Assembly: GCF_000332095.2 (NCBI RefSeq)
Contig: NZ_KI913949.1
Coordinates: 2,907,718 to 2,971,717 of the forward strand
DNA length: 64,000 nt
Source of the DNA: Leptolyngbya sp. PCC 6406
Lineage (GTDB): Bacteria; Cyanobacteriota; Cyanobacteriia; Phormidesmidales; Phormidesmidaceae
Reading direction: 5' to 3'
The notes under the pieces were generated by a model, which saw only the letters and a program-made list of their open reading frames with translations, did not search any database and was not told the origin of the DNA. Below are positions 1 through 64,000 of this stretch, one piece after another. How positions within the stretch are numbered: position 1 is the stretch's first letter; each line of letters begins with the position of its first letter. Position numbers and translations under genes: made by a program.

Positions 1-153
1 CGGATGCTGACGACGGTTTCTTCTCTGACGATGCAGCAGCGAGATGTGCTGGACTTTCTCACTCAAGCCTATTGGTCGGCTCGCTTTGGTCAAGCGCCTC
101 CTTCATTGCTGCCTTTGGCCACTCATCAGCCTCAAACCCTAATCACGCCGTGA
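1..153 (+). CDS. IS66-family transposase, C-terminal end (partial)
   Basis: An open frame enters from the left edge and ends at a TGA at 151-153, giving 50 residues. The visible part has the helix 'LTMQQRDVLDFLTQAYWSA' that resembles the extreme C-terminus of IS66-type DDE transposases, where a QxRNVxxYL-like helix closes the protein. The catalytic domain lies outside the window, so activity cannot be judged. The family call rests on this tail and on the terminal-repeat-like sequence just downstream; a different transposase family remains possible. Confidence 0.6.
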   Translation, partial: RMLTTVSSLTMQQRDVLDFLTQAYWSARFGQAPPSLLPLATHQPQTLITP

Positions 154-169
154 CCCCCTGAAGGCTTAC
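1..169 (+). mobile_element. Right end of an IS66-like insertion sequence
   Basis: Sixteen bases after the transposase stop, the sequence AAGGCTTAC (161-169) reads GTAAGCCTT on the other strand, matching the GTAAGC start typical of IS66 terminal repeats. The element therefore probably ends at 169. The left end and the target duplication partner lie outside the window. Confidence 0.5.
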
Positions 170-728
170 CCTTTAACTCAACTAAATTGATGAACTATAC
201 AAATCAAGCTCTTATCTTACCCTGCCTTGATTCTCAACAAAAAACAATAAATTTGCAACACTATCCTCACTGATCGCCAAGGGGCATAACGATTGAGCTT
301 ACCCGCCACGCGGAGCGTGGTCGGATCCAGCTCTTTGTAGGGTGGGCATTGCCCACCATCCCTGGGCCGGAGAATGTACGACGTTTACGCTATGCCATGG
401 CTAGCATCAAAGCCGATATGCTTTTTGGGGATGTGGGGATGTTGCTTTTTTGAGGAGAGGATTGGAGGTGGGGGAGCGAGTTTGAGCGGTGGGCAATGCC
501 CACCCTACGACTCTGTCAAGGTCAGTACTTTAGACGATATCTGTACCATTTAGTTTTACATCACCATGTTTCTATCGTTATGTTGAACAAGAGGTCTATC
601 TAAATGATTGGGATACTGATAGAGATCTCATATTCTCAGATCAAATAGGTTTAGAGTAGAGTTCTTTCCGGATTGTTAAGTTTCCTTCGTTCACCCAACT
701 TAGAAGAGATTTGCGATCGCTCTATAGT
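154..728. other. Gene-free stretch between IS66 end and vapC
   Basis: No intact gene is seen. The stretch holds an inverted-repeat element (337-508) and AT-rich sequence after about 510. A short open segment at 376-453 reads 'VRRLRYAMASIKADMLFGDV' and then stops; it has protein-like composition and may be the remnant of a lost gene, but I do not recognise it. Confidence 0.4.
337..508. repeat. MITE-like element with 21-bp exact inverted ends
   Basis: The 21 bases at 337-357 (GTAGGGTGGGCATTGCCCAC plus C) are repeated exactly in inverted orientation at 488-508, about 130 bp apart. Each arm is itself a partial palindrome (GTGGGCATTGCCCAC). Motifs of this type are dispersed in many cyanobacterial genomes. 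Non-autonomous mobile element or paired extragenic palindromes are both possible. Confidence 0.6.
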
Positions 729-1130
729 TCATTCCGTCCAGTTTTCTAGAGGTAAATTGACAATGCGTGAAAACTCTCGCACATTGTTGCTAACCAACGT
801 AATGCCAAGGCTCAAGGCATGGGCAGCAATCAGCATGTCCATTGCCCCAATAACAAGTCCCCTACTTTCTAGATCGCTTCTAATTGCGCCATAGAGGGTC
901 GCAGCAGCTTGATCAAACTCAACAATTTCTAGTGGGATTAAAAATTGCATCAAAGCACTACGATTTTTCTCTTGCTGTTGGCTCTTGCAAACGCCATATT
1001 CTAGCTCCGCTACTGTTATGGAAGAAATACCAATATCTGACAAAGCTAAGGTTTTGAATCGTGCCAATACCTTGGGAGGTTTTTGCTTAATCAGATAAAT
1101 GCAAATGTTGGTATCAAGCAGGTATTGCAT
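729..1130 (-). CDS. vapC: PIN-domain ribonuclease toxin, VapC family
   Basis: This 133-aa protein is a single PIN domain, the Mg-dependent RNase fold of VapC toxins, which typically cleave tRNA or rRNA. The acidic residues are in place: D6 in 'LLDTNICIYLI', E42 in 'ITVAELEYGV' and D98 in 'GAMDMLIAAHA', followed by the 'VSNNVREF' motif, where N116 or N117 is the usual fourth position. It starts directly after the stop of the small upstream gene (TAG at 1131-1133, ATG at 1128-1130). That is the normal antitoxin-toxin arrangement with coupled translation. It appears intact. Confidence 0.93.
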   Translation of the reverse strand: MQYLLDTNICIYLIKQKPPKVLARFKTLALSDIGISSITVAELEYGVCKSQQQEKNRSALMQFLIPLEIVEFDQAAATLYGAIRSDLESRGLVIGAMDMLIAAHALSLGITLVSNNVREFSRIVNLPLENWTE

Positions 1131-1358
1131 CTAGAACGCCTCTCGAACGTCGAGGGGGGGCTGATCTCTAGTGGTCATGAAATCGTCCGAGAATTGTTCT
1201 AAGCTCTCAAAGAGCGATTGCCAAGGGCTATCTTTAGCAATCAGAACGATTGCACTCCCAACTTTTTTAATGTAGACCTCAGTACCCAACATTTTAAAGT
1301 CTTCGGGAAGTATCACAATTTGATGGGTGCCATCGGTGCTAATTTGAGCGGTGTTCAT
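1131..1358 (-). CDS. vapB: VapB-type antitoxin, AbrB-like fold
   Basis: A 75-aa protein lying immediately upstream of vapC. The N-terminal half ('HQIVILPEDFKMLGTEVYIKKVGSAIVLI') matches the swapped-hairpin AbrB/SpoVT DNA-binding fold of VapB antitoxins. The acidic C-terminal half ('QFSDDFMTTRDQPPLDVREAF') is the usual toxin-neutralising tail. Such pairs repress their own promoter. The pair lies 137 bp downstream of the reverse-transcriptase gene and reads in the same direction, so transcription from that operon could reach it. Confidence 0.88.
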   Translation of the reverse strand: MNTAQISTDGTHQIVILPEDFKMLGTEVYIKKVGSAIVLIAKDSPWQSLFESLEQFSDDFMTTRDQPPLDVREAF

Positions 1359-1494
1359 GGTGCAGATTCTCTAGATGAGTTTGATGTTCAAGGCTTCTAG
1401 ATGCTGATTCATCGAAGCCGTCGCTGCTTCACTCTGCGAAAGCGATCGCACCCTCCGCAGTAGGGTTTAGGCTGATTACCTGACTTTCAGTTTC

Positions 1495-3213
1495 TCAAGG
1501 CGATCCTTCTTCACTGTCAGTTGGACCTTGTCCACTATAGTAAGTTTCTCGAAGAACTTTAAGCTCTGGCAAGTCAAATATCTCAGATGAATTACCTTGA
1601 AGAGCAAGATCCCGCGCGCTAACGAGCATAGGATCATTGACATTGACAGAAAATTCTTGCACAGCGTTAGGTTCAAATTGCCCCAAAATTAATAGGTAGT
1701 TTTTTTCTAATCTGCTTGGTGGTGCTGGCTCAGAGCGAAGAGCAGCTTTTACCGCTTCAATATGCTGACTTTGCTTGAAATCGTCGTATTTATGTCCTAA
1801 GTATAGCCAAGCTTCAGTTGCCATGAGTCTTTCGGCAAGACCGACTGAATCATCTATACTAGTTGCACATCCGACGATTGTTTCCCATTCCTTAGCTTCA
1901 ACGCTTGGTAGAAAGCGCATTGCTCTAATCGTAATTGCTTTAAGATACTCAACAGATTTATCAAGGTTCTGAAAGTGATCAAATAGCTCATTCAGCTCCT
2001 TTGTAAAGCCCTGACTAGCGATATTTTCAAGCACGTTTAGGGGATTACGAATAATCCAGAATGAACCTTTCAATACTTCCTCTATAGTAGAGATGATTTC
2101 ACGAAGACCTAGAAAAGACAATTTTGTAAGGGAAAATCTAATATATCTTTCGAGCCGCCTGTACTCAATGGGATTATCCTCATTCAGGCATTTTAATAAT
2201 TGCCAACTACTGAGAAATAGTTCAATCAAATCGCTTCGCAATGTATTAATATCTTCATTCCACTCGGAATTAACAGCTAAAAAATTAACGCCCCAAGCTG
2301 AAATTTTAGTAATCTCATCACTGATTGGTGGGTATGTAGCACCTAGCTCAGTAACATGTTCAATCACCTGCTTATACTTTTTTAATTCTCGTTCCCGCCT
2401 CTTCTGGTTAAACAAATATTTGAAGATTTTTCGGCTTAGATCAGTTGTTGAAATGTAGAGATCTAAACTTCTTAAGCATTTTTGATAACGCTCAATATTA
2501 TGCCACCATCTTTCATCATTCATATAGGCACTTTCAAGCAGATTCCGATGACTAGAATCCAACATCCAAAGTGGATCAGTGATTGCATTATATCTATCAT
2601 GCAACTGGTCTAAGATTTGATCTCGCTGAACCTCTTCTAAAAAGTCTGTTATATTGTATATTTTTGCGGTCTTTTTAGGATTTAGGTTTAGACCTAGTTT
2701 GCCTAATTCTTCAATTAGAACTTTTTCAACATCGTCTATATCATCAGGATTAGGTATGATGAAGATCATGTCATCTACGTAGCGATAAAATTTGAGTCCC
2801 CACTCATTACTAGCTCCAAATCTCTCATCAACAGTTTCCAGATATATGTTGGCGTAAAAACCTGAACCAATACTTCCTTGTGTTATACCTCTACCAACCT
2901 CATGGTCATTTAATTCTTTAAATAGTAAAAGCCGAATCAACCAGCGTATTCGATCACTGGTCGTCAGTTCCCTAGAAAGTAAATCACAGAGATTATCTTG
3001 AAATATCCTGGTATAGAATGACTCAATATCTCCTCTTAGAACAGCTCCGTCATGATACTTAATAGCACTTGCTTTCGCTTCATTTATATAAGAAGAATAT
3101 GTTTCAAAATAATATTCATAGAGATACTCAGTATCTTTTCTATCCTGTCTGGTAAGCCTATAAGCATAACTGCTACCTCTACCCCTGTCAAGGTGACCAT
3201 CTGTACTATTCAC
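1495..3213 (-). pseudogene. Reverse transcriptase, 3' part of a methyltransferase-RT gene split by an IS
   Basis: The 572 codons carry the catalytic half of a reverse transcriptase: motif A 'GDIESFYTRI' (D62), motif B 'GITQGSIGSGFYANIYLE' (residues 109-126), motif C 'FYRYVDDMIFI' (YVDD at 145-148) and motif D 'LNLNPKKTAKI'. About 380 further residues follow that look helical and that I do not recognise; defence-associated RTs often carry such a tail. The first 11 residues are encoded by the IS end (3181-3213). The genuine gene continues upstream at 4665: frame and target duplication match exactly, giving a 1018-aa protein. In restored numbering the motif A aspartate is D508 and the YVDD is 591-594. 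The IS separates RT motif 2 from the catalytic palm, so neither half should be an active RT unless the IS excises. Confidence 0.85.
3169..3180. repeat. Left copy of 12-bp target-site duplication
   Basis: ACTGCTACCTCT directly precedes the IS left end at 3181. The same 12 bases follow the right end at 4665-4676. This length suits the IS4 family. Confidence 0.92.
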
Positions 3214-4664
3214 CTGTAATCTGTCGGTAAATCCAAATCAGTTATCGAGGTCTCAATGCCTGTCATCAGAAGGTTGTAGGCCAATGATTAGCGCCATCTT
3301 TGAGCAATTTGTCGAAGCGAGTCCGGTAAGCGTAATGTTCCGCGTCTTGATGGAGCGCATTTTTAGGCCCGATAAACTCGACGAGTTATTTGAGAAAAAC
3401 GCCGAGAAGCAATACACCCGAGAGCTATTGTTTTCGAGTGTGGTGGGACTGATGAGTTTGGTGGTCAGCGGGATTCATCCTTCAGTGAACGCTGCCTACC
3501 AAAAGCTAGAGAAGCAAATTGGGGTGTCAAAACCAGCGCTGTACAGCAAGCTCAACGGCTTAGAGCCCAGAATTAGTCAGGCATTAGTGCGCTATGCCTA
3601 TCAGGAGTTGGCTCCTGTGGTCAAAGCGCTGGGGTTATCCCAGTCCCAGCGCTTACCGGGCTACTGCATCCGGATCGCCGACGGTAATCACTTGGGAACA
3701 ACCGAGCATCGGTTGAAGCCATTGCAGGCCACTCGCTCAGGCCCGCTACCCGGCCAATCGATTGCAGTGCTTGACCCAGAGCAGCATCTGGTAACGGATA
3801 TCTTTCTTTGTGAGGATGCCCATGCCCAAGAGCGTTCGTTGCTGCCCGAGATGCTCGAAACGGTGCAAGCCAATCAGGTGTGGATAGCAGACCGTAATTT
3901 CTGTGCCTGCGGTGCGCTGCTGGGTATTGCTCAACGTCAAGCCTACTTCGTTATTCGGGCTCATAAAAACACCCCTTGGGAAGCGCTAGAGCCCTTGAAG
4001 GCCGTTGGTTCATCGGCGACCGGAGAAGTCTTTGAGCAAGCGGTGAGAATCACTCATGAAGACCAGACTCTGACCCTGCGCCGGGTTGTCGTCAAGCTGG
4101 CTCAACCCACCCGGCATGGCGACAGCGAAGTCGCCCTGTTCACCAACTTACCCACCAGGGTCGCGACCGCCCCGTTGGTCACCGAACTCTACTTGGAGCG
4201 CTGGACCGTCGAGAAGATGTTTCAAGTGGTCACCGATGTCTTCTCCTGTGAGCTGAACACTTTGGGCTATCCCAGGGCCGCTTTATTCGTCTTTTGTATG
4301 GCCGTCGTTGCCTTCAATGTCTTATCCACCGTCAAAGCTGCCCTAAAAGCCGTTCACGGGGTTGGCAAAATTGAAGCAGGGTTGTCCAACTTCCATCTCG
4401 TTGAAGAAGTTCAGGGGACTTTTCGAGGCATGATGATTGCCCTCCCACCGTCCGAGTGGAGACCGTTCGGGAAGATGGCCATTGAACCCTTCGCCGAAAT
4501 CTTGAAAGAATGGGCGGCGCAAATCGACCTGAAACGGTTTAAGTCGTCGCCCAGAGGCCCCAAAAAAGCTGTCAAAAAGAACGAATATGACCCCAAACAT
4601 CCTCATGTTTCGACCGCTCGCCTCCTAAACCAAAAGGAGAACAAACGTTCACCTTAACAGGGGT
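3181..4664 (+). mobile_element. Complete IS4-family insertion sequence, 1484 bp
   Basis: The ends are imperfect inverted repeats: ACCCCTGTCAAGGTGACC at the left and ACCCCTGTTAAGGTGAAC at the right (read inward), 16 of 18 matching. Both are flanked by the 12-bp duplication ACTGCTACCTCT. One full-length transposase gene lies inside on the + strand, its stop only 7 bp from the right end. Nothing looks decayed, so insertion is probably recent. It sits in the minus-strand methyltransferase-RT gene. Confidence 0.92.
3284..4657 (+). CDS. IS4-family DDE transposase
   Basis: The 457-aa transposase starts at the ATG at 3284 and fills the element. The catalytic triad is visible: first Asp in 'IRIADGNHL' (D133), second Asp in 'WIADRNFC' (D203), and the family signature Y-x2-R-x3-E in 'LYLERWTVEKMFQ' (Y303, R306, E310). 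The C-terminus is basic and lysine-rich ('SSPRGPKKAVKKNEYDPKHPH'). It would catalyse cut-and-paste transposition of its own element. Full length with the motifs intact suggests it is functional. Confidence 0.93.
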   Translation: MISAIFEQFVEASPVSVMFRVLMERIFRPDKLDELFEKNAEKQYTRELLFSSVVGLMSLVVSGIHPSVNAAYQKLEKQIGVSKPALYSKLNGLEPRISQALVRYAYQELAPVVKALGLSQSQRLPGYCIRIADGNHLGTTEHRLKPLQATRSGPLPGQSIAVLDPEQHLVTDIFLCEDAHAQERSLLPEMLETVQANQVWIADRNFCACGALLGIAQRQAYFVIRAHKNTPWEALEPLKAVGSSATGEVFEQAVRITHEDQTLTLRRVVVKLAQPTRHGDSEVALFTNLPTRVATAPLVTELYLERWTVEKMFQVVTDVFSCELNTLGYPRAALFVFCMAVVAFNVLSTVKAALKAVHGVGKIEAGLSNFHLVEEVQGTFRGMMIALPPSEWRPFGKMAIEPFAEILKEWAAQIDLKRFKSSPRGPKKAVKKNEYDPKHPHVSTARLLNQKENKRSP

Positions 4665-6047
4665 ACTGCTACCTCTTAACTGAGATACCTTGTTCCCTAG
4701 CCTCTGAACAATGGCAACAGATAAAATTTCTTCCTCAATTCGAGACAATCCTCTTGGGCGGGTAACATTTACATTCTTAGGAAATTTATACGCTATTTGT
4801 TCTTCTATCCTTGCGACATCATCAGCGTAAGCGCTTAACTGTTCTTGAAGATCTTGAAGCTTTGCATTTAGCTCTACTTCGAATAGACGTAATTCTGTTT
4901 CATCACAAAGGGATTCTCTTAAAAGATTATTCCTTGCTCTCGCCCAAGCTAATCTCAGATTATCAAGACTGATAACCTCATTCCATTCTTGATCTTCTTT
5001 TCTGTCAGCGCTATACACTGTCTGGAAATCAACATAGAATTCTGTATTGTATTCCACAACATTTTTTTGATCTCTCCAATAACAGTTGGGAGGATTTTCA
5101 AAGTACACAGTATGATTGCCTGAATTAATCTGATTAATAGTATGTCGATTGCCTACAATCTGCTGTAGGGTATTAGCCATTTCTTTAATTCTCTCTTCTA
5201 AAGTAACTTCACTATTTGTGCCTTCTTGCACTTGCTTTTCCATATTCTTGGTTCCAATTGTCACAATGTGCATGACATCAACTGGGACACTTTCTATCAA
5301 TTGTTTATATGCTTGAGCTTCAGCAGTACCAAGTCCTACATCATCCTCTGTTGTGGACTCATCAACATCGACACCTAAAGCTCTTAGCTCTTCTAAGTTT
5401 GCTTGACAGCTTCTATAAATTTGGCTGAACGGAGAAATAACATTAAGCTGCATTACTAAAACATTAGATAGGCATGGAATTTGAGATGATAAAAGTTCAT
5501 TTTTAAGATATCTATTAATGGGATTTATAGCATTTGGAAACCCCTCGATTACATGTTTGAAGTTAAGGTTAACTAGGTTCGCAGTTGATGACTTAAGATT
5601 TCCCATTGTCTGATTGTAAAGTCCAATAGCACGATGGCTTGGATCAACACCAATGAATAGAATATTTACCTCATTTGTCAGTTTCCCCTGCTCTTTTAAG
5701 CGAATAACTATCTCCAAAAAAGCAGCGGAAGCGGCACCAGCTCCACAACCCATATCCAAAATACAAACCTTTTGCCGATGTCTCAGCCAAGTTGCGATCT
5801 GTTCTTCTCCAATGACAGAATCTAGCGTGTAGGCTGCCTTGAAGTAATGCGCTGGAAAGAGAGCATAATATTGGAAAGCAATGTGTTTCCAATCAGTTTC
5901 TTGAAGCTTCCGTTTTAGGTTGCTGTAGGTCAAACTTTTGTAACCATTAGCATCTTGAACACTTGTCTCAATCCACTGGTGTACAGAAGTATACGCATTT
6001 ACAATAAGAGGATGAAAGCAGCGGTATGTAGGTTGTGTGTCGCTCAC
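4572..6047 (-). pseudogene. Methyltransferase-like domain plus RT N-terminus, 5' part of the IS-split gene
   Basis: The native part is residues 1-461 (6047 to 4665); the remaining 30 codons are IS sequence and end at 4572. A Rossmann SAM-binding motif is clear: 'VCILDMGCGAGAASAAF' (about 94-110), followed by an acidic strand end 'ILFIGVDPSHRA'. The preceding 'YALFPAHYFKAAYTLDSVI' resembles the lead-in of Rsm22-like rRNA methyltransferases. Residues 370-420 look coiled-coil. Residues 436-461 ('IEEEILSVAIVQRLGNKVSQ' onward) fit RT motif 2 and continue in frame into the 3' part. The ATG at 6047 overlaps the helicase stop by 4 bases (ATGA), implying translational coupling. The methylation target is unknown and the methyltransferase call is by motif only. 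Confidence 0.8.
4665..4676. repeat. Right copy of 12-bp target-site duplication
   Basis: ACTGCTACCTCT, identical to 3169-3180. On the minus strand it encodes R-G-S-S in both halves of the broken gene, in the same frame. Confidence 0.92.
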
Positions 6048-8497
6048 TGAATGTACTCCTCAGGTATTTCACGAATAAATTGGCTGCGAGATTTTGAGTA
6101 GTCCCTGAAATCTCTTGAGTAGGCAGATATAAACAATCTTTTCTTTGCTCTCGTCATTGCAACATAAAACAACCGCTTTTCTTCTTCTAACTTATTGTCA
6201 CGAACACTAAAAAAGCTAGGGAATTCATCCTCTGTAGCACCTGCAATAAAAATACTGTCAAACTCTAGCCCCTTGGATTGATGGACTGTAACGATAGAAA
6301 CTTGATTATTATCCTGAGAAACTTGGTCTAAGCTCTTGGCAAGAGCAGTGAATTCAAGGATACCGCGTAAAGCAGTATCGGGATGTAAAGCTAGGTCATC
6401 TCGTTTTTGAAAAAGACGTACAAGATGCCGGAGATTTTGCAGACGTTTCTCATCTGCTTGGTAATAACTATATAGTCCAGATTCTGCTAACAACTTATCT
6501 AATAGATCTGAGGGGCGTAGTGTTTGGCTAGCATCGCGCCAATTATCCATCTGCTCAGCGAGTATTTCAAACTCATCTCCATAGCGATACACTAGAGCTT
6601 TACGGTAGTCGACTCTACGCTCAACTGACGGTACTAAAACCTCTAACAAATCAATTGTGGTTCTCACATCATCCATTGCCTTATGGCTAGGCAGATGGAC
6701 AAGATTTAGATGCTCTGCTAATACTTCCAAGCTGTAACGATCAGAGTCAATAAACCGATTTGCTAGTTCTAACGTGTCTTCCCATTGCAGCTTTGGAACA
6801 GTAATACCAACTTTTTGGGCTTGGGCAGTCACCATTTTGATGTCAAAGCCCACATTATGACCGACTAGAATTGAATTTTCGGCAAACTCAAAGAACTCAT
6901 TAAACACATCTTTCGCAGCTCGACCATGTTTTGACAGAAATAGATCACTATGTCCATGTATCCTTTCTGAGTCGCCAACACTAACTGTATTTGCAATATA
7001 AGCATGAAATTCAGCCTGTGATTCCCCTTCAATCAAGCGAACTGCCGCAATCTCAACAACTTCATCTTGACTAACTGAGAACCCTGTTGTCTCCACATCA
7101 AAGACTGTGACGACTCCAGATGAGTAAGCCCTTAATATTTCGCTGAAGGGATCTCCATCAGTAAAAGTTTTGCTTGATACCATGTCTATCAAACTAAATC
7201 CGCAATTTTTCCCTTCCTCACTTACAGTCTTAATCGTCACATCACCAATTCCACGACTCGGACGAAGCAACATCCGACGCATGGCACCAGCATCAAAAGG
7301 ATTGAGAATAAGATGCAGATAAGCAAGTGCATCTTTTACTTCCTGACGCATGAAAAATTGGAATCGCTCAACTGTGATGCAAGGAATATCTATACGCTCC
7401 AATACTTGACTCACTACTTCTGTGCGCCTATGGCTGCGAGCAAGAATTGCCACTCGGCTGTAATCTAACTTTTCTTGATTGCTGGCCAGATGCTGGATTT
7501 GCTTGCCAATCCACTCTGCTTCCGCCCGCTCATTACTTGCCGAATAGATTTGAATCAACTCACCCACATCACACCCAGGTGCAGGTGTGATTTTTGTTTG
7601 TCGATGTTCAAATGAATCTGCAAACCCAGAAGCCGCATTTAGAAGAGTTTTTGTTGCTCGATAGTTCCAGGTCAAAGAATACGTTGCAGGGTTGAAATCA
7701 ACATTAAATTGCTTAATGACTTCATCTGGTTCAGAACCTCTCCACTCATAAATAGTCTGATCCAGATCTCCTATCATTGCCAGGTTGCCACTGTTAGCAG
7801 CTAAATGCTTAACAATGCCATATTCCGACAGATGAGTGTCCTGGACTTCATCGACTTGAACAAAATCAAACTTATCTGCCCAACGTTGGCTTATTTCCGA
7901 TTCATGCTGTAGCATGACCCGAAGATAAAACATGAGGTCGGCAAAATCTAAAGCATGACGCTTTTGAAGGATAGCTTGATATTGAGCGGCACATTGAGCG
8001 TTTTTACTGCCTAATGGCGCATATAGATTTTCGGCTAGATTATTCGGAGATAACTGAGAATCTTTAGCTTTAACTTTACAGTTTGCTAAGTTGAAGAATA
8101 ATTGTTGGGCATCACGATCATTCGATAAATTAAAAACTTCTTTGACCAGTTCAATCGAATCGGCATCGTCATAAATCACAAAGTCTGTGGGCAACCCAAA
8201 CTGACGTGCTTCAATCCGTAGGATTGAAGCACATAAACCATGAAAGGTATTAATCGTCAGATATTGCAATTGCTCCGGGCAGTACTTCGATAACCGCTCT
8301 CCCATTTCTCTGGCGGCTCGATTTGTAAACGTTAGACAGAGAATTCGCCTAGGAGAGATGCCCTTATGAATCGCATGTAGAACTCGCTCCGCTAGTACAC
8401 GAGTCTTGCCTGTCCCAACCGGAGCAAGTACTAAAATTGCACCTTCTACGTGGCTAGCGATCGCGCTTTGCTCAGGGTTAAGCTCGTGACTAAGCAT
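6044..8497 (-). CDS. UvrD/Rep-type helicase with embedded DEDDh exonuclease
   Basis: An 817-aa SF1A helicase. Walker A is 'APVGTGKT' (25-32), motif Ia 'LTFTNRAAREM', motif II 'VDEVQD' (215-220), motif III 'GDLDQTIYEWRG' (243-254), motif V 'TVHQSKGLEFDSI' (737-749) and motif VI 'LFYVAMTRAKKRL' (776-788). Between motifs IV and V sits a complete DnaQ-like 3'-5' exonuclease (about 462-625): 'VFDVETTGF' (D467, E469), 'GHNVGFDI' (D552) and 'HKAMDD' (H605, D610). The protein could couple unwinding of DNA or an RNA-DNA hybrid to 3' trimming. It heads the operon with the methyltransferase-RT gene (4-base overlap) and appears intact although its partner is broken. A role in phage or plasmid defence is inferred from the context. 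Confidence 0.9.
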   Translation of the reverse strand: MLSHELNPEQSAIASHVEGAILVLAPVGTGKTRVLAERVLHAIHKGISPRRILCLTFTNRAAREMGERLSKYCPEQLQYLTINTFHGLCASILRIEARQFGLPTDFVIYDDADSIELVKEVFNLSNDRDAQQLFFNLANCKVKAKDSQLSPNNLAENLYAPLGSKNAQCAAQYQAILQKRHALDFADLMFYLRVMLQHESEISQRWADKFDFVQVDEVQDTHLSEYGIVKHLAANSGNLAMIGDLDQTIYEWRGSEPDEVIKQFNVDFNPATYSLTWNYRATKTLLNAASGFADSFEHRQTKITPAPGCDVGELIQIYSASNERAEAEWIGKQIQHLASNQEKLDYSRVAILARSHRRTEVVSQVLERIDIPCITVERFQFFMRQEVKDALAYLHLILNPFDAGAMRRMLLRPSRGIGDVTIKTVSEEGKNCGFSLIDMVSSKTFTDGDPFSEILRAYSSGVVTVFDVETTGFSVSQDEVVEIAAVRLIEGESQAEFHAYIANTVSVGDSERIHGHSDLFLSKHGRAAKDVFNEFFEFAENSILVGHNVGFDIKMVTAQAQKVGITVPKLQWEDTLELANRFIDSDRYSLEVLAEHLNLVHLPSHKAMDDVRTTIDLLEVLVPSVERRVDYRKALVYRYGDEFEILAEQMDNWRDASQTLRPSDLLDKLLAESGLYSYYQADEKRLQNLRHLVRLFQKRDDLALHPDTALRGILEFTALAKSLDQVSQDNNQVSIVTVHQSKGLEFDSIFIAGATEDEFPSFFSVRDNKLEEEKRLFYVAMTRAKKRLFISAYSRDFRDYSKSRSQFIREIPEEYIQ

Positions 8498-8610
8498 AAA
8501 GACTGGAAGCTTTAGGAGACAATCTTAGCTTTTGCCACTCGGCAATACTCTCAGTAACATCAAAAAATTCATGAACTTTACTGTTGCTCCTATAACTAAG
8601 CCCTAGGGGA

Positions 8611-8734
8611 TATGGGCAGATCACAGTCTGTATAAGCATCCGGATGGATGGTTTAGGCAGGTTATGGTCTGCCTATGCCTCTACTGGGGCGATATAGGCG
8701 GATCATGATCTGTCTAAATACCCAAATTAGGCAG
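8611..8734. promoter_or_regulatory. Three palindromes at 41-bp period upstream of the helicase operon
   Basis: Three related dyads start at 8617 (CAGATCACAGTCTG), 8658 (CAGGTTATGGTCTG) and 8699 (CGGATCATGATCTG), spaced exactly 41 and 41 bp. Each is extended by (T)AGGC on the left and a C-T-A-rich right side. A fourth half-site (TTAGGCAGAT) is at 8727-8736. The spacers between them are unlike each other. They lie 114-226 bp upstream of the helicase start. Operator array or structured RNA are both possible. Confidence 0.5.
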
Positions 8735-8736
8735 AT

Positions 8737-8963
8737 AGCTTCATGAACACGACTTGGAAGGTTATGGCTTGAGACGAGCTGAAAAGCCTGCTACGTCGTT
8801 GTCTTCATACAGACACCCAGTTCCCTGAGGGGAGTCGTTGGCTTTGCTGCCCGAGGGGCTAGGGAACGGCAAGAACCTGGTGGTGTGGCTGGCTTCGACT
8901 CCGCTCAGCCAGCAGTCAATGGGCTCGGTTTTCTGTAACCTTCCAAGTTGTGTCATGAAAGCT
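8737..8963. repeat. MITE-like element, 227 bp, about 27-bp imperfect terminal inverted repeats
   Basis: The left end (8737-8763) and right end (8937-8963) are imperfect inverted copies sharing ...CGACTTGGAAGGTT / AACCTTCCAAGTTG..., with a few mismatches and one shifted base. The interior contains a smaller hairpin (CTGGCTTCGACTCCGCTCAG..., about 8888-8914). No transposase gene fits inside. The palindromic array at 8611 abuts its left end. Confidence 0.55.
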
Positions 8964-8983
8964 TTATAGACGAACGTAGACTA

Positions 8984-9031
8984 AGAAAAAATGATGAGTT
9001 TCGTAGGAGTTGGGCAGTGCCCAACTCCTAC
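8984..9031 (-). terminator. Candidate terminator of trpE
   Basis: A perfect 13-bp stem (9003-9015 with 9019-9031, loop AGT) lies 13 bp after the trpE stop. On the minus strand a run of six T follows at 8991-8986, somewhat far from the stem. It may instead be a dispersed palindrome of the GTTGGGCAxTGCCCAAC kind. Confidence 0.45.
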
Positions 9032-9043
9032 CTATACAACTCT

Positions 9044-10582
9044 TCAGGGTTGCCGTAGACAGCGGATCGCCTCCAACATGCCTCGGGCCTTGTTCAGAGT
9101 TTCCTGGAACTCGCTCTCAGGCACCGAATCCGCCACCAAGCCCGCTCCCGCCTGAACACTGATCTGCCACTGGTCAGGCCCCTGAGCCTGGGCAAACATT
9201 GTCCGGATCGTGATGGCGGTATTGAGCTGCCCCTCAAAGTCGTAGTAGCCGTAGACTCCAGAGTATGGCCCCCGGCGATCGGGCTCCAGAGCATTGATGA
9301 TCTGCATGGCGCGAATTTTGGGAGCCCCACTGACGGTACCCGCTGGGAAGCAAGCTTTCAGTAGATCCCAGGCGGTTTTCTCCGGGGCGAGGTGGCCCAC
9401 CACGTTGCTGACGATGTGCATAACGTGGGAATAGCGCTCGATCACCATCAGTTCGTCCACCCGCACCGTACCACTGGCGCAGACCCGACCCAGATCATTG
9501 CGGCCTAGGTCCACCAGCATGACGTGCTCGGCAATTTCCTTGGGGTCTTGGAGCAAATCCTGGGCTAGGGCTTCATCAGCGGCGGGGGTCTGACCTCGGG
9601 GCCGCGTCCCGGCAATGGGGCGCACAGTGGCCACCATGGGGGCTCCCGGCTCATCGCTGTACTCCGCCTTCACCATTACCTCCGGGCTGGAGCCAATCAT
9701 CTGCCAGTCTCGGAAGTGGAAGTAGGCCATGTAGGGGGAGGGGTTCACCAGCCGCAGGGAACGGTACAGGTTAAAAGGGTTGCCTTGGTAGGGCGTGGTG
9801 AGGCGCTGGGAGACCACGACCTGGAAGATATCTCCGGCGCGGATGTGGTCTTTGGCGGTGGTGACAGCTTGGCAGAAGTCTGCCTGGGTGCGGTTACTGC
9901 GATAGTTCAGGGGGGGGGCGGCGTTTTCCTCTGGGGGTTGCCAGCCGACAAGAGGGGCGAGTCCTTCCAGGGGCTGGGAAAGTTTATGGACTAGGGTTTG
10001 AATGCGATCGCAGGCTTGCTGATAAGCCCGTGTCACCGTCTGCCCCGGAGCCCGCAGATCAGCGTAGGCAATGATCCAAATTTTGCGTTTCACCTGATCA
10101 AAGATCAGGAGATTATCCACCTGCATCCAGAGACCATCGGGAAGATCAGTGTCGGTGCGATCGTGGATGGGGACCGTCGGCTCAATCCACTGAATCAGCT
10201 CATAGCCCCAGAAGCCAAACAGGCCACCGATGCCGGGGGGTAACTGGGGCAGTTTCACAGGCTGGTAGGGAGCAAGGCACTGGGGCAGAATCTCAAAGGG
10301 ATTGCCCTCATAGGTCTTGGCGGTGCCATCCCGATAGGTTTGGGTGGTCACAGCCCCCCGCGTTTCCAGTACCCACAGGGGATCGCACCCCAGCAGACTA
10401 TAGCGCCCCAGGTTTTCTCCACCTTCTACCGACTCCAGCAGAAAGCTGTAGGGTTGCCCGTTACAGACCTTGTGCCACGCGGAAACAGGGGTGTCGAGGT
10501 CGGCGGCTAGCTCTTGGTACACCGGAACAAAGTTGCCCTGAGTAGCGAGATGGATGAATTGGTCAAGGGAGGGAGAAACCAT
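9044..10582 (-). CDS. trpE: Anthranilate synthase component I
   Basis: 512 aa, the normal length. TrpE makes anthranilate from chorismate, using ammonia delivered by the TrpG glutaminase, the first step of tryptophan synthesis in the cytosol. The N-terminal region contains the 'LLES' element that binds the feedback inhibitor tryptophan ('YSFLLESVEGGENLGRYS'). The C-terminal chorismate-binding domain has 'PSPYMAYFHF', 'PIAGTRPRG', 'LVDLGRNDLGRV' and 'FPAGTVSGAPKIRAM'. PIAGT rather than PIKGT favours TrpE over PabB. trpG is not adjacent. It follows psaD on the same strand but a strong terminator separates them. Confidence 0.96.
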   Translation of the reverse strand: MVSPSLDQFIHLATQGNFVPVYQELAADLDTPVSAWHKVCNGQPYSFLLESVEGGENLGRYSLLGCDPLWVLETRGAVTTQTYRDGTAKTYEGNPFEILPQCLAPYQPVKLPQLPPGIGGLFGFWGYELIQWIEPTVPIHDRTDTDLPDGLWMQVDNLLIFDQVKRKIWIIAYADLRAPGQTVTRAYQQACDRIQTLVHKLSQPLEGLAPLVGWQPPEENAAPPLNYRSNRTQADFCQAVTTAKDHIRAGDIFQVVVSQRLTTPYQGNPFNLYRSLRLVNPSPYMAYFHFRDWQMIGSSPEVMVKAEYSDEPGAPMVATVRPIAGTRPRGQTPAADEALAQDLLQDPKEIAEHVMLVDLGRNDLGRVCASGTVRVDELMVIERYSHVMHIVSNVVGHLAPEKTAWDLLKACFPAGTVSGAPKIRAMQIINALEPDRRGPYSGVYGYYDFEGQLNTAITIRTMFAQAQGPDQWQISVQAGAGLVADSVPESEFQETLNKARGMLEAIRCLRQP

Positions 10583-10723
10583 GGTGTTGGGGGATAGGCG
10601 GAGCCCGACGGCAAAAACCCGTACAGGCTTTCTATTCTACGGGGAGTTGGGGAGGGCACTCCGACTCCATTTAGCACAGGTCCTAACTTCCTCGGCAACT
10701 GGCAACAACTCCCGCAACAAATA

Positions 10724-10760
10724 CAACAAAGGGGCTCAGCAGTGCTGAGCCCCTTTGTTG
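10724..10760 (-). terminator. Strong hairpin terminator after psaD
   Basis: An exact 18-bp inverted repeat (10724-10741 with 10743-10760) with arms beginning CAACAAAGGGGCTCAG. On the minus strand the stem ends in CCCCTTTGTTG, giving a T-rich exit. It lies about 45 bp after the psaD stop and isolates trpE from this highly expressed gene. Confidence 0.8.
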
Positions 10761-10805
10761 CCTATTTAATAGGAGGCAAGCTTATTAGGAGACAAGACCG
10801 ACGGC

Positions 10806-11234
10806 CTAGACCTCGTAGGGTTCTTTGCCGCTGAACTTGACAGTGGAAGGATCGGGATTTTTACCGATGCTGCGGCTGACGCTGCCTACGGCTTCACGAC
10901 CTTCATTTACCTTCTCAGGGAAGACGCCATCTGCGGGGTGCAGATACTGGGTTTCACCGTTGGGGTAGATTCGATAGATTTTGTAGTCTACAATCTTGGG
11001 CTTGAACTTGGTCCGAAGTTGGGTGCCCAATGCTAAACACTGTTCCTTACGGGCCAGATACAGTAGGTTTTCCCCTTCGTTCATAATCGCCGCGCCACCA
11101 GTGGGCAGTTCAAACACCTGCTCCTGAGTACTGGTCCAAGTGATGGCGTATTTTTCCTCTACAGCTGCCTTGGTCAGTAGGCCCCCGGTGCTGCCGCCGA
11201 AAATAGGAGTTTGGCCAGTCAGAGTTTCTGCCAT
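10806..11234 (-). CDS. psaD: Photosystem I subunit II (PsaD)
   Basis: 142 aa, the usual cyanobacterial length. PsaD is a peripheral stromal-side subunit of photosystem I that docks ferredoxin and stabilises PsaC. Conserved stretches are visible: '[16 protein letters not shown]', '[10 protein letters not shown]', '[30 protein letters not shown]', '[12 protein letters not shown]'-like '[25 protein letters not shown]' and '[14 protein letters not shown]'. It is monocistronic, with a strong terminator behind it. The 117-bp gap to the upstream kinase stop must hold its promoter. It is also the clearest marker that the organism is oxygenic. Confidence 0.98.
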
Positions 11235-11351
11235 GAATGCTATCTCTCAACCATTTTGACGGCATCGTATCACCGGCTACGGGGGCGTTTATCGACTTAT
11301 TGAGGAAGTGTAACAGTTCTTCAGATGGGGGGACTAGGACTCGCGATGCTC

Positions 11352-13400
11352 TCAGGCTGGCTTTTGACCATCGCGGTTTTTGGCGGCGGTTGTCCGGCCC
11401 TTGCGCGGAGCACGACGGGCGGGCAGGCTGGCCTGTCCCTCGGCAATGGGTAGGGTGAAGTGGAACTGACTGCCCTGATCCTTACCGCCGGAGGTAGCCC
11501 AGATCTGACCCTTGAGCCCTTCCACAATCTGGCGACACATGGCGAGGCCCAGACCAGTGCCGCCAGCAGTGCGGCGCAGAGCTCCTTCCTCTTGGTAAAA
11601 ACGATCGAAAACCGTCTCTAGGCGGTGGGCTTCAATGCCGCGCCCGGTGTCGATGACCGTCACCTGGAGCGTGCGGGGATCCTGTTGCTGAGCTTGGAGG
11701 GTGATGGTACCACTGGGGTCGGTAAATTTACAGGCATTGTCCAGGAGTTTGACAATGACCTCGACTACCCACTCGCCATCGGCCCACACGAGGGGAAGAC
11801 GGCGAGGCAGGTCCACCACGAGGTGGGGACAGGTTTCTCCTTGACCATGGCGGGCCTGGATGCTGCTCAAGGCCAGATCGATACATTCTCCAATGGCAAG
11901 GGCCTCTAAGTTCCACTCGATGCGTCCACTCTCTAGGCGCGACAGGGTGAGGAAGTCCTGCACCAGTTTACGCATCCGTTCTGCATCCTTCAGGGCTGAG
12001 GTAAGCATGATGGAGCGCAGTTCCTGGGGCATATCCGGCTCTGCTTCTAGGCTCTCCAGACAGACCTGAATGGTAGAGAGGGGAGTGCGTAACTCGTGGC
12101 CCGTGATGGCAATTAGGTTGCTGCGGGTGCTTTCTAGGGCAGCAAGCTGCTGGTTCAGATCCTGAAGGTGGGCGTAGGCATCGGCCTGGATGATGGCGAC
12201 GCTGAGTTGAGCGGCGACGGACTCTACTAGGGCAATATCGTCATCATTCCAGGTGTAGCTGCCGGACTGGCAATGGTGGATTTCAATAACTCCCAGGAGC
12301 CGCTGTTGGTAGAGTAAGGGCACCATCAGCCAGGATCGGATTTGCCACTGCTCCATCAGGGGGACTAAGGGCAGCAGGTCGGCAGCCAGATCGGGGTCGG
12401 CAGCTTGGGTATCGGCGATGGCTAGGGTTTCGCGATCGCGGCGTAGTCGTTGCAGTAGAGGATGATCTGTCAGGGGCCATACCTGATCCTGGAGGGACGA
12501 GACCTGGGGTTCACGGTGCTCGTACTGGATTTGAACCTGCTCCTCTGCGCCGTAGCAACGGTAGACGATACAACGGCAGACCCCCAGTGCCTGACCGACT
12601 TCTCGCACTGCAATCTGAAAGATTTCTTCGGGGTTGAGAGAGCGGCGGATAGCGGCAGTGATGGAGTTCACCAGTCGTGCCCGTCGCTCTTGGTTCGCGA
12701 TCGCTTTGTAGGTTTTCAGCAGCTTGTACTGCCCCGCCTGGAGGTAGGTTACCAATCGTTGGGTAAAGGGATCGGTCCCTGGCCCCGATAACTCGGCAAA
12801 ATTAGGCACCACCCTGGTTTTCAAGTAATGATCACGGGCGATGGCTAGCTTGGCAGACAACTCGGGGCGATAGGACTCAATGCGGTCCAGCAACAGGGCA
12901 GCGGCTTCCTGGGTCACCCCTCGATCGGGGCTCCAAATGCCCTCAAAGCGGCGAGTTTGTTCTAGGGCTGGCCCTGTGGGACTGCGCTCTACTAGGGGAG
13001 CGGGAGCCCGCTCGCGACAGATCAGACAGGCGCTATAATGTGCCCCCATCACCACCAGATGCCATTCCTGGGTGAGGCCATCGTCTGGGGTAAAAGCAAT
13101 GGTTTCGTAGTGGCTAGAACTGTTCTCAAAGCTGGTCCCCGCTGCCGACAGCACATAGACCTGATCCGTGAGCTGGGCAATGCGCTGGTAGCGGCTGGCT
13201 TCCTGGCGATAGAAACGTGCCTGTTGAAAACTGGCAATGACTAGGGGCTGATCCATTGCTCCCTGATCAGTGGTCCCCGCCAACACCTGGTCTTCCATCG
13301 CGTGGGACAGGGCTGTGAGAGAGGTTTTGAAAAAAAGTTGCGATCGCAGTTGAGGAATAGCCCTCAACAGCTCGTCCACAACAGCATCGGAATTGCTCAT
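11352..13400 (-). CDS. DICT-GAF sensor histidine kinase
   Basis: 682 aa. Residues about 20-185 form a DICT domain ('FFKTSLTALSHAMEDQ', 'VIASFQQARFYRQEASRYQRIA', 'LVVMGAHYSACLICRE'), a sensory module common in cyanobacterial kinases and cyclases. Residues 245-405 are a GAF domain. The kinase core follows: HisKA with H435 in 'AITGHELRTPLST', N-box around N555 ('VKLLDNACKFT'), G1 'DTGRGIE' (584-590) and G2 'GGTGLGLAM' (613-621). There are no transmembrane segments, so it is cytosolic. The stimulus and the partner response regulator are not evident; no regulator gene is adjacent. Confidence 0.92.
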   Translation of the reverse strand: MSNSDAVVDELLRAIPQLRSQLFFKTSLTALSHAMEDQVLAGTTDQGAMDQPLVIASFQQARFYRQEASRYQRIAQLTDQVYVLSAAGTSFENSSSHYETIAFTPDDGLTQEWHLVVMGAHYSACLICRERAPAPLVERSPTGPALEQTRRFEGIWSPDRGVTQEAAALLLDRIESYRPELSAKLAIARDHYLKTRVVPNFAELSGPGTDPFTQRLVTYLQAGQYKLLKTYKAIANQERRARLVNSITAAIRRSLNPEEIFQIAVREVGQALGVCRCIVYRCYGAEEQVQIQYEHREPQVSSLQDQVWPLTDHPLLQRLRRDRETLAIADTQAADPDLAADLLPLVPLMEQWQIRSWLMVPLLYQQRLLGVIEIHHCQSGSYTWNDDDIALVESVAAQLSVAIIQADAYAHLQDLNQQLAALESTRSNLIAITGHELRTPLSTIQVCLESLEAEPDMPQELRSIMLTSALKDAERMRKLVQDFLTLSRLESGRIEWNLEALAIGECIDLALSSIQARHGQGETCPHLVVDLPRRLPLVWADGEWVVEVIVKLLDNACKFTDPSGTITLQAQQQDPRTLQVTVIDTGRGIEAHRLETVFDRFYQEEGALRRTAGGTGLGLAMCRQIVEGLKGQIWATSGGKDQGSQFHFTLPIAEGQASLPARRAPRKGRTTAAKNRDGQKPA

Positions 13401-13757
13401 GGACGGAACCGTCAGCCCAAGAAGTGGATGTCAATGGCGCGAATGAGGATGGCGCTGGTCTAGGCACCCCCTACCTTGGCCCTAAAGCCAGCGGATATTG
13501 GAGTTTTCTAGAGAATACGCCCCATCATAGGCGGCTATGGTCAGCCTAGCAGGCTAACGATACGGGGGTTAAGCATTCGTTACCAATTTCCACCTTCCTA
13601 GCCTCAACAGAGACCCAAACTATCACGGCACCCAAAAACAGGACCGCAAAAACAACCGCAAAAACAAAGGTCACTGATAAAATCAGCGACCTTTGTTTAG
13701 GACATGAATTGAGGGTTAGAAAGGAACCCTGAGTTCCTTCAACCTAAGGTCAGTAGC
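13401..13757. other. Gap between amt and the DICT kinase
   Basis: Holds the amt terminator (13662-13698) and, nearer the kinase, its presumed promoter. No open frame or RNA gene is convincing. A-rich repeats (CCGCAAAAACAA twice) at about 13645-13666 give the T-tract of the terminator. Confidence 0.5.
13662..13698 (-). terminator. Rho-independent terminator of amt
   Basis: Stem AAACAAAGGTC (13662-13672) pairs with GACCTTTGTTT (13688-13698), enclosing a second short stem CTGAT/ATCAG. On the minus strand it is followed by a T-rich tract (TTTGTTTTTGCGG). It lies 60 bp past the amt stop. Confidence 0.8.
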
Positions 13758-15236
13758 TTAGGAAACACTGCCCATATCGCTGGCATCCTTCAGGAAACCA
13801 CTGTAGGCTTCCATGCCGTGCTCGGCGATATCCAGACCCTTCATCTCCTCTTCCGGCGTCACCCGAATGCCCAGGGTGGACTTCAGCACAATCCAGAAGA
13901 TAGAAGACATGACCACGGTGAAGAGACCGTAGGACAGAATCCCTAGGATCTGAACCCCCAGTTGACCAAAACCACCACCGTAGAAGAGGCCGGACTCCAT
14001 ATTAAAGAGACCAACCGCCAAGGTGCCCCAGATGCCGTTGACCAAGTGCACAGAGATAGCGCCCACCGGGTCATCGATTTTGATGCTATCGAAGAAGCCC
14101 ACGGCGAAGACCACCAAGACACCCCCGATCAGACCAATCACGACAGCACCCAAGTAGCTAACCCCATCACACCCAGCAGTGATCGCCACCAGGCCCGCTA
14201 GGACGCCGTTGATAATCATAGACAGGTCAGGCTTGCCGCTTAGCACCCAAGCCGTGGCCGTGGCAGCAACCGCACCACCTGCAGCCGCCAAGTTGGTGGT
14301 GACCGCAATGTAAGGAACAGCGGTGCTAGCGGCCAACTCAGAACCAGGGTTGAAACCGAACCAGCCAATCCACAGAATCAAACAGCCCAACATGGCAATA
14401 CTCATGTTGTGGCCGGGGATGGCATTGACTTGGCCATCCTGGTACTTACCGATCCGAGGCCCGAGGAAGGCAGCTCCCATCAGCGCAGCCCAGCCCCCTA
14501 CGGAGTGGACAATGGTAGACCCAGCAAAGTCAGAGAATCCTAGCGCCCCCAACCAACCGTCACCATTCCAGGTCCAGCTTGCGCTAATAGGGTAGGCAAT
14601 CCCCGTTAGCAGCAGGCTGAAGATCAGGAAGTCCATGAATTTAATTCGCTCAGCCACCGCCCCGGAGACGATGGTGGCAGCAGTACCGGCGAAGGCCGCT
14701 TGGAATAGGAAAAAGACAGGTACCGTAAGACCCACACCCTCCTCTAGGGCATAGGTTTCAGGGGTCCCAGACAGGAAGAAGCCCCCCAGTCCAATCCATC
14801 CGCCAGAGGGTGCCGCCAGAAAGGAGAACCCAATGGCCCAGAAGGCCAGGGTAGCCAGGGCAAACACGATCAGGTTCTTAGCCAGAATGTTGACGGCGTT
14901 TTTCTGACGACAGAAACCCGTCTCCAACATCCCAAATCCGGCGTTCATAAAGATCACCAGAATGGCAGCAACCAGAATCCAGATATTGTCCAGAACGGTC
15001 TGCACATCTTCCGCCGTCAGCGGTTCATCTTGGGCATGGGCGGCCAAGCCCCAACCTAAGACAACTACGATCGCTAGGGGAACACAGGCCAGCCAGCCCC
15101 AGGAAAATCCCTTCCCAAAGAAGTTCTGGATTGCCCCACTAAAGTCGGGCACGTTAGCATCCCAGAAGGACGACGATTGCCGTCTCCTGGATTTAGTTCG
15201 TTTGCGTAACACTAATCTAGACATCTCGACAAACAT
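13758..15236 (-). CDS. amt: Ammonium transporter, Amt family
   Basis: 492 aa. Amt proteins are trimeric inner-membrane channels for ammonium or ammonia. A hydrophobic N-terminal segment ending '[10 protein letters not shown]' looks like a cleaved signal peptide, then come about 11 membrane helices. Landmarks are '[25 protein letters not shown]', '[22 protein letters not shown]', '[19 protein letters not shown]' (first pore histidine), '[12 protein letters not shown]' and '[18 protein letters not shown]' (second pore histidine). The start at 15236 gives a rather long basic leader; an inner ATG at 15224 is also possible. No glnK lies beside it. An NtcA-type promoter is placed at 15474-15515. 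Confidence 0.95.
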
Positions 15237-15473
15237 CCCTTCAACAGCATTTCAGACAGCAGACACAGCCTCTTCAGTCGCAATTGGCGCACCCAAGAAC
15301 GCTGGGCTGCCCGTGCAAGGAGCTCCTGGAACTTTCCAGGGTACGGAGTCAGAACTAACTGGGGGGAAGCACCCCCAGGTTCATAGTCGGCTTGAGATTG
15401 GATAACACGGGTAACCCAAGGGAAATCACCGATCAAATCCTGCTCCAATTACCGAATACCGCAAGTACACACG

Positions 15474-15515
15474 ATTCCACCAAGTCTGGGGCTGACAAGT
15501 TGTATCAGCCTATAC
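15474..15515 (-). promoter_or_regulatory. NtcA-activated promoter of amt
   Basis: A perfect NtcA box, GTA-N8-TAC (GTATCAGCCTATAC, 15502-15515). On the minus strand, 22 bases further, is the hexamer TGGAAT (15479-15474), a good match to the TAN3T -10 element. Box, spacing and orientation fit class II NtcA promoters. It lies about 240 bp upstream of amt, beyond the purE stop, so a long leader is implied. Confidence 0.7.
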
Positions 15516-15612
15516 ATTTTTGCGAGGGTGCCAGAGGTTTTGCCCAGTATGGGGGCACTCTAAGGGAATTGGAATGGGGTTAGAGGCCATCTGGGGGCGA
15601 TTATCTGGAAAT

Positions 15613-16146
15613 TTAAGAAGACTGGGCTAAATATTGCTCATATCCCAAGATTTCTAATCGGGCCTGTTTCTCCAGGACTTGCTGTTTGAGATCTTGGCGG
15701 TATTGCAGGACGCGATCGCACAATTCCCCATCATGAGTGGCCAAAATCTGTACCGCCAGAAGCCCCGCATTTTGGGCATTGCCGATGGCCACCGTCGCCA
15801 CGGGAATCCCCCCCGGCATTTGCACAATGGAATACAGAGAGTCCACCCCACTGAGGGCACGGCTCTGCACCGGAACGCCAATCACGGGCAGGGGCGACAG
15901 GGCTGCTACCATTCCCGGTAGGTGGGCCGCTCCCCCCGCCCCGGCAATGATTACCTTCAGCCCCCGAACATGGGCCTGTTGGGCGTAGTCCACCATCCGT
16001 TCTGGCGTGCGGTGGGCAGAGACAATCGCCACCTCATGGGGCACATTGAAGTCTTTGCAAATTGCGATCGCAGCCTGCATGGTGGGTAAATCGGAGTCAC
16101 TGCCCATAATGATGCCAATGAGAGGGCACGCTGGAGAAGAGGTCAT
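15613..16146 (-). CDS. purE: N5-carboxyaminoimidazole ribonucleotide mutase
   Basis: PurE converts N5-CAIR to CAIR in de novo purine synthesis. The family signatures are present: '[13 protein letters not shown]', '[10 protein letters not shown]', '[18 protein letters not shown]' and '[14 protein letters not shown]', '[27 protein letters not shown]'. I place the start at the ATG at 16146 ([11 protein letters not shown]), giving 177 aa, because the nine extra upstream codons from 16173 (MKTLFCGCA) lack conservation-like content. The gene stands alone between amt and the divergent cimA. Confidence 0.95.
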
Positions 16147-16472
16147 AGCACATCCGCAAAATAGGGTTTTCAAGAAAGTGGCCTATCTAGGCCAAAGAGG
16201 CGATAATACATCCCCAGCCTTTCTATCATCGTCAGCGTCAGCGTCAGATGTACTCACGGCGGTATTCATCTCAATCCCGTACGCCCTCAGGGATGTACGC
16301 AATCCAACTGCATGTCGCTATAGATGCGATATAGATGCGATCACCCTGCCGGTATCCCCCTGACAGCAACACAGGTGTTGAGGACGGGGGGCTAAAGTTT
16401 TCCCTAGAGAGCGCCTCAGTCTCCTGTCCTTATGTTCTGCTAGTAGTACTGCCCGCTGATTTCCGGATTACC
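16147..16472. other. Divergent intergenic region purE/cimA
   Basis: Promoters for both genes must lie here. A short tandem CGTCAG (three times, about 16229-16247) and the doubled GCGATATAGATGCGAT near 16325 are the only repeats. An open frame runs through from 16335 into cimA, but its codons look non-coding, so no gene is called. Confidence 0.4.
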
Positions 16473-18140
16473 ATGCCCACCCCTGAAACCTTTACCCCCA
16501 CTGCCTTTACCCCTACTGTTTGGATCTACGACACCACCCTGCGAGACGGAGCCCAGCGGGAAGGACTGGCCCTGTCTATTGAAGACAAGCTGCGGATTGC
16601 CCACAAGCTGGATGAGTTGGGGGTGCCCTTTATTGAAGGCGGGTGGCCGGGGGCAAACCCTAAGGATGTGCAGTTTTTCTGGCAACTCAAGGAGGAGCCG
16701 TTGCAACAGGCGGAGGTGGTGGCCTTTTGCTCCACCCGTCGTCCCGGTGGCAGGGCCGCTGAAGACCCGATGCTGCAACCGATTCTGGCGGCAGGAACCC
16801 GCTGGATCACCCTATTTGGCAAGTCCTGGGATCTCCATGTCACCGATGGCCTGCAAACCACCCTGGGGGAAAATCTGGCCATGATTGGGGATACGATCGC
16901 CTATCTTCGCAGCCAGGGGCGACGGGTGATCTACGATGCCGAACACTGGTTTGACGGCTACAAGGCCAACCCCGACTACGCCCTGGAAACCCTAGAGGCG
17001 GCGGTGGCAGCGGGGGCGGAATGGCTCGTGCTGTGCGACACCAATGGCGGCACCCTGCCCCATGAAGTCACCGCGATTGTACAGACGGTGCAGGACTGGC
17101 TGCAAGGACAATTCCCGGCGGGGGAACTGGGGCGTCTTCCTTGCTTGGGTATCCACACCCACAATGATGCGGGGACGGCGGTGGCCAATGCTCTCGCGGC
17201 GGTGATAGCGGGGGCGACGATGGTGCAGGGCACGATGAACGGCTATGGTGAGCGCTGCGGGAATGCTAACCTCTGTTCTGTGATGCCCAACTTGCAACTC
17301 AAGTTGGGGAAACCCTGTCTACCCCCAGAACGCCTCGCCACCCTGGCGGACACCAGCCGTTTGATCAGCGAAGTGGTGAATCTGGCTCCCGATGACCATG
17401 CTCCCTTTGTGGGGCTGTCGGCCTTTGCCCACAAGGGGGGCATCCATGTCAGCGCGGTGGAAAAAAATTCCAAAACCTATGAGCACATTGCCCCGGAGGC
17501 GGTGGGGAATCGGCGGCGCATTGTGATCTCGGAGCAGGCGGGGCTGAGCAATATCTTGGCCAAGGCCCGCAGTTTTGGCATTGAGCTGAACAAGCAAGAT
17601 CCGGCCTCGCGCCAACTCCTGAGCCGGATGAAGGTTTTGGAGAATGAGGGCTATCAGTTTGAGGCGGCGGAGGCCAGTTTTGAGCTGTTGATGCGGGAGG
17701 TGCTGGGGCAGCGACGGCGGTTCTTTGACCTGAAGGGGTTCCAAGTTCACTGCGATCGCGCTGCCGATGGTGCAGCCGAGAGTACCCGTTCCCTGGCTAC
17801 GGTGAAGGTCCAGGTAGAGGGAGAAGAAATCCTCGCCGCCGCCGAGGGTAACGGTCCCGTCTCGGCCCTGGATACGGCTCTGCGGAAGGCTCTGACTACT
17901 TTTTATCCTGCGATCGCAAAGTTTCACCTCAGCGACTACAAGGTGCGGATTCTGGATGGACGAGCGGGCACCGCCGCCAAGACCCGAGTGCTGCTAGAGT
18001 CCAGCGACGGTCACCAGCGTTGGACCACCCTCGGGGTGTCCGGCAACATCATCGAAGCCTCCTACCAAGCGGTGGTGGAGGGACTGGAATATGGTCTGAT
18101 GCTGCAAGAGACATTCGCCGCTGACCCGCTAGTCCTTTAA
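16473..18140 (+). CDS. cimA: Citramalate synthase (LeuA-like)
   Basis: 555 aa from the ATG at 16473 (MPTPETF). CimA condenses acetyl-CoA with pyruvate to (R)-citramalate, opening the threonine-independent route to 2-oxobutyrate for isoleucine. The HMGL-like TIM barrel begins 'VWIYDTTLRDGAQREGLALS' and includes 'IEGGWPGANPKD', 'LCDTNGGTLPHEV' and the metal-ligand 'GIHTHNDAGTAVANALAAV', then 'GTMNGYGERCGNANLCSV'. 'IEGGWPG' and the overall length fit the CimA branch (TIGR00977 type) rather than LeuA. The C-terminal LeuA-type dimer domain (about 420-550, 'VKVQVEGEEILAAAEGNGPVSALDTALRKAL') provides the feedback site. Confidence 0.93.
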   Translation: MPTPETFTPTAFTPTVWIYDTTLRDGAQREGLALSIEDKLRIAHKLDELGVPFIEGGWPGANPKDVQFFWQLKEEPLQQAEVVAFCSTRRPGGRAAEDPMLQPILAAGTRWITLFGKSWDLHVTDGLQTTLGENLAMIGDTIAYLRSQGRRVIYDAEHWFDGYKANPDYALETLEAAVAAGAEWLVLCDTNGGTLPHEVTAIVQTVQDWLQGQFPAGELGRLPCLGIHTHNDAGTAVANALAAVIAGATMVQGTMNGYGERCGNANLCSVMPNLQLKLGKPCLPPERLATLADTSRLISEVVNLAPDDHAPFVGLSAFAHKGGIHVSAVEKNSKTYEHIAPEAVGNRRRIVISEQAGLSNILAKARSFGIELNKQDPASRQLLSRMKVLENEGYQFEAAEASFELLMREVLGQRRRFFDLKGFQVHCDRAADGAAESTRSLATVKVQVEGEEILAAAEGNGPVSALDTALRKALTTFYPAIAKFHLSDYKVRILDGRAGTAAKTRVLLESSDGHQRWTTLGVSGNIIEASYQAVVEGLEYGLMLQETFAADPLVL

Positions 18141-18321
18141 GCGGATTGGAGTTGCAGGGTAAATCTGCACCCGCGCAGGAACCCGGATCCTTTCATGGGC
18201 AATTCTTGTGGGTCAGGCAAAATGCCTGACCATGGACAGCCGGGACGGCTATCCCACGTTATTTGATCTCTAACGCCTTAGAGAACGCCTTAGAGAACGA
18301 GGGCCACTGTCATAGAGCGTG

Positions 18322-18774
18322 CTAAAACAAGGCATCCCGATATTCGTTTAGAACCGCCAATACCTGACTCAGCTTTTGGCGGTTCGCCTCCGAGGGGTCA
18401 GCCAAAAAGCTCAGGAGTGCAAGATCTCGCTCAGTTTCGATTGCAGCTCGGCGAGTCGCTTGTTCTTTATCCTCAGCTCTTCGTTGCTCTTTCTCAGCTC
18501 GTTCATCCGCTGCACGTGCTTCAGCTCTTGCCAAGCGGCTTGTTTCTCGATTTCTACGGTTCCACTCAACGCCGAAATTAACCAGCGCCACCACGAAGGC
18601 CGCCACGGTGAGGCGGTTACTCCAGGTTCGAGGTTGGGCAACGAGTTCGAGGAAGCGGAAGTCTTGTTCGTCATAGAATCGCAAAAACGCCACAGCAATG
18701 GTCAAAACCGTCAACCCGGTGCCGGGAATTAGAGCCAGAAAGTTAAGCCAAACCTGACGATTCCCCATTCCCAT
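18322..18774 (-). CDS. Small membrane protein with coiled-coil tail, unknown function
   Basis: 150 aa. Two hydrophobic segments (about 10-30 'FLALIPGTGLTVLTIAVAFL' and about 53-68 'RLTVAAFVVALVNFGVEW') are followed by a long charged helix rich in R, E and A ('NRETSRLARAEARAADERAEKEQRRAED'), which is probably a coiled coil. It ends in a short helical part. No catalytic motif is seen and I do not know a function. It is flanked by convergent cimA and divergent ABC gene, so it is its own unit. Confidence 0.7.
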   Translation of the reverse strand: MGMGNRQVWLNFLALIPGTGLTVLTIAVAFLRFYDEQDFRFLELVAQPRTWSNRLTVAAFVVALVNFGVEWNRRNRETSRLARAEARAADERAEKEQRRAEDKEQATRRAAIETERDLALLSFLADPSEANRQKLSQVLAVLNEYRDALF

Positions 18775-18914
18775 TTTATGTGATCGCCCATCGTTGCCAA
18801 TCCTACCCTGAGCGTTGAACAGGGTGCATCGCTAGCGCGGATGTATCCGAGGATGGGAACTTATTCCTGTGTAAAGCCCTAACTGTGTCAATCCCTAACT
18901 ATGATTTGATCACC

Positions 18915-19892
18915 ATGATTGATGTTCAAGACCTGACCAAGGTATATCCCGTTGCTATCAAAACACCGGGACTGGGGGGCACGTTCCGCCACTTCTTTCG
19001 GCGTAGCTACCGCCAGGTAGAAGCGGTGCGCCAAGTGTCCTTTCACATCGCACCGGGAGAAGTGGTGGGCTTTCTCGGTCCCAATGGGGCGGGTAAAACA
19101 ACCACACTGAAGATGCTGACGGGGTTGATCCATCCTTCCCAGGGACAGGTGCGGGTGGCGGGGCAGGTGCCCTTTCAACGGACCCCCTCCTTTTTGCGGC
19201 AAATTACGTTGGTGATGGGGCAAAAGCAGCAGTTGCTGTGGGATTTACCCGCCCTGGATTCCCTGCGGATTAATGGGGCTATCTACGGTCTCAGCGATCG
19301 CGTTTTTCGCGATCGCGTTGCCGAGCTGTCGGACCTGCTAGAACTCGGAGATAAACTCAACCAACCCGTGCGGAAACTATCCCTGGGGGAGCGAATGAAG
19401 GCGGAGATGTTGGCGGCTCTGCTCCACCGTCCCCAAGTGCTGTTTTTGGATGAACCCACCCTGGGCCTGGATGTAAATGCCCAAGTGGCAGTGCGGGACT
19501 TTCTACGGGAATATAACCGCCGCTACCAGGCCACCATTGTCCTCACCAGTCACTACATGGCGGATATCACCGCCCTCTGCGATCGCGTACTGCTGATCTA
19601 CCAGGGGGGACTGATCTACGACGGCAGTCTAGAGGATCTTTTGACCCGTTTTGCCCCCTACCGGGAGGTAAAGGTGGAGCTGGCGAACCCCGCCGATGGT
19701 CCGCTCCTGGCCCGCTACGGCGACCTGGAAACCCTGAATGGCTGCTCCGCCAGCCTGATTGTGCAGCGGGGAGCCCTGACCCAGTCCGTATCGCGCATCC
19801 TAGCGGAGTTCGCAGTACAAGACCTGACCGTCACCGACCCCCCCATTGAGGAGGTAATTGGCCGAGTATTCCAAGCGGGCCTAGTGGCCTAA
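18915..19892 (+). CDS. ABC-2-type exporter ATP-binding protein
   Basis: 325 aa from the ATG at 18915 (MIDVQDLTKVYP), preferred over an upstream frame start at 18885. Walker A 'GFLGPNGAGKTTTLKML', Q-loop 'VMGQKQQLLWDLP', signature 'LSLGERMKAEMLAALLH', Walker B 'VLFLDEPTLGLD' and switch His in 'TSHYMADI' are all present. The long insert after the first strand ('KTPGLGGTFRHFFRRSYRQVEAV') is typical of ABC-2 ATPases paired with DUF990-like permeases. No permease gene follows in the window, so the partners are encoded elsewhere. A double HIP1 hairpin (GCGATCGCGTTTTTCGCGAT..., about 19296-19319) lies inside the coding region. Confidence 0.9.
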   Translation: MIDVQDLTKVYPVAIKTPGLGGTFRHFFRRSYRQVEAVRQVSFHIAPGEVVGFLGPNGAGKTTTLKMLTGLIHPSQGQVRVAGQVPFQRTPSFLRQITLVMGQKQQLLWDLPALDSLRINGAIYGLSDRVFRDRVAELSDLLELGDKLNQPVRKLSLGERMKAEMLAALLHRPQVLFLDEPTLGLDVNAQVAVRDFLREYNRRYQATIVLTSHYMADITALCDRVLLIYQGGLIYDGSLEDLLTRFAPYREVKVELANPADGPLLARYGDLETLNGCSASLIVQRGALTQSVSRILAEFAVQDLTVTDPPIEEVIGRVFQAGLVA

Positions 19893-20180
19893 GGAATTTC
19901 TATCCCAAACCACCCCACTAGAGTCATCACGTTGCGGATGCGCCGACAATTTTGGATCCCGGATTTTGGATCCTGGGGTGCCGCCGACAGGGTAAGGCAA
20001 GGCGGCATGACCAATGGGGGTGCCCCTATCGCGGTTCTCACTCGGGTTCAGGACAAGCAGGGGCTTAAGCCCCTTGTTCACCGAAGTGTCATTAAACTGA
20101 GGTGTACCTACATTAGGGAAGCGCTATAACCGCAGGGGGTAGGTGTCTAGAATAGGCACAGTCCTTTGCAGAGCTTGCCC

Positions 20181-21569
20181 ATGCCTACTCCCCGGTTGTT
20201 GATCATTGGTCTCGACTGTATGGAACCCTCCCTGGTATTTGACCAGTGGCGGGGCGATTTACCCCACCTGTCGCGGCTCATGGATCAGGGCAGCTATGGC
20301 CGTCTAGAGAGCAGCATTCCCGCCATTACTGTCCCTGCCTGGAGCTGCATGATGAGCGGGCGTGATCCAGGAGAGTTGGGCATCTACGGCTTCCGGAATC
20401 GCCGCGATCGCGGATATCACTCCATGGCCATCTCCGATGGACGGGCGGTTCAGGTGCCCCGCCTCTGGGACATCCTAGGGGATGCGGGTTGGAGAGTAGC
20501 GGTCCTCAGCGTCCCCGGAACCTCTCCCCCCTACCCAGTAAACGGCTCCCTCCTATCCTGCTTTCTCACCCCCAGCATCGAAGTACCCTTCACCCATCCC
20601 CCAGAACTAGCAGATCAAATCCGGGCCTGGATGCCAGAGTTCATGCTAGATGTGCCCAACTTTCGCTCTGACGAAAAGGATCGCATTCAGGCAAATCTCT
20701 ACACCCTCTGCGACCAACGCTTCACCCTGGCAGAAAAGCTAATCGCCCAAGAGGCCCCCGACTTGCTGATGCTGGTAGACATGGGCGTAGACCGCCTCCA
20801 CCACGCCTTCTGGAAACCCATGGACCCCCGCCATCCCCAGTACGAAGCCGACTCCCCCTTCGCCACCACCATCCACGACTACTACGTCCATGTCGATCAG
20901 CGAGTGGGAGAGTTGCTGAGCTACTGCGACGAAGATACAGCGGTCCTAGTGGTATCAGACCACGGTGCACAGCCCTTAATGGGGGGCATCTGCATCAACG
21001 AGTGGCTCATGACCCAGGGCTACCTGACCCTGAAAGAAGCCCCAACCGAGGTAGTCCCTCTAGATCAGGCAGCGGTGGATTGGAGCCAAACCCAGGTCTG
21101 GGGAGCGGGGGGCTACTATGCCCGCATTTTCCTGAATGTGCAGGGGCGAGAACCCGAGGGTATTGTGCCCATGGCAGAGTACGAAACCCTGCGAACGGAA
21201 CTAACAGAAAAGCTGAAGCAGTTGCCCACCCCCACGGGCAGCAATTTGAATGTGACGGTGTTTAAGCCCCAGGAAATTTATCAAAAGGTACGGGGACGAG
21301 CACCAGACCTGATCGTATATTTCGACGATCTAGCTTGGCGCAGCGTCGGCAGCGTCGGCATCAACAGCCTCTATACCCTAGACAATGACACTGGCCCTGA
21401 TGATGCCAACCATGCCCCCTTTGGTCTGATGATTTTCCACGATCCGGCCCAGCCCCAACCGGGCCAGATACTCACGGGTGCCCAGCTCTATGACATCGTC
21501 CCCACCCTGCTGCACCGCTATGACATCCAGGCCCCCTCCGGACTCCGAGGCAAGGTGCTATCTCTATAA
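20181..21569 (+). CDS. Alkaline-phosphatase-superfamily phosphodiesterase/nucleotide pyrophosphatase
   Basis: 462 aa from the ATG at 20181. The fold is the type I phosphodiesterase/NPP branch of the alkaline phosphatase superfamily: metal-binding 'IIGLDCMEPSLV' near the N-terminus, a likely nucleophile region 'AITVPAWSCMMSGRDPGELGIYGFRN', 'LLMLVDMGVDRLHHAFW' and 'LVVSDHGAQPLMGGICINEWL' carrying the D-H metal ligands, and a late histidine in 'DDANHAPFG'. It should hydrolyse phosphodiester or phosphoanhydride bonds; the substrate is unknown. There is no obvious signal peptide, so it is probably cytosolic. The gene is monocistronic. Confidence 0.85.
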   Translation: MPTPRLLIIGLDCMEPSLVFDQWRGDLPHLSRLMDQGSYGRLESSIPAITVPAWSCMMSGRDPGELGIYGFRNRRDRGYHSMAISDGRAVQVPRLWDILGDAGWRVAVLSVPGTSPPYPVNGSLLSCFLTPSIEVPFTHPPELADQIRAWMPEFMLDVPNFRSDEKDRIQANLYTLCDQRFTLAEKLIAQEAPDLLMLVDMGVDRLHHAFWKPMDPRHPQYEADSPFATTIHDYYVHVDQRVGELLSYCDEDTAVLVVSDHGAQPLMGGICINEWLMTQGYLTLKEAPTEVVPLDQAAVDWSQTQVWGAGGYYARIFLNVQGREPEGIVPMAEYETLRTELTEKLKQLPTPTGSNLNVTVFKPQEIYQKVRGRAPDLIVYFDDLAWRSVGSVGINSLYTLDNDTGPDDANHAPFGLMIFHDPAQPQPGQILTGAQLYDIVPTLLHRYDIQAPSGLRGKVLSL

Positions 21570-21648
21570 ACCCAGACCATCTCTAGGGGTGTTCCCAGCC
21601 CCCCAATCCTGGATACGCCCTATATCGACTGATAGCACTGATTTACGC

Positions 21649-21852
21649 CTAGTACCGCAAGGCGTAAATCAGTCCACTATCGTCCCGCTGACGCGACGAT
21701 GGCCGCAGGCTTCTAGCCTGCGCTTAGGCTTCTTATTCTGTCGCACTAGCCCAACCTTTTCTGGTCCCCTCTCCTCTTGGGAGAGGGCTAGGGTGAGGGG
21801 CCGAGGTGTACCACGATGGAAAGGTTAGGGTATTTACGCCGCAGAGTACTAG
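21649..21852. repeat. CTAG-bounded MITE family 1, copy 1 (interrupted, reverse orientation)
   Basis: Begins CTAGTACCGCAAGGCGTAAA and ends TTTACGCCGCAGAGTACTAG. It shares with the other copies the segment around CCTCTCC...GGGAGAGGGCTAGGG. About 55 bp of extra sequence including a hairpin (GCCGCAGGCTTCTAGCCTGCG) is inserted, giving 204 bp. The right-hand CTAG (21849-21852) contains the glgB stop codon. Confidence 0.75.
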
Positions 21853-24152
21853 CTCACCACCTGACCCGCATCCACCGCCTGGGTATATTCCCGGTCGATT
21901 TTCAGCACCACCACCCCCAGGGGTGGCAGTGTTAGGTCCAGGGAATAGGGGCGACTGTGGAAACTCCAGTCATCGGACCATTTGCCCCCCAGATTGCCCA
22001 TATTGCTGCCGCCAAAATCCCGAGCGTCGCTGTTGAACAGCTCTCGATAGTAGCCCCGCTCCGGTACCCCAACTCGGTAGTGGCTGTGGGGCTGTGGGGT
22101 GAAATTACACACCACCACCACAAAATCATTGCTGTCCTTATCCCGGCGAATGAAAGACACAACACTGTGGCGATTGTCACTACAGTCGATCCACTCAAAG
22201 CCTTCCTGAGTAAAGTCTTGGGTGTAGAGAGCCGGTTCACTCTTATAAAAAGTGTTGAGCTTGGCCATGAAATTTTTGTAGCTCTGGTGCGCCTCATATT
22301 GCAAAAGATGCCACTCCAGATCTCCCCACACATTCCACTCACTCCACTGGCCAAATTCCATGCTCATAAAGAGCGTCTTTTTGCCGGGATGCATGAACAT
22401 ATAGGCAAACAGACAGCGCATGTTGGCAAATTTTTGCCACTCATCCCCCGGCATCTTGCCCAGCATGTTGCTCTTGCCGTGAACTACCTCATCGTGGGAC
22501 AGCGCCAGCATGAAATTTTCACTAAAGGCGTACCAAATACTAAAAGTGACATTGTTTTGATGGAACTGCCGGAACCAAGGGTCCATGGCAAAGTAGTCCA
22601 ACATGTCGTGCATCCAGCCCATGTTCCACTTCAGGTTGAAGCCCAGACCCCCCACATAGGTGGGCCAAGACACCATGGGCCAAGAGGTGGATTCCTCCGC
22701 AATAGAGAGGACACCGGGATAATAGCTAAACAACAGGTGATTCACCTGACGGAGAAAGTCAGCAGCCTCGATATTTTCTCGACCACCGTAGTCATTGGTG
22801 ACCCATTCCCCCTCTTCGCGGCAATAGTCTAGGTAGAGCATGGAAGCTACAGCATCCACCCGAATGCCATCAATGTGGTACTTGTCAAACCAAAAGAGGG
22901 CATTGGCAACCAGAAAGTTGCGGACCTCATTACGACCATAGTTGAAAACCAGGGTGCCCCATTCCTTGTGCTCTCCTTTGCGGGGATCAGCATGCTCATA
23001 GAGATGGGTGCCGTCAAAAAAGGCCAGTCCATGGCCATCCTTGGGGAAGTGGCCGGGAACCCAGTCCACAATGACACCAATGTCATTCTGGTGACACAGA
23101 TCGATCAAATACATCAAATCTTCCGGAGTGCCGTAGCGGGAGGTGGCGGCATAGTAGCCCGTCACCTGATAGCCCCAGGAGCCGTCAAAGGGATGCTCGG
23201 CCACTGGCAGCAGCTCAATATGGGTAAAGCCCATCTCCTTGACGTAGGGAATGAGCTTGTCCGCCAGTTCTCTGTAGGTGAGGAAGCGGGCTCCGGGCTT
23301 GAGATCTGCCACCTGCACCGAGGAACAAGGCGTGCCGTCGGGGCCAAGAGGAGGCTCTGAGGAAGAGGCATGGAGCCAGGATCCCAGGTGGAGTTCGTAG
23401 ATGGAAATCGGTTTGGTCAGGGGATCGGTATGGCGACGGGTTTCCATCCAGTTCCCGTCATGCCACTGGTAGTCGTCTAGCTGAGTGACGATGGAGGCGG
23501 TTTTGGGCCGCACCTCTTGCTGGAAGCCGTAGGGGTCGGACTTTTCGTAGATATGGCCCGCCTGATTCTTGATTTCGTATTTATAGGGGGAACCAACGGT
23601 CACGCCGGGAATAAACAGCTCCCAAATCCCGTTGCCCGTGAGGCGCATCTGGTGCTTGCGGCCATCCCACAGATTGAAGTCCCCCAATACCGACACATTG
23701 CGGCCATTGGGAGCCCAAAGGGCAAAGTAAACCCCCTCTACCCCCTCCATGGTGGTGGGGTGTGCCCCCAGCTTTTCGTAGAGGCGGTGGTGGTTACCCT
23801 CGGCGAACAGGTGAATATCAAAGTCCGTAATGCGGCGGGTCTTGAAGGCGTAGGGATCGTAGATGAAGCGCTCGTGTTCCCCTTCTTGGTAGCGGAGTTG
23901 GTAGTTGGCGAGGTCATCGGTTTCGATCAGACATTCAAAAAAATGGGGGTTGTGGTCCGCCTCCATGGGATATTCCTGGCGGCTTTCTGGCAAAACTACC
24001 CAGGCCATCGTGGCGCTGGGTAGGTAAGCTCGCACCGCCCAGACGGTTTTGCCGTCCTGCTGGATCATGTGGGGGCCTAGAACCTCAAAGGGGTTCTGGT
24101 GCTGGTTCCAAACAATGCGGTCAATCTGATCTGGGGCAACCGTAACAGCCAT
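21849..24152 (-). CDS. glgB: 1,4-alpha-glucan branching enzyme
   Basis: 767 aa. GlgB cuts alpha-1,4 glucan chains and rejoins them by alpha-1,6 bonds during glycogen synthesis. An N-terminal CBM48 region ('[10 protein letters not shown]', '[28 protein letters not shown]') precedes the GH13 barrel. Barrel motifs are '[13 protein letters not shown]', '[16 protein letters not shown]' (nucleophile Asp), 'IAEESTSWP' (acid Glu) and '[15 protein letters not shown]' (third Asp). The C-terminal all-beta domain ends '...[19 protein letters not shown]'. The TAG stop is formed by the terminal CTAG of an adjacent MITE. The gene is in good order otherwise. Confidence 0.97.
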
Positions 24153-24312
24153 ATAAAACCTGGTGCTGAAATTATGAAACGACGCTTCTTAGGAGAAAAA
24201 TCCGCTGTCTTCCTTGGGGGGACTGCGGAAAAATGTTAAGTATCTGCGAAACAGATTAACGCATTGTAACGATCCCAACGCAATTCCCCTTGAATTGGCT
24301 ATACGACGGGGA

Positions 24313-24642
24313 TCATCGCGAAACTGGCAGCAAGGGTTGAAGAACCCGGCGGAGTTGCAGCAAAAAGATGGCGGAGCGAAAGGTTTCGGGAACCATCTGG
24401 ATATCTGCCTGTCGGAGTTCGGCCTGGAGTTGGGCGTACTCAACGGCGGTGAGTACCTCTCCGGTGAGGGGAGATCTCCCTTCGATGATGATCTCTGTGC
24501 GCAATACCTCTTCGGGGATCTCTTCGGGGGGCGGTAGAGCTTGTCCGGCGGGGGCTAGGGCTAGGGTAAGCCCTAGCCCTAGCCCACCGGAAGCAATTCC
24601 AACAATAGATAGGTATTTTAGGTATTTAATGAGGAAGGCCAT
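24313..24642 (-). CDS. Small secreted protein, unknown function
   Basis: 109 aa. A basic start, a hydrophobic stretch (about 10-32) and 'PAGQALPPP' suggest a cleaved signal peptide with export to the periplasm or thylakoid lumen. The mature part ('PEEIPEEVLRTEIIIEGRSPLTGEVLTAVEYAQLQAELRQ', then 'VPETFRSAIFLLQLRRVLQPLLP') looks like the small conserved proteins seen in many cyanobacteria, but I know no function. Codons for the signal-peptide core form a perfect 15-bp inverted repeat (24552-24585). The next gene, glgB, lies 160 bp downstream. Confidence 0.75.
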   Translation of the reverse strand: MAFLIKYLKYLSIVGIASGGLGLGLTLALAPAGQALPPPEEIPEEVLRTEIIIEGRSPLTGEVLTAVEYAQLQAELRQADIQMVPETFRSAIFLLQLRRVLQPLLPVSR

Positions 24643-25001
24643 GGCAATCGCGGTAGGGAAGCGCAGGGGGACGGGTGACCAATCTTTAAGTCTTTTAGCA
24701 TCTTAGAGCTTGTACTGAGACAACCTCTGCTAAAGAACTTACCGCTACGGCGGGTGGGTTGTCGTCTGATATTGCTCTGAATATTGATCTGAATATTGGG
24801 GTGGACAATTGAGAAAGCGCTCTAGCTTTCGTGATTTTTGCGAATCTAGCCGTTAAAACAGAGTGAATTCCTCAGGAATTTGCCCCCACAGTGGCGAAGA
24901 TCTAAACAGCAGCGGTTGGGCTGTGACCTGTCTGCCCTACGTCTCTACGCTTAGGGGCTGTTGACACCTCTCCGCTGAAATTTTTGCAAAGGATAATTTC
25001 C
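24643..25001. other. Divergent intergenic region
   Basis: Between the small secreted protein and the PPC/TPR gene. Three short direct repeats CTGA(A)TATTG occur at 24766, 24777 and 24789, a spacing of 11-12 bp, which could be regulator half-sites. No gene is seen. Confidence 0.4.
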
Positions 25002-25757
25002 ATGAACAATCGATTCTCTAGAGTGGCTGGAATCGTGGCTGCCGTTCTCACCTTGGCGGGCACCATGGCGATCGCGGTTCCCAGTAGCCGTGCTCAATCT
25101 GCCCCGATTCTAAATCAGCAGGGCACGTTGAAGCCTGCGGTAAACGAGTACCCCATTGTTCTAGAGGCGGGACAGGTTCTGACGATCCGCATGAGCAGTG
25201 AGGAGTTTGACACGGTGCTGCTGCTGCTGGCCCCTAATGGGGAGGAGGTCGCTTTTAATGATGATGCCGATGGCTCTCTCAACTCTCGCATTGTCTATAT
25301 GGTGCCGGAAACGGGCCAATACACCATTGTTGCTCGGTCCTATGGCGGAAATGGGGGCGACTATTTACTCCAAGTGCAGCCCGCAACCGCCTATGAAGTC
25401 CTCATGAACGAGGCAGACATGGCGATATTTGAAGGGGACTATGACACTGCGATCGCGGCGTTGTCTGAGGCCATCAACCTAGAGCCCAACCAGCCGAGTG
25501 CCTATGTCCAACGGGCCAACCTGTACTGGAGCCAAGCTTACCAAGTTGCCGATGCATCGGGCCAACCCTTTGAGGGACCAATGTCCTTACCAGAAGCGGC
25601 TCGAAATACCATTGCCAGCGATTTCTTGGCCGCTGCTGCTCTCTATGAGGCCAGTGGAGATGTCGATCAGGCAGCTTACCTGCGAGCAGAAGCGGAATTT
25701 GTCCAAACCGGGGAATACCCTGCTTACCCAGGGCTGGAAATAGTTCCTGAGGGTTAG
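25002..25757 (+). CDS. Secreted PPC-domain/TPR protein
   Basis: 251 aa from the ATG at 25002, preceded by AAAGGA. Residues 1-32 form a signal peptide ending 'PSSRAQS'. Residues about 35-125 are a bacterial pre-peptidase C-terminal (PPC) type beta-sandwich: 'YPIVLEAGQVLTIRMSSEEFDTVLLLLAPNGEEVAFNDDADGSLNSRIVYMVPETGQYTIVARSYGGN'. Then come one or two TPR-like helical pairs ('ADMAIFEGDYDTAIAALSEAINLEPNQPSAYVQRANLYW', 'FLAAAALYEASGDVDQAAYL'). No enzyme domain is present, so it probably acts as a binding module outside the cytoplasm. A terminator follows. Confidence 0.82.
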   Translation: MNNRFSRVAGIVAAVLTLAGTMAIAVPSSRAQSAPILNQQGTLKPAVNEYPIVLEAGQVLTIRMSSEEFDTVLLLLAPNGEEVAFNDDADGSLNSRIVYMVPETGQYTIVARSYGGNGGDYLLQVQPATAYEVLMNEADMAIFEGDYDTAIAALSEAINLEPNQPSAYVQRANLYWSQAYQVADASGQPFEGPMSLPEAARNTIASDFLAAAALYEASGDVDQAAYLRAEAEFVQTGEYPAYPGLEIVPEG

Positions 25758-25852
25758 TCGAATTTGAAGATATTGGGGAAATTAAACTCGATTTTCCCGG
25801 ATAGGTTTTCCTCACCTGAGAAAACTGGGATGGTAGATGCACCCTGATTGTC

Positions 25853-25880
25853 GCCCCTGGCTCCGGCCAGGGGCTTTTTG
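25853..25880 (+). terminator. Rho-independent terminator after PPC/TPR gene
   Basis: Stem GCCCCTGG (25853-25860) with CCAGGGGC (25867-25874), loop CTCCGG, then TTTTTG. About 95 bp after the stop. Confidence 0.85.
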
Positions 25881-25982
25881 TTGTCATTCAGTAGGCGCAG
25901 TAGGCGCGTTATTTATGGCGACATGCAGTTGGAGTGGGCAATGGAATTTCTCGGCAGTGGCCTCCTAAATTACCCGTAGGGG

Positions 25983-27644
25983 TCAATAGGGATAACTGTA
26001 GGGCTGGGTGAGGGTAAGGGCGCGGTAAATCAAGAGGGTTTCCGTAGGGGCTCCGCCTCGGGTTAGGGTGAGTTCACCTAGGGGTTCTAAACCCTCGAAA
26101 AAGGGATTAAAGGGAACGGTGGGGTCATCGTTGGGGTGAAAGCTTCGCAGGGTTACGAAGAGGCCATCTGCCCCCACCCAGTCAGCGGGATTAAACCAAA
26201 AGGCAAAGCCTCGGGGATCTTGGCTGAAGGTGGTAACGGGGCGATTGCTCAAGGGCTGTACCGCCATATCCACATAGGCCGCCAGGTAGAACTCGTCGGT
26301 AAACACAAAGGTGCTAGACTGCATCGCTTGGAGCAGATCGGGACGGTCTGCCAGCCGTTGTCGCAGTTGCACGATATCTAGCAAGATGGTGGAGCCGTCT
26401 GCCTCTGGGCTCACAAAACCGCCTAAGAGACTGTACTGGCTGGGTTTTTGCAAAATTCCCAGGGTCAAATGCAACAGGGCAATCAGGGATAGGGTCGCGA
26501 TCGCGGCGGCGGTCCCCCCCAGCCAGCGCCGCCGGAACCGAGGTCGCCAGTGGCCCATGCCCTCCGCCAGCAAAATTGAGAGCCCCCAAAAGCCAGGGGC
26601 GGGCCAAGCGGGAAAGGTGTGGTGTTGGCCACCGATTAGGGTCATCCCTAGGGCGATGGGAACCGAGGCCCAGAGAATTAGGGCTTGGCGATCGCGGGCA
26701 TAGAATTCAACCGGCCCCAGGGGAGGCTGGAGCAGACACCGAACCTGGTTGAGTAATCCCCGCCCCGTGACCCACCAGAGGGGCAATCCCAGGGTCGGGC
26801 AAAGATAGACGATGCCCAGCAGCCAAGTAACCGCTAAGTCCCCCAGACGATAGGGCTCAGCAACGGCGGCTTCCCCCCCTTCAAACCGCAGACCCAGGTG
26901 AAAGCGAAAGGAAATCCAGTCGTTTTGGCTATTCCACCACCCCAGAGGGGCTAGGACAGCCAGCCCCAGCACCACCGCTAGCGCCATCCAGGGGGAAAAT
27001 AAGGCCCGCCGCTGGGGACCACGGGTGAGGCAAAAGCCCAAAATTCCTGCCCCCAGTACAAATCCGTGGTATTTGCTCAAACCCGCCAGCCCTAAGAGCA
27101 GCCCCAGCACCGCCAGCCGCCAGGAGGGCTGATAATCCGTGGCTTTGCCCCCTCGGGCGATGGTGGTCGCTGGGGGCAAAAATTCCACTGCCGCCACGTA
27201 TAGGGCCAGGGACCAGAAAAAGATCAGGCTATTGTCGGGGGCGGTGAGGAGACCAAAGGTAATCCACAGCAGGGGGGCAATGCTGGTAATCGCTACGGCG
27301 AGCAATCCCGTGGCGGTACTGTAGAGACGCTGGGCAGTGAGGTATAGCAGTATCAGGCTGAGGGGATAAAGGACTAGGGCTCCCAGGCGCACGGTAAAGG
27401 GCACCAGCACCCCCGTCAGCCACCAACCCATGCCCGTGGTCAGGGCCACCAAGGGGGGATGGTCGAAATAGCTCCAGTTCAGGTGGTGGCTGTAGACGTA
27501 GTAATAGACCTCATCTAGCCCCAGGGGCAGATAGGCCGCGATCGCACCCCGCACCAGTAGCCCCCCGAGGAGAAGAATCCCCAAGGAAAGAGGCCAGGGA
27601 CTATATCCCAGAGTGAATCCGGACTGCGATCGTTTCCACGTCAT
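25983..27644 (-). CDS. Membrane glycosyltransferase, GT39/ArnT-like
   Basis: 553 aa with about 11-12 hydrophobic segments. The N-terminal region carries the PMT/ArnT-type catalytic acid pair 'LPLGLDEVYYYVYSHHLNWSYFDHPPLVALT', where D-E after the first helix and the following H-P-P are family hallmarks. These enzymes transfer sugars from polyprenyl-phosphate carriers at the outer face of the cytoplasmic membrane. The acceptor (protein or lipid) is unknown. A soluble C-terminal region (about 400-553) follows the last helices. It stands alone between convergent and divergent neighbours. Confidence 0.88.
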   Translation of the reverse strand: MTWKRSQSGFTLGYSPWPLSLGILLLGGLLVRGAIAAYLPLGLDEVYYYVYSHHLNWSYFDHPPLVALTTGMGWWLTGVLVPFTVRLGALVLYPLSLILLYLTAQRLYSTATGLLAVAITSIAPLLWITFGLLTAPDNSLIFFWSLALYVAAVEFLPPATTIARGGKATDYQPSWRLAVLGLLLGLAGLSKYHGFVLGAGILGFCLTRGPQRRALFSPWMALAVVLGLAVLAPLGWWNSQNDWISFRFHLGLRFEGGEAAVAEPYRLGDLAVTWLLGIVYLCPTLGLPLWWVTGRGLLNQVRCLLQPPLGPVEFYARDRQALILWASVPIALGMTLIGGQHHTFPAWPAPGFWGLSILLAEGMGHWRPRFRRRWLGGTAAAIATLSLIALLHLTLGILQKPSQYSLLGGFVSPEADGSTILLDIVQLRQRLADRPDLLQAMQSSTFVFTDEFYLAAYVDMAVQPLSNRPVTTFSQDPRGFAFWFNPADWVGADGLFVTLRSFHPNDDPTVPFNPFFEGLEPLGELTLTRGGAPTETLLIYRALTLTQPYSYPY

Positions 27645-27979
27645 CTCCAGTCGTCCTCCCTAGATTTCTGCAAGTTTGTTGCTGCAAGTTTGTTGCTGCA
27701 ACCTGAATCCCGCACCTGCTGGGCCGGAGCCCAGAGAATAATCCCCAAAATGGGAATGCGATCGGGCTAGAAGCGGCATTTAGGGACGTGCAATTAAACA
27801 ACACCCCACCACCAGCCCAATATCGGCCACCCGCCCACCGGGCAACCACAAGCACCCAAGCCCTCACACCCTCGCACCCTCATACCCCCCTTACGGATGG
27901 GGGTTTTATTTTCCTGCGAGTCCCTTAGCCAGTTTAATCATGACATCCTAGGGGTCTGGCTTGAAGACAAGAGAAACCT
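27645..27979. other. Divergent intergenic region GT39/cinA
   Basis: Contains a direct repeat CTGCAAGTTTGTTG (twice, about 27668-27695) and a C5/G5 hairpin followed by TTTTATTTT (27885-27911) that looks like a + strand terminator although no + strand gene ends nearby. No gene is seen. Confidence 0.4.
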
Positions 27980-29233
27980 ATGACCGGCAGCGCAGAGATT
28001 ATTTGTATCGGCACCGAGTTACTGCTGGGGGACATCCTCAACAGCAATGCCCAGTTCCTAGCCCAAGAACTGGCTCAGCTTGGCATTCCCCACTACTATC
28101 AGACCGTAGTGGGGGATAACCCGGCCCGGATTCAGCAGGCGGTGGCGATCGCGGCGGAGCGGTCTACCCTCCTGGTTTTTACAGGGGGACTCGGCCCCAC
28201 CCCCGATGACCTGACCCACGAGACCCTGGCGACTTGTTTCCAGGTTCCCCTCACGGAGCGGCCCGAGGTGCTAGCGGATATCCGCCACAAGTTTGCTAGT
28301 CGGGGTCGTACCCTGGTGGACAGTAACCACAAGCAAGCCCTTCTACCGACGGGAGCGGCGGTGCTGCCCAACCCCATCGGCACCGCTCCAGGCATTCTCT
28401 GGCAACCCTGCCCTGGGTTAACCCTTCTCACTTTCCCCGGTGTGCCTAGTGAAATGAAGGCCATGTGGCGACAGACAGCGGTGCCCTACCTGCAATCCCA
28501 GGGTTGGGGCCAGTCGGTGATTTACAGCCGCACCCTCAAGTTTTGGGGCATTGGAGAATCCAATCTGGCGGAGCAGGTAGCTCCATTGCTAGCGTTGGCG
28601 AACCCGACAGTGGCCCCCTATGCCGGGGGAGGAGCGGTGAAGTTGCGGGTGTCTACTCAGGCAGCGTCGGAGGCGGAGGCGAAGGCTGCGATCGCACCTG
28701 TCGCAGCAGAAATTCAGCGGATTGCCGGGGACCATTACTATGGTGACGATGACGCCACCTTAGCCTCGGTTGTGGGAGATGTACTGACCCAACGGAGGGA
28801 AACGGTGGCGGTGGCAGAATCCTGTACCGGGGGCGGGTTGGGCCATGCCCTGACCACAGTAGCAGGCAGTTCCAGCTATTTTTTGGGGGGTGTCATCACC
28901 TACGACAATCGGATCAAAACGGAGTTGTTGGCCGTGGACACAGTGGTGTTGGCCCAGCGGGGGGCGGTCAGCCCGGAGGTAGCCTGCCAAATGGCCAAGG
29001 GGGTGCGATCGTGCCTGAGCAGCGACTGGGGCGTGTCGATTACGGGGGTAGCGGGGCCAGGGGGCGGTAGTGAGACTAAGCCCGTAGGCTTGGTCTACAT
29101 CAGCGTAGCTAGCCCCGATGGGTCTGTGGAAAGTCAGGAATACCACTTTGGGGCCACAGGGGGACGGGATTGGGTCCGTCACCTGAGCATCCAATCTGCC
29201 CTTAATCAGTTGCGCTTAGCCTGTTCTCGCTAA
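27980..29233 (+). CDS. cinA: CinA-family protein (nicotinamide mononucleotide deamidase)
   Basis: 417 aa, full length for CinA. The N-terminal MoaB/Mog-like domain (about 1-170) shows 'EIICIGTELLLGDILNSNAQFLAQEL', 'LLVFTGGLGPTPDDLTHE' and 'LLTFPGVPSEMKAMW'. The C-terminal PncC-type domain (about 255-415) has 'TVAVAESCTGGGLGHALTTVAGSSSYFLGGVITYDN' and 'SITGVAGPGGGSETKPVGLVYI'. The C-terminal domain deamidates NMN in pyridine nucleotide salvage; the N-terminal domain has ADP-ribose pyrophosphatase activity in some members. The gene reads alone on the + strand. Confidence 0.95.
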   Translation: MTGSAEIICIGTELLLGDILNSNAQFLAQELAQLGIPHYYQTVVGDNPARIQQAVAIAAERSTLLVFTGGLGPTPDDLTHETLATCFQVPLTERPEVLADIRHKFASRGRTLVDSNHKQALLPTGAAVLPNPIGTAPGILWQPCPGLTLLTFPGVPSEMKAMWRQTAVPYLQSQGWGQSVIYSRTLKFWGIGESNLAEQVAPLLALANPTVAPYAGGGAVKLRVSTQAASEAEAKAAIAPVAAEIQRIAGDHYYGDDDATLASVVGDVLTQRRETVAVAESCTGGGLGHALTTVAGSSSYFLGGVITYDNRIKTELLAVDTVVLAQRGAVSPEVACQMAKGVRSCLSSDWGVSITGVAGPGGGSETKPVGLVYISVASPDGSVESQEYHFGATGGRDWVRHLSIQSALNQLRLACSR

Positions 29234-29569
29234 ATCCTTGTCGAGAATGTTCAGCAACGATCCAGGAATGCAACCCCAGGTCAGCCGGTTGCTAGGACAA
29301 CCCACCTGTCATTCTGAGCGCAATCAGTCTACACCACCCACAAGCCCGTCATTCCGAGCGAAGGGAGGAATCTCGGGCTTGCTCCTAGACCACTCCGATA
29401 CAGTTGCGATCCCGAAGGGGGTGGTCCTTACCTTGACCATTTGCCGGGATTCGCTATGATCGATTTAGACCTATTGGCCACTGCGCTTTCAGATAGGTTG
29501 AAAACTTCCTCGAATGGGGCAGTCTAATCCTATAGAGGCTGTCCGTTGTCGGTAAGGAGTAGCGCCAGC
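29234..29569. other. Gap between cinA and the 41-aa protein gene
   Basis: Contains the dispersed repeat at 29347-29375 and a half copy at 29308-29321. Otherwise featureless until the ribosome-binding site at 29552. Confidence 0.4.
29347..29375. repeat. Dispersed repeat, copy 1
   Basis: The core GTCATTCCGAGCGAAGGGAG followed by GAATCTCG recurs at 32818-32845 with two substitutions, and in part at 29308-29321. Similar extragenic repeats occur widely in bacterial genomes. Confidence 0.5.
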
Positions 29570-29695
29570 ATGGACTATATCGAAAAGGCTCTAGAAAAGC
29601 TCAAAGAATGGCTGGATCGCCTTGCAGAAATACTGCTAGGCCCTCAGCCAGAGCCAGAGCGCGAGGCTATCCCCATCCCTGTGGATGATCGCTAG
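29570..29695 (+). CDS. 41-aa small protein, amphipathic helix plus proline-rich tail
   Basis: A short frame from ATG 29570 to TAG 29695. The ribosome-binding site TAAGGAG (29551-29557) is strong and about 12 bases from the ATG. The protein begins 'MDYIEKALEKLKEWLDRLAE', an amphipathic helix with alternating charged and leucine positions, and continues 'ILLGPQPEPEREAIPIPVDD' plus R. Composition and initiation signal favour a real gene; the neighbour downstream is aroQ, 69 bp away on the same strand. I do not know its function. A peripheral membrane or partner-binding helix is a guess. Confidence 0.6.
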   Translation: MDYIEKALEKLKEWLDRLAEILLGPQPEPEREAIPIPVDDR

Positions 29696-29764
29696 CAGCG
29701 TCTAGTCGCCGAAGCCTAAAATCAGCGATAAAATTTCTGAGCCTGCCACTGTGAGTAACTGGGT

Positions 29765-30217
29765 GTGCTGAGTCTGTTGGTCCTGCACGGTCCTAATCTC
29801 AATTTATTGGGAAAACGAGAGCCTGGAATTTACGGAGCCCAGACCCTAGCGGAGGTTAACGCTTCATTACAGGTTGAAGCCGCTACCCTGGCGACCCAGC
29901 TAGAAATTCTTCAATCAAATCACGAAGGTGCCTTGGTGGACGCCATCCATGCCGCAATGGATCGCCACCAGGGTATTTTGATCAATCCCGGAGCCTATAC
30001 CCATACGAGTGTGGCCCTGCGAGATGCGATCGCAGGAGTAGACCTGCCCACCGTGGAAGTCCATCTCAGCAATATCTACCGTCGGGAAAGCTTTCGCCAC
30101 CACTCCTACATCGCCCCAGTGGCGGTAGGACAGATCAGTGGCTTTGGAGTAGAGAGCTATCGTCTCGGGCTCCATGCTCTGGTGGGATATTTGCGATCGC
30201 GTGCCATCACCTCCTAA
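29765..30217 (+). CDS. aroQ: 3-Dehydroquinate dehydratase, type II
   Basis: 150 aa starting at GTG 29765. AroQ removes water from 3-dehydroquinate in the shikimate pathway. Family motifs are '[21 protein letters not shown]' (includes the catalytic Tyr region), '[16 protein letters not shown]', '[20 protein letters not shown]' and '[32 protein letters not shown]' (catalytic His). Length and all motifs are normal for the dodecameric type II enzyme. Confidence 0.96.
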
Positions 30218-30298
30218 CAGTCCACCCCAATGGATTAGAAATAGCGTAGAACGACCAACCAGATAGCCGCCCCTATGCCTACCCCGCCGCCGCTGGAT

Positions 30299-31108
30299 TT
30301 ACTGGAGAGGACTGGGCTGCCAATCTGGTTTCCCAAAAGCGGGCGCAGGTTTCCCTAGAGACAACTCAATAGCGACCCCCACTTGGGGCTCAATCACCTG
30401 GGCTGGATTTCCCTGAGCCGCCAGTTCGGCGCGAACGGTCTCAACACTACCAGAAACCTTCAACCAGGGCAGCAGCACCCCTTGATATTCCGATTCCCCA
30501 GCGCCAGCGGTAGGCAGCATCACCTGAGGCTGGAGCCAATCCGCCAACTCCCGAGCACTCTGACGACCCCGGAGAATTGCCCCAACAAGGGGCAATGCCA
30601 GATCCTGCATGGGGGTAATCACCACATCCACAGGCCCATGAGATCGCAAGCTGTGGGGATGGAAGCCATGGGGCTCATAGAACAGGGTGATCTGGTGGGC
30701 GGTGTTGGTGAGAAGATAGCCATTCTCGACGCGGAGGGGACCCATGGGGGCTCCCGGCAGGGCTTTGATGGTTATGTCGGCAAAGGTTTGGACTTCACCG
30801 GGTGCGATCGCCGTGACCTGATGAAACCCCAAATCCGTCGCTACCCGCGCCCCGGTAGGAGAGGCTAGGACAGGAATGGTTTTGTCCAAAGCCCCCAGAG
30901 TTTCCGGATGGGCATGGTCCTCTAAACCCTGGGACAACAAGATGAGATCAATAGCTTCGGGCATGGGAGAAGGGCGCGATCTGACACCCCGAAACAACCA
31001 CCCCGCCCCCCCAAACACCAGCGGTCCCACCAGCCAGGGATCCACCAGAATGCGCTGACCGGCAATCTCCCAGAGCCATGTATTGTTGTCTAGCCAAGTC
31101 ACTTGCAT
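30299..31108 (-). CDS. Metallo-beta-lactamase-fold protein with incomplete metal motif
   Basis: 269 aa. The N-terminal 'VTWLDNNTWLWEIAGQRILVDPWL' is the opening beta-hairpin of UPF0173-like metallo-beta-lactamase-fold hydrolases. The usual HxHxDH motif reads 'LLSQGLEDHAHPETL': the first two histidines are replaced by S and G while D and H remain. Later segments ('YEPHGFHPHSL', 'GPVDVVITPMQDL') fit the fold. Metal binding may be altered. The function is unknown; a detoxifying or binding role is possible. It stands alone and divergent from the M23 peptidase gene. Confidence 0.8.
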   Translation of the reverse strand: MQVTWLDNNTWLWEIAGQRILVDPWLVGPLVFGGAGWLFRGVRSRPSPMPEAIDLILLSQGLEDHAHPETLGALDKTIPVLASPTGARVATDLGFHQVTAIAPGEVQTFADITIKALPGAPMGPLRVENGYLLTNTAHQITLFYEPHGFHPHSLRSHGPVDVVITPMQDLALPLVGAILRGRQSARELADWLQPQVMLPTAGAGESEYQGVLLPWLKVSGSVETVRAELAAQGNPAQVIEPQVGVAIELSLGKPAPAFGKPDWQPSPLQ

Positions 31109-31285
31109 AGCGGTGGTTTTGTTACATCTATTTACAGTGTAGAAGGGATAAGGCGAGCTGGGGATTGTCTCGCCAGGAATGAAAATTGCCCTCTGACGAC
31201 GATCCCCGTATAATCCTTGAGGTCCGATCCCGATATAAATCTTAAGAAACCCTGACCTTTTCCTTCAGTTTTTTAACCGAGTTCT

Positions 31286-32149
31286 ATGCGTATTCGCCTG
31301 CCCGAGCATTACACCATCCTGATTACCCGTGCTGGGCATCAGCCCATCGCACTGCAATTTCGGCCTTGGCCTGTAGTGCTCGCCCTTGGTATTCTGGCCA
31401 GTCTGCCTATTGCCTGGGTGGCTTCCCTGGTCTACAGCAATGGGCAGTTGAGCCAGCGTAACCAGTCCCTTACCGAAACCGCGAATGAGGTGTTGACGGA
31501 GCTGGATTCCCTCAATGCCGAGGTCCAGGATCTGCAAGAACGGGCGGGATTACCCAATGGTGAGCCCTCCCCCCCCCCAGCCCAGATCGAGTCTCAGGGC
31601 GGTATTGCGGGCGAGGTCGAGGCCGAAACCCTGTTTAGCCTAGCCCAAAGTCGGCTGCCCCGGCTCAGTTCCCAAATCCAGAGCGAAGTGCGCCCTGCCC
31701 TGGAGGAAACCCTAGCTGAGGAAGAAGCAAGGGAGGAGGCATTTCCCAGCGCCAAACCTATTCGAGGTGAGGTAGAGGTATCTTCGGAATTTGGGCTGCG
31801 ACCCAACCCCTTTAGTGGTAGAAGCTATGAGTTCCACAATGGGATTGATTTTCGCGGGGCCATCGGCACCCCTATCTATGCCACGGCTAAGGGGGTCGTG
31901 GTTAAGGCGGTTCAATCCGGCGGCTATGGCAAGCATGTGGTCATCGATCATGGCTACGGTTATGAAACCCTCTATGCCCACCTCTCTAAAATCGATGTTG
32001 AGGTCGGCGATCGGGTGCAGCGAGGCAAAGTAATCGGGGCTTTGGGCAATACGGGGCGATCCTCTGGTCCCCACCTGCACTACAGCATCTACCGCAAGGG
32101 GCAAGCGGTAAATCCCCGCTATTACCTCCGTTTTGATCAGGATCCCTAA
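31286..32149 (+). CDS. Membrane-anchored M23-family peptidase
   Basis: 287 aa. A single membrane segment (about 29-48) anchors the protein with its bulk outside the cytoplasm. A coiled-coil (about 50-90, 'NGQLSQRNQSLTETANEVLTELDSLNAEVQDLQERA') and a linker follow. The LytM/M23 domain covers about 165-285: 'SSEFGLRPNPFSGRSYEFHNGIDFRGAIGTPIYAT' holds the HxxxD zinc ligands and 'SGPHLHYSIYRKGQAVNP' the HxH. It should cut peptidoglycan cross-bridges or activate amidases. The domain order resembles EnvC/NlpD-like cell-wall regulators. All zinc ligands are present, so it is probably active. Confidence 0.93.
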   Translation: MRIRLPEHYTILITRAGHQPIALQFRPWPVVLALGILASLPIAWVASLVYSNGQLSQRNQSLTETANEVLTELDSLNAEVQDLQERAGLPNGEPSPPPAQIESQGGIAGEVEAETLFSLAQSRLPRLSSQIQSEVRPALEETLAEEEAREEAFPSAKPIRGEVEVSSEFGLRPNPFSGRSYEFHNGIDFRGAIGTPIYATAKGVVVKAVQSGGYGKHVVIDHGYGYETLYAHLSKIDVEVGDRVQRGKVIGALGNTGRSSGPHLHYSIYRKGQAVNPRYYLRFDQDP

Positions 32150-32214
32150 GCCCTTTGCGGTCTATCGCGGTTCAGTCGTCATCACTGCCTGCCTCAGGCA
32201 AGTCCCACTAGTCC

Positions 32215-32706
32215 CTAACGGCGACGACGAGGATCGTAGCGATCGCGAGGATCATAGCGATCGCGATCGTAGATGCGTCGCTCTACATGACGCTTAATCT
32301 GACGAGCCATGCGCTGGATTCCCTGCCGTTCATCCTGGCGAATAAAGGGCCAAAATAGTCCTGAGAGCATCCCAGACAGCCGTTCCTGATGGGTGTATTT
32401 GGTTCGATTAGGTCCCAAATCCTGAAGTTCAAACACCTGTTCACTTCTAAATCCCGGCATCTGTGCCCGCCACCGGAGATAGTAATCTGGCTGCATTACC
32501 GTCACCAAGGGTTCAAAGTCTGTAAATTCATCTCCCTCTAGACGACACAGGGCGAGGGCCACCTCTTGTCCCTGACCAAAGGGCAACGCCGGATCCGTGT
32601 CATACAAAAAGGTATTCCACCAGTGCCACTGATCCTTGCGAATCAGGGCGTCCCAGACCAGATGCCGAGGAGCGTTGATCTCAATGTCGGTATAGAGGCT
32701 GGGCAT
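32215..32706 (-). CDS. SRPBCC-superfamily protein with repeated basic C-terminus
   Basis: 163 aa from the ATG at 32706 (MPSLYTDIEINAP). A longer frame extends up to 32856 but that part runs over a dispersed repeat. The domain is of the START/polyketide-cyclase type: 'LYTDIEINAPRHLVWDALIRKDQWHWWNTFLYDTDPALPFGQG', then beta strands to 'TKYTHQERLSGMLSGLFWPFIR'. Such proteins bind hydrophobic ligands. The tail is 'RRIYDRDRYDPRDRYDPRRRR', a D-R-Y-D-P tandem encoded by repeated HIP1 sites (GCGATCGC). The ligand is unknown. Confidence 0.8.
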   Translation of the reverse strand: MPSLYTDIEINAPRHLVWDALIRKDQWHWWNTFLYDTDPALPFGQGQEVALALCRLEGDEFTDFEPLVTVMQPDYYLRWRAQMPGFRSEQVFELQDLGPNRTKYTHQERLSGMLSGLFWPFIRQDERQGIQRMARQIKRHVERRIYDRDRYDPRDRYDPRRRR

Positions 32707-32817
32707 AGTCCAACGGTAGCTCTCCAACGGTAAGAATAAACTGATCCGTGGCTCCTCTAGAGCAACCGACCCAACCCAAAATGGTGGGTAATGCCCGGAA
32801 GAAACCCAGGGAAGCCT

Positions 32818-32845
32818 GTCATTCTGAGCGCAGGGAGGAATCTCG
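32818..32845. repeat. Dispersed repeat, copy 2
   Basis: GTCATTCTGAGCGCAGGGAG then GAATCTCG, matching 29347-29375. Confidence 0.5.
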
Positions 32846-33119
32846 GTCTGGCTCACGGAGATCTGAGTTCGACTTAAGCTTCGCTGCCCATCCGCCAGGG
32901 AATAAATTGCCCTGGCTCATCGCAGAAGTCCGTTAAAACGGACTCGCCCCCCTATCCCCAGCCCAGCTCCCAGTCCATTTTTAGCCATTAAAAATGGACT
33001 AGAGCCTGTTAGCCGGGAATTTTGAATTCCCGGCGGGGTGCCAGCGCTGATACCGCATTGACGTTTTTTAGCCCTCTACTCCTTGGCGAACTCAGGTCAC
33101 GGAGGGAAGTTTCTTAGAA

Positions 33120-33160
33120 GCCGCTACGCGAACAGGACAGGCAAGGGATTGCCCCTACGG
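33120..33160 (+). repeat. 41-bp direct repeat, copy 1
   Basis: Begins GCCGCTACGCGAACAGGACA and ends in ATTGCCCCTACGG; identical to 33313-33353. A related piece in inverted form (CCGTAGGGGCAATCCCTT) lies at 51863-51880. Confidence 0.75.
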
Positions 33161-33312
33161 GATCTCTACCCCATCACACACACACGGGTCACCCGGCAAC
33201 AAGGGCAACCACCCTATTCCCTCCGGGAAGGCTCCGCCCTAGCGTGAGCCTTAGCGTAGCCATGCCGGAGGCTATTGCCCGAAGGGCTATACGGCTCCGT
33301 TGCTCCTCCGGA

Positions 33313-33353
33313 GCCGCTACGCGAACAGGACAGGCAAGGGATTGCCCCTACGG
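33313..33353 (+). repeat. 41-bp direct repeat, copy 2
   Basis: Same sequence as 33120-33160, 193 bp away. The spacing segment contains inverted G/C-rich pieces. Confidence 0.75.
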
Positions 33354-33602
33354 AGGGCAGATCAATATCGGTCACCCGGCCCTGGGCAGGGCGGGTTTTG
33401 AGCCTCCCATTTGGGATTTCCCAGTAGACACGAGCTAAACCCGCCCCTAGGGGATTTACCCCAACACCCCAATACCCCAATACCCCCCCATCACTCTCCA
33501 GCAATTTCCGGGATCTTTCCTGTCAGTTTGTTCTGCAAGCCAGGTTTGGCGGTATCCTGTCGGAGAATTACAACGGCTAGGGGCTGGATACAGCATCGAC
33601 GT

Positions 33603-34955
33603 ATGGGACAGATTTTTATTTCCGCAGGCCATGGTGGGTGGGAAAACGGCGCAATCGATCCGGGTTTTGTCACCACCGAAACCACCGAAGCCGCCGAGAT
33701 GATGCGAATTCGGGATTTAGTCGTGCCGGAATTGCGATCGCGGGGTTTTGAGGTTCTGGCCGTTCCCGACGATCTCAGCGATGAACAGTCTCTGAGTTGG
33801 ATTAATGCCCGTTGTCGTATTACCGATGTGGCCCTAGAACTGCACGCTGGTGCTGCCTCCACCGCCGTCACGCGGGGAGCCAGCGTCTTTTTTATTGCTA
33901 ATAATGAAACTCGCAAAACCCACGCAGAGCTGTTGCTCTTGGCCCTGCTGCGGCGGGTGCCCCAACTCTCCAGCCGGGGAGCCCGACCCGATACCACCAC
34001 CGGCATCGGTAGTCTCACCTTTACCCGCCGTATCAACTGTCCCTCTCTGCTGATGGAGGTGGGCTACCTGACCAATCCCGACGATCTGGGCCTGATTCAA
34101 AACCGCCGCCGGGATATGGCCCTGGGTATTGCCGACGGCACCGCCTCCTGGAGTCGCGCCGTGGCGGGCAACGCTAGTACGGGTCAAACCTTTCCCGAGA
34201 TCAGCATCAGCATCAACGGCGGTATCTACAGCGAAAAGGGCGTCATCATTAGCGACAACGCCTACATCCCCATTGATCTGGTGGATCAGCTCAACATCGA
34301 CCTGAGCACCGCCACCGAGATCCGCCGGGTGCGCTACCGCAATGTGGTCTACGTCAAGGCTATAGACCTGAGGAACTACAACGTCTCCATTGGTTGGGAT
34401 GCCAGCACCCGTACCGTCACCCTCAAATCCCAAGGAGCCTTACAGGTCTGCTCCGGTCAGCTTGATCGCATCATGGGTAAGGGCAACACCCATGATGTTC
34501 AATTGTTGGTGTTTCTCAAGGCCAACAACGAGAGTGCCCCTGACCGCTATAAGGATTTGCCCCGCTTCTATCGGGAGGAAGGGGCCATCGAAGGGGTCAA
34601 CTATGACATTGCCTTTTGCCAGATGTGCATTGAAACCAACTTTCTGCGTTTTGGGGGGCATGTCAATGCTGACTCCAACAACTTCGGTGGTATTGGCTCA
34701 TCCCCCGGTAGCACAGGGGGGGCTGAATTTCGAGATCCCCGGATTGGGGTCCGCGCCCAAATTCAGCACCTCAAAGCCTATGCCAGTACTGAACCCCTGA
34801 CTCAAGAGTTAGTGGATCCTCGATTTGGCTTTGTGCGGCGAGGTATTGCACCCTTGCTGGGGCAACTAAGTGGCCGTTGGGATGCTGACCCGCTCTATGG
34901 AGATAAAATTCTGGCGGTGTTGCGACGCCTCTACGAAGCCGCAGGCTTGCTGTAA
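33603..34955 (+). CDS. N-acetylmuramoyl-L-alanine amidase with glucosaminidase-like C-terminus
   Basis: 450 aa from the ATG at 33603. Residues about 1-185 are an Amidase_3 domain: 'IFISAGHGGWENGAID' (first zinc His), 'DVALELHAGAAS' and 'CPSLLMEVGYLTNPDDLGLI' (catalytic Glu). Residues 200-275 resemble the stalk of copper amine oxidase-like domains ('ISISINGGIYSEKGVIISDNAYIPIDLVDQL'). Residues about 285-450 look like an endo-beta-N-acetylglucosaminidase domain ('FYREEGAIEGVNYDIAFCQMCIETNFLRFGG', 'NNFGGIGSSPG'). One protein could cut both the peptide and glycan parts of peptidoglycan. No signal peptide is visible at this start or in the upstream frame, so how it is exported is unclear. Confidence 0.88.
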   Translation: MGQIFISAGHGGWENGAIDPGFVTTETTEAAEMMRIRDLVVPELRSRGFEVLAVPDDLSDEQSLSWINARCRITDVALELHAGAASTAVTRGASVFFIANNETRKTHAELLLLALLRRVPQLSSRGARPDTTTGIGSLTFTRRINCPSLLMEVGYLTNPDDLGLIQNRRRDMALGIADGTASWSRAVAGNASTGQTFPEISISINGGIYSEKGVIISDNAYIPIDLVDQLNIDLSTATEIRRVRYRNVVYVKAIDLRNYNVSIGWDASTRTVTLKSQGALQVCSGQLDRIMGKGNTHDVQLLVFLKANNESAPDRYKDLPRFYREEGAIEGVNYDIAFCQMCIETNFLRFGGHVNADSNNFGGIGSSPGSTGGAEFRDPRIGVRAQIQHLKAYASTEPLTQELVDPRFGFVRRGIAPLLGQLSGRWDADPLYGDKILAVLRRLYEAAGLL

Positions 34956-35144
34956 CGTCCATCATTCAGGCATACCTCCAGGCATTCCTCAACGCCTGGA
35001 ATGTTCTGATGGCCCATTTCCTAAGGGCCTAGAGTAGTGTTCCGTCAGGAAAATTTTGACGGGTCGAAGACCCTCAAACTTTAACCCTAACTAAACTCCA
35101 GGATTTCGGTCACCCGTCAATCATTAATTGACCCAGCAATAGGG

Positions 35145-36218
35145 CTAACTGAGGCTCTCGGAGAGATAGATGGCGGCGGCTTCGACAATCGCGATCGCAT
35201 CTTCATAGACCATGCGAGTTGGCCCCAAGACACTAACACTGCCCACCGGCACCTCACCTCGGGTATAGGTAGAAGACACCAGAGCACAACCCTGCATCGG
35301 TTCCAGAGGATTTTCTGAACCGATCCAGACCCGCACTCGACGCCCCGACTCCGTTGCCGATACCGCCTCAAACACCAACGGCCATAGTTGGGACTGTTCC
35401 TCCTCCAAAAGCTGCACAATGGCCTGGATGCGAGGTGTTTCCGAAAATTCCGGCTGCCGCAGCACCTCCGCCAGACCGCTCATGATGAAGTGGCTGGCGC
35501 GAGTAGATTGGACCCGGCGGGCGATGACTCCAGCAGAGGCTTGTAGCGCTTGGGCATAGCGCTGAAACTCCCGCCCTAGTTCCCCCCAGTCCAGTAGGGT
35601 AATATCTGCCAGTGTCTTGCCCTGCAATTGAGTCGTGAGAAAATTAGACACAATTTGCAGTTCCCGCTCCAAAGCTTCTGGGGTTGGAGCTTTCTCCTGG
35701 GGAGGTAACTGCATCACCATAGACTGGGTTTCGAGGGAAGTCAGCACCACCACCACCAGCACTTGCCCTGGTGCCACCTGCACCAGTTGCAAATGGCGAA
35801 TACTCGCGGGGCTAGCCTGAGGCACGGTGATCAGGGTTAAATAGCCGCTGAGGGTAGAGAGAATCTGGGCCGCATCCCGTAGCAGCGCCTCAATACTCCA
35901 GCCCCCCCAATCCAGTCCTTGAGAGAGGGAACTGTCTACCTGCTGGGCCACCTGGAGCGAGGGCTGGATTAAATGATCCACATACAGCCGATAGCCATGG
36001 TCCGAGGGAACCCGTCCGGCTGAGGTATGGGGTTGGTACAGAAACCCCGCCCGCTCCAGTACCCCCATCGCCTGTCGCACCGTGGCAGGGCTAACCTGAA
36101 GGTCATATTCTTGGGCCAGCACCTTGGATCCAACGGGCTCTGCGGTGGCCACATAGTGGCGAATGGTGGCCCAGAGTACACGCTGTTGGCGAGAGTTGAG
36201 GGACAAGGATGCTGACAT
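35145..36218 (-). CDS. hrcA: Heat-inducible transcription repressor HrcA
   Basis: 357 aa from the ATG at 36218 (MSASLSLNSRQQ); the frame extends 20 codons upstream without HrcA-like content. The N-terminal winged helix has the family hallmarks 'NSRQQRVLWATIRHYVATAEPVGSKVLAQEYDLQVSPATVRQAMGVLERAGFLYQPHTSAGRVPSDHGYRLYVD'. A GAF-like domain follows and the end 'GSVSVLGPTRMVYEDAIAIVEAAAIYLSESL' is typical. HrcA represses groESL-type genes through CIRCE operators. No clear CIRCE element is seen in front of hrcA itself. Confidence 0.95.
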   Translation of the reverse strand: MSASLSLNSRQQRVLWATIRHYVATAEPVGSKVLAQEYDLQVSPATVRQAMGVLERAGFLYQPHTSAGRVPSDHGYRLYVDHLIQPSLQVAQQVDSSLSQGLDWGGWSIEALLRDAAQILSTLSGYLTLITVPQASPASIRHLQLVQVAPGQVLVVVVLTSLETQSMVMQLPPQEKAPTPEALERELQIVSNFLTTQLQGKTLADITLLDWGELGREFQRYAQALQASAGVIARRVQSTRASHFIMSGLAEVLRQPEFSETPRIQAIVQLLEEEQSQLWPLVFEAVSATESGRRVRVWIGSENPLEPMQGCALVSSTYTRGEVPVGSVSVLGPTRMVYEDAIAIVEAAAIYLSESLS

Positions 36219-36311
36219 ACACCACGCGATCGCCGCTGCGAAGTTAAATGTTGCAGTTACCTTAGCAGACTTTCCCAATGGTCTGAGATGGGGTGTACTA
36301 GTCTAGATTTT

Positions 36312-37517
36312 TTACTTGGGTGTTTGTTTGTGCTTTGCGGTCTGGGAGAACAGACGAAAGTAGAGGCCCTGGGTCAATTCCTTGAAGGGAAAGGCCAGGT
36401 AGGTGAGGGGATTGATAGTGACAATGATGTTACGGATATCTCGCTGAGCCAGGGCCACCACTGCCCAGGCCACCCAGGAGGCCGACATGATGCCCACCGG
36501 GTTTAGAGCACTCTTGAAGGGTCCAAGCACGATTTTGCGGATGGTGCAGGGGGCATCTCGCCGCCTGAGGGTAACCAGATCGCCGAGGAGTCGCTTCGAG
36601 ACTTCGTAAAGTGGACTGAAGGCTGGCCCCACCTCTGCCTCCGAAGTATTGACCCAGATTTCTTTGATCGCCATGCCAGCGGGGGGAGCGACGGTTTCCA
36701 TAAATACATCCATCAACCGCAGAGCCGAGAGGGCATTGACCTCTAGGGATAGGTTAATGGCGGCGGGGGTGCGATCGCGGTGGACATTGACCCCGTGGTT
36801 GATGATCAAAATATCCACTTTCTGCAAGATGGGTTGAAGCGCCGCTTCCTGTCCCGGTTGCCAGGACTGGACGGTGATACCTTCAGGAAAGTCTGCCCCT
36901 GGAGAGGTGGTGAGGGCAATGGGTTTAGCCCCGCGTTGGGCTAGGGCCGTCATGAGGGAGCGCCCCAGGGTGCCTGAGGCTCCGGTTACGGCGACGGTTT
37001 TATTTTTGAGGGAGAGGGCGGTGCCCAGGAGTTTATCCAGCACGGTGAAATTGCCCGCATAGTAGGCATTGACATTATCAAAATGATGCCGCCAATGGTA
37101 GCTGCGGTTCACCAACCAAGGTCTCGGGATCGTGTCTAGAGGACCGGGTTCATGGGTCAGATCTGTGGTCAGCAGCCAGCCCTGGGCACGCAGTAGGGCA
37201 CTGAGCAGAAATCCGCCGCTGTAGAGCACCCCTAGCCACAGGCCAGGGAGACCTAAAGCCAGGGCAAGAACCGCGATCGCAGCCATCATGGCTAGGGATT
37301 CGGGGACATCGTTATAGAGTTGCGCCTTAGCATAGAGCTCGCCACTGACGGGGGTGAAATCCCGTTTGTAGGCGCGATGGTGCCAGTTATGTAGCGTTTG
37401 CAAGGGGGGAAAAGTGTGGCTGGCGATATGGTAAGTATCTCGCACTACTTCGGCCATAAAGATTGCCCCCAAGCCCCAGATACATTGAACCGCCATGGTC
37501 CCCAGGGTCATCCTCAT
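36312..37517 (-). CDS. Fusion of sterol-desaturase-like and short-chain-dehydrogenase-like domains
   Basis: 401 aa. The N-terminal part (about 1-165) is a membrane fatty-acid-hydroxylase/sterol-desaturase type domain with di-iron histidine clusters 'LHNWHHRAY' and 'NRSYHWRHHFDN' and several hydrophobic segments. The C-terminal part (about 170-400) is an NAD(P)-binding SDR: 'KTVAVTGASGTLGRSLMTALAQRGAKPIAL', 'ILIINHGVNVH', 'SPLYEVSKRLLGDLV' (YxxxK). Such bifunctional proteins are found in cyanobacteria; the lipid or carotenoid substrate is not known. Only two of the usual three histidine boxes are obvious, so desaturase activity is uncertain. Confidence 0.82.
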   Translation of the reverse strand: MRMTLGTMAVQCIWGLGAIFMAEVVRDTYHIASHTFPPLQTLHNWHHRAYKRDFTPVSGELYAKAQLYNDVPESLAMMAAIAVLALALGLPGLWLGVLYSGGFLLSALLRAQGWLLTTDLTHEPGPLDTIPRPWLVNRSYHWRHHFDNVNAYYAGNFTVLDKLLGTALSLKNKTVAVTGASGTLGRSLMTALAQRGAKPIALTTSPGADFPEGITVQSWQPGQEAALQPILQKVDILIINHGVNVHRDRTPAAINLSLEVNALSALRLMDVFMETVAPPAGMAIKEIWVNTSEAEVGPAFSPLYEVSKRLLGDLVTLRRRDAPCTIRKIVLGPFKSALNPVGIMSASWVAWAVVALAQRDIRNIIVTINPLTYLAFPFKELTQGLYFRLFSQTAKHKQTPK

Positions 37518-37622
37518 TTGCCTCGTTGTTGGTGAATTGATAGTGGTCTGGGTGTTGCTGAAGGGGGTAATGCCCAGCTAGAGCGCCTGGTTTTCCCATG
37601 CCCTTCAGGACTAGCATGGGGC

Positions 37623-38105
37623 ATGATCATCCCCTCAGCACTATGTATGTATGACAAGTCTGGTATTGCCGTCAATCTTCCCGGTTTTCCCGGTTCCCCC
37701 GTCTTTCATATCCTTCGCTTAGAACCGGAGGATGATCTTCGCAATTGTGTCTGGACCTTTGCTCAAGAGCGAGCGATTTCAGCAGCGGCCTTGGTTACCT
37801 GTGTGGGTAGCCTATCCCATGCCTGCCTCCGGTTCTCGGGTCAGGAGCAGGGGACGGAACTTATCGGCCCTTTTGAAATCTTGGCCATGGTGGGCACCCT
37901 TTCCTATCATGGGCTACACCTGCACCTCACGGTAGGGGACCAGGCGGGACAGGTGCGGGGCGGTCACCTGATGCCCGGTTGTCGGATCTATACGACTGCT
38001 GAGATCGCGATCGCAGTTTTACCCGATCTTCTATTTCAGCGCTGTCCTGATGCTCGCACCGGCTACCGGGAACTAGAGATTCTCCCAGCCTCTGGGGCTT
38101 CATAG
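37623..38105 (+). CDS. PPC/DUF296-domain protein
   Basis: 160 aa (start uncertain; an inner ATG at 37647, MYDKSG, is equally plausible). The domain is the small PPC/DUF296 fold known from AT-hook proteins and from stand-alone bacterial homologues: 'HILRLEPEDDLRNCVWTFAQERAISAAALVTCVGSLSHACLRFSG', 'FEILAMVGTLSYHGLHLHLTVGDQAGQVRGGHLMPGCRIYTTAEIAI'. The H-L-H-L and G-G-H-L positions match the metal-binding histidines of the family. The biological role is unknown. Its 3' end overlaps convergent guaD by 43 bp. Confidence 0.83.
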   Translation: MIIPSALCMYDKSGIAVNLPGFPGSPVFHILRLEPEDDLRNCVWTFAQERAISAAALVTCVGSLSHACLRFSGQEQGTELIGPFEILAMVGTLSYHGLHLHLTVGDQAGQVRGGHLMPGCRIYTTAEIAIAVLPDLLFQRCPDARTGYRELEILPASGAS

Positions 38106-39436
38106 GCCAACGCCCCCAGGATATAGGTGGCGGTAATAGCGCGATCGTCGCCGAGGATGACGAGGCCAAAGGCAAGATCTGCAACTTCTTCTACATTGGC
38201 TGCCACCGGAACCGGGTTGCGGAGGGCCAAGGCCGGGGTCCCCTGGGGATCTAACACCACAAAGTCCGCTTCCTTCCCCGGCTCAAAATTTCCCAGCACC
38301 GCCTCCAGCCTCAGGGCACGGGCTCCCCCCAGAGTGGCCAGGAATAGGGCTTGGCAGGCCGAAAGTTTTTGATGCCGCAGTTGGGCCACCTTGTAGGCAT
38401 CCTGGGTAGTTTGCAGAAGAGAAAAGCTGGTACCCGCCCCCACATCGGTCCCTAGCCCCACTTTCACCGGGGTTTCCTGAGACTTGGCCTTTTCTAGGGG
38501 AAACAGGCCACTCCCTAAAAATAGATTCGAGGTAGGACAAAATGCGATCGCAGATCCCGCCGCCGATAACCGAACAAACTCCGCATCCGTTAGTTGGACT
38601 CCATGGGCAAAGACGGCGCGTTCCCCCACTAGCCCCGCCCGATCGTACACCTCCAAATAGCCATCATGATCGGGAAAAAGCTGTCGAATCCAGGCCACCT
38701 CATCTCGGTTCTCCGATAGGTGGGTGTGCAGATACACATCGGGAAACTCCTCCAACAGCTTGCCCGCCAGACTCAACTGCTCTGGCGTAGAGGTGGCCGC
38801 AAACCGGGGGGTCACCGCATAGAGCAGTCGCCCCCGTCTGTGCCAGGTTTCGATCAGCCGTCGAGAATCGGTATAGCTGTTAGCGGCAGTGTCCCGCAGG
38901 TACTCAGGGGCGTTGCGATCCATCATCACCTTGCCCGTAATCAGCCGCAGGTGCCTTGCCTCTGCCGCTTCAAATAATGCCTCCGCTGACTCAGGAAACA
39001 CCGCCGCAAAGACTAGGGCCGTGGTGGTGCCGTGGCGCAGTAACTCCGCTAGGAAACGATCCGCCATCCGTCGCGCAAACGCCTTATCCTGGTACTTCTT
39101 CTCCGCTGGAAAGGTATATCGATTCAACCATTCCAGTAGTTGCTCTCCATAGGCTGCCATCATGCCCATCTGGGGAAAGTGGATGTGGGTATCGATGAAT
39201 CCCGGCATCAACAGCCGATCGGGATAGGCCGCGATCTCAAGATCAGAATACTGAGACCGAATCATCTCATAGGGACCACAGGCTTGAATGATGCCGTTGT
39301 GGACCACCATCAGCCCATCGGGCCAGTAGCGAATACAGTCTGCCTCGGGCCGATAGAAGGGATCGTCTACAAAATCCAGCAGAGCTCCCCGAAAACCATG
39401 GGGCTGTCTAGAGAAGACCATCTCAGGTGCGGTCAT
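38063..39436 (-). CDS. guaD: Guanine deaminase
   Basis: 457 aa. GuaD converts guanine to xanthine in purine catabolism or salvage. The amidohydrolase motifs are complete: 'MPGFIDTHIHFPQMGMMA' (metal HxH), 'LHTHLSENRDEVAWI' (metal His, Glu), 'AHGVQLTDAEF' and 'VGLGTDVGAGTSFSLLQTTQDAYKV' (metal Asp). 'DTHIHFPQ' and 'LGTDVGAGTSFSLL' are characteristic of guanine deaminase among relatives. It is convergent with and overlaps the PPC-domain gene by 43 bp. Confidence 0.95.
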   Translation of the reverse strand: MTAPEMVFSRQPHGFRGALLDFVDDPFYRPEADCIRYWPDGLMVVHNGIIQACGPYEMIRSQYSDLEIAAYPDRLLMPGFIDTHIHFPQMGMMAAYGEQLLEWLNRYTFPAEKKYQDKAFARRMADRFLAELLRHGTTTALVFAAVFPESAEALFEAAEARHLRLITGKVMMDRNAPEYLRDTAANSYTDSRRLIETWHRRGRLLYAVTPRFAATSTPEQLSLAGKLLEEFPDVYLHTHLSENRDEVAWIRQLFPDHDGYLEVYDRAGLVGERAVFAHGVQLTDAEFVRLSAAGSAIAFCPTSNLFLGSGLFPLEKAKSQETPVKVGLGTDVGAGTSFSLLQTTQDAYKVAQLRHQKLSACQALFLATLGGARALRLEAVLGNFEPGKEADFVVLDPQGTPALALRNPVPVAANVEEVADLAFGLVILGDDRAITATYILGALAYEAPEAGRISSSR

Positions 39437-39655
39437 AGTGGCGAGGAAAAAGGATGGAGAAGGAATTTACCTCCACCCATGCTACGGAATTGGGGGGACA
39501 TTAGCCGCTTCAGATCGCTACAAGCCTTATCAAAAGTCATGTACAGTCGCGCCGCAATGCGGCACTGTCATCATTCCCAAAAACGAAGTCTAGTTTGCAA
39601 CAGGCAAGACACTTGCAAAACGACGAAATCCTCGCGGTATTTACGCCGCCCAACC

Positions 39656-39803
39656 CTAGTACTGGGCGGCGTAAATACTCTAACCGTTCTATCGTGGCAC
39701 ACCTCGGCCCCTCTCCCTAGCCCTCTCCAAAGGGACGAGGGGACCGGGAAATGTTGGGCTGGTGCGACAGAATAGCAAGCCTATTTCAGCCTAGGTGTAC
39801 TAG
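39656..39803. repeat. CTAG-bounded MITE family 1, copy 2
   Basis: 148 bp from CTAGTACTGGGCGGCGTAAA to GTGTACTAG. It shares with 63407-63552 the core 'CGTGGCACACCTCGGCCCCT', then an inverted CCTCTCC/GGGACGAGGGG stem and 'AAATGTTG'. Confidence 0.8.
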
Positions 39804-39834
39804 GGCTCGACAGCATAAATCTCCCGACTAGTGC

Positions 39835-39869
39835 GCAAGCTTCTGGCTTGCGGCAAGCCAGAAGCTTGC
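39835..39869. repeat. Perfect hairpin, 17-bp arms
   Basis: GCAAGCTTCTGGCTTGC (39835-39851) and its exact inverse GCAAGCCAGAAGCTTGC (39853-39869), one base apart. No T-tract, so a palindromic repeat rather than a terminator. Confidence 0.6.
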
Positions 39870-39900
39870 ACGACGATCACTAAACTTATGCCGTGAAGCA

Positions 39901-40006
39901 CTATAGCGATCCTGCAAGAGCCTTGAGTAAGCCTCTTGCTCCGTGGGTTACGCTTCGCTTCACCCACGCTACTAAGGCATTCAGAAATCAAATAGGATTG
40001 CTATAG
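39901..40006. repeat. MITE family 2, copy 1
   Basis: 106 bp with ends CTATAGCGATCC and GGATTGCTATAG (11 of 12 inverted match). The interior hairpin GTGGGTTACGCTTCGCTTCA then CCCACG is shared with the copy at 45349. Confidence 0.75.
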
Positions 40007-40252
40007 TGCTCGGCGGCATAAATAACTCACCTACTTGATAGAGCAGGAGTTCTCGTGAGACAAGGAATTCCTTTTCATCCTTCTGTCTGCTACGCACAGC
40101 CCTACACCCTGCTTCGCACGGGCACAGCCCTACACCTAGACGCATAAAAAAGAGCACCATTTCTGGAGTTACTCACAAGAAGATGTCTGCACCACCACCC
40201 CTCGAACTTTTTCACCCCCATACCGCACTATCGTTTTTGTTTCAATCGTTTT

Positions 40253-40294
40253 TGGCTCATTTTGTGGCTCACTTTGGGTCCAAAAAATGGCTCA
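40253..40294. promoter_or_regulatory. Three TGGCTCA motifs upstream of STAND gene
   Basis: TGGCTCA occurs at 40253-40259, 40265-40271 and 40288-40294, 40-80 bp before the start of a gene that carries its own HTH domain. Possible autoregulatory sites; spacing is 12 and 23 bp. Confidence 0.3.
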
Positions 40295-40335
40295 CCTTTT
40301 CAGAATCTATTTACGAAATTTGATTAATAGGGAAA

Positions 40336-41784
40336 ATGGCTCTAATAGTTACTCCAGCTAGGATGCATCACTCCTACTCCAATCCCAGCAAACTACGGCT
40401 CTCGTCTGCGGGGCTAGAGCGAGTAGATGCCACACTGACTCAAATCGGGTGGCGAAAACAGTCCAAAGAGTGGGCCGCAGCGGCCAATGTGGGGGTGGCG
40501 ACGCTGAAGCGGTTTCGCACACGCCACCGCATCATGGCCGATGCTTTTCAGTCTATCTGTGGGGCACTGGATCTGGACTGGCGGGAGATCGCAGAGCCCT
40601 GTTCTCCCTCTGAAAAAGACGAAGAAGAGGAGGCAGGGGAGAATTTAACCCTATTGGATACAACACCAGAAGAAATCTGGGTACAGCGACAGGAGGTATT
40701 ACAACAGTTAGTCCATCGGTTGCAACAGGGTTGCCGGGTGTTAGTGATTACGGGCATTACGGGCATTGGCAAAACTGTACTGACAGAGCAGGTGAGCCAA
40801 CATCTCCAGGATTCAATCCGACAGCAGATACATCTCAATTTTGAAGTGCGATCGCGGGCCAAATTCGTAGACATCGCCACCCATTGCCTAGAGCGGGCCG
40901 GTCAACGGGTGACAGAAGCAGACCAACAAAAGCCCCAGCAACTGATGGGACGTTGGTTGGGGGTATTGGCCCATGAGCCCCACTGGGTCGTGATGGACTC
41001 AGTAGAGACCATCCTCAAAGGGGATGAGCAAAAGGGCTGGAGTGTCTTTGAGGATCCCCTATGGGAAACGTTTTTTCATAAGCTGCTGGGTTGGGAAACC
41101 TTTCAAAGCCAGTTTTTGCTCACGTCCCAGGATCTTCCCGTCCAGATTGAGGTGCAGGGACTGCGCTACAAAGAGCGTTTTCATGTAGAACCGCTCTATG
41201 GTCTGTCACCAGATCTCCAGGCCGAATTGTTCCAGAGCTACGGGTTTGAACCCGATGGCTCCCATAGCGAGGTAGAAAGCTGGGCCTACCTGACCCGGAT
41301 TGGGGCTGCTTACGAGGGACACCCCTTAGCGCTCCAAGTGATTATTGGCGAAATTCTAGATCTCTACGATGGTGACGCGATCGCCTACTGGCACCGCTAT
41401 GGCCAGGAAATAAAAATGGTGGAGGCGGCCCAGGCAGCGTCATCCCAGACCGATCGCCCCCAATTGGATCGCTATTCCCAACGGCTGCGGCGGGCAGTGC
41501 GCGATCGCATTGAGCGATCCTTTTTGCGTCTGCGCCAAGAACTTCCCGACGCCTACCTGCTACTGTGCATGGCGGCCATCTACCGAGAACCCGTGACCGA
41601 ACGCTTTTTGCTCAGCCCCATGCGGCGACGGGGCTGGTCCCTTCAACGGGGTCAAGTCGCTCTCGATACCCTGCTAGATCGCCATTTGCTAGAACTGGGC
41701 AAGCAAGAAACCCTCAGACAGCATAATCTAATTCGTAGTGTTGCCTTAGATCACTTCCATCAGCTAGAGCAGCCCCGGCGATAG
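40336..41784 (+). CDS. HTH-STAND (NB-ARC-like) ATPase
   Basis: 482 aa. Residues about 18-90 form a helix-turn-helix-like domain ('SAGLERVDATLTQIGWRKQSKEWAAAANVGVATLKRFRTRHRIMADAFQSICGALDLDWREI') found at the start of cyanobacterial STAND proteins. An acidic linker (EKDEEEEAGE) precedes the NTPase: P-loop 'VLVITGITGIGKTVLTEQV' (about 134-152), Walker B 'PHWVVMDSVETIL' and a winged-helix end ('VALDTLLDRHLLEL'). STAND proteins are signal-responsive switches that oligomerise on ATP binding. The usual C-terminal sensor repeats are missing, but a separate TPR protein follows 75 bp downstream. Role (regulator or defence) is undetermined. Confidence 0.85.
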   Translation: MALIVTPARMHHSYSNPSKLRLSSAGLERVDATLTQIGWRKQSKEWAAAANVGVATLKRFRTRHRIMADAFQSICGALDLDWREIAEPCSPSEKDEEEEAGENLTLLDTTPEEIWVQRQEVLQQLVHRLQQGCRVLVITGITGIGKTVLTEQVSQHLQDSIRQQIHLNFEVRSRAKFVDIATHCLERAGQRVTEADQQKPQQLMGRWLGVLAHEPHWVVMDSVETILKGDEQKGWSVFEDPLWETFFHKLLGWETFQSQFLLTSQDLPVQIEVQGLRYKERFHVEPLYGLSPDLQAELFQSYGFEPDGSHSEVESWAYLTRIGAAYEGHPLALQVIIGEILDLYDGDAIAYWHRYGQEIKMVEAAQAASSQTDRPQLDRYSQRLRRAVRDRIERSFLRLRQELPDAYLLLCMAAIYREPVTERFLLSPMRRRGWSLQRGQVALDTLLDRHLLELGKQETLRQHNLIRSVALDHFHQLEQPRR

Positions 41785-41859
41785 GAGATCTCTCGGTCAA
41801 ATCCCTATTCGGCATTCGGGTCTGAATCAATCTGAATCGACTGGATTTGGGATCAGGCC

Positions 41860-43311
41860 GTGACCCCCACTACAATCCCTGCCCCTACCTCGCTGCCATC
41901 TCTGCTGACAGCGGCAATTCCCCCTGAACTAGCGGCAACAGCGGCAACAGTTGACGCCCATGGGTCCCCCTGTGTGGACGGTGATCTGCCCCTCGGCCAG
42001 CAATTGCATTGGCTGGCCCTAGAAAACTGGATCTACGCCTGTCATCGCATGCTCCCCCAAGCCCAGGGATTACAAGCAGTGCGGGGACTCATGGAAGCCT
42101 GTCACCACAGCCGCGCCCTGGGGCAATGGTCCCTCGCCTATCATCTCACCTGCTGGCCCGTAGGAAGAGAGGGCGTGCCACTACATGAGCAATTGGGACG
42201 CTGGGGGCACTACCGCGCCCAGATTGAACTCTATGGCGGATTGGTGGGCAAACTCGGCCCAGAGGTAGACCTGCTCTGCTGGCATGGCTTGGGCGCTGCC
42301 CATTGCCATCTGGGGGAGTTCAAACTAGCTAGGCCATACCACGAGCAACAGTTGCAATGGGCTCGGGCTCAGGGTGATCGCTCCGCCGAAGCCCAAGCCT
42401 TGGAGGATTTTGGTCAATGGTGTTATGACCAGCACAACTATTCACTAGCCATCCACTATTTCCAGCAGCAATACCAACTCGTCGCCCCCTTTCAATCGGA
42501 TCGGCTCCGGGTCACGGTTTTGGGGAAACTAGGGCGTACCTATTGCTGCACCCTCAAAATTCAGAAAGGCCTTTCCTACCTGAAACAGGCTCTAGATCTG
42601 AGTCGAGGATTGGGATGCCGTGCCTTGGAATTAAAGGCATTAGCTGATTTGGGCTATGGATATTTCAGAATGAATGCGACGGAAGAGGCTATTGCCTGTC
42701 TTGAGACTGTCTTAGCCGAGCTGGATCTTGTGGGGGATTTGGCGCTACAAGCTTCAGTCTTGCGCAATTTGGGTACCGCCTATGGTTGGCAGGGCAATGT
42801 CCACGCTGCCATGGCTTGTGGACAGGAAGCTCTCGCCCTCAGTCGTAGGGCTCAAAATCCAAGCCTAGAATGCATTCTCTTGATTGACATTGGTCTTTGG
42901 TACAACTGGCACGAGAAAAACTACGATCAGGCGATCGTCTATGCCCAGGCAAGCTTATCCATTGCCCATCGTATTGGCAGTCATTACGATGCAATCATGA
43001 GTTATACCCACCTCGCCTTGCATAGCGCGCAGAAACAAGATCTGGTTAATGCTGAGAGCTACGTCCAAACTGCTCTACACTTGCTCGAAGATCAGCAAGA
43101 TCTCATCGATTGTGAAACCGAAGCCTTAGTTTTAGCCTGCATTGCCAAGGTGCATTGGGTCAGCGGTAGACAGTTATGGGCATTTTTTACCGTATGCCGC
43201 AGCCTATGGCTACTACCCCCGTGGCAAAGTATCAATGGCCGAGTCATCCTCAAGAATACAGTGGCAACCCTCACCCCTTCTTGGCTGCAACGGATACTAA
43301 AGCGGCGTTAA
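41860..43311 (+). CDS. TPR-repeat protein paired with the STAND ATPase
   Basis: 483 aa from GTG 41860. After a low-complexity, T/A-rich start, the protein is helical throughout. TPR-type repeats of about 40 residues run from 130 to 440, for example 'LCWHGLGAAHCHLGEFKLARPYHEQQLQWARAQG', 'LEDFGQWCYDQHNYSLAIHYFQQQYQLV', 'LGKLGRTYCCTLKIQKGLSYLKQALDLSRG', 'LADLGYGYFRMNATEEAIACLETVLAEL', 'LRNLGTAYGWQGNVHAAMACGQEALALSRR'. It is the kind of array usually fused to the C-terminus of STAND ATPases, here a separate gene on the same strand 75 bp after the ATPase. A partner role is inferred. Confidence 0.85.
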   Translation: MTPTTIPAPTSLPSLLTAAIPPELAATAATVDAHGSPCVDGDLPLGQQLHWLALENWIYACHRMLPQAQGLQAVRGLMEACHHSRALGQWSLAYHLTCWPVGREGVPLHEQLGRWGHYRAQIELYGGLVGKLGPEVDLLCWHGLGAAHCHLGEFKLARPYHEQQLQWARAQGDRSAEAQALEDFGQWCYDQHNYSLAIHYFQQQYQLVAPFQSDRLRVTVLGKLGRTYCCTLKIQKGLSYLKQALDLSRGLGCRALELKALADLGYGYFRMNATEEAIACLETVLAELDLVGDLALQASVLRNLGTAYGWQGNVHAAMACGQEALALSRRAQNPSLECILLIDIGLWYNWHEKNYDQAIVYAQASLSIAHRIGSHYDAIMSYTHLALHSAQKQDLVNAESYVQTALHLLEDQQDLIDCETEALVLACIAKVHWVSGRQLWAFFTVCRSLWLLPPWQSINGRVILKNTVATLTPSWLQRILKRR

Positions 43312-43599
43312 CTGTCTCCGCACAGTGAGGTTATGCAAAAATGAGATGCCACCCGATGGTCGCTCTGCAACAACCCAGCTAGGTGTTCAGGGCATGGTGG
43401 GAGAGGGTCATCTTTGCCATGGCGTTCAAGGCTTTGAGCAGATTTTTTATCAGTCAATCAGCTCTGCCACAAGTTTGCCACATTCTTTTTCTATGGTTGG
43501 CTATATGTATATTACGGCTAAGCTTTTTCAGAAAAAACTAGGAGCCAGCATGCCAGATCCGGTAGAGCCAAGAGAATTGGCTCACAATCTTGCAAAATC

Positions 43600-45354
43600 A
43601 TGAAAACTTCTATCATGCAATCAACTACTGCTGCTGCTGCCGCTGCTGCTACTCCATCTCCTAAGCCTGAGCTGAGAGGAGACCAAGAATCTCGCGACTC
43701 AAAAAAAAATACATTCCTCAATCGATTATTATTAGGAGAAATTTTAATATCCTCAAAAAAATTTAAGCTGCTACGTAATTTCTCAATTGTCAGCCTCATC
43801 GCCTTTTCTCTAGCCATCGGTTGGCTAGCACAAATCTATCGACAGCAAACCATAAAAAACCTAGTAAATATCAAGGAAGATAGTAATATCATCCTGACCC
43901 AGGTTCTAGCCAATACTCTATGGCCAGAGTACGGATCATTTCTTTCCCGCAATCAAGATTTGAGTGCAGAAGAGTTGGTGGCAGATGCGAGAATTAGTCA
44001 AATTCATGAAACGATACTAGACCAAGTTGAAAATTCAGATGTAGTCAAAATCAAGATTTTCGACGTGCAAGGGCGGACTGTATTTTCGACGGAGTTGGCT
44101 CAAATTGGAGAGACTAAATCTGCTGCCTTGCAATCAGCTCAGTCGGGTCAAACAATAAGTCAGCTCGGGCATCGAGATACCTTCACAGCTTTGAGAAGTA
44201 CCATTAAAGATCGCCATTTACTCTCTAGTTATATCCCTATTTATGACAAGCAATCTCGCGAAGAAATCGTTGGTGTATTTGAAGTCTACACTGATGTCAC
44301 CCCCTGGTTGCAGCAGATTGAAGCCAGCCAGCGCAGAATTATCATCAGAACTTCTCTGATTGTAACTATACTTTATGGTGTCCTTTTTCTGTTTGTCTCT
44401 AGGGCCGAGGCATTGATAAAACAGCAACATCAGAAACTACAGGAATCTGAAACATCCTATCGACAGCAAGCCTGCGATCTAGAAGATACATTGACTGAGC
44501 TAAAAATCATTCAAGCTCAGATGATTCAAAGTGAAAAAATGTCTAGTTTGGGGCAGTTAGTTGCCGGTGTTGCCCATGAAATCAACAACCCTATAAATTT
44601 TATTCATGGCAACCTAAATCACTTGGATGCCTATACGAAGGAGGTGTTTGATCTCTTTCGGGCCTATCAAGCTCATTATCCTAATCCACCCCAGACTCTA
44701 CAAGAGAAGGTGGATGAGGCTGACATGGATTTTTTGATGTCAGATTTACCTGGTATATTTAAGTCCATAAAATCTGGCACTGAACGTATTCGTGAAGTTG
44801 TATTGTCTCTGCGAAATTTTTCGCGTTTAGACGAATCTGAGTTTAAGGAGGTGGATATTCATGATGGTCTTGATAGTACCTTAGTGATTTTGCAACATCG
44901 ATTGATTTCAAGGCCAGGGCAGCCAGGGATTCAAATCATCAAGGAATATGGTCAGCTCCCTCTAGTGCAATGTTATCCAGGTCTTCTGAATCAAGTATTC
45001 ATGAATATTCTCAATAATGCTATTGAAGCCTTTGAAGAAATAAATCAAAGACAGACATTTGAGGATCTCATTAAAAATCCCCATAGGATTCATGTTTGCA
45101 CTCACAGATTGGATGAACAATGGGTGAAAATTACGATATCAGATAACGGTATTGGTATCCCTAAAGAGGTGCAGTCTCATATTTTTGACCCCTTCTTTAC
45201 AACTAAACCCGTGGGCAAAGGAACAGGTTTAGGATTGTCTACTAGTTACCAAATCGTGACCGAAAAGCATCACGGCCAAATAGGAGTTTATTCCACACCA
45301 GGCAGAGGAACAAGGTTTGAGATAAAAATTCCTGTTCATCATCCCAAGATATAG
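43600..45354 (+). CDS. Membrane sensor histidine kinase
   Basis: 584 aa. A Thr/Ala-rich start encoded by a GCT/GCC repeat precedes two membrane helices (about 60-78 and 246-266) that bracket an extracytoplasmic sensor of about 165 residues. A coiled coil follows. The kinase core has H326 in 'QLVAGVAHEINNPINFIHGNL', N-box 'NQVFMNILNNAIEAF', G1 'ISDNGIGIP', F 'IFDPFFTTKPVGKGTGLGLS'. The sensed signal is unknown. The core is closely related to that of the kinase at 46319. The stop codon (TAG 45352-45354) falls inside a family 2 MITE. No response regulator lies adjacent. Confidence 0.9.
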   Translation: MKTSIMQSTTAAAAAAATPSPKPELRGDQESRDSKKNTFLNRLLLGEILISSKKFKLLRNFSIVSLIAFSLAIGWLAQIYRQQTIKNLVNIKEDSNIILTQVLANTLWPEYGSFLSRNQDLSAEELVADARISQIHETILDQVENSDVVKIKIFDVQGRTVFSTELAQIGETKSAALQSAQSGQTISQLGHRDTFTALRSTIKDRHLLSSYIPIYDKQSREEIVGVFEVYTDVTPWLQQIEASQRRIIIRTSLIVTILYGVLFLFVSRAEALIKQQHQKLQESETSYRQQACDLEDTLTELKIIQAQMIQSEKMSSLGQLVAGVAHEINNPINFIHGNLNHLDAYTKEVFDLFRAYQAHYPNPPQTLQEKVDEADMDFLMSDLPGIFKSIKSGTERIREVVLSLRNFSRLDESEFKEVDIHDGLDSTLVILQHRLISRPGQPGIQIIKEYGQLPLVQCYPGLLNQVFMNILNNAIEAFEEINQRQTFEDLIKNPHRIHVCTHRLDEQWVKITISDNGIGIPKEVQSHIFDPFFTTKPVGKGTGLGLSTSYQIVTEKHHGQIGVYSTPGRGTRFEIKIPVHHPKI

Positions 45355-45454
45355 CGATCCTGCATGAGCTTTGAGCAAGCGTTTTGTTTCGTGGGTTACG
45401 CTTCGCTTCACCCACGCTACGAGGATCTTCAAAAATCAAATGGGATTGCTATAG
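45349..45454. repeat. MITE family 2, copy 2, overlapping a stop codon
   Basis: Starts ATATAGCGATCC and ends GGATTGCTATAG, with the same interior hairpin (GTGGGTTACGCTTCGCTTCA) as 39901-40006. The first bases provide the TAG stop of the upstream kinase. Confidence 0.75.
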
Positions 45455-45524
45455 CCCCCTCGGAGACTTTCCAAGTCGTGTCAATAACTGATCCCAATAT
45501 GACAACCTGTCGCCATGCCAGAGG

Positions 45525-45694
45525 CTAGTGCTGGGCAGCGTAAATACTCTGACCGTTTCATCGCGGCACACTCGGACCCTCACCGTTCGGCTGAGCTCAC
45601 GCCGAAGCCCTAACCCTCTCCCAGGGGGAGAGGGGACTGGAAAATGTTGGGCTGGCGCGACAATAGTGGGCTGATTTATGCCCTGCGGCACTAG
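45525..45694. repeat. CTAG-bounded MITE family 1, copy 3
   Basis: From CTAGTGCTGGGCAGCGTAAA to GCGGCACTAG, 170 bp. It contains an extra 24-bp piece (GTTCGGCTGAGCTCACGCCG region) compared with the next copy. Shares its right CTAG with copy 4. Confidence 0.8.
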
Positions 45695-45835
45695 TGCTGG
45701 GCAGCGTAAATACTCTGACCGTTTCATCGCGGCACACTCGGCCCCTCACCCTAGCCCTCTCCCAGGGGGAGAGGGGACTGGAAAATATTGGGCTGACGTG
45801 ACAATAGTGGGCTGATTTATGTCCTGCGACACTAG
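45691..45835. repeat. CTAG-bounded MITE family 1, copy 4
   Basis: 145 bp, directly abutting copies 3 and 5 and sharing the CTAG at each border. Nearly identical to copy 3 outside the extra piece. Confidence 0.8.
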
Positions 45836-46150
45836 TGCTGGGCAGCGTAAATACTCTGACCGTTTCATCGCGGCACACTCGGCCCCTCACCCTAACCCTC
45901 TCCCAGGGGGCTGCTGTGTACACATATTTCTGGAAGGGTGCTGATGCCCCTTGCAAACCCCCCTTAATCCCCCCTTGTAAAGGGGGGAAACTCTAGTCCT
46001 CCCCCTTTACAAGGGGGAGTTAGAGGGGGTCAGGCCGGGATGCCCATCAAACAGTGACTTATGTGTACACCGTAGCCCAGGGGGAGAGGGGACTGGAGAA
46101 TGTTGGGCTGACGCGACAATAGTGGGCTGATTTACACCCTGTGGTACTAG
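45832..46150. repeat. CTAG-bounded MITE family 1, copy 5 (interrupted)
   Basis: Same family in the same orientation, ending GTGGTACTAG. Interrupted by a 165-bp element at 45911-46075 with a 9-bp duplication; without it the copy is about 145 bp. Confidence 0.8.
45911..46075. mobile_element. Nested 165-bp MITE with 9-bp target duplication
   Basis: Ends CTGCTGTGTACACATA and (inverted) CTACGGTGTACACATA. Flanked by CCCAGGGGG at 45902-45910 and 46076-46084. The interior holds a long imperfect palindrome (CCCCCCTTGTAAAGGGGGG type), a motif common in cyanobacterial intergenic repeats. It inserted into an existing family 1 copy, so it is the younger insertion. Confidence 0.8.
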
Positions 46151-46318
46151 CCACGGGAATGTCACATTTATCTCCTAGCTTAAGAGTTGAGCTGGTTCAT
46201 CTGTTTAATACTCACGTCATAACAACCTTCACGAATAAAGCAGAACTGCTGTCATCTTTTCGGAACCTATTCATATCTATTGTCAACATTAATTTAAGAC
46301 ATTGCTGGAGATAGTCAC

Positions 46319-49063
46319 ATGTATAATTCCTCATTTGTTAGATCTACCGCTATGTCTGACCAGTGGCAACTGTCGCAGCAGGAGACAGAACGGAGCTTGA
46401 CGGAAAGTGACACTCGCCTGCAAGAACTGCTGGATAACCTCCCTGGTGTTGTGTATCGCTGTCACAATGACCGGGATTGGACCATGGTCGTGCTCAGTGA
46501 TTGGGTTGAGGATTTGTGCGGTTATGCCGCCTCAGACTTTATCTACAATCGGGAACGGACTTGGGCTAGCTTAATTCACCAAGAGGATGAAGACGGGGTG
46601 GCCACGGCGGTCGAGGCCGCGATCGCAGATTGTCGCCCCTACGAGTTGGAGTATCGCATTTGGCATCGAGATGGCACCGTGCGCTGGGTCTATGAAAAGG
46701 GGCAGGGTTCCTTTGGTGCCGATGGGGACTTGCAATACCTGAATGGGGTCATGCTGGACATCACGGCCCGCAAGGAAGTAGAGGCCCGTCTCCAGCAAAG
46801 TGAGGCCACGAATCGGGCGTTAATCCAGGCAATTCCCGACTTGTTACTCCGCATGGGAGCCGATGGTACCTATCGCGATCTGGTCGCTAATCCCGGTCTC
46901 AATCTGGTGTCTCTCAACCTAGATGCAGAAGGCGCAGAACCGACAGTAGCGGCCACCTTGCCGTCAGATTTTATCCACAATCGCCTGCATTACTCGGCCC
47001 AGGCGCTGGCGACCGGCACTGTTCAGATTTATCAGCAAGCACTACGGATCGGGGCTGGAACTCGCTATGAGGAGGTTCGCATTACCCCCTGTGGTGTTGA
47101 TGAAGTATTAGTCATGGTGCGGGATATCAGTGAGCAGCAGGCTGCATTCCTCAATCTCAAACAGACTGAGGAACAGCTCCAGCAGCTTAATGCTGAATTA
47201 GAACAGCGGGTGGCAATCCGAACCCAGCAATTGCAAGCCTCTCAGCACAAGCTGTTGATGATGATTCAGCAAACTCCCTTAGCCGTGATTGAGTGGGATA
47301 CAGACAATTGTGTTCAGGCGTGGAACCCCGCTGCAGAAAGCATGTTTGGCTATAGTGCCACCGAGGCAATGGGACGCAAGGCTAACTTCCTGATGCCCCT
47401 AGGGCTACAAGTACAGGTTGATGAGCTGCTGGGGTCTCTCCAGCAACAACAGCAAGGTATCCGTACTACCAACATCACCCGCAACGGTAAGCTGCTCACC
47501 TGTGACTGGTACAGTACCGCTCTTACCAATGGTGCGGGCCAGGTGATTGGGGTCGCCTCTTTGATTCTGGATATTACAGAGCAACAGGAGGCCACGGAAA
47601 CATTACGGCTCCGGGAAATCCAAATGCGCCGCCACCAGGTATGCATCTCTCACTTGGTGCGCGATCGCGTTTCAGAAAAGCTGAGTTTTGAGAAATTTGT
47701 GGCTCGATTGTTGGAAACAGCAGCCCATGCCCTGCACTGCAATGTGGGCCTGTGGATGATGGCTGACGACCAACTGCAATGCCGCGACTATTACAGTCCC
47801 AGCACAGGGCATAGCATCCTAGAGTCCTTACCCTTAGGGGCATTATCGAACTATCTGACTATTCTTGCCTCAGGGCGCACCATTGCTACAGCAGATATTG
47901 CCACCGACCCGCGCACCCAAGATGTGTCAGCGATTTACGGCCCAACCACAGACGTACTAGCACTGATGGACACAGCCCTTTGGTTCCAAGGGGAAATGGT
48001 GGGTATTCTGTGCATTGAATCTAGTGGCAAGGCAGCTCGCCAATGGACCTTAGAGGAAATAAGCTTTGCCGATGCCCTCGCAGATTTGTTGACTTCAGAA
48101 ATGGAAGCTTGGCAAAGGCGGCAGGCAGAGTTAGCCCTAAAAAAATCGGAGTTGGCGCTGCGGGCTAAGGCGACAGAACTTCAACGCACCCTGGATGAGC
48201 TACAGCGCACCCAAGCTCAGGTGATTCAAAGCGAAAAGATGTCTAGCCTGGGGCAACTGGTGGCAGGAGTCGCCCACGAAATCAACAATCCAGTGAACTT
48301 TATCTACGGCAACCTCACCCATGCCCATACCTATACCACCGACCTCTTGGGCCTGATTGATCTATATCAGCAGACCTATCCCGAACCCACTACGGAGATC
48401 TTGGCGCAGACCGAGACCATTGACCTCCCCTTTGTGGCCGTAGACCTGCCGAAACTCCTCTACTCCATGAAGGTGGGCGCAGATCGCATTCAGGAGATTG
48501 TTGCCTCTCTGCGCACCTTTTCCCGCATGGATGAGGCTGAAATGAAGGCAGTGGATATTCACGCTGGCATTGACAGCACCCTCATGATTTTGCAACACCG
48601 CATCAAGGCTAAATCCGACCGGGTCGAAATTAACCTCCAGTGCGAATACGATGACCTGCCCCCCGTAGAATGCTATGCCGGTCAGCTCAATCAGGTTTTT
48701 ATGAACCTGCTGAGCAATGCGGTTGATGCCCTGGAAGAAGGTCTCGAAAGCCATAGTCTTACAGAACCACCCAAAATTATCGTGACTACAACCCTAGTAG
48801 ACGACAATCAAGTCAAAATTGCGATCGCAAATAACGGCCCCGGTATTCCTGATGCCCTCAAGGCCAAAATCTTCAACCCCTTCTTTACCACTAAACCTAT
48901 TGGCAAAGGTACAGGCATGGGGCTCTCTATCAGCTATCAAATCATCACCGAGAAACACAACGGCACCCTAACCTGTCTTACCCCAGTCACTGGTGGCACC
49001 CGCTTCGAGATCGTTATCCCTCTACAGCAGCCAGAAATCCTTGCCAGTGATCTAGCCTCCTAA
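46319..49063 (+). CDS. Multi-PAS/GAF sensor histidine kinase
   Basis: 914 aa, soluble. Domains in order: PAS with PAC (about 32-155, 'LPGVVYRCHNDRDWTMVVLS'), a second PAS-like (160-275), a coiled coil, a third PAS (308-425, 'AVIEWDTDNCVQAWNPAAESMFGY'), GAF (445-600), coiled coil, kinase core (640-905). The core has H653 in 'QLVAGVAHEINNPVNFIYGNL', N-box 'NQVFMNLLSNAVDAL', G1 'IANNGPGIP' and 'IFNPFFTTKPIGKGTGMGLS'. 'IANNGPGIP' has N where D is usual in the G1 motif (DxGxG), which may weaken ATP binding. The next upstream codons offer an alternative ATG at 46352 (MSDQW). A terminator-like hairpin follows the stop. Confidence 0.9.
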   Translation: MYNSSFVRSTAMSDQWQLSQQETERSLTESDTRLQELLDNLPGVVYRCHNDRDWTMVVLSDWVEDLCGYAASDFIYNRERTWASLIHQEDEDGVATAVEAAIADCRPYELEYRIWHRDGTVRWVYEKGQGSFGADGDLQYLNGVMLDITARKEVEARLQQSEATNRALIQAIPDLLLRMGADGTYRDLVANPGLNLVSLNLDAEGAEPTVAATLPSDFIHNRLHYSAQALATGTVQIYQQALRIGAGTRYEEVRITPCGVDEVLVMVRDISEQQAAFLNLKQTEEQLQQLNAELEQRVAIRTQQLQASQHKLLMMIQQTPLAVIEWDTDNCVQAWNPAAESMFGYSATEAMGRKANFLMPLGLQVQVDELLGSLQQQQQGIRTTNITRNGKLLTCDWYSTALTNGAGQVIGVASLILDITEQQEATETLRLREIQMRRHQVCISHLVRDRVSEKLSFEKFVARLLETAAHALHCNVGLWMMADDQLQCRDYYSPSTGHSILESLPLGALSNYLTILASGRTIATADIATDPRTQDVSAIYGPTTDVLALMDTALWFQGEMVGILCIESSGKAARQWTLEEISFADALADLLTSEMEAWQRRQAELALKKSELALRAKATELQRTLDELQRTQAQVIQSEKMSSLGQLVAGVAHEINNPVNFIYGNLTHAHTYTTDLLGLIDLYQQTYPEPTTEILAQTETIDLPFVAVDLPKLLYSMKVGADRIQEIVASLRTFSRMDEAEMKAVDIHAGIDSTLMILQHRIKAKSDRVEINLQCEYDDLPPVECYAGQLNQVFMNLLSNAVDALEEGLESHSLTEPPKIIVTTTLVDDNQVKIAIANNGPGIPDALKAKIFNPFFTTKPIGKGTGMGLSISYQIITEKHNGTLTCLTPVTGGTRFEIVIPLQQPEILASDLAS

Positions 49064-49086
49064 ATCCCCCAATGCTGGGGGATTTT
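49062..49086 (+). terminator. Hairpin terminator after the PAS/GAF kinase
   Basis: AAATCCCCCA pairs with TGGGGGATTT around a 4-base loop, then TT. It overlaps the stop codon of the kinase gene. Confidence 0.6.
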
Positions 49087-49254
49087 AGGAGGCTAAGGGG
49101 GACCGATACAGCATTTTGGGGTGGCAACCGAGAGAGAGATATACCCTAGTGGTCTGTCAAACCTAATTTTGTAGGTTGGGTGCAGCGCTAGCGGAACCCA
49201 ACATGGCCCACCAATGTCGGGCGGTTGGGGATGGTAGCGATCGCTTCTGTAGGC

Positions 49255-49971
49255 TTAGTAGTCCTTCAGCATCCCTGGCAATTCTGCTAGGGATGCTAAC
49301 AGCCCTTGATGGGCATGGGCCGCCAGTTCAGCCCTAGTATGGGTGCCGTTGGTTACCCCCAGGGCGAGACGACAATGGGCATTGATTCCAGCGGCTAAAT
49401 CCGAGGGGGTATCGCCAACGGCAACCACCCGCTGGGGATCGGTAATGCCCAATTGGTACATCGCCTTCTGAATCATGTAGGGGGCCGGACGACCTTCCTG
49501 GCGATAAATTTCCGACGGGGTGACCGATACCTGAATCGGACTGTCAACCCCGCCCACATGGTCGCCATTCAGCCCCTGAAGCCAGCCCAAGCGATCCAGA
49601 ATAATATCCGTCACCTCCCGGTAAAAGCCCGTATTCAGGCCAATGGCAATGCCCCGGCTATGGAGCCAGTCAAACACCTCTAAACAGTGGGCTGTGGGCA
49701 CCACGGGCTGAGTTTGATAGTGGGCTTCTAAAATCCCTCGAAATATCTGATAGGACTGATCAACTTGGGCCTCATCCCGCTGACCCAATTGCTGATCCCA
49801 CAGGGTTTCAAACACTCGCCGCTTGGGTAGGCCCATCATGGCATTCACCTGGGCCGGATCAGCCACCAGCCCCGTTTTTTCGGCTGCGGCCATAAAGCAG
49901 GCTTCCACCTCCCGCTGATCCTGCACCGTCGTCCCTGCCATATCAAACACAACCAATTGAACTGGTGCCAT
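49255..49971 (-). CDS. Phosphonatase-like HAD hydrolase
   Basis: 238 aa. HAD motif I is 'LVVFDMAGTTVQD' (nucleophile D, with D-M-A-G-T as in PhnX-type phosphonatases), motif II 'GLNTGFYREV', motif III/IV 'VAVGDTPSDLAAG'. A helical cap (about 20-95) lies between. The family (TIGR03351 type, close to phosphonoacetaldehyde hydrolase) is usually found with phosphonate transport genes, as here: it is the last gene of a four-gene minus-strand operon, 44 bp after the permease. Cleavage of a C-P bond is expected but the true substrate is not shown, and the active-site Lys of PhnX cannot be confirmed by eye. Confidence 0.87.
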   Translation of the reverse strand: MAPVQLVVFDMAGTTVQDQREVEACFMAAAEKTGLVADPAQVNAMMGLPKRRVFETLWDQQLGQRDEAQVDQSYQIFRGILEAHYQTQPVVPTAHCLEVFDWLHSRGIAIGLNTGFYREVTDIILDRLGWLQGLNGDHVGGVDSPIQVSVTPSEIYRQEGRPAPYMIQKAMYQLGITDPQRVVAVGDTPSDLAAGINAHCRLALGVTNGTHTRAELAAHAHQGLLASLAELPGMLKDY

Positions 49972-50014
49972 GGTGATTCACCTCAACGTAAATTTTGAGC
50001 TGTTAGGATTTTAG

Positions 50015-51802
50015 TCATCCTCCTTTACCTTGCAGCCAAGCTTGGGATTGTTGCTTCAACCCCTTGGTGGCGAACCCGTACAGACCGCGCACCGTCAGAC
50101 TAGTGACCACCACCAACGTAGACATGGCCGCTGCCGCTGCAATATTCCCCGCGTCATCCAGGTTGATAATGGCCACCGCTGCCATCGGCAATGTCGGCGG
50201 ATAGAGGAAAATCAAGGCCGATACCGTCACCATCGTATTGACGAAGTAGTAGACGCTGATGTCCAGAATGGCGGGCAGAGCTAGGGGCACTGTGACCCGG
50301 AAAAAGGTTTTATAAAAGGGCACCCCCATGGAGGCCGACACCGCTTCAAATTCCCCATCGATTTGCTTGAGGGCGGTGGTGGCGGTCAAAAAGCCCACGG
50401 TGTAAAAGTGGATGGTGTGAACAATTACCAGCAGCGCCATGGTGCCGTAGAGACCATGGAAGGGATTGTGGATGGCGATGCCCAATCCCGGCAGGGGCCA
50501 GATGGGATTGTTGAAGAAAAAGACGTAGGCAATCCCCAATACTAGCCCCGGCAGGGCCAAGGGCAGGGTGGAGAGGAAATAATTTAGCGATCGCAACCAC
50601 CGCAGACCGGGGCTTTTTTCAATTAAATAGGCCGACGTGAAGACGACGAGGGTGCCAAATATGGCAGTGTAGCCAGACATGCGGAGGCTGTTCCAAAAGG
50701 CTCCATAGCCGCCGCCCCCCACCCGGCTAAAGTCGTAGTTACGCAGGCTGAGGGAAAAATCGTAGGGCCAGAGCTGCACCAGGGAAGCCAGAACCACCGT
50801 GGCAAACACCCCCAGGGCTAGGGCCACAATGGTTCCGCAAAATCCCAGCATGAGGCGATCTAACACCGGCTTGGGCTTGGGCTGGAGGGGAACCGCCTTG
50901 GCGCTGATCAGGGCCGTCTGTCGTCGCTGCACCAAGCGATCGATGACAAAGGCAAACACACTGGGAATCAGCAGCAGAATGCTAATCGTCGCCCCCATGG
51001 AAAAATTCTGCTGCCCCACCACCTGCTTATAGATATCCGTCGCCAGAACGTTGTAGTCGCCCCCCACCACCTTGGGCACCCCAAAGTCCGTAAAGGCCAA
51101 AATAAAGCAGATAAAAAAGGCACTGATCAGGCCATATTTAACGCTAGGAATCGTCACTTTGAAAAAGGTTCTCAGGGGAGGATCCCCCAGGACCTCCGCC
51201 GCTTCATAGAGGCGGGCATCGGTCAGGCTCAGGGCCGTCAGCAGCAAAATCACCGCCTGGGGAAAGCAGTAGAGCACTTCACCAATGATGATGCCGTTGG
51301 CCCCGTAGAGGTTGATGTCCCAACCAGGCAACAGGCCAAAAAATCCCCGTGTCACCAAGCCCTGATTGCCAAATATATAGATCAGCCCAATGGCATTGGC
51401 CAGGGGGGGAATGTACAGGGTCAACAGCCCCATGGTCTGGAAAAATCGCTTGCCTACCATGGCGGTACGGGTCAGGGCATAGGCGTAGATAAAGCCCAGC
51501 ACTACAGAAATGACGGTGGTGGCAAAGGCAATATAGAGACTGTGGTAAAAGGAGGCTTCTAGGGACGGCGTATTGAAGTATCGGGCATAATTCCCCAGGC
51601 CGATCCAGGTGCCATCCCGTGCCTGCAAACTGCGGATAAACAACGGCCAGAGGGGCAGAATCACGCTGGAAACCAGCCACAGGACCGTCACTACCAGCAA
51701 TCCGCCCCGAATCCAGTCGTCTGAGGTGGCGACCTGCTGGGATTTGGGTCTCAGATGTGCGATCGCGCGCTGGAGGGCGGGTAGGTTGGGAGTTGTGGTC
51801 AT
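50015..51802 (-). CDS. Phosphonate-type ABC transporter permease (fused double permease)
   Basis: 595 aa from the ATG at 51802 (MTTTPNLPAL); upstream codons run through a repeat. Two permease halves each with about six helices carry EAA-type loops: 'EAAEVLGDPPLRTFFKVTIPSVKYGL' and 'EAVSASMGVPFYKTFFRVTVPLALPAIL'. The fused layout fits the putative 2-aminoethylphosphonate (TIGR03262-like) or FbpB-like iron permeases. Neighbouring genes (binding protein, HAD) favour phosphonate. It forms the membrane channel of the importer. The 426-bp gap to the upstream ATPase gene is filled with repeats. Confidence 0.9.
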   Translation of the reverse strand: MTTTPNLPALQRAIAHLRPKSQQVATSDDWIRGGLLVVTVLWLVSSVILPLWPLFIRSLQARDGTWIGLGNYARYFNTPSLEASFYHSLYIAFATTVISVVLGFIYAYALTRTAMVGKRFFQTMGLLTLYIPPLANAIGLIYIFGNQGLVTRGFFGLLPGWDINLYGANGIIIGEVLYCFPQAVILLLTALSLTDARLYEAAEVLGDPPLRTFFKVTIPSVKYGLISAFFICFILAFTDFGVPKVVGGDYNVLATDIYKQVVGQQNFSMGATISILLLIPSVFAFVIDRLVQRRQTALISAKAVPLQPKPKPVLDRLMLGFCGTIVALALGVFATVVLASLVQLWPYDFSLSLRNYDFSRVGGGGYGAFWNSLRMSGYTAIFGTLVVFTSAYLIEKSPGLRWLRSLNYFLSTLPLALPGLVLGIAYVFFFNNPIWPLPGLGIAIHNPFHGLYGTMALLVIVHTIHFYTVGFLTATTALKQIDGEFEAVSASMGVPFYKTFFRVTVPLALPAILDISVYYFVNTMVTVSALIFLYPPTLPMAAVAIINLDDAGNIAAAAAMSTLVVVTSLTVRGLYGFATKGLKQQSQAWLQGKGG

Positions 51803-52026
51803 GGGAGGGAGGTGATGGGGTGGGTGGGTGATGGGGTGATGGGGTGATGGGGTAGAGATCCCGTAGGGGCAATCCCTTGTGGTTGCCCGGTGCGTGCGGG
51901 TGACCGATATTGGGCTTTGGCGTGGGTGGATGAGCGGTAGGGGGGCGGTTTCCGCGCCCAATGCAGTTAGTAGGCCGGGTCAAGCGTCAGCGCGACCCAG
52001 CAATTTGCTGGAGGTTCTGCCTCCTT

Positions 52027-52134
52027 GCTGATGGGGATAAGGGGACGGGTTCCTGAGCAAGATCTCTCTCCTCTTCCCAAGCTGGTGGGGATAAGGGGAC
52101 GGGTTCCTGAGCAAGATCTTTCTCCTCTTCCCAA
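52027..52134 (+). repeat. 54-bp tandem duplication
   Basis: Two units (52027-52080, 52081-52134) that differ at only a few bases, each containing AAGGGGACGGGTTCCTGAGC. The inverse AGGAACCCGTCCCCTT follows at 52145-52160, so the transcript can fold into alternative hairpins. Confidence 0.8.
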
Positions 52135-52180
52135 GCTGGTGACTAGGAACCCGTCCCCTTGGCGTCCCCTTGGCAGCAAG

Positions 52181-52222
52181 TTCACCCTTCACCCTTCACC
52201 CTTCACCCTTCACCCTTCACCC
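52181..52222 (+). repeat. Heptanucleotide array (TTCACCC) x 6
   Basis: Six perfect copies of TTCACCC, ending 6 bp before the ATPase stop. Heptanucleotide tandem repeats (STRR type) are well known in cyanobacteria. Confidence 0.9.
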
Positions 52223-52228
52223 TTCGCT

Positions 52229-53422
52229 CTATGACATCGAATCCTGACTAGAAAAAACGCGGATCAACTCCGGGGGAAATTGAATTCTCAAGACCATATC
52301 GGGCTTGAGATCCAGGGTGCGGGATTCCTGGGCCGAAATTTCCACCACCACCGTTTCCTTGGCGTTGCCATCGGGGCTGAGCAGCACCCGGTAGCCAGAG
52401 CCCAAAAACTCAAAGGACTGCACCTGGGCTGTGAGGGTATTGGCCGTTTCTACCTGGTTTCCAGCCGGTAGCACCCGGATATCCTCTGGGCGGATGGCCA
52501 CATGGGCGACCTGGTCCACCGGCACATCATTAGAGGGCGTCTCTAGCACCACATTGCCGCAGCGCACCTGATCCGCTGCTACCACCACTCCACCCAGAAA
52601 ATTCATCACCCCAATGAAATTGGCCACAAAGGGGGTGCTGGGATGCTGATAGATGGCGCGGGGAGTGCCTACCTGAGCAATGATGCCCTTGTCCATGACC
52701 ACGACGCGATCTGCCATGGCCAAGGCTTCCGACTGATCGTGGGTGACCATCACCGTCGTCACCCCCAGTTGCTTTTGCAATCGAGCGATCTCGGTGCGTA
52801 GCTTCACCCGGACCTTGGCATCCAGGGCCGACAAGGGTTCATCCAGCAGCAACAGACTGGGGGAAAGGGCCAGGGCACGGGCCAGGGCCACCCGCTGTTG
52901 CTGTCCCCCCGACAGTTGGGAGGGATACTGGGGAGCAAACCCCTCTAGCCCCACGAGATTTAGCAGTTCCGTGACGCGATCGCGGATTTCAGCCTTGGGT
53001 TTGCGGGTATTGTGCAAGCCGTAGGCCACATTTTCCGCCGCCGTTAGGTTGGGAAACAGGGCGTAGGACTGAAAGACAATGCCAAAGTCTCGCCGGGACG
53101 GAGGCAAGCGGGAGACATCCTGATCCTTTTGAATCACCCGCCCTTGGCTCTGGGTCTCTAACCCGGCGATGATGCGCAGCAGGGTGGTTTTGCCGCAACC
53201 GCTGGGGCCAAGGAGACAGACAAACTCCCCTGGATACACGTCCAGGTAGATATTCTTCAGGGCCACAAAGGGGCCAAAGTTCTTGTGGATGCCCTCTAGC
53301 TGGAGATAGGGAGAGGGGGGCTCCGTCCGAGAACGGGGCTGGCGGTTCGCAGCGGAGGCTGTGCCAGTTGCCGCTGGGGACTGGGCAATATCCGTTATGG
53401 ATCTGGGCTCTGGAGCCACCAT
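52229..53422 (-). CDS. Phosphonate-type ABC transporter ATP-binding protein
   Basis: 397 aa. A 35-residue low-complexity leader (a later start is possible) precedes the ATPase: Walker A 'LLGPSGCGKTTLLRIIAG' , Q-loop 'IVFQSYALFPNLTA', signature '[15 protein letters not shown]', Walker B 'LLLLDEPLSALD', switch 'VTHDQSEAL'. A C-terminal TOBE_2-like domain (about 290-395) closes it, as in FbpC, PotA and the PhnT-like ATPases. It would energise the import complex of this operon. It lies 95 bp after the binding-protein gene with a strong hairpin between them. Confidence 0.92.
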   Translation of the reverse strand: MVAPEPRSITDIAQSPAATGTASAANRQPRSRTEPPSPYLQLEGIHKNFGPFVALKNIYLDVYPGEFVCLLGPSGCGKTTLLRIIAGLETQSQGRVIQKDQDVSRLPPSRRDFGIVFQSYALFPNLTAAENVAYGLHNTRKPKAEIRDRVTELLNLVGLEGFAPQYPSQLSGGQQQRVALARALALSPSLLLLDEPLSALDAKVRVKLRTEIARLQKQLGVTTVMVTHDQSEALAMADRVVVMDKGIIAQVGTPRAIYQHPSTPFVANFIGVMNFLGGVVVAADQVRCGNVVLETPSNDVPVDQVAHVAIRPEDIRVLPAGNQVETANTLTAQVQSFEFLGSGYRVLLSPDGNAKETVVVEISAQESRTLDLKPDMVLRIQFPPELIRVFSSQDSMS

Positions 53423-53465
53423 GGAAAATCCTCGAAAAAGGGCAAAGGCCAGATCAAGCCGGGGG

Positions 53466-53506
53466 GCTGGACGGCCCCTTCGACTCCGTTCAGGGGCCAG
53501 TCCAGC
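53466..53506 (-). terminator. Hairpin between binding-protein and ATPase genes (attenuator-like)
   Basis: GCTGGACGGCCCC (53466-53478) pairs with GGGGCC-A-GTCCAGC (53493-53506). Such intercistronic stems often raise the level of the binding-protein mRNA over the rest of the operon. A related loop (TTCGACTCCGxTCAG) occurs in the element at 8888. Confidence 0.55.
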
Positions 53507-53517
53507 AACTCAGGGAA

Positions 53518-54657
53518 TTACCCTTCCTTGGGCTCAGACTTAGCGTCGTAGCGCTTCGTCCATTCCTCTAGAATGCGATCGCGGTTTTGCGCCGCCCAGA
53601 CTAGATCATTGTCAATGAGCTGGGCCACGGGGTCAGCGGGGAAGCCTTCCGGGATGGGTACCGAGGTTTCTACCGCCGTGATGGCGAAATTCTGGGCATA
53701 CAGCTCAGAGACATCCGCCGAAATGGCCCAGTCCAGGAAGGTTTGAGCTTCCGGCTTGATTTCAGCCTTCTTGATCAAGGCATTGGCCTCTAGATCCCAG
53801 CCCGATCCCTCCTCGGGGAACACGGGTTCAATGGGTTCGCCGTCATTCTTCTGGCTCACTGCCCGGAAATCAAAGGAAATGCCGATGGCATATTCCCCTT
53901 GACCCGCAGCGCGACAGGGCCGGGAGCCGGAATGCATATACTGAGCCACATTCTCGTGGAGGGCATCTAGGTAGGCCCAGCCTTCCTCTTCCCCCTTGAG
54001 CTGAAGCATGGCGGAAACCGACAGATAGCCGGTACCGGAGGACGCCGGATTGGACATGACAATCTGGCCGCGATAGACCGGATCCGCTAGGTCTTCCCAG
54101 GAGGTGGGGATGGGTAGGCCCAGTCGCTCCGCTTCCACGGTGTTGACACAGAAGGCAGAACTCCACACGTCAATACCGACCCAGTGGGGAGGATTGCGAT
54201 CGTCCCGGAATCGGGGGTTTACTTTGTCCAGACCCGCCGGGGCATAAGGTTCTAGTAGCCCCTCTTCATCAGCGATCAGCAGGCTGGAGGCGGCGGTTCC
54301 CCAGACCAAATCAGCTTGGGGATTATCCTTTTCTGCCAGCAACTTGGCGGTGATGATGCCGGTGGAGTCCCGGACGATATTGACTTCAATATCGGGATAT
54401 TCACTTTCCCACAGGGCCATGTAGTCTGCCACTTGGTCATCTTCCAGGGCGGTGTAGACCGTCAAGGAGGCACTCCCGCCCCCAGCAGCGGCAGCCGGGG
54501 CTTCCCCGTCCTGTACTGCATCGGGATTGGCCACGCAGGCGGCAGTGACCAGGGTGATAGTGAGAGCCGAAACCAAAAAGGCGACGAAGCGCAGCCATTT
54601 CACCCGAATAGAATGCCGGGTTTCTCCCCAGCGCGACCCATGAGCCCAAGGTCTCAT
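53518..54657 (-). CDS. Phosphonate-type ABC transporter substrate-binding lipoprotein
   Basis: 379 aa with start at 54657; a GTG at 54603 (reading MKWLRF) gives a more typical lipoprotein signal. The hydrophobic stretch ends 'ITLVTAAC', a lipobox with Cys as the lipid anchor. The mature part matches the putative 2-aminoethylphosphonate-binding family (TIGR03261 type): '[20 protein letters not shown]', '[33 protein letters not shown]', '[18 protein letters not shown]', '[23 protein letters not shown]', '[25 protein letters not shown]'. It is the first gene of the operon, with Pho-box-like repeats upstream. FbpA-like iron binding is the main alternative but lacks the tyrosine pair. Confidence 0.9.
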
Positions 54658-54702
54658 AACGTTAGCGTCCTACGAAAATATCCTCACAACAGTAAAGGGG
54701 TA

Positions 54703-54754
54703 AGTTTATCGGAACACAGGAAGAAGTTTATCGAAAGACTAAGTCCAGGTTAAA
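54703..54754 (-). promoter_or_regulatory. Pho-box-like phased repeats upstream of the phosphonate operon
   Basis: On the minus strand, octamers TTTAACCT (54754-54747), CTTAGTCT (54743-54736) and GATAAACT (54732-54725) recur every 11 bases, with a further GATAAACT (54710-54703) in the same phase. The cyanobacterial Pho box is YTTAAYYT repeated with 3-bp spacers; the first unit matches fully, the second has one mismatch and the rest match weakly. The array lies 46-97 bp upstream of the binding-protein start. Confidence 0.5.
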
Positions 54755-54770
54755 GAGCAAGAATCTCACA

Positions 54771-55331
54771 CTAATAGCAATACCGTCCGCTGCTGTTGGG
54801 ATAGAGTTTCTCCGAGCCCTTGCGACTAGCTCCCAGTAGCGTGGATACCACCACACATTGCTTTTTGCCAAAACTATTGGCTCCAACTACGGTCACCGTT
54901 CCTAGGCGAGGTCTGGGTTCTCCCAAATGGGTGAAGTACACGTAGTACACGCCGTTGGCTGCAATCAGTGTGGTATCGGGGTTATCAATCGTGACGCGAT
55001 GGTGGAGGCGGGTCCAATTCGTCACGGTATTGGCGGGCTGATCATTGGGGTGGACGGTCCACTCCCAATGATCAGTCTGTTGGCGCAGACTAAAGCGCCA
55101 CGCACTACGACTATTGATCGCGCTATTTTGGGCGGATTGAATCCCTTGGTGGACCTCATCGCGAGCCACTTGGATTTGCCGATTGGCTAGGAATACGAAC
55201 CAAGTGGGGGCCGCGATCGCGGCTAAAATCCCGACAATCACCAGCACTACGATAATTTCGATGAGCGTAAATCCGGAAGTGCGATCGCGTAGCAACCATC
55301 GGTTTCCCCGATGTTTTAATACTTCAACCAT
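54771..55331 (-). CDS. Prepilin-like protein (type IV pilin/GspH type)
   Basis: 186 aa from the ATG at 55331 (MVEVLKHRG). A class III signal is clear: basic leader, then 'SGFTLIEIIVVLVIVGILAAIAAPTWFVFLANRQIQVARDEVHQG', with cleavage expected before F and E at +5. The C-terminal half is a beta-rich GspH-like domain with two cysteines (about 'KKQCVVVSTLLG' and the final 'RYCY'), which may form a disulphide. It is likely a minor pilin of the type IV pilus. It stands alone on this strand and diverges from egtB. Confidence 0.88.
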   Translation of the reverse strand: MVEVLKHRGNRWLLRDRTSGFTLIEIIVVLVIVGILAAIAAPTWFVFLANRQIQVARDEVHQGIQSAQNSAINSRSAWRFSLRQQTDHWEWTVHPNDQPANTVTNWTRLHHRVTIDNPDTTLIAANGVYYVYFTHLGEPRPRLGTVTVVGANSFGKKQCVVVSTLLGASRKGSEKLYPNSSGRYCY

Positions 55332-55563
55332 AGATTTTTCCTGCACCCTGCCCGTTTCCCCAACCTGCCTGGAGCCCATTCGGCGTCACCATCGTAAAAA
55401 TACGGATGAAAGATTGCAGACGAGTCGGATTTCGGTATTTTAACGGGGTTTTTACGGCGATTGCCACTAGCTTTTGGCCAATCCATCCCACAGGACTGCG
55501 CTGGAAAAGTCTGCCACAATAACCAACAGTGCCGCCCCGTGGCCGCTGTTTAGCTGCTTCCCT

Positions 55564-56886
55564 ATGATCCTTTCCTCCCCCGCTGCCCCCACCCTAAAAC
55601 CGGGGCTGTACAGTCAGTACCAAGCCGTGCGCAACCTCAGCGAAGTCCTGTGCCAGCCCTTAGAAATCGAAGACTATGGCATCCAGGGCATGGCGGATGT
55701 CAGTCCTCCCAAATGGCATCTGGCCCATACCACCTGGTTTTTTGAGACTTTTTTACTGCACCCCTATCTACCGTCCTACCAGGGGTTTCACCCCACCTAC
55801 GGCTATCTGTTCAATTCCTATTACGAGGCGGTGGGGGCACGCCATCCCCGGCCCGAACGGGGACTGCTATCGCGGCCCACGGTGGCGGATGTTTATCGCT
55901 ACCGAGCCCATGTGGATGAAGCGATGGAGACGCTGCTGCACCAGCAGGGGGATCATCCCGCTGTGGTGGCCCTGACCACGTTGGGCATACACCACGAACA
56001 ACAGCACCAGGAACTGCTGTTGACGGACCTCAAATACAATCTGGCCCTGAATCCACTACACCCCGCCTACCGTCCAGCGATTCCATCTGCTAGCCCATCT
56101 GCTAGCCCCAGTCCCAGCCCCCTGACATTCATTGAGTTTGCTGGCGGGCTCCACACCATTGGTCATCAAGGCTCTGGGTTTGCCTTTGATAATGAAGGGC
56201 CTGCCCACCGGGTCTATCTGCAAGACTTTGCCCTAGCGTCGCGCCTGGTAACCAATGGGGAATACCTGGAATTTATCGCCGCTGGGGGCTACCGAACCCC
56301 CGAATATTGGCTCTCGGAGGGGTGGGCCATAGTACAAAGCCAGGGCTGGCGGGCTCCCCTGTATTGGGAGCAACGGCAGCAGGATTGGGAACCAGGGGAG
56401 CAGCGGGACCAGGAGGAACAGCCCCAGGGCCAGTGGTGGACCATGACCCTGAGCGGTCTGCACCCTCTGGACCTGGCTGCTCCTGTGAGCCATATCAGCT
56501 ATTTTGAGGCCGATGCCTTTGCCCAGTGGCGGGGTTGCCGACTGCCCACGGAAGCCGAGTGGGAGGTGGCAGCAGCGGGGGTACCCATTCAGGGGAATCT
56601 ACTGGCGGCTAACGCGCTCCAGCCCCAAGCAGCCCCAGGGCTGGGCGGATTGGAGCAACTCTATGGCGATACCTGGGAGTGGACCCAAAGCGCCTATTTG
56701 CCCTATCCCGGCTTTCGCCCTGCTGCCGGTGCGGTGGGGGAATATAACGGCAAGTTTATGTGTAACCAGATGGTGCTGCGGGGTGGCTCCTGTGTGACGC
56801 CACCCGGTCACATTCGCCCGACCTATCGGAATTTCTTCCCCCCCAGTGCCCGCTGGCAGTTCAGCGGTCTGCGGCTGGCTCAATAG
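55564..56886 (+). CDS. egtB: Ergothioneine biosynthesis sulfoxide synthase
   Basis: 440 aa from the ATG at 55564; the open frame extends upstream to 55474. EgtB joins hercynine to a thiol donor (gamma-Glu-Cys or Cys) with O2 at a mononuclear iron. The N-terminal DinB-like part has the iron ligands: 'PPKWHLAHTTWFFETF' and 'TTLGIHHEQQHQELLLTDLKYN' (HxxxHxE). The C-terminal FGE-sulfatase-like domain has 'FAFDNEGPAHRVYLQDFALASRLVTNGEYLEFI', 'CRLPTEAEWEVAA', 'GDTWEWTQSAYLPYPGF', 'VLRGGSCVTPP'. egtD follows 194 bp later on the same strand, completing hercynine synthesis and sulfoxide formation. No egtC or egtE is nearby. Confidence 0.93.
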   Translation: MILSSPAAPTLKPGLYSQYQAVRNLSEVLCQPLEIEDYGIQGMADVSPPKWHLAHTTWFFETFLLHPYLPSYQGFHPTYGYLFNSYYEAVGARHPRPERGLLSRPTVADVYRYRAHVDEAMETLLHQQGDHPAVVALTTLGIHHEQQHQELLLTDLKYNLALNPLHPAYRPAIPSASPSASPSPSPLTFIEFAGGLHTIGHQGSGFAFDNEGPAHRVYLQDFALASRLVTNGEYLEFIAAGGYRTPEYWLSEGWAIVQSQGWRAPLYWEQRQQDWEPGEQRDQEEQPQGQWWTMTLSGLHPLDLAAPVSHISYFEADAFAQWRGCRLPTEAEWEVAAAGVPIQGNLLAANALQPQAAPGLGGLEQLYGDTWEWTQSAYLPYPGFRPAAGAVGEYNGKFMCNQMVLRGGSCVTPPGHIRPTYRNFFPPSARWQFSGLRLAQ

Positions 56887-56911
56887 GGTGATCGGGGCAT
56901 CAACGTAAGCC

Positions 56912-56976
56912 GAGCCAATATTGGCTCCGAGGAATTCAGGAGTTAGGAGCCAGAATTCAATACTCTCCTAACTCCT
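56912..56976. repeat. Hairpins between egtB and egtD
   Basis: GAGCCAATATTGGCTC (56912-56927) is a perfect palindrome. AGGAGTTAGGAG (56938-56949) pairs exactly with CTCCTAACTCCT (56965-56976). They may terminate or attenuate between the two genes; no T-tract follows. Confidence 0.5.
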
Positions 56977-57080
56977 AGCTCCTACTCACGAGATTTGTTC
57001 CGCTTTGAGTTGATACCCAGGTGATCGCTCTAGGTTATCCGTTCTCTGTTCACTGACCGGTTCACATTGAAGGATTTTTT

Positions 57081-58058
57081 ATGGTTGCTCGCCTTAGCTT
57101 TCAGACCCAGCGATTTCCCGTTAAGCTGTACGATTTCCATCCCCCGGTAGAGGACTTTCGTAGTGCCGTGCTTGAGGGTTTGAGCCTGCCTCAAAAGGCA
57201 ATTTCTCCTAAGTTTCTCTATGACAAGCGCGGATCTGAGCTATTTGATGCCATTTGCCAACTGCCGGAGTACTATCTCACCCGCACGGAGAGGGGGATTT
57301 TGCAGACCCATGCCCACCCCATCGCCACTTGTCTCGGGGGGCACACCTTGGTGGAACTGGGTAGCGGTAGCAGCCAGAAAATTCGGATTTTGCTGAAGGC
57401 TGCTCCCCAGGTGCGGACCTATGTGGGGGTCGATATTTCGCGACAGCACTTGCAGGAGGCTTGTCTGGCCCTGATGCAGGATTTTGATGCCCTGGATGCG
57501 ATCGCAGTTTGTGCCGACTACACCCAGCCCCTGCCGGTGGAGCAGATTCCTGAAATTCGGGACCACCGCACCCTGGGCTTTTTCCCAGGGTCATCCATTG
57601 GCAATCTGGAGCCGATGGAGGTGGTGACCTTTCTCAAAACCATGGCGGTGCTGGGGGAGCTGATCGTCGGCGTGGATTTGAAAAAGTCCGCCACTATCTT
57701 AGAGCCCGCCTACGACGACGCCCAGGGCATTTCCGCCGAGTTCGCCCTCAATCTACTAACGCGCATGAACCGGGAGTTGGGGGCGAATTTTGAACGCCAG
57801 CAGTTTACCTACCAGGCTCCCTACAATCCCCAAGCTGGACGCATTGAAATGGCGATCGTCAGCCGATGCGATCAGACCGTGCGCCTGGGAGAGGCGGAGA
57901 TTCACTTTAGCCGGGGCGAAACCCTACGCACCGAGCATTCCTATAAATACACGATTGAGGAATTTCAGTTGCTAGCGATGGAAGCGGGGTTTCAGCCCAT
58001 CCAGGTGTGGACCGATGCCGACCAGTTCTTTAGCCTGCACCACTTAAAGCAGATCTAA
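57081..58058 (+). CDS. egtD: L-histidine N-alpha-methyltransferase
   Basis: 325 aa. EgtD trimethylates the alpha-amino group of histidine with three SAM to hercynine, the first ergothioneine step. The N-terminal 'SPKFLYDKRGSELFDAICQLPEYYLTRTERGIL' is a family signature. The SAM site is 'LVELGSGSSQKIRILL' with 'YVGVDISRQHLQEA'. 'LGFFPGSSIGNLEPMEVVTFL' and the late 'ETLRTEHSYKYTIEEFQLLA' are also conserved. It ends tail-to-tail with the amidase gene, overlapping by 15 bp. Confidence 0.95.
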   Translation: MVARLSFQTQRFPVKLYDFHPPVEDFRSAVLEGLSLPQKAISPKFLYDKRGSELFDAICQLPEYYLTRTERGILQTHAHPIATCLGGHTLVELGSGSSQKIRILLKAAPQVRTYVGVDISRQHLQEACLALMQDFDALDAIAVCADYTQPLPVEQIPEIRDHRTLGFFPGSSIGNLEPMEVVTFLKTMAVLGELIVGVDLKKSATILEPAYDDAQGISAEFALNLLTRMNRELGANFERQQFTYQAPYNPQAGRIEMAIVSRCDQTVRLGEAEIHFSRGETLRTEHSYKYTIEEFQLLAMEAGFQPIQVWTDADQFFSLHHLKQI

Positions 58059-59609
58059 ACCTTGTCCAAGTCCAGAAGTGGAGTTTTCTCGGTGGGGAAA
58101 CTCCAGATTTCGATCTGGACTTGGTATGGGATCCTGAATTATGCCTTGAGTTTGAATTATGCCTTGGCTTTCCAGCCAAGCTGCCACCTGTAAAATCCGG
58201 GCTTCCTGGTAGGGGGCGGCCACGATTTGAATGCCGACGGGTAAGGGTCCTACGTCCCTGACGGGAACGGATAGGGCGGGGAGACCAATAAAGGAGAGGG
58301 GCTGGGTATAGAGTCCCAAGTGGGGCCGCACCAATACCGATTCCTCCAGAATGGTCATGGTTTCTTGATCCACAAAGGGGGCGACGCAGGGGGTAGTGGG
58401 AGCCAGCACAATGTCCACAGTTTGAAAAAGCTCCTGAACCCGATCGCGAAACCAGCGCCGAAACCGCTGGGCTTGCAGGTACCAAGGGCTAGGAATGAGG
58501 GCTCCGGCGAGGAAGCGATCGCGGGTGGCGGGGTCAAACTCCATGGGTCGTTGCTGGAGACGCTGGAGGTGCAACTGGCTGCCTTCGCAGGCGGTAATCA
58601 GGTAGGCGGCGGCCCGCGCCCGTGCCGCTTCTGGGAACGTGACGCGCTGGGTCGTACCCAGGGCGGTTGCTACTTTTTCCAAGGCTGCCGCGATCGCGGG
58701 TTCCATGCCTCGGGCAAAGTGGTCGTCAGCAATCGCGATCCGCAATCCATCGGGGGATTGACCCAGGGCAGCCACCATCGCTGCTGGTGGCCGCTGGGTA
58801 CAGACGGGATCGCGAGGATCTGGTCCCTGCATGGCGTCCAGACTGGCTGCCGTGACCCAGAGGGAATTGGCCAGGGGACCGATATGGTCCAAACTGGCGG
58901 AAAACAGGTAGGCTCCCCCCCGAGAGAGACGGCCATAGGTGGGCTTGAAGCCATAGACGCCGCAGAGCCCTGCCGGAACCCGAATCGAGCCATTGGTGTC
59001 GGACCCGAGGGTGAGGGGGACTAGCCCCGCTGCCACCGCCGCCGCCGATCCCCCGGAGGATCCCCCCGCGACCCGGCGCGGATCGTGGGGATTGGGGGTG
59101 GTGCCGTAGTGGTGGTTGACGGTGACAAAGCCGTAGGCGTATTCGTCCATGTTCAATGCCCCTACGAGCACTGCCCCGGCAGCTTCGAGACGCGCGATCG
59201 CAGTGGCATCTTGACGGGCTGGAGCATTGCCCTGGTTAATTTTGGACCCCGCCAGGGTGACCTCTCCGGCGATGTCGTAGAGGTTCTTGACCGCAAAGGG
59301 TACTCCCGCTAAGGGACCGACGGGCTGTCCGGCTGCGATCGCGGTATCCACCGCAGCGGCCTGTTTTCGGGCACGGTCAGCGGTGAGGTGAGTAAAGCAA
59401 TGGCAATCACCAGGGTCGCGGACCGGCCCTTGGCCATCGCGCCGCTGAATCTGATCGAGGGTTGCCTCCACCACATCGCGAGCCATGATTTTGCCCTCTT
59501 GAACGGCTGTGGCAATGGCCTGGGCATCCATTGGCCTGGGGATATTCATTGGGGTATTCTCTGGAGCACCTATTGGGAGATCACGGGGGGAATCACAGGG
59601 TACCGTCAT
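58044..59609 (-). CDS. atzE: AtzE-family amidohydrolase
   Basis: 521 aa from the ATG at 59609 (MTVPCDSP), chosen because it lies in the 3' end of the upstream gene (17-base overlap), as in coupled pairs. It is an amidase-signature enzyme: catalytic Lys in 'GVPFAVKNLYDIAG', Ser-Ser in 'RRVAGGSSGGSAAAVAAGLVPLTLGSDTNGSIRVPAG'. Together with its 67-aa partner it matches the AtzE/AtzG heterotetramer that hydrolyses 1-carboxybiuret in cyanuric acid breakdown. No cyanuric acid hydrolase or allophanate hydrolase gene is nearby, so the natural substrate here is unknown. Confidence 0.88.
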   Translation of the reverse strand: MTVPCDSPRDLPIGAPENTPMNIPRPMDAQAIATAVQEGKIMARDVVEATLDQIQRRDGQGPVRDPGDCHCFTHLTADRARKQAAAVDTAIAAGQPVGPLAGVPFAVKNLYDIAGEVTLAGSKINQGNAPARQDATAIARLEAAGAVLVGALNMDEYAYGFVTVNHHYGTTPNPHDPRRVAGGSSGGSAAAVAAGLVPLTLGSDTNGSIRVPAGLCGVYGFKPTYGRLSRGGAYLFSASLDHIGPLANSLWVTAASLDAMQGPDPRDPVCTQRPPAAMVAALGQSPDGLRIAIADDHFARGMEPAIAAALEKVATALGTTQRVTFPEAARARAAAYLITACEGSQLHLQRLQQRPMEFDPATRDRFLAGALIPSPWYLQAQRFRRWFRDRVQELFQTVDIVLAPTTPCVAPFVDQETMTILEESVLVRPHLGLYTQPLSFIGLPALSVPVRDVGPLPVGIQIVAAPYQEARILQVAAWLESQGIIQTQGIIQDPIPSPDRNLEFPHRENSTSGLGQGLDLL

Positions 59610-59796
59610 GGGCCGATCCCTCCGGGTCAAATATGGGAGCGGGCTCGTCCGTCTCCCCTAAGGGAAAGTCGAGCACGGGCTGAGCGATCGCCACAATCCG
59701 GTCAAAGTTTTCCACCACACTGGGCAGGATGACTGCGGGAATCTCTAGGTGCAGAAGGGCGGCGGTGGTTTCGACGTAGGCTTGCCAGGGGGACAT
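59593..59796 (-). CDS. atzG: AtzG-like (DUF4089) small subunit
   Basis: 67 aa from the ATG at 59796 (MSPWQAYVETTAALLHLEIP); the frame extends upstream through a hairpin but that part is not conserved. The pattern 'YVETTAALLHLEIPAVILPSVVENFDRIVAIAQPVLDFPL', ending with 'EPAPIFDPEG', is typical of DUF4089/AtzG proteins, which bind and stabilise AtzE. Its stop lies inside the start of atzE, implying coupled translation. Confidence 0.85.
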   Translation of the reverse strand: MSPWQAYVETTAALLHLEIPAVILPSVVENFDRIVAIAQPVLDFPLGETDEPAPIFDPEGSAHDGTL

Positions 59797-59877
59797 GGGG
59801 AGTGGGGTTATAGCAGCGGTTTTAACCGCCGTGAGTCTAGCCTGCGCAACGATGGTAGCGCTACTTCCGCCGCGCGG

Positions 59878-59928
59878 TACCAAAGGTTGGTTTCGAGGGT
59901 TGGGAACCCTCGAAACCAACCTTTGGTA
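59878..59928. repeat. Perfect 24-bp-arm hairpin in divergent atzG/mscS region
   Basis: Arms 59878-59901 and 59905-59928 are exact inverses (start TACCAAAGGTTGGTTTCGAG) with only GGG between them. It lies 82 bp upstream of atzG and 18 bp upstream of the mscS start. Its position between two divergent promoters is odd for a terminator. Confidence 0.85.
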
Positions 59929-59946
59929 GATGTCATTGCCGAGGAA

Positions 59947-61140
59947 ATGGAGGATTATTTATCCCGTAGATTGAATTGGATGCAGAAAAATTTCATGTCC
60001 ACCGACTTTCTCCAGCTTGTCTGGCTGGGCAATACTGTTGCCGACTATGGGTTGGCCCTAGGGACGTTGGTTGTCGGGCTACTCGCGATCGCACTTCTAA
60101 GTCAATGGGCGATCGCCCGTCTCCAGGCTTGGGCGAGTCGCACGGCCACGGATCTGGATGATCGCCTGCTGCACTTGATAGAGCGGCCCTTGGTGCGCCT
60201 GCTATGGCTAGGGGTGTTGTACGTCAGCCTCAGTAACCTCACCCTGCACCCCATTTTGCAAGACGGCTTTAACGCCCTCTGCATCGCCCTAGCGACCCTA
60301 GGTGTAGTGCAACTATTAAGTTCGCTGGTGGAATATGGTGTGCGGGTCTACTGGCTAGGTCGCCGGGGAGATGACACCCTAGGACAGAGTTTGAATGCCC
60401 TCGTACCCGCCCTCAAGGGGGTAGTGTGGGCCGTGGGTTTTGTGTTTTTGCTAGACAATCTGGGCTTTGACATCTCCGCTGTGGTGGCCAGTCTGGGCAT
60501 TGGTGGACTTGCGATCGCATTTGCCGCCCAGGGTATTCTCGGAGATCTCTTCAGCTACTTTTCCATCATCCTGGATCGCCCCTTCGAGATTGGCGACTTC
60601 CTCGTCGTCGGGGATATGGTGGGCACCGTTGAACAGATAGGCATTAAAACCACCCGTCTTCGCAGCCTCACCGGAGAAGAGCTGATCGCCGCCAATACGG
60701 ACCTGACCAACTCCCGCATCCAGAATTTTCGGCGGATGCGGCGGCGGCGGATTGTCTTCACCCTAGGCGTCACCTACGAAACGCCCCAGGCCCAAATCGA
60801 AGCTATCCCCAAGCTGATTCAACAGGTCATCGACGCCACCGAAGGCGTCAGCTTCGATCGTGCCCACTTCAACAACTTTGGTGACCACAGCCTCGACTAC
60901 GAAGTGGTGTATTTTGTCGAAACCAGTGACTACACCACCTACATGAACGCCCAGCAAACTATCAACTTTGCCCTCAAGGCCAGCTTTGATCAAGCAGGCA
61001 TCGAGTTTGCCTATCCCACCCAACTGCTCTACTTGGCCCAAGTCAACGACCAGGGGGCGATGACCCCAGGTCCGTCGGAGGCCATGGCAACCCCCAATGG
61101 CCATGGTGCAACGGCCCCAGCCCCCCAATTCCAAGGGTAG
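59947..61140 (+). CDS. MscS-type mechanosensitive channel
   Basis: 397 aa from the ATG at 59947 (MEDYLSRRLNW). Four hydrophobic segments: about 27-47, 75-95, 110-125 and 158-200. The last pair leads into the pore helix 'DISAVVASLGIGGLAIAFAAQGILGDLFSYFSIILDRPFEIGDFL', the MscS signature with small residues lining the pore. The cytoplasmic beta domain follows ('GDMVGTVEQIGIKTTRLRSLTGEELIAANTDLTNSRIQNF'). The end is a low-complexity G/P/A tail. It releases solutes on osmotic downshock, in the plasma membrane. No regulatory domain is fused. Confidence 0.92.
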   Translation: MEDYLSRRLNWMQKNFMSTDFLQLVWLGNTVADYGLALGTLVVGLLAIALLSQWAIARLQAWASRTATDLDDRLLHLIERPLVRLLWLGVLYVSLSNLTLHPILQDGFNALCIALATLGVVQLLSSLVEYGVRVYWLGRRGDDTLGQSLNALVPALKGVVWAVGFVFLLDNLGFDISAVVASLGIGGLAIAFAAQGILGDLFSYFSIILDRPFEIGDFLVVGDMVGTVEQIGIKTTRLRSLTGEELIAANTDLTNSRIQNFRRMRRRRIVFTLGVTYETPQAQIEAIPKLIQQVIDATEGVSFDRAHFNNFGDHSLDYEVVYFVETSDYTTYMNAQQTINFALKASFDQAGIEFAYPTQLLYLAQVNDQGAMTPGPSEAMATPNGHGATAPAPQFQG

Positions 61141-61262
61141 GCGGGTCTCCAACGTGACGAAAATCCCTAGAAACTGTTACCAGGATCACAACCGGGAGCA
61201 GGCTGGGTCACGGGGGTTGCTTCATCGTTTCTTTACCATAGGGGTAAGCGTTGAGAAGCCTA

Positions 61263-61358
61263 ATGATGTCAACCCCCTGTAGAAAGCCCCTCAAGCTCAA
61301 TCCCTTCATTACCTACCGCGATCCCAACACCGGTAAGTGGATCGTGGTAAAGGCGTAG
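61263..61358 (+). CDS. 31-aa small protein, probably conserved in cyanobacteria
   Basis: ATG 61263 to TAG 61358 (a second ATG follows at 61266). The peptide ends 'LNPFITYRDPNTGKWIVVKA', a compact, well-structured-looking sequence of the type I associate with short cyanobacterial proteins (xLNPFxxYRDPxTGxW). GAGAAG lies 8 bases upstream as a possible ribosome-binding site. The function is unknown. The conservation statement is from memory and needs a search. Confidence 0.55.
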   Translation: MMSTPCRKPLKLNPFITYRDPNTGKWIVVKA

Positions 61359-61525
61359 CCCCCGGATCTCTCATCCAGCAAGGGGGCGATGTTCAGCCTT
61401 CCGCCCCAGATCTTTCCGCCATTTCCGACCGCAGGACATCTCTGCTGCCGATAAACCTGTCACAATAGCCGAATCCCTACGTCTGGCTTTTGGTAAAGGG
61501 AAGCGGACCCCTCTTGCACCTTGTA

Positions 61526-62473
61526 ATGCGTGACCTATACCCGCCCATTGCCCCCTATCGGGTCGAGTATCTACCCGTTTCTGATCGCCACACCCTTTAC
61601 CTAGAAGAAAGCGGTACACCCACCGGAAAACCCGTAATTTTTCTCCATGGTGGTCCTGGCGGCGGCAGCATGGCCCTATACCGCCAATTTTTTGACCCGA
61701 CCCAGTGGCGCATTATCCTGTTTGACCAACGGGGTTGTGGGCGCAGTACCCCCTACGCCGAGTTGCGAGACAACACCACCTGGGATTTGGTGGCGGATAT
61801 GGAGCGCATTCGCACCCATCTGGGCATTGACCGCTGGGTTCTCTTTGGGGGCAGTTGGGGCAGTACCCTAGCCCTGGCCTATGCCCAAACCCATCCCCAT
61901 CGTTGCAAAGGGCTGATTTTGCGCGGCATTTTTACGCTGCGATCCGAGGAAATTCAATGGTTTTATCAGTCGGGGGCAAGCTTTCTGTTTCCCGATGCCT
62001 GGGAAACCTACCTGGCCCCCATTCCCCCCGAGGAGCACCACGATTTGGTGGCAGCCTATTACCGCCGCCTCACCAGTGAAGATCAGCAGACACGGCTGAC
62101 GGCGGCGCGGGCCTGGTCTATCTGGGAGGCCAGTACCAGTAAGCTCATTCCCGATCCTGCCCTAGTGGATAAATTCAGGGAGGATACCTTTGCGGCAGCC
62201 TTTGCCCGAATTGAGTGTCATTATTTTGTGAATAGGGGCTTTTTTAAGTGCGATCGCTACTTGCTTGACCACACCCAGTCGCTCCGCCAGATTCCAGGAG
62301 TGATTGTTCAGGGCCGATACGACGTAGTCTGTCCCCCCCAAACCGCCTGGGAACTGCATCGGGCTTGGCCAGAGGCCGAGTTTTTCCTCATTCCTGATGC
62401 GGGCCATTCCGTCACAGAACCCGGCATCATCCACGCCCTAGTCGAAGCCAGCGATCGCTTTGCCACTCTATAG
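61526..62473 (+). CDS. pip: Proline iminopeptidase
   Basis: 315 aa from the ATG at 61526 (MRDLYPPIAPY). This alpha/beta-hydrolase releases N-terminal proline from peptides. 'RDLYPPIAPYRVEYLPVSDRHTLYLEESG' and 'VIFLHGGPGGGSMALYRQFFDPTQWRIILFDQRGCGRSTPYAEL' are typical. The nucleophile is Ser in 'LFGGSWGSTLALAYAQ'; Asp in 'IVQGRYDVVCPP' and His in 'IPDAGHSVTEPG' complete the triad. Family S33. It is convergent with pstB. Confidence 0.95.
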   Translation: MRDLYPPIAPYRVEYLPVSDRHTLYLEESGTPTGKPVIFLHGGPGGGSMALYRQFFDPTQWRIILFDQRGCGRSTPYAELRDNTTWDLVADMERIRTHLGIDRWVLFGGSWGSTLALAYAQTHPHRCKGLILRGIFTLRSEEIQWFYQSGASFLFPDAWETYLAPIPPEEHHDLVAAYYRRLTSEDQQTRLTAARAWSIWEASTSKLIPDPALVDKFREDTFAAAFARIECHYFVNRGFFKCDRYLLDHTQSLRQIPGVIVQGRYDVVCPPQTAWELHRAWPEAEFFLIPDAGHSVTEPGIIHALVEASDRFATL

Positions 62474-62510
62474 GCTTGCCGGTTCGCGGGTCTTTTCGGT
62501 TCGAGAATAT

Positions 62511-62541
62511 GGGAAGCGGCGGTTGGAAATCGCCGCTTCCC
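62511..62541. repeat. Hairpin between convergent pip and pstB
   Basis: GGGAAGCGGCG (62511-62521) pairs exactly with CGCCGCTTCCC (62531-62541) over a 9-base loop. Its place between two gene ends suggests a two-way terminator but no T-tract follows. Confidence 0.5.
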
Positions 62542-62557
62542 AACAACCAAATCTGCC

Positions 62558-63367
62558 CTACCCAAAGCGCCCGCTGACATAGTCCCGCGTACGCTGGTCT
62601 TGGGGAGAACTAAAGATTTTTTCCGTCGAGCCAGTTTCCACCAGATAGCCAACCCGTTGTCCTTTCTCCACAGCTTCCGCATTAAAGAACGCTGTGTAGT
62701 CAGAAATTCGAGAAGCCTGCTGCATGTTGTGGGTCACGATAACGATGGTGAAGTCCTTCTTCAACTCCGCCATCAGCTCCTCAATCCGCAGGGTAGAGAT
62801 GGGATCCAAAGCCGAGCAAGGCTCATCCATCAGGATCACATCTGGCTTCAATGCCACCGCCCGCGCAATACAGAGACGTTGTTGCTGACCACCGGACAGG
62901 GACAGGCCACTTTCCTTCAGCTTGTCCTTAACCTCATCCCACAGGGCCGCAGAGCGTAGGGATTTCTCTACCACTTCATCCATGTCCACTTTCATGCCAT
63001 TGATGCGCAGTCCAAAAGCAATGTTGTCATAGATGGACTTGGGAAAAGGGTTGGGCTTTTGGAACACCATGCCAATGCGTTGACGCACCACTACGGGGTC
63101 GATTTCTTCCCCATAGAGATCGATGCCATGGTAGGAAATTTTGCCCGCGACCCTGGCTCCGACAATCAAATCATTGGTGCGGTTAAAGCAGCGCAGCAGG
63201 GTACTCTTACCGCAGCCAGAAGGGCCAATAAGGGCAGTGATCTTATGGGTCATGATGTCCATATTGACATCCCGAACTGCCAGAGTGTCGCCGTAGTAAA
63301 CTTGGACGTTTTCCACCTGGAAAACTCGGCGAGTTTCAACCGCTACATTGTCTATCTGTCCTTGCAT
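62558..63367 (-). CDS. pstB: Phosphate ABC transporter ATP-binding protein
   Basis: 269 aa. PstB drives high-affinity phosphate import with PstSCA. Walker A '[19 protein letters not shown]', Q-loop '[21 protein letters not shown]', signature '[33 protein letters not shown]' with Walker B, and switch '[22 protein letters not shown]'. The Q-loop '[14 protein letters not shown]' is diagnostic of PstB. It lies downstream of pstA on the same strand, separated by 181 bp that is mostly a family 1 MITE. Confidence 0.97.
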
Positions 63368-63406
63368 GGGAACCTCATTGAGAAATCAGTAACGACTATC
63401 CAGAAC

Positions 63407-63552
63407 CTAGTACTCTGCGGCGGAAATACCCTGGCCGTTCCATCGTGGCACACCTCGGCCCCTCACCCTAGCCCTCTCCCAAGGGGAGAGGGGACCGGAA
63501 AATGTTGAGATGGCGCGGCAATAGTGGACTGATTTACGCCCTGGGGTACTAG
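63407..63552. repeat. CTAG-bounded MITE family 1, copy 6, between pstA and pstB
   Basis: 146 bp from CTAGTACTCTGCGGCGGAAA to GGGGTACTAG, with the shared core CGTGGCACACCTCGGCCCCT. Its right CTAG (63549-63552) contains the pstA stop codon. The copy splits the usual close pstA-pstB spacing. Confidence 0.8.
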
Positions 63553-64000
63553 TAAGTTCTAACTCGTGTAAAGAAGCGGGCAGTAACACTGAGGATGAGC
63601 ACAATTGCAACCAACACCATGGCCGCAGCCCAAGCCAAGTCCTGGGAAGCTTTGTAAGGAATGATGGAGAAGAAGTAAATCAACACCGGCAGGGTGGAAA
63701 CCGGCCCCCAAACATCGGTAGACCAAAAGTTGTTATTGAAGGCAGTAAACAACAGAGGAGCGGCTTCCCCAGCCGCCCGAGCCACACCCAAAATCACCCC
63801 AGTCACAATCGCTGGCAAAGCACAGGGAATTACAATCTTGCTCACCATCTGGAAGCGAGTTGAACCCACTGCTAAAGCCGCCTGACGCATCTCATTAGGC
63901 ACAAGTCTTAACGCTTCTTCTGTTGTCCGCAAAATTATGGGCAGCATCAGGACAGCCAAGGCTACCCCCCCAGAAAAGGCTGAGAACCTGCCGGTGGGAA
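63549..64000 (-). CDS. pstA: Phosphate ABC transporter permease PstA (partial, N-terminus outside window)
   Basis: The frame runs off the right edge; 150 codons are visible. The part seen covers the last helices and the EAA loop: 'LPIILRTTEEALRLVPNEMRQAALAVGSTRFQMVSKIVIPCALPAIVTGVILGVARAAGEAAPLLFTAFNNNF', ending 'ARFFTRVRTY'. These match PstA ('RTTEEALRxVP' and 'AxGETAPLLFT'). The codon at 63959 is TTG inside the frame, not a start. The TAG stop is built from the end of a MITE. Confidence 0.95.
   Translation of the reverse strand, partial: PTGRFSAFSGGVALAVLMLPIILRTTEEALRLVPNEMRQAALAVGSTRFQMVSKIVIPCALPAIVTGVILGVARAAGEAAPLLFTAFNNNFWSTDVWGPVSTLPVLIYFFSIIPYKASQDLAWAAAMVLVAIVLILSVTARFFTRVRTY

Follow-up and report, generated by a model that had tools for sequence, protein, structure and literature searches.

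Class 1 reverse transcriptases (RTs) possess an alphaRep domain and carry out untemplated, protein-primed synthesis, and Class 2 DRTs require ncRNAs supplied in cis (PMC13174585). Two tyrosines in the C-terminal tail of DRT9 serve as its priming residues, and the E. coli 3'-5' exonuclease ExoI is required to tolerate DRT9 and UG17, which are toxic without ExoI (PMC12483538). PADLOC-DB (2023) holds a further DRT, which pairs RT_UG35 (PDLC03774, 938 positions) with a helicase, RTasHel; no experimental study of UG35 was found in a literature search. We analysed a stretch of 64,000 nucleotides from Leptolyngbya sp. PCC 6406 (hereafter, the window) and compared its RT locus with these systems. The window carries a new, presently inactivated member of a known family. 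Some novelty lies in the anatomy of the helicase and of the conserved tail, which was unreported and emerged from the comparison of loci.

Interruption of the RT gene by an insertion sequence

The features of the locus are summarized in Table 1. As the initial annotation had claimed, one minus-strand gene is split by an insertion sequence (IS), which is flanked by a 12-bp duplication. The IS ends in 16-bp, near-identical, inverted sequences, ACCCCTGTCAAGGTGA and ACCCCTGTTAAGGTGA. The inverted ends, a duplication within the 10–13 bp range and an IS4 transposase, whose NF033592 score is right at the cut-off of 115 bits, place the element in the IS4 family. The genome contains four full copies that are 100% identical and one decayed copy, and duplications of 11–13 bp flank the remaining copies. 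The identity of the four copies and the duplications at the others indicate that the insertion is recent.

Removal of the IS and one duplication joins codon 461 to codon 16 of the downstream part and gives a protein of 1018 residues with no stop, exactly as annotated. This in-frame restoration is a mechanical consequence of any target-duplicating insertion and is by itself no evidence for a fusion; the weight falls on intact homologues, which are described below. The open reading frame of the 5' half (4572–6047) runs through the duplication into the IS, and that of the 3' half (1495–3213) begins in the IS end. Both halves are fully open and the latter has a GTG start within the IS at 3213, so that the two could in principle be expressed separately and reassemble into a functional two-protein enzyme. 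We regard this as highly improbable: none of the homologues is naturally split at this point, the break falls within the RT domain, ahead of motif A, and after a recent insertion, which the identical IS copies imply, open frames are expected without any function. RT motifs A–D of the window lie on a fragment that lacks a native start, so the defence is most likely off; the helicase is intact.

Table 1. Coordinates of the features of the UG35 locus in the window.
Feature	Position	Strand	Basis
3' part of UG35 gene: RT motifs A–D and C-terminal alpha-solenoid	1495..3168	-	RT_UG35 423–935, E 8e-201; RVT_1 E 9e-14
C-terminal alpha-solenoid region (HEAT-like, alphaRep-like)	1534..2568	-	model of a relative; Foldseek; HEAT_2 match in L018
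Conserved tail Tyr-Tyr, candidate priming site (putative)	1537..1542	-	all 9 members having the tail
RT catalytic motif C, YVDD	2770..2781	-	sequence; YxDD in all members
Target-site duplication copy 1, ACTGCTACCTCT	3169..3180	.	12 bp
IS4-family insertion sequence	3181..4664	+	1484 bp; four identical full copies in the genome
IS4-family DDE transposase	3284..4657	+	PF01609 E 2e-10; NF033592 115.3 bits
Target-site duplication copy 2, ACTGCTACCTCT	4665..4676	.	12 bp
5' part of UG35 gene (own residues 1–457)	4677..6047	-	RT_UG35 profile positions 2–423, E 1.3e-182
Methyltransferase-like domain; motif I LDMGCGAGAA, acidic end of strand 2 GVD	5013..5777	-	weak generic methyltransferase matches
UvrD-type helicase with DEDDh exonuclease inserted in UvrD_C	6044..8497	-	PADLOC RTasHel (PDLC03802) E 0, full length

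Family assignment and distribution

The fusion had been suggested to be a new RT class. This does not hold, since RT_UG35 spans the joined protein end to end: the two halves meet at profile position 423 and together reach from 2 to 935 of 938, and the intact relatives match 2–936. Both PADLOC models span the window proteins at full length, the RT gene being the one broken by the IS. Because both halves match RT_UG35 and the helicase matches RTasHel, fusion and helicase are already catalogued as a DRT. The second-best model for both halves was RT_UG25 (PDLC03763), which implies that N-terminal fusions of this kind are already present in two catalogued groups. RT_UG25 covers positions 6–836 of 870 in locus L018, likewise indicating a three-part layout, but its scores are far lower than those of RT_UG35 (102 vs 668 bits). 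UG25 was also considered as a separate group in the same set of genomes; its matches were the UG35 genes themselves and other RTs in genomes G072 and G280. No Pfam match to a nitrilase or phosphohydrolase domain, the mark of Class 3 UG RTs, was observed in any member.

The PADLOC RT_UG35 model was searched against 386 cyanobacterial genomes and identified 7 carriers, including the genome of the window; the other six (G360, G262, G368, G064, G382, and G187) provide loci L013–L018. Two further loci, L003 (Westiellopsis prolifica) and L004 (unicellular cyanobacterium SU2), came from a scan of genome contigs, for a total of nine. In L013–L018 the fusion occupies a single frame of 1016–1160 residues, with 57–59% identity to the joined protein in L013 and L014, 35–38% in L015–L017, and 27% in L018. 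The fusion of a methyltransferase-like domain and an RT in one gene is therefore genuine, since six other cyanobacterial genomes carry it uninterrupted, and the homologues are not always two separate proteins. An intact catalytic RT in one protein is found in L013–L018 and, owing to the IS, not in the window.

The sporadic distribution (7 of 386 genomes) is as expected of defence genes. The gene-order search around the window revealed no other UG35 carrier among 65 genomes, and no relatives were found on plasmids, phages, or viral contigs. L015–L017 differ from the PADLOC pair in two respects: their gene order is reversed, and the RT carries an additional N-terminus of about 130 residues with a ribbon-helix-helix domain (L015:6307-6700, L016:12100-12487, and L017:6222-6610), which lies outside the PADLOC model and gave a FitA-like match in L015 (E 6e-7). 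The fused domain is possibly a built-in autoregulator.

The N-terminal methyltransferase-like domain

SAM-binding motif I was found where it had been annotated. D98, G100, and G104 of this motif and D135 at strand 2 are invariant in all eight members compared. We used the AlphaFold model of an intact relative, P0002 (pLDDT 72.8), which is 57–58% identical to the two window halves. In this model a Rossmann-type methyltransferase-like domain is followed by the RT and then by helices from about residue 660 to 1000. Strands and helices alternate from 94 to 344 in the first domain, which ends in two long strands and has a Rossmann-type strand order. Motif I and the acidic residue after strand 2 thus appear, by sequence and model together, on a Rossmann-type sheet, as in class I SAM methyltransferases, and the label methyltransferase-like is justified to that extent. 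The narrower designation Rsm22-like had to be dropped because no Rsm22 match was obtained at E up to 1 in eight members; the best weak matches were AprA-MT2-like and generic methyltransferase models. All Pfam scores were below the curated family cut-offs, the best being 22.1 against 27 bits for Methyltransf_36.

The domain would bind SAM and either modify a substrate or sense the nucleotide or SAM state. A substantial possibility, which we lean slightly against, is that it is a catalytically dead methyltransferase fold serving as a scaffold or ligand sensor. L015–L017 have lost the second motif I glycine (GCALGA, GCVMGA, and GCAMGA), an NPPY-type motif IV is absent from the domain, and the Pfam scores are low as given above; the invariance of the motif I Asp, its first and third Gly, and the strand-2 Asp argues the other way. 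A dead fold would be compatible with the mechanism that we favour below.

The RT domain, alpha-solenoid, and templating

RT motifs A (DIESFY), B (QGS), and C (YVDD) lie as originally placed, and the approximately 380 helical residues that had been noted after them correspond, in the model of the intact relative, to an alpha-solenoid like that of the Abi RTs. Foldseek aligned the P0002 model with group II and G2L4 RTs over about 300–490 columns and with AbiA, AbiK, Abi-P2, DRT4, UG15, and DRT6 over about 420–735 columns. The latter alignments are long enough to comprise both the RT and the C-terminal helical domain. An alphaRep (HEAT-like) domain after the RT, which is the mark of Class 1, is thereby predicted with moderate confidence, the query TM-scores for the likeness to AbiK being low (0.20–0.26) on a model of pLDDT 73. 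The solved Abi, DRT4, and DRT6 chains have about 480–600 residues, whereas UG35 adds the methyltransferase-like domain of about 350 residues, known here from sequence and model.

The two tail tyrosines (Table 1) resemble those of DRT9, and by this analogy the Tyr-Tyr pair is the best candidate for the priming site. DRT9 uses an ncRNA template, whereas none was found for UG35. Pairwise BLASTN of nine loci detected no conserved flanking non-coding DNA beyond the coding ends of the operon: similarity between loci does not extend past the start and stop codons, also for loci whose coding DNA is 75–83% identical. Moreover, an Rfam search at the UG35 operons gave no match. These results indicate that a co-encoded ncRNA is unlikely, and together with the Class-1-like fold they favour untemplated, protein-primed synthesis. 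It is improbable that the RT is instead RNA-templated in the manner of Class 2 DRTs, which need ncRNAs in cis (PMC13174585), with an ncRNA that diverges fast or lies inside the coding sequence. The flank comparison covers nine loci by pairwise BLASTN, which leaves such a reading some room; the abrupt end of similarity, the negative Rfam search, and fold matches to Abi RTs, DRT4, DRT6, and UG15 over the RT and helical domain all argue against it.

The helicase-exonuclease and its partners

The helicase that had been named as the partner of the RT gene is a full-length RTasHel adjoining it, and the two genes share 4 bp where the RT gene begins. UvrD_C (273–794, Pfam coordinates) is interrupted by an RNase_T/DEDDh exonuclease (464–618), and the DEDDh residues and Walker motifs are conserved in 7 helicases. 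The RT gene and RTasHel are adjacent in 8 of the 9 loci, L004 retaining a helicase fragment only. The initial annotation asked whether the helicase is always upstream; it is upstream in the clade of the window, downstream in L015–L017, and absent beside L018, the only locus in which the RT occurs without RTasHel. L018 also has a DEDD/RNase H-like exonuclease gene (L018:7960-8778; RNase_H_2 E 7.5e-4, below the cut-off) about 560 bp upstream of its UG35 gene, with an opposite-strand gene between them.

The RT gene is broken in three loci. In L003 (L003:6135-7909), the gene is interrupted near codon 93 by an insertion bounded by inverted ends, GGGAGCATCCCAATTTTGCAAA, and accompanied by an 8-bp repeat, ACAAAAAG; its sequence is masked in part, so no type was assigned. 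In L004 (L004:7029-10680), the RT has one in-frame stop and the helicase is reduced to its C-terminal part beside RND efflux genes. Where insertions broke the RT, in the window and in L003, the helicase has kept its full length; it is truncated only in L004. Three independent breakages among nine loci suggest a costly RT. Loss of the RT with retention of the helicase, the reverse being seen only in the distant L018, fits a role of the helicase as a silencer in these few loci.

RTasHel at E≤1e-150 was present in 11 of the 386 genomes; five of these lack UG35, and the other six are all but one of the seven UG35 carriers. The helicase occurs without the RT in L046, L047, L048, and L050, and no partner was recognised in L048 and L050. 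In L046 and L047 (genomes G072 and G127), it occupies a chromosomal slot matching that of L016, and the segment of L016 that contains the RT gene (5847–10009, reverse strand) is replaced by two genes, one for a HindVP endonuclease (PF09519, E 1e-156) and one for a C5 DNA methyltransferase. The two flanks of this exchange share 87% and 90% identity, and its right border coincides with the helicase start codon. The endonuclease, methyltransferase, and RTasHel genes stand in a row (L046:5617-10205 and L047:5802-10435). Furthermore, the helicases of L046–L048 nest within the RT-associated helicases in the tree. The presence of the helicase behind the HindVP pair means that its role is not specific to the RT product, and the association with restriction-modification genes speaks for a broader function in processing DNA ends.

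This association is also the main support for a different assignment of roles, in which the helicase-exonuclease is the effector and the RT fusion acts as a sensor of infection that recruits or licenses UvrD-DEDDh to degrade phage DNA. Digestion of DNA cut by the endonuclease would be a natural role for the helicase in L046 and L047, and the helicase strongly matches GajB profiles. Gabija (GajA/GajB), which consists of a nuclease and a UvrD helicase, has a UvrD-type helicase partner in common with UG35; the UG35 helicase, however, bears its own DEDDh exonuclease. We consider the effector role unlikely, because helicases remain intact next to broken RTs and also where they stand alone, which would be odd for a licensed toxic effector. 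In addition, RTasHel outscores every GajB model, and inspection of the open reading frames of the window region and loci L013–L018 revealed no OLD-like (GajA) nuclease gene.

Proposed mode of action

We tentatively favour, as having close to an even chance, the view that the locus is an IS-inactivated UG35 defence system of a helicase-exonuclease and an RT fusion, in which the RT would make protein-primed, untemplated DNA and the helicase-exonuclease would restrain the product. Intact UG35 would synthesize DNA without an RNA template, like AbiK and other Class 1 RTs, and the DNA would be primed on a residue of the protein itself, the probable site being one of the two tyrosines conserved in the tail. 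Phage infection would yield this DNA, bound or free, as a product that is costly, arrests growth, or acts as a signal. The UvrD-DEDDh enzyme would unwind DNA and trim its 3' ends, and would thereby hold down the amount of RT product until a phage upsets this state. The need for an exonuclease in UG35 is proposed by analogy with DRT9: as DRT9 and UG17 are toxic without ExoI, the simplest reading of a dedicated helicase-exonuclease is that it silences or processes what the RT makes. The intact UG35 without RTasHel in L018 stands against this explanation.

A wider proposal, which we hold to be doubtful, is that the protein-bound DNA of UG35 is checked by the helicase-exonuclease of the same operon and that this helicase is a portable DNA-end-processing module, partnered by either an RT or a restriction-modification pair. 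If the proposed restraint is true, the helicase would be the built-in counterpart of the host ExoI for DRT9. UG35 lends itself to a simple genetic experiment on whether an RT-based immune system can encode a silencer of its own. Its anatomy is open to tests: the N-terminal methyltransferase-like domain on a Class-1-like RT, the conserved tail Tyr-Tyr, the helicase with a built-in 3'-5' exonuclease, and the natural swap that puts a HindVP restriction-modification pair in the place of the RT before the helicase.

Genes adjoining the operon

By inspection, several transposase-like genes were observed in the 5 kb past the left end of the window (L019:6333-10871), which indicates that the RT operon lies in an IS-rich stretch. 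Within the window, a VapC-type toxin gene with a PIN domain (729–1359; NF047863 187.6 bits, cut-off 140) adjoins the RT gene and is directly preceded by a small antitoxin-like frame.
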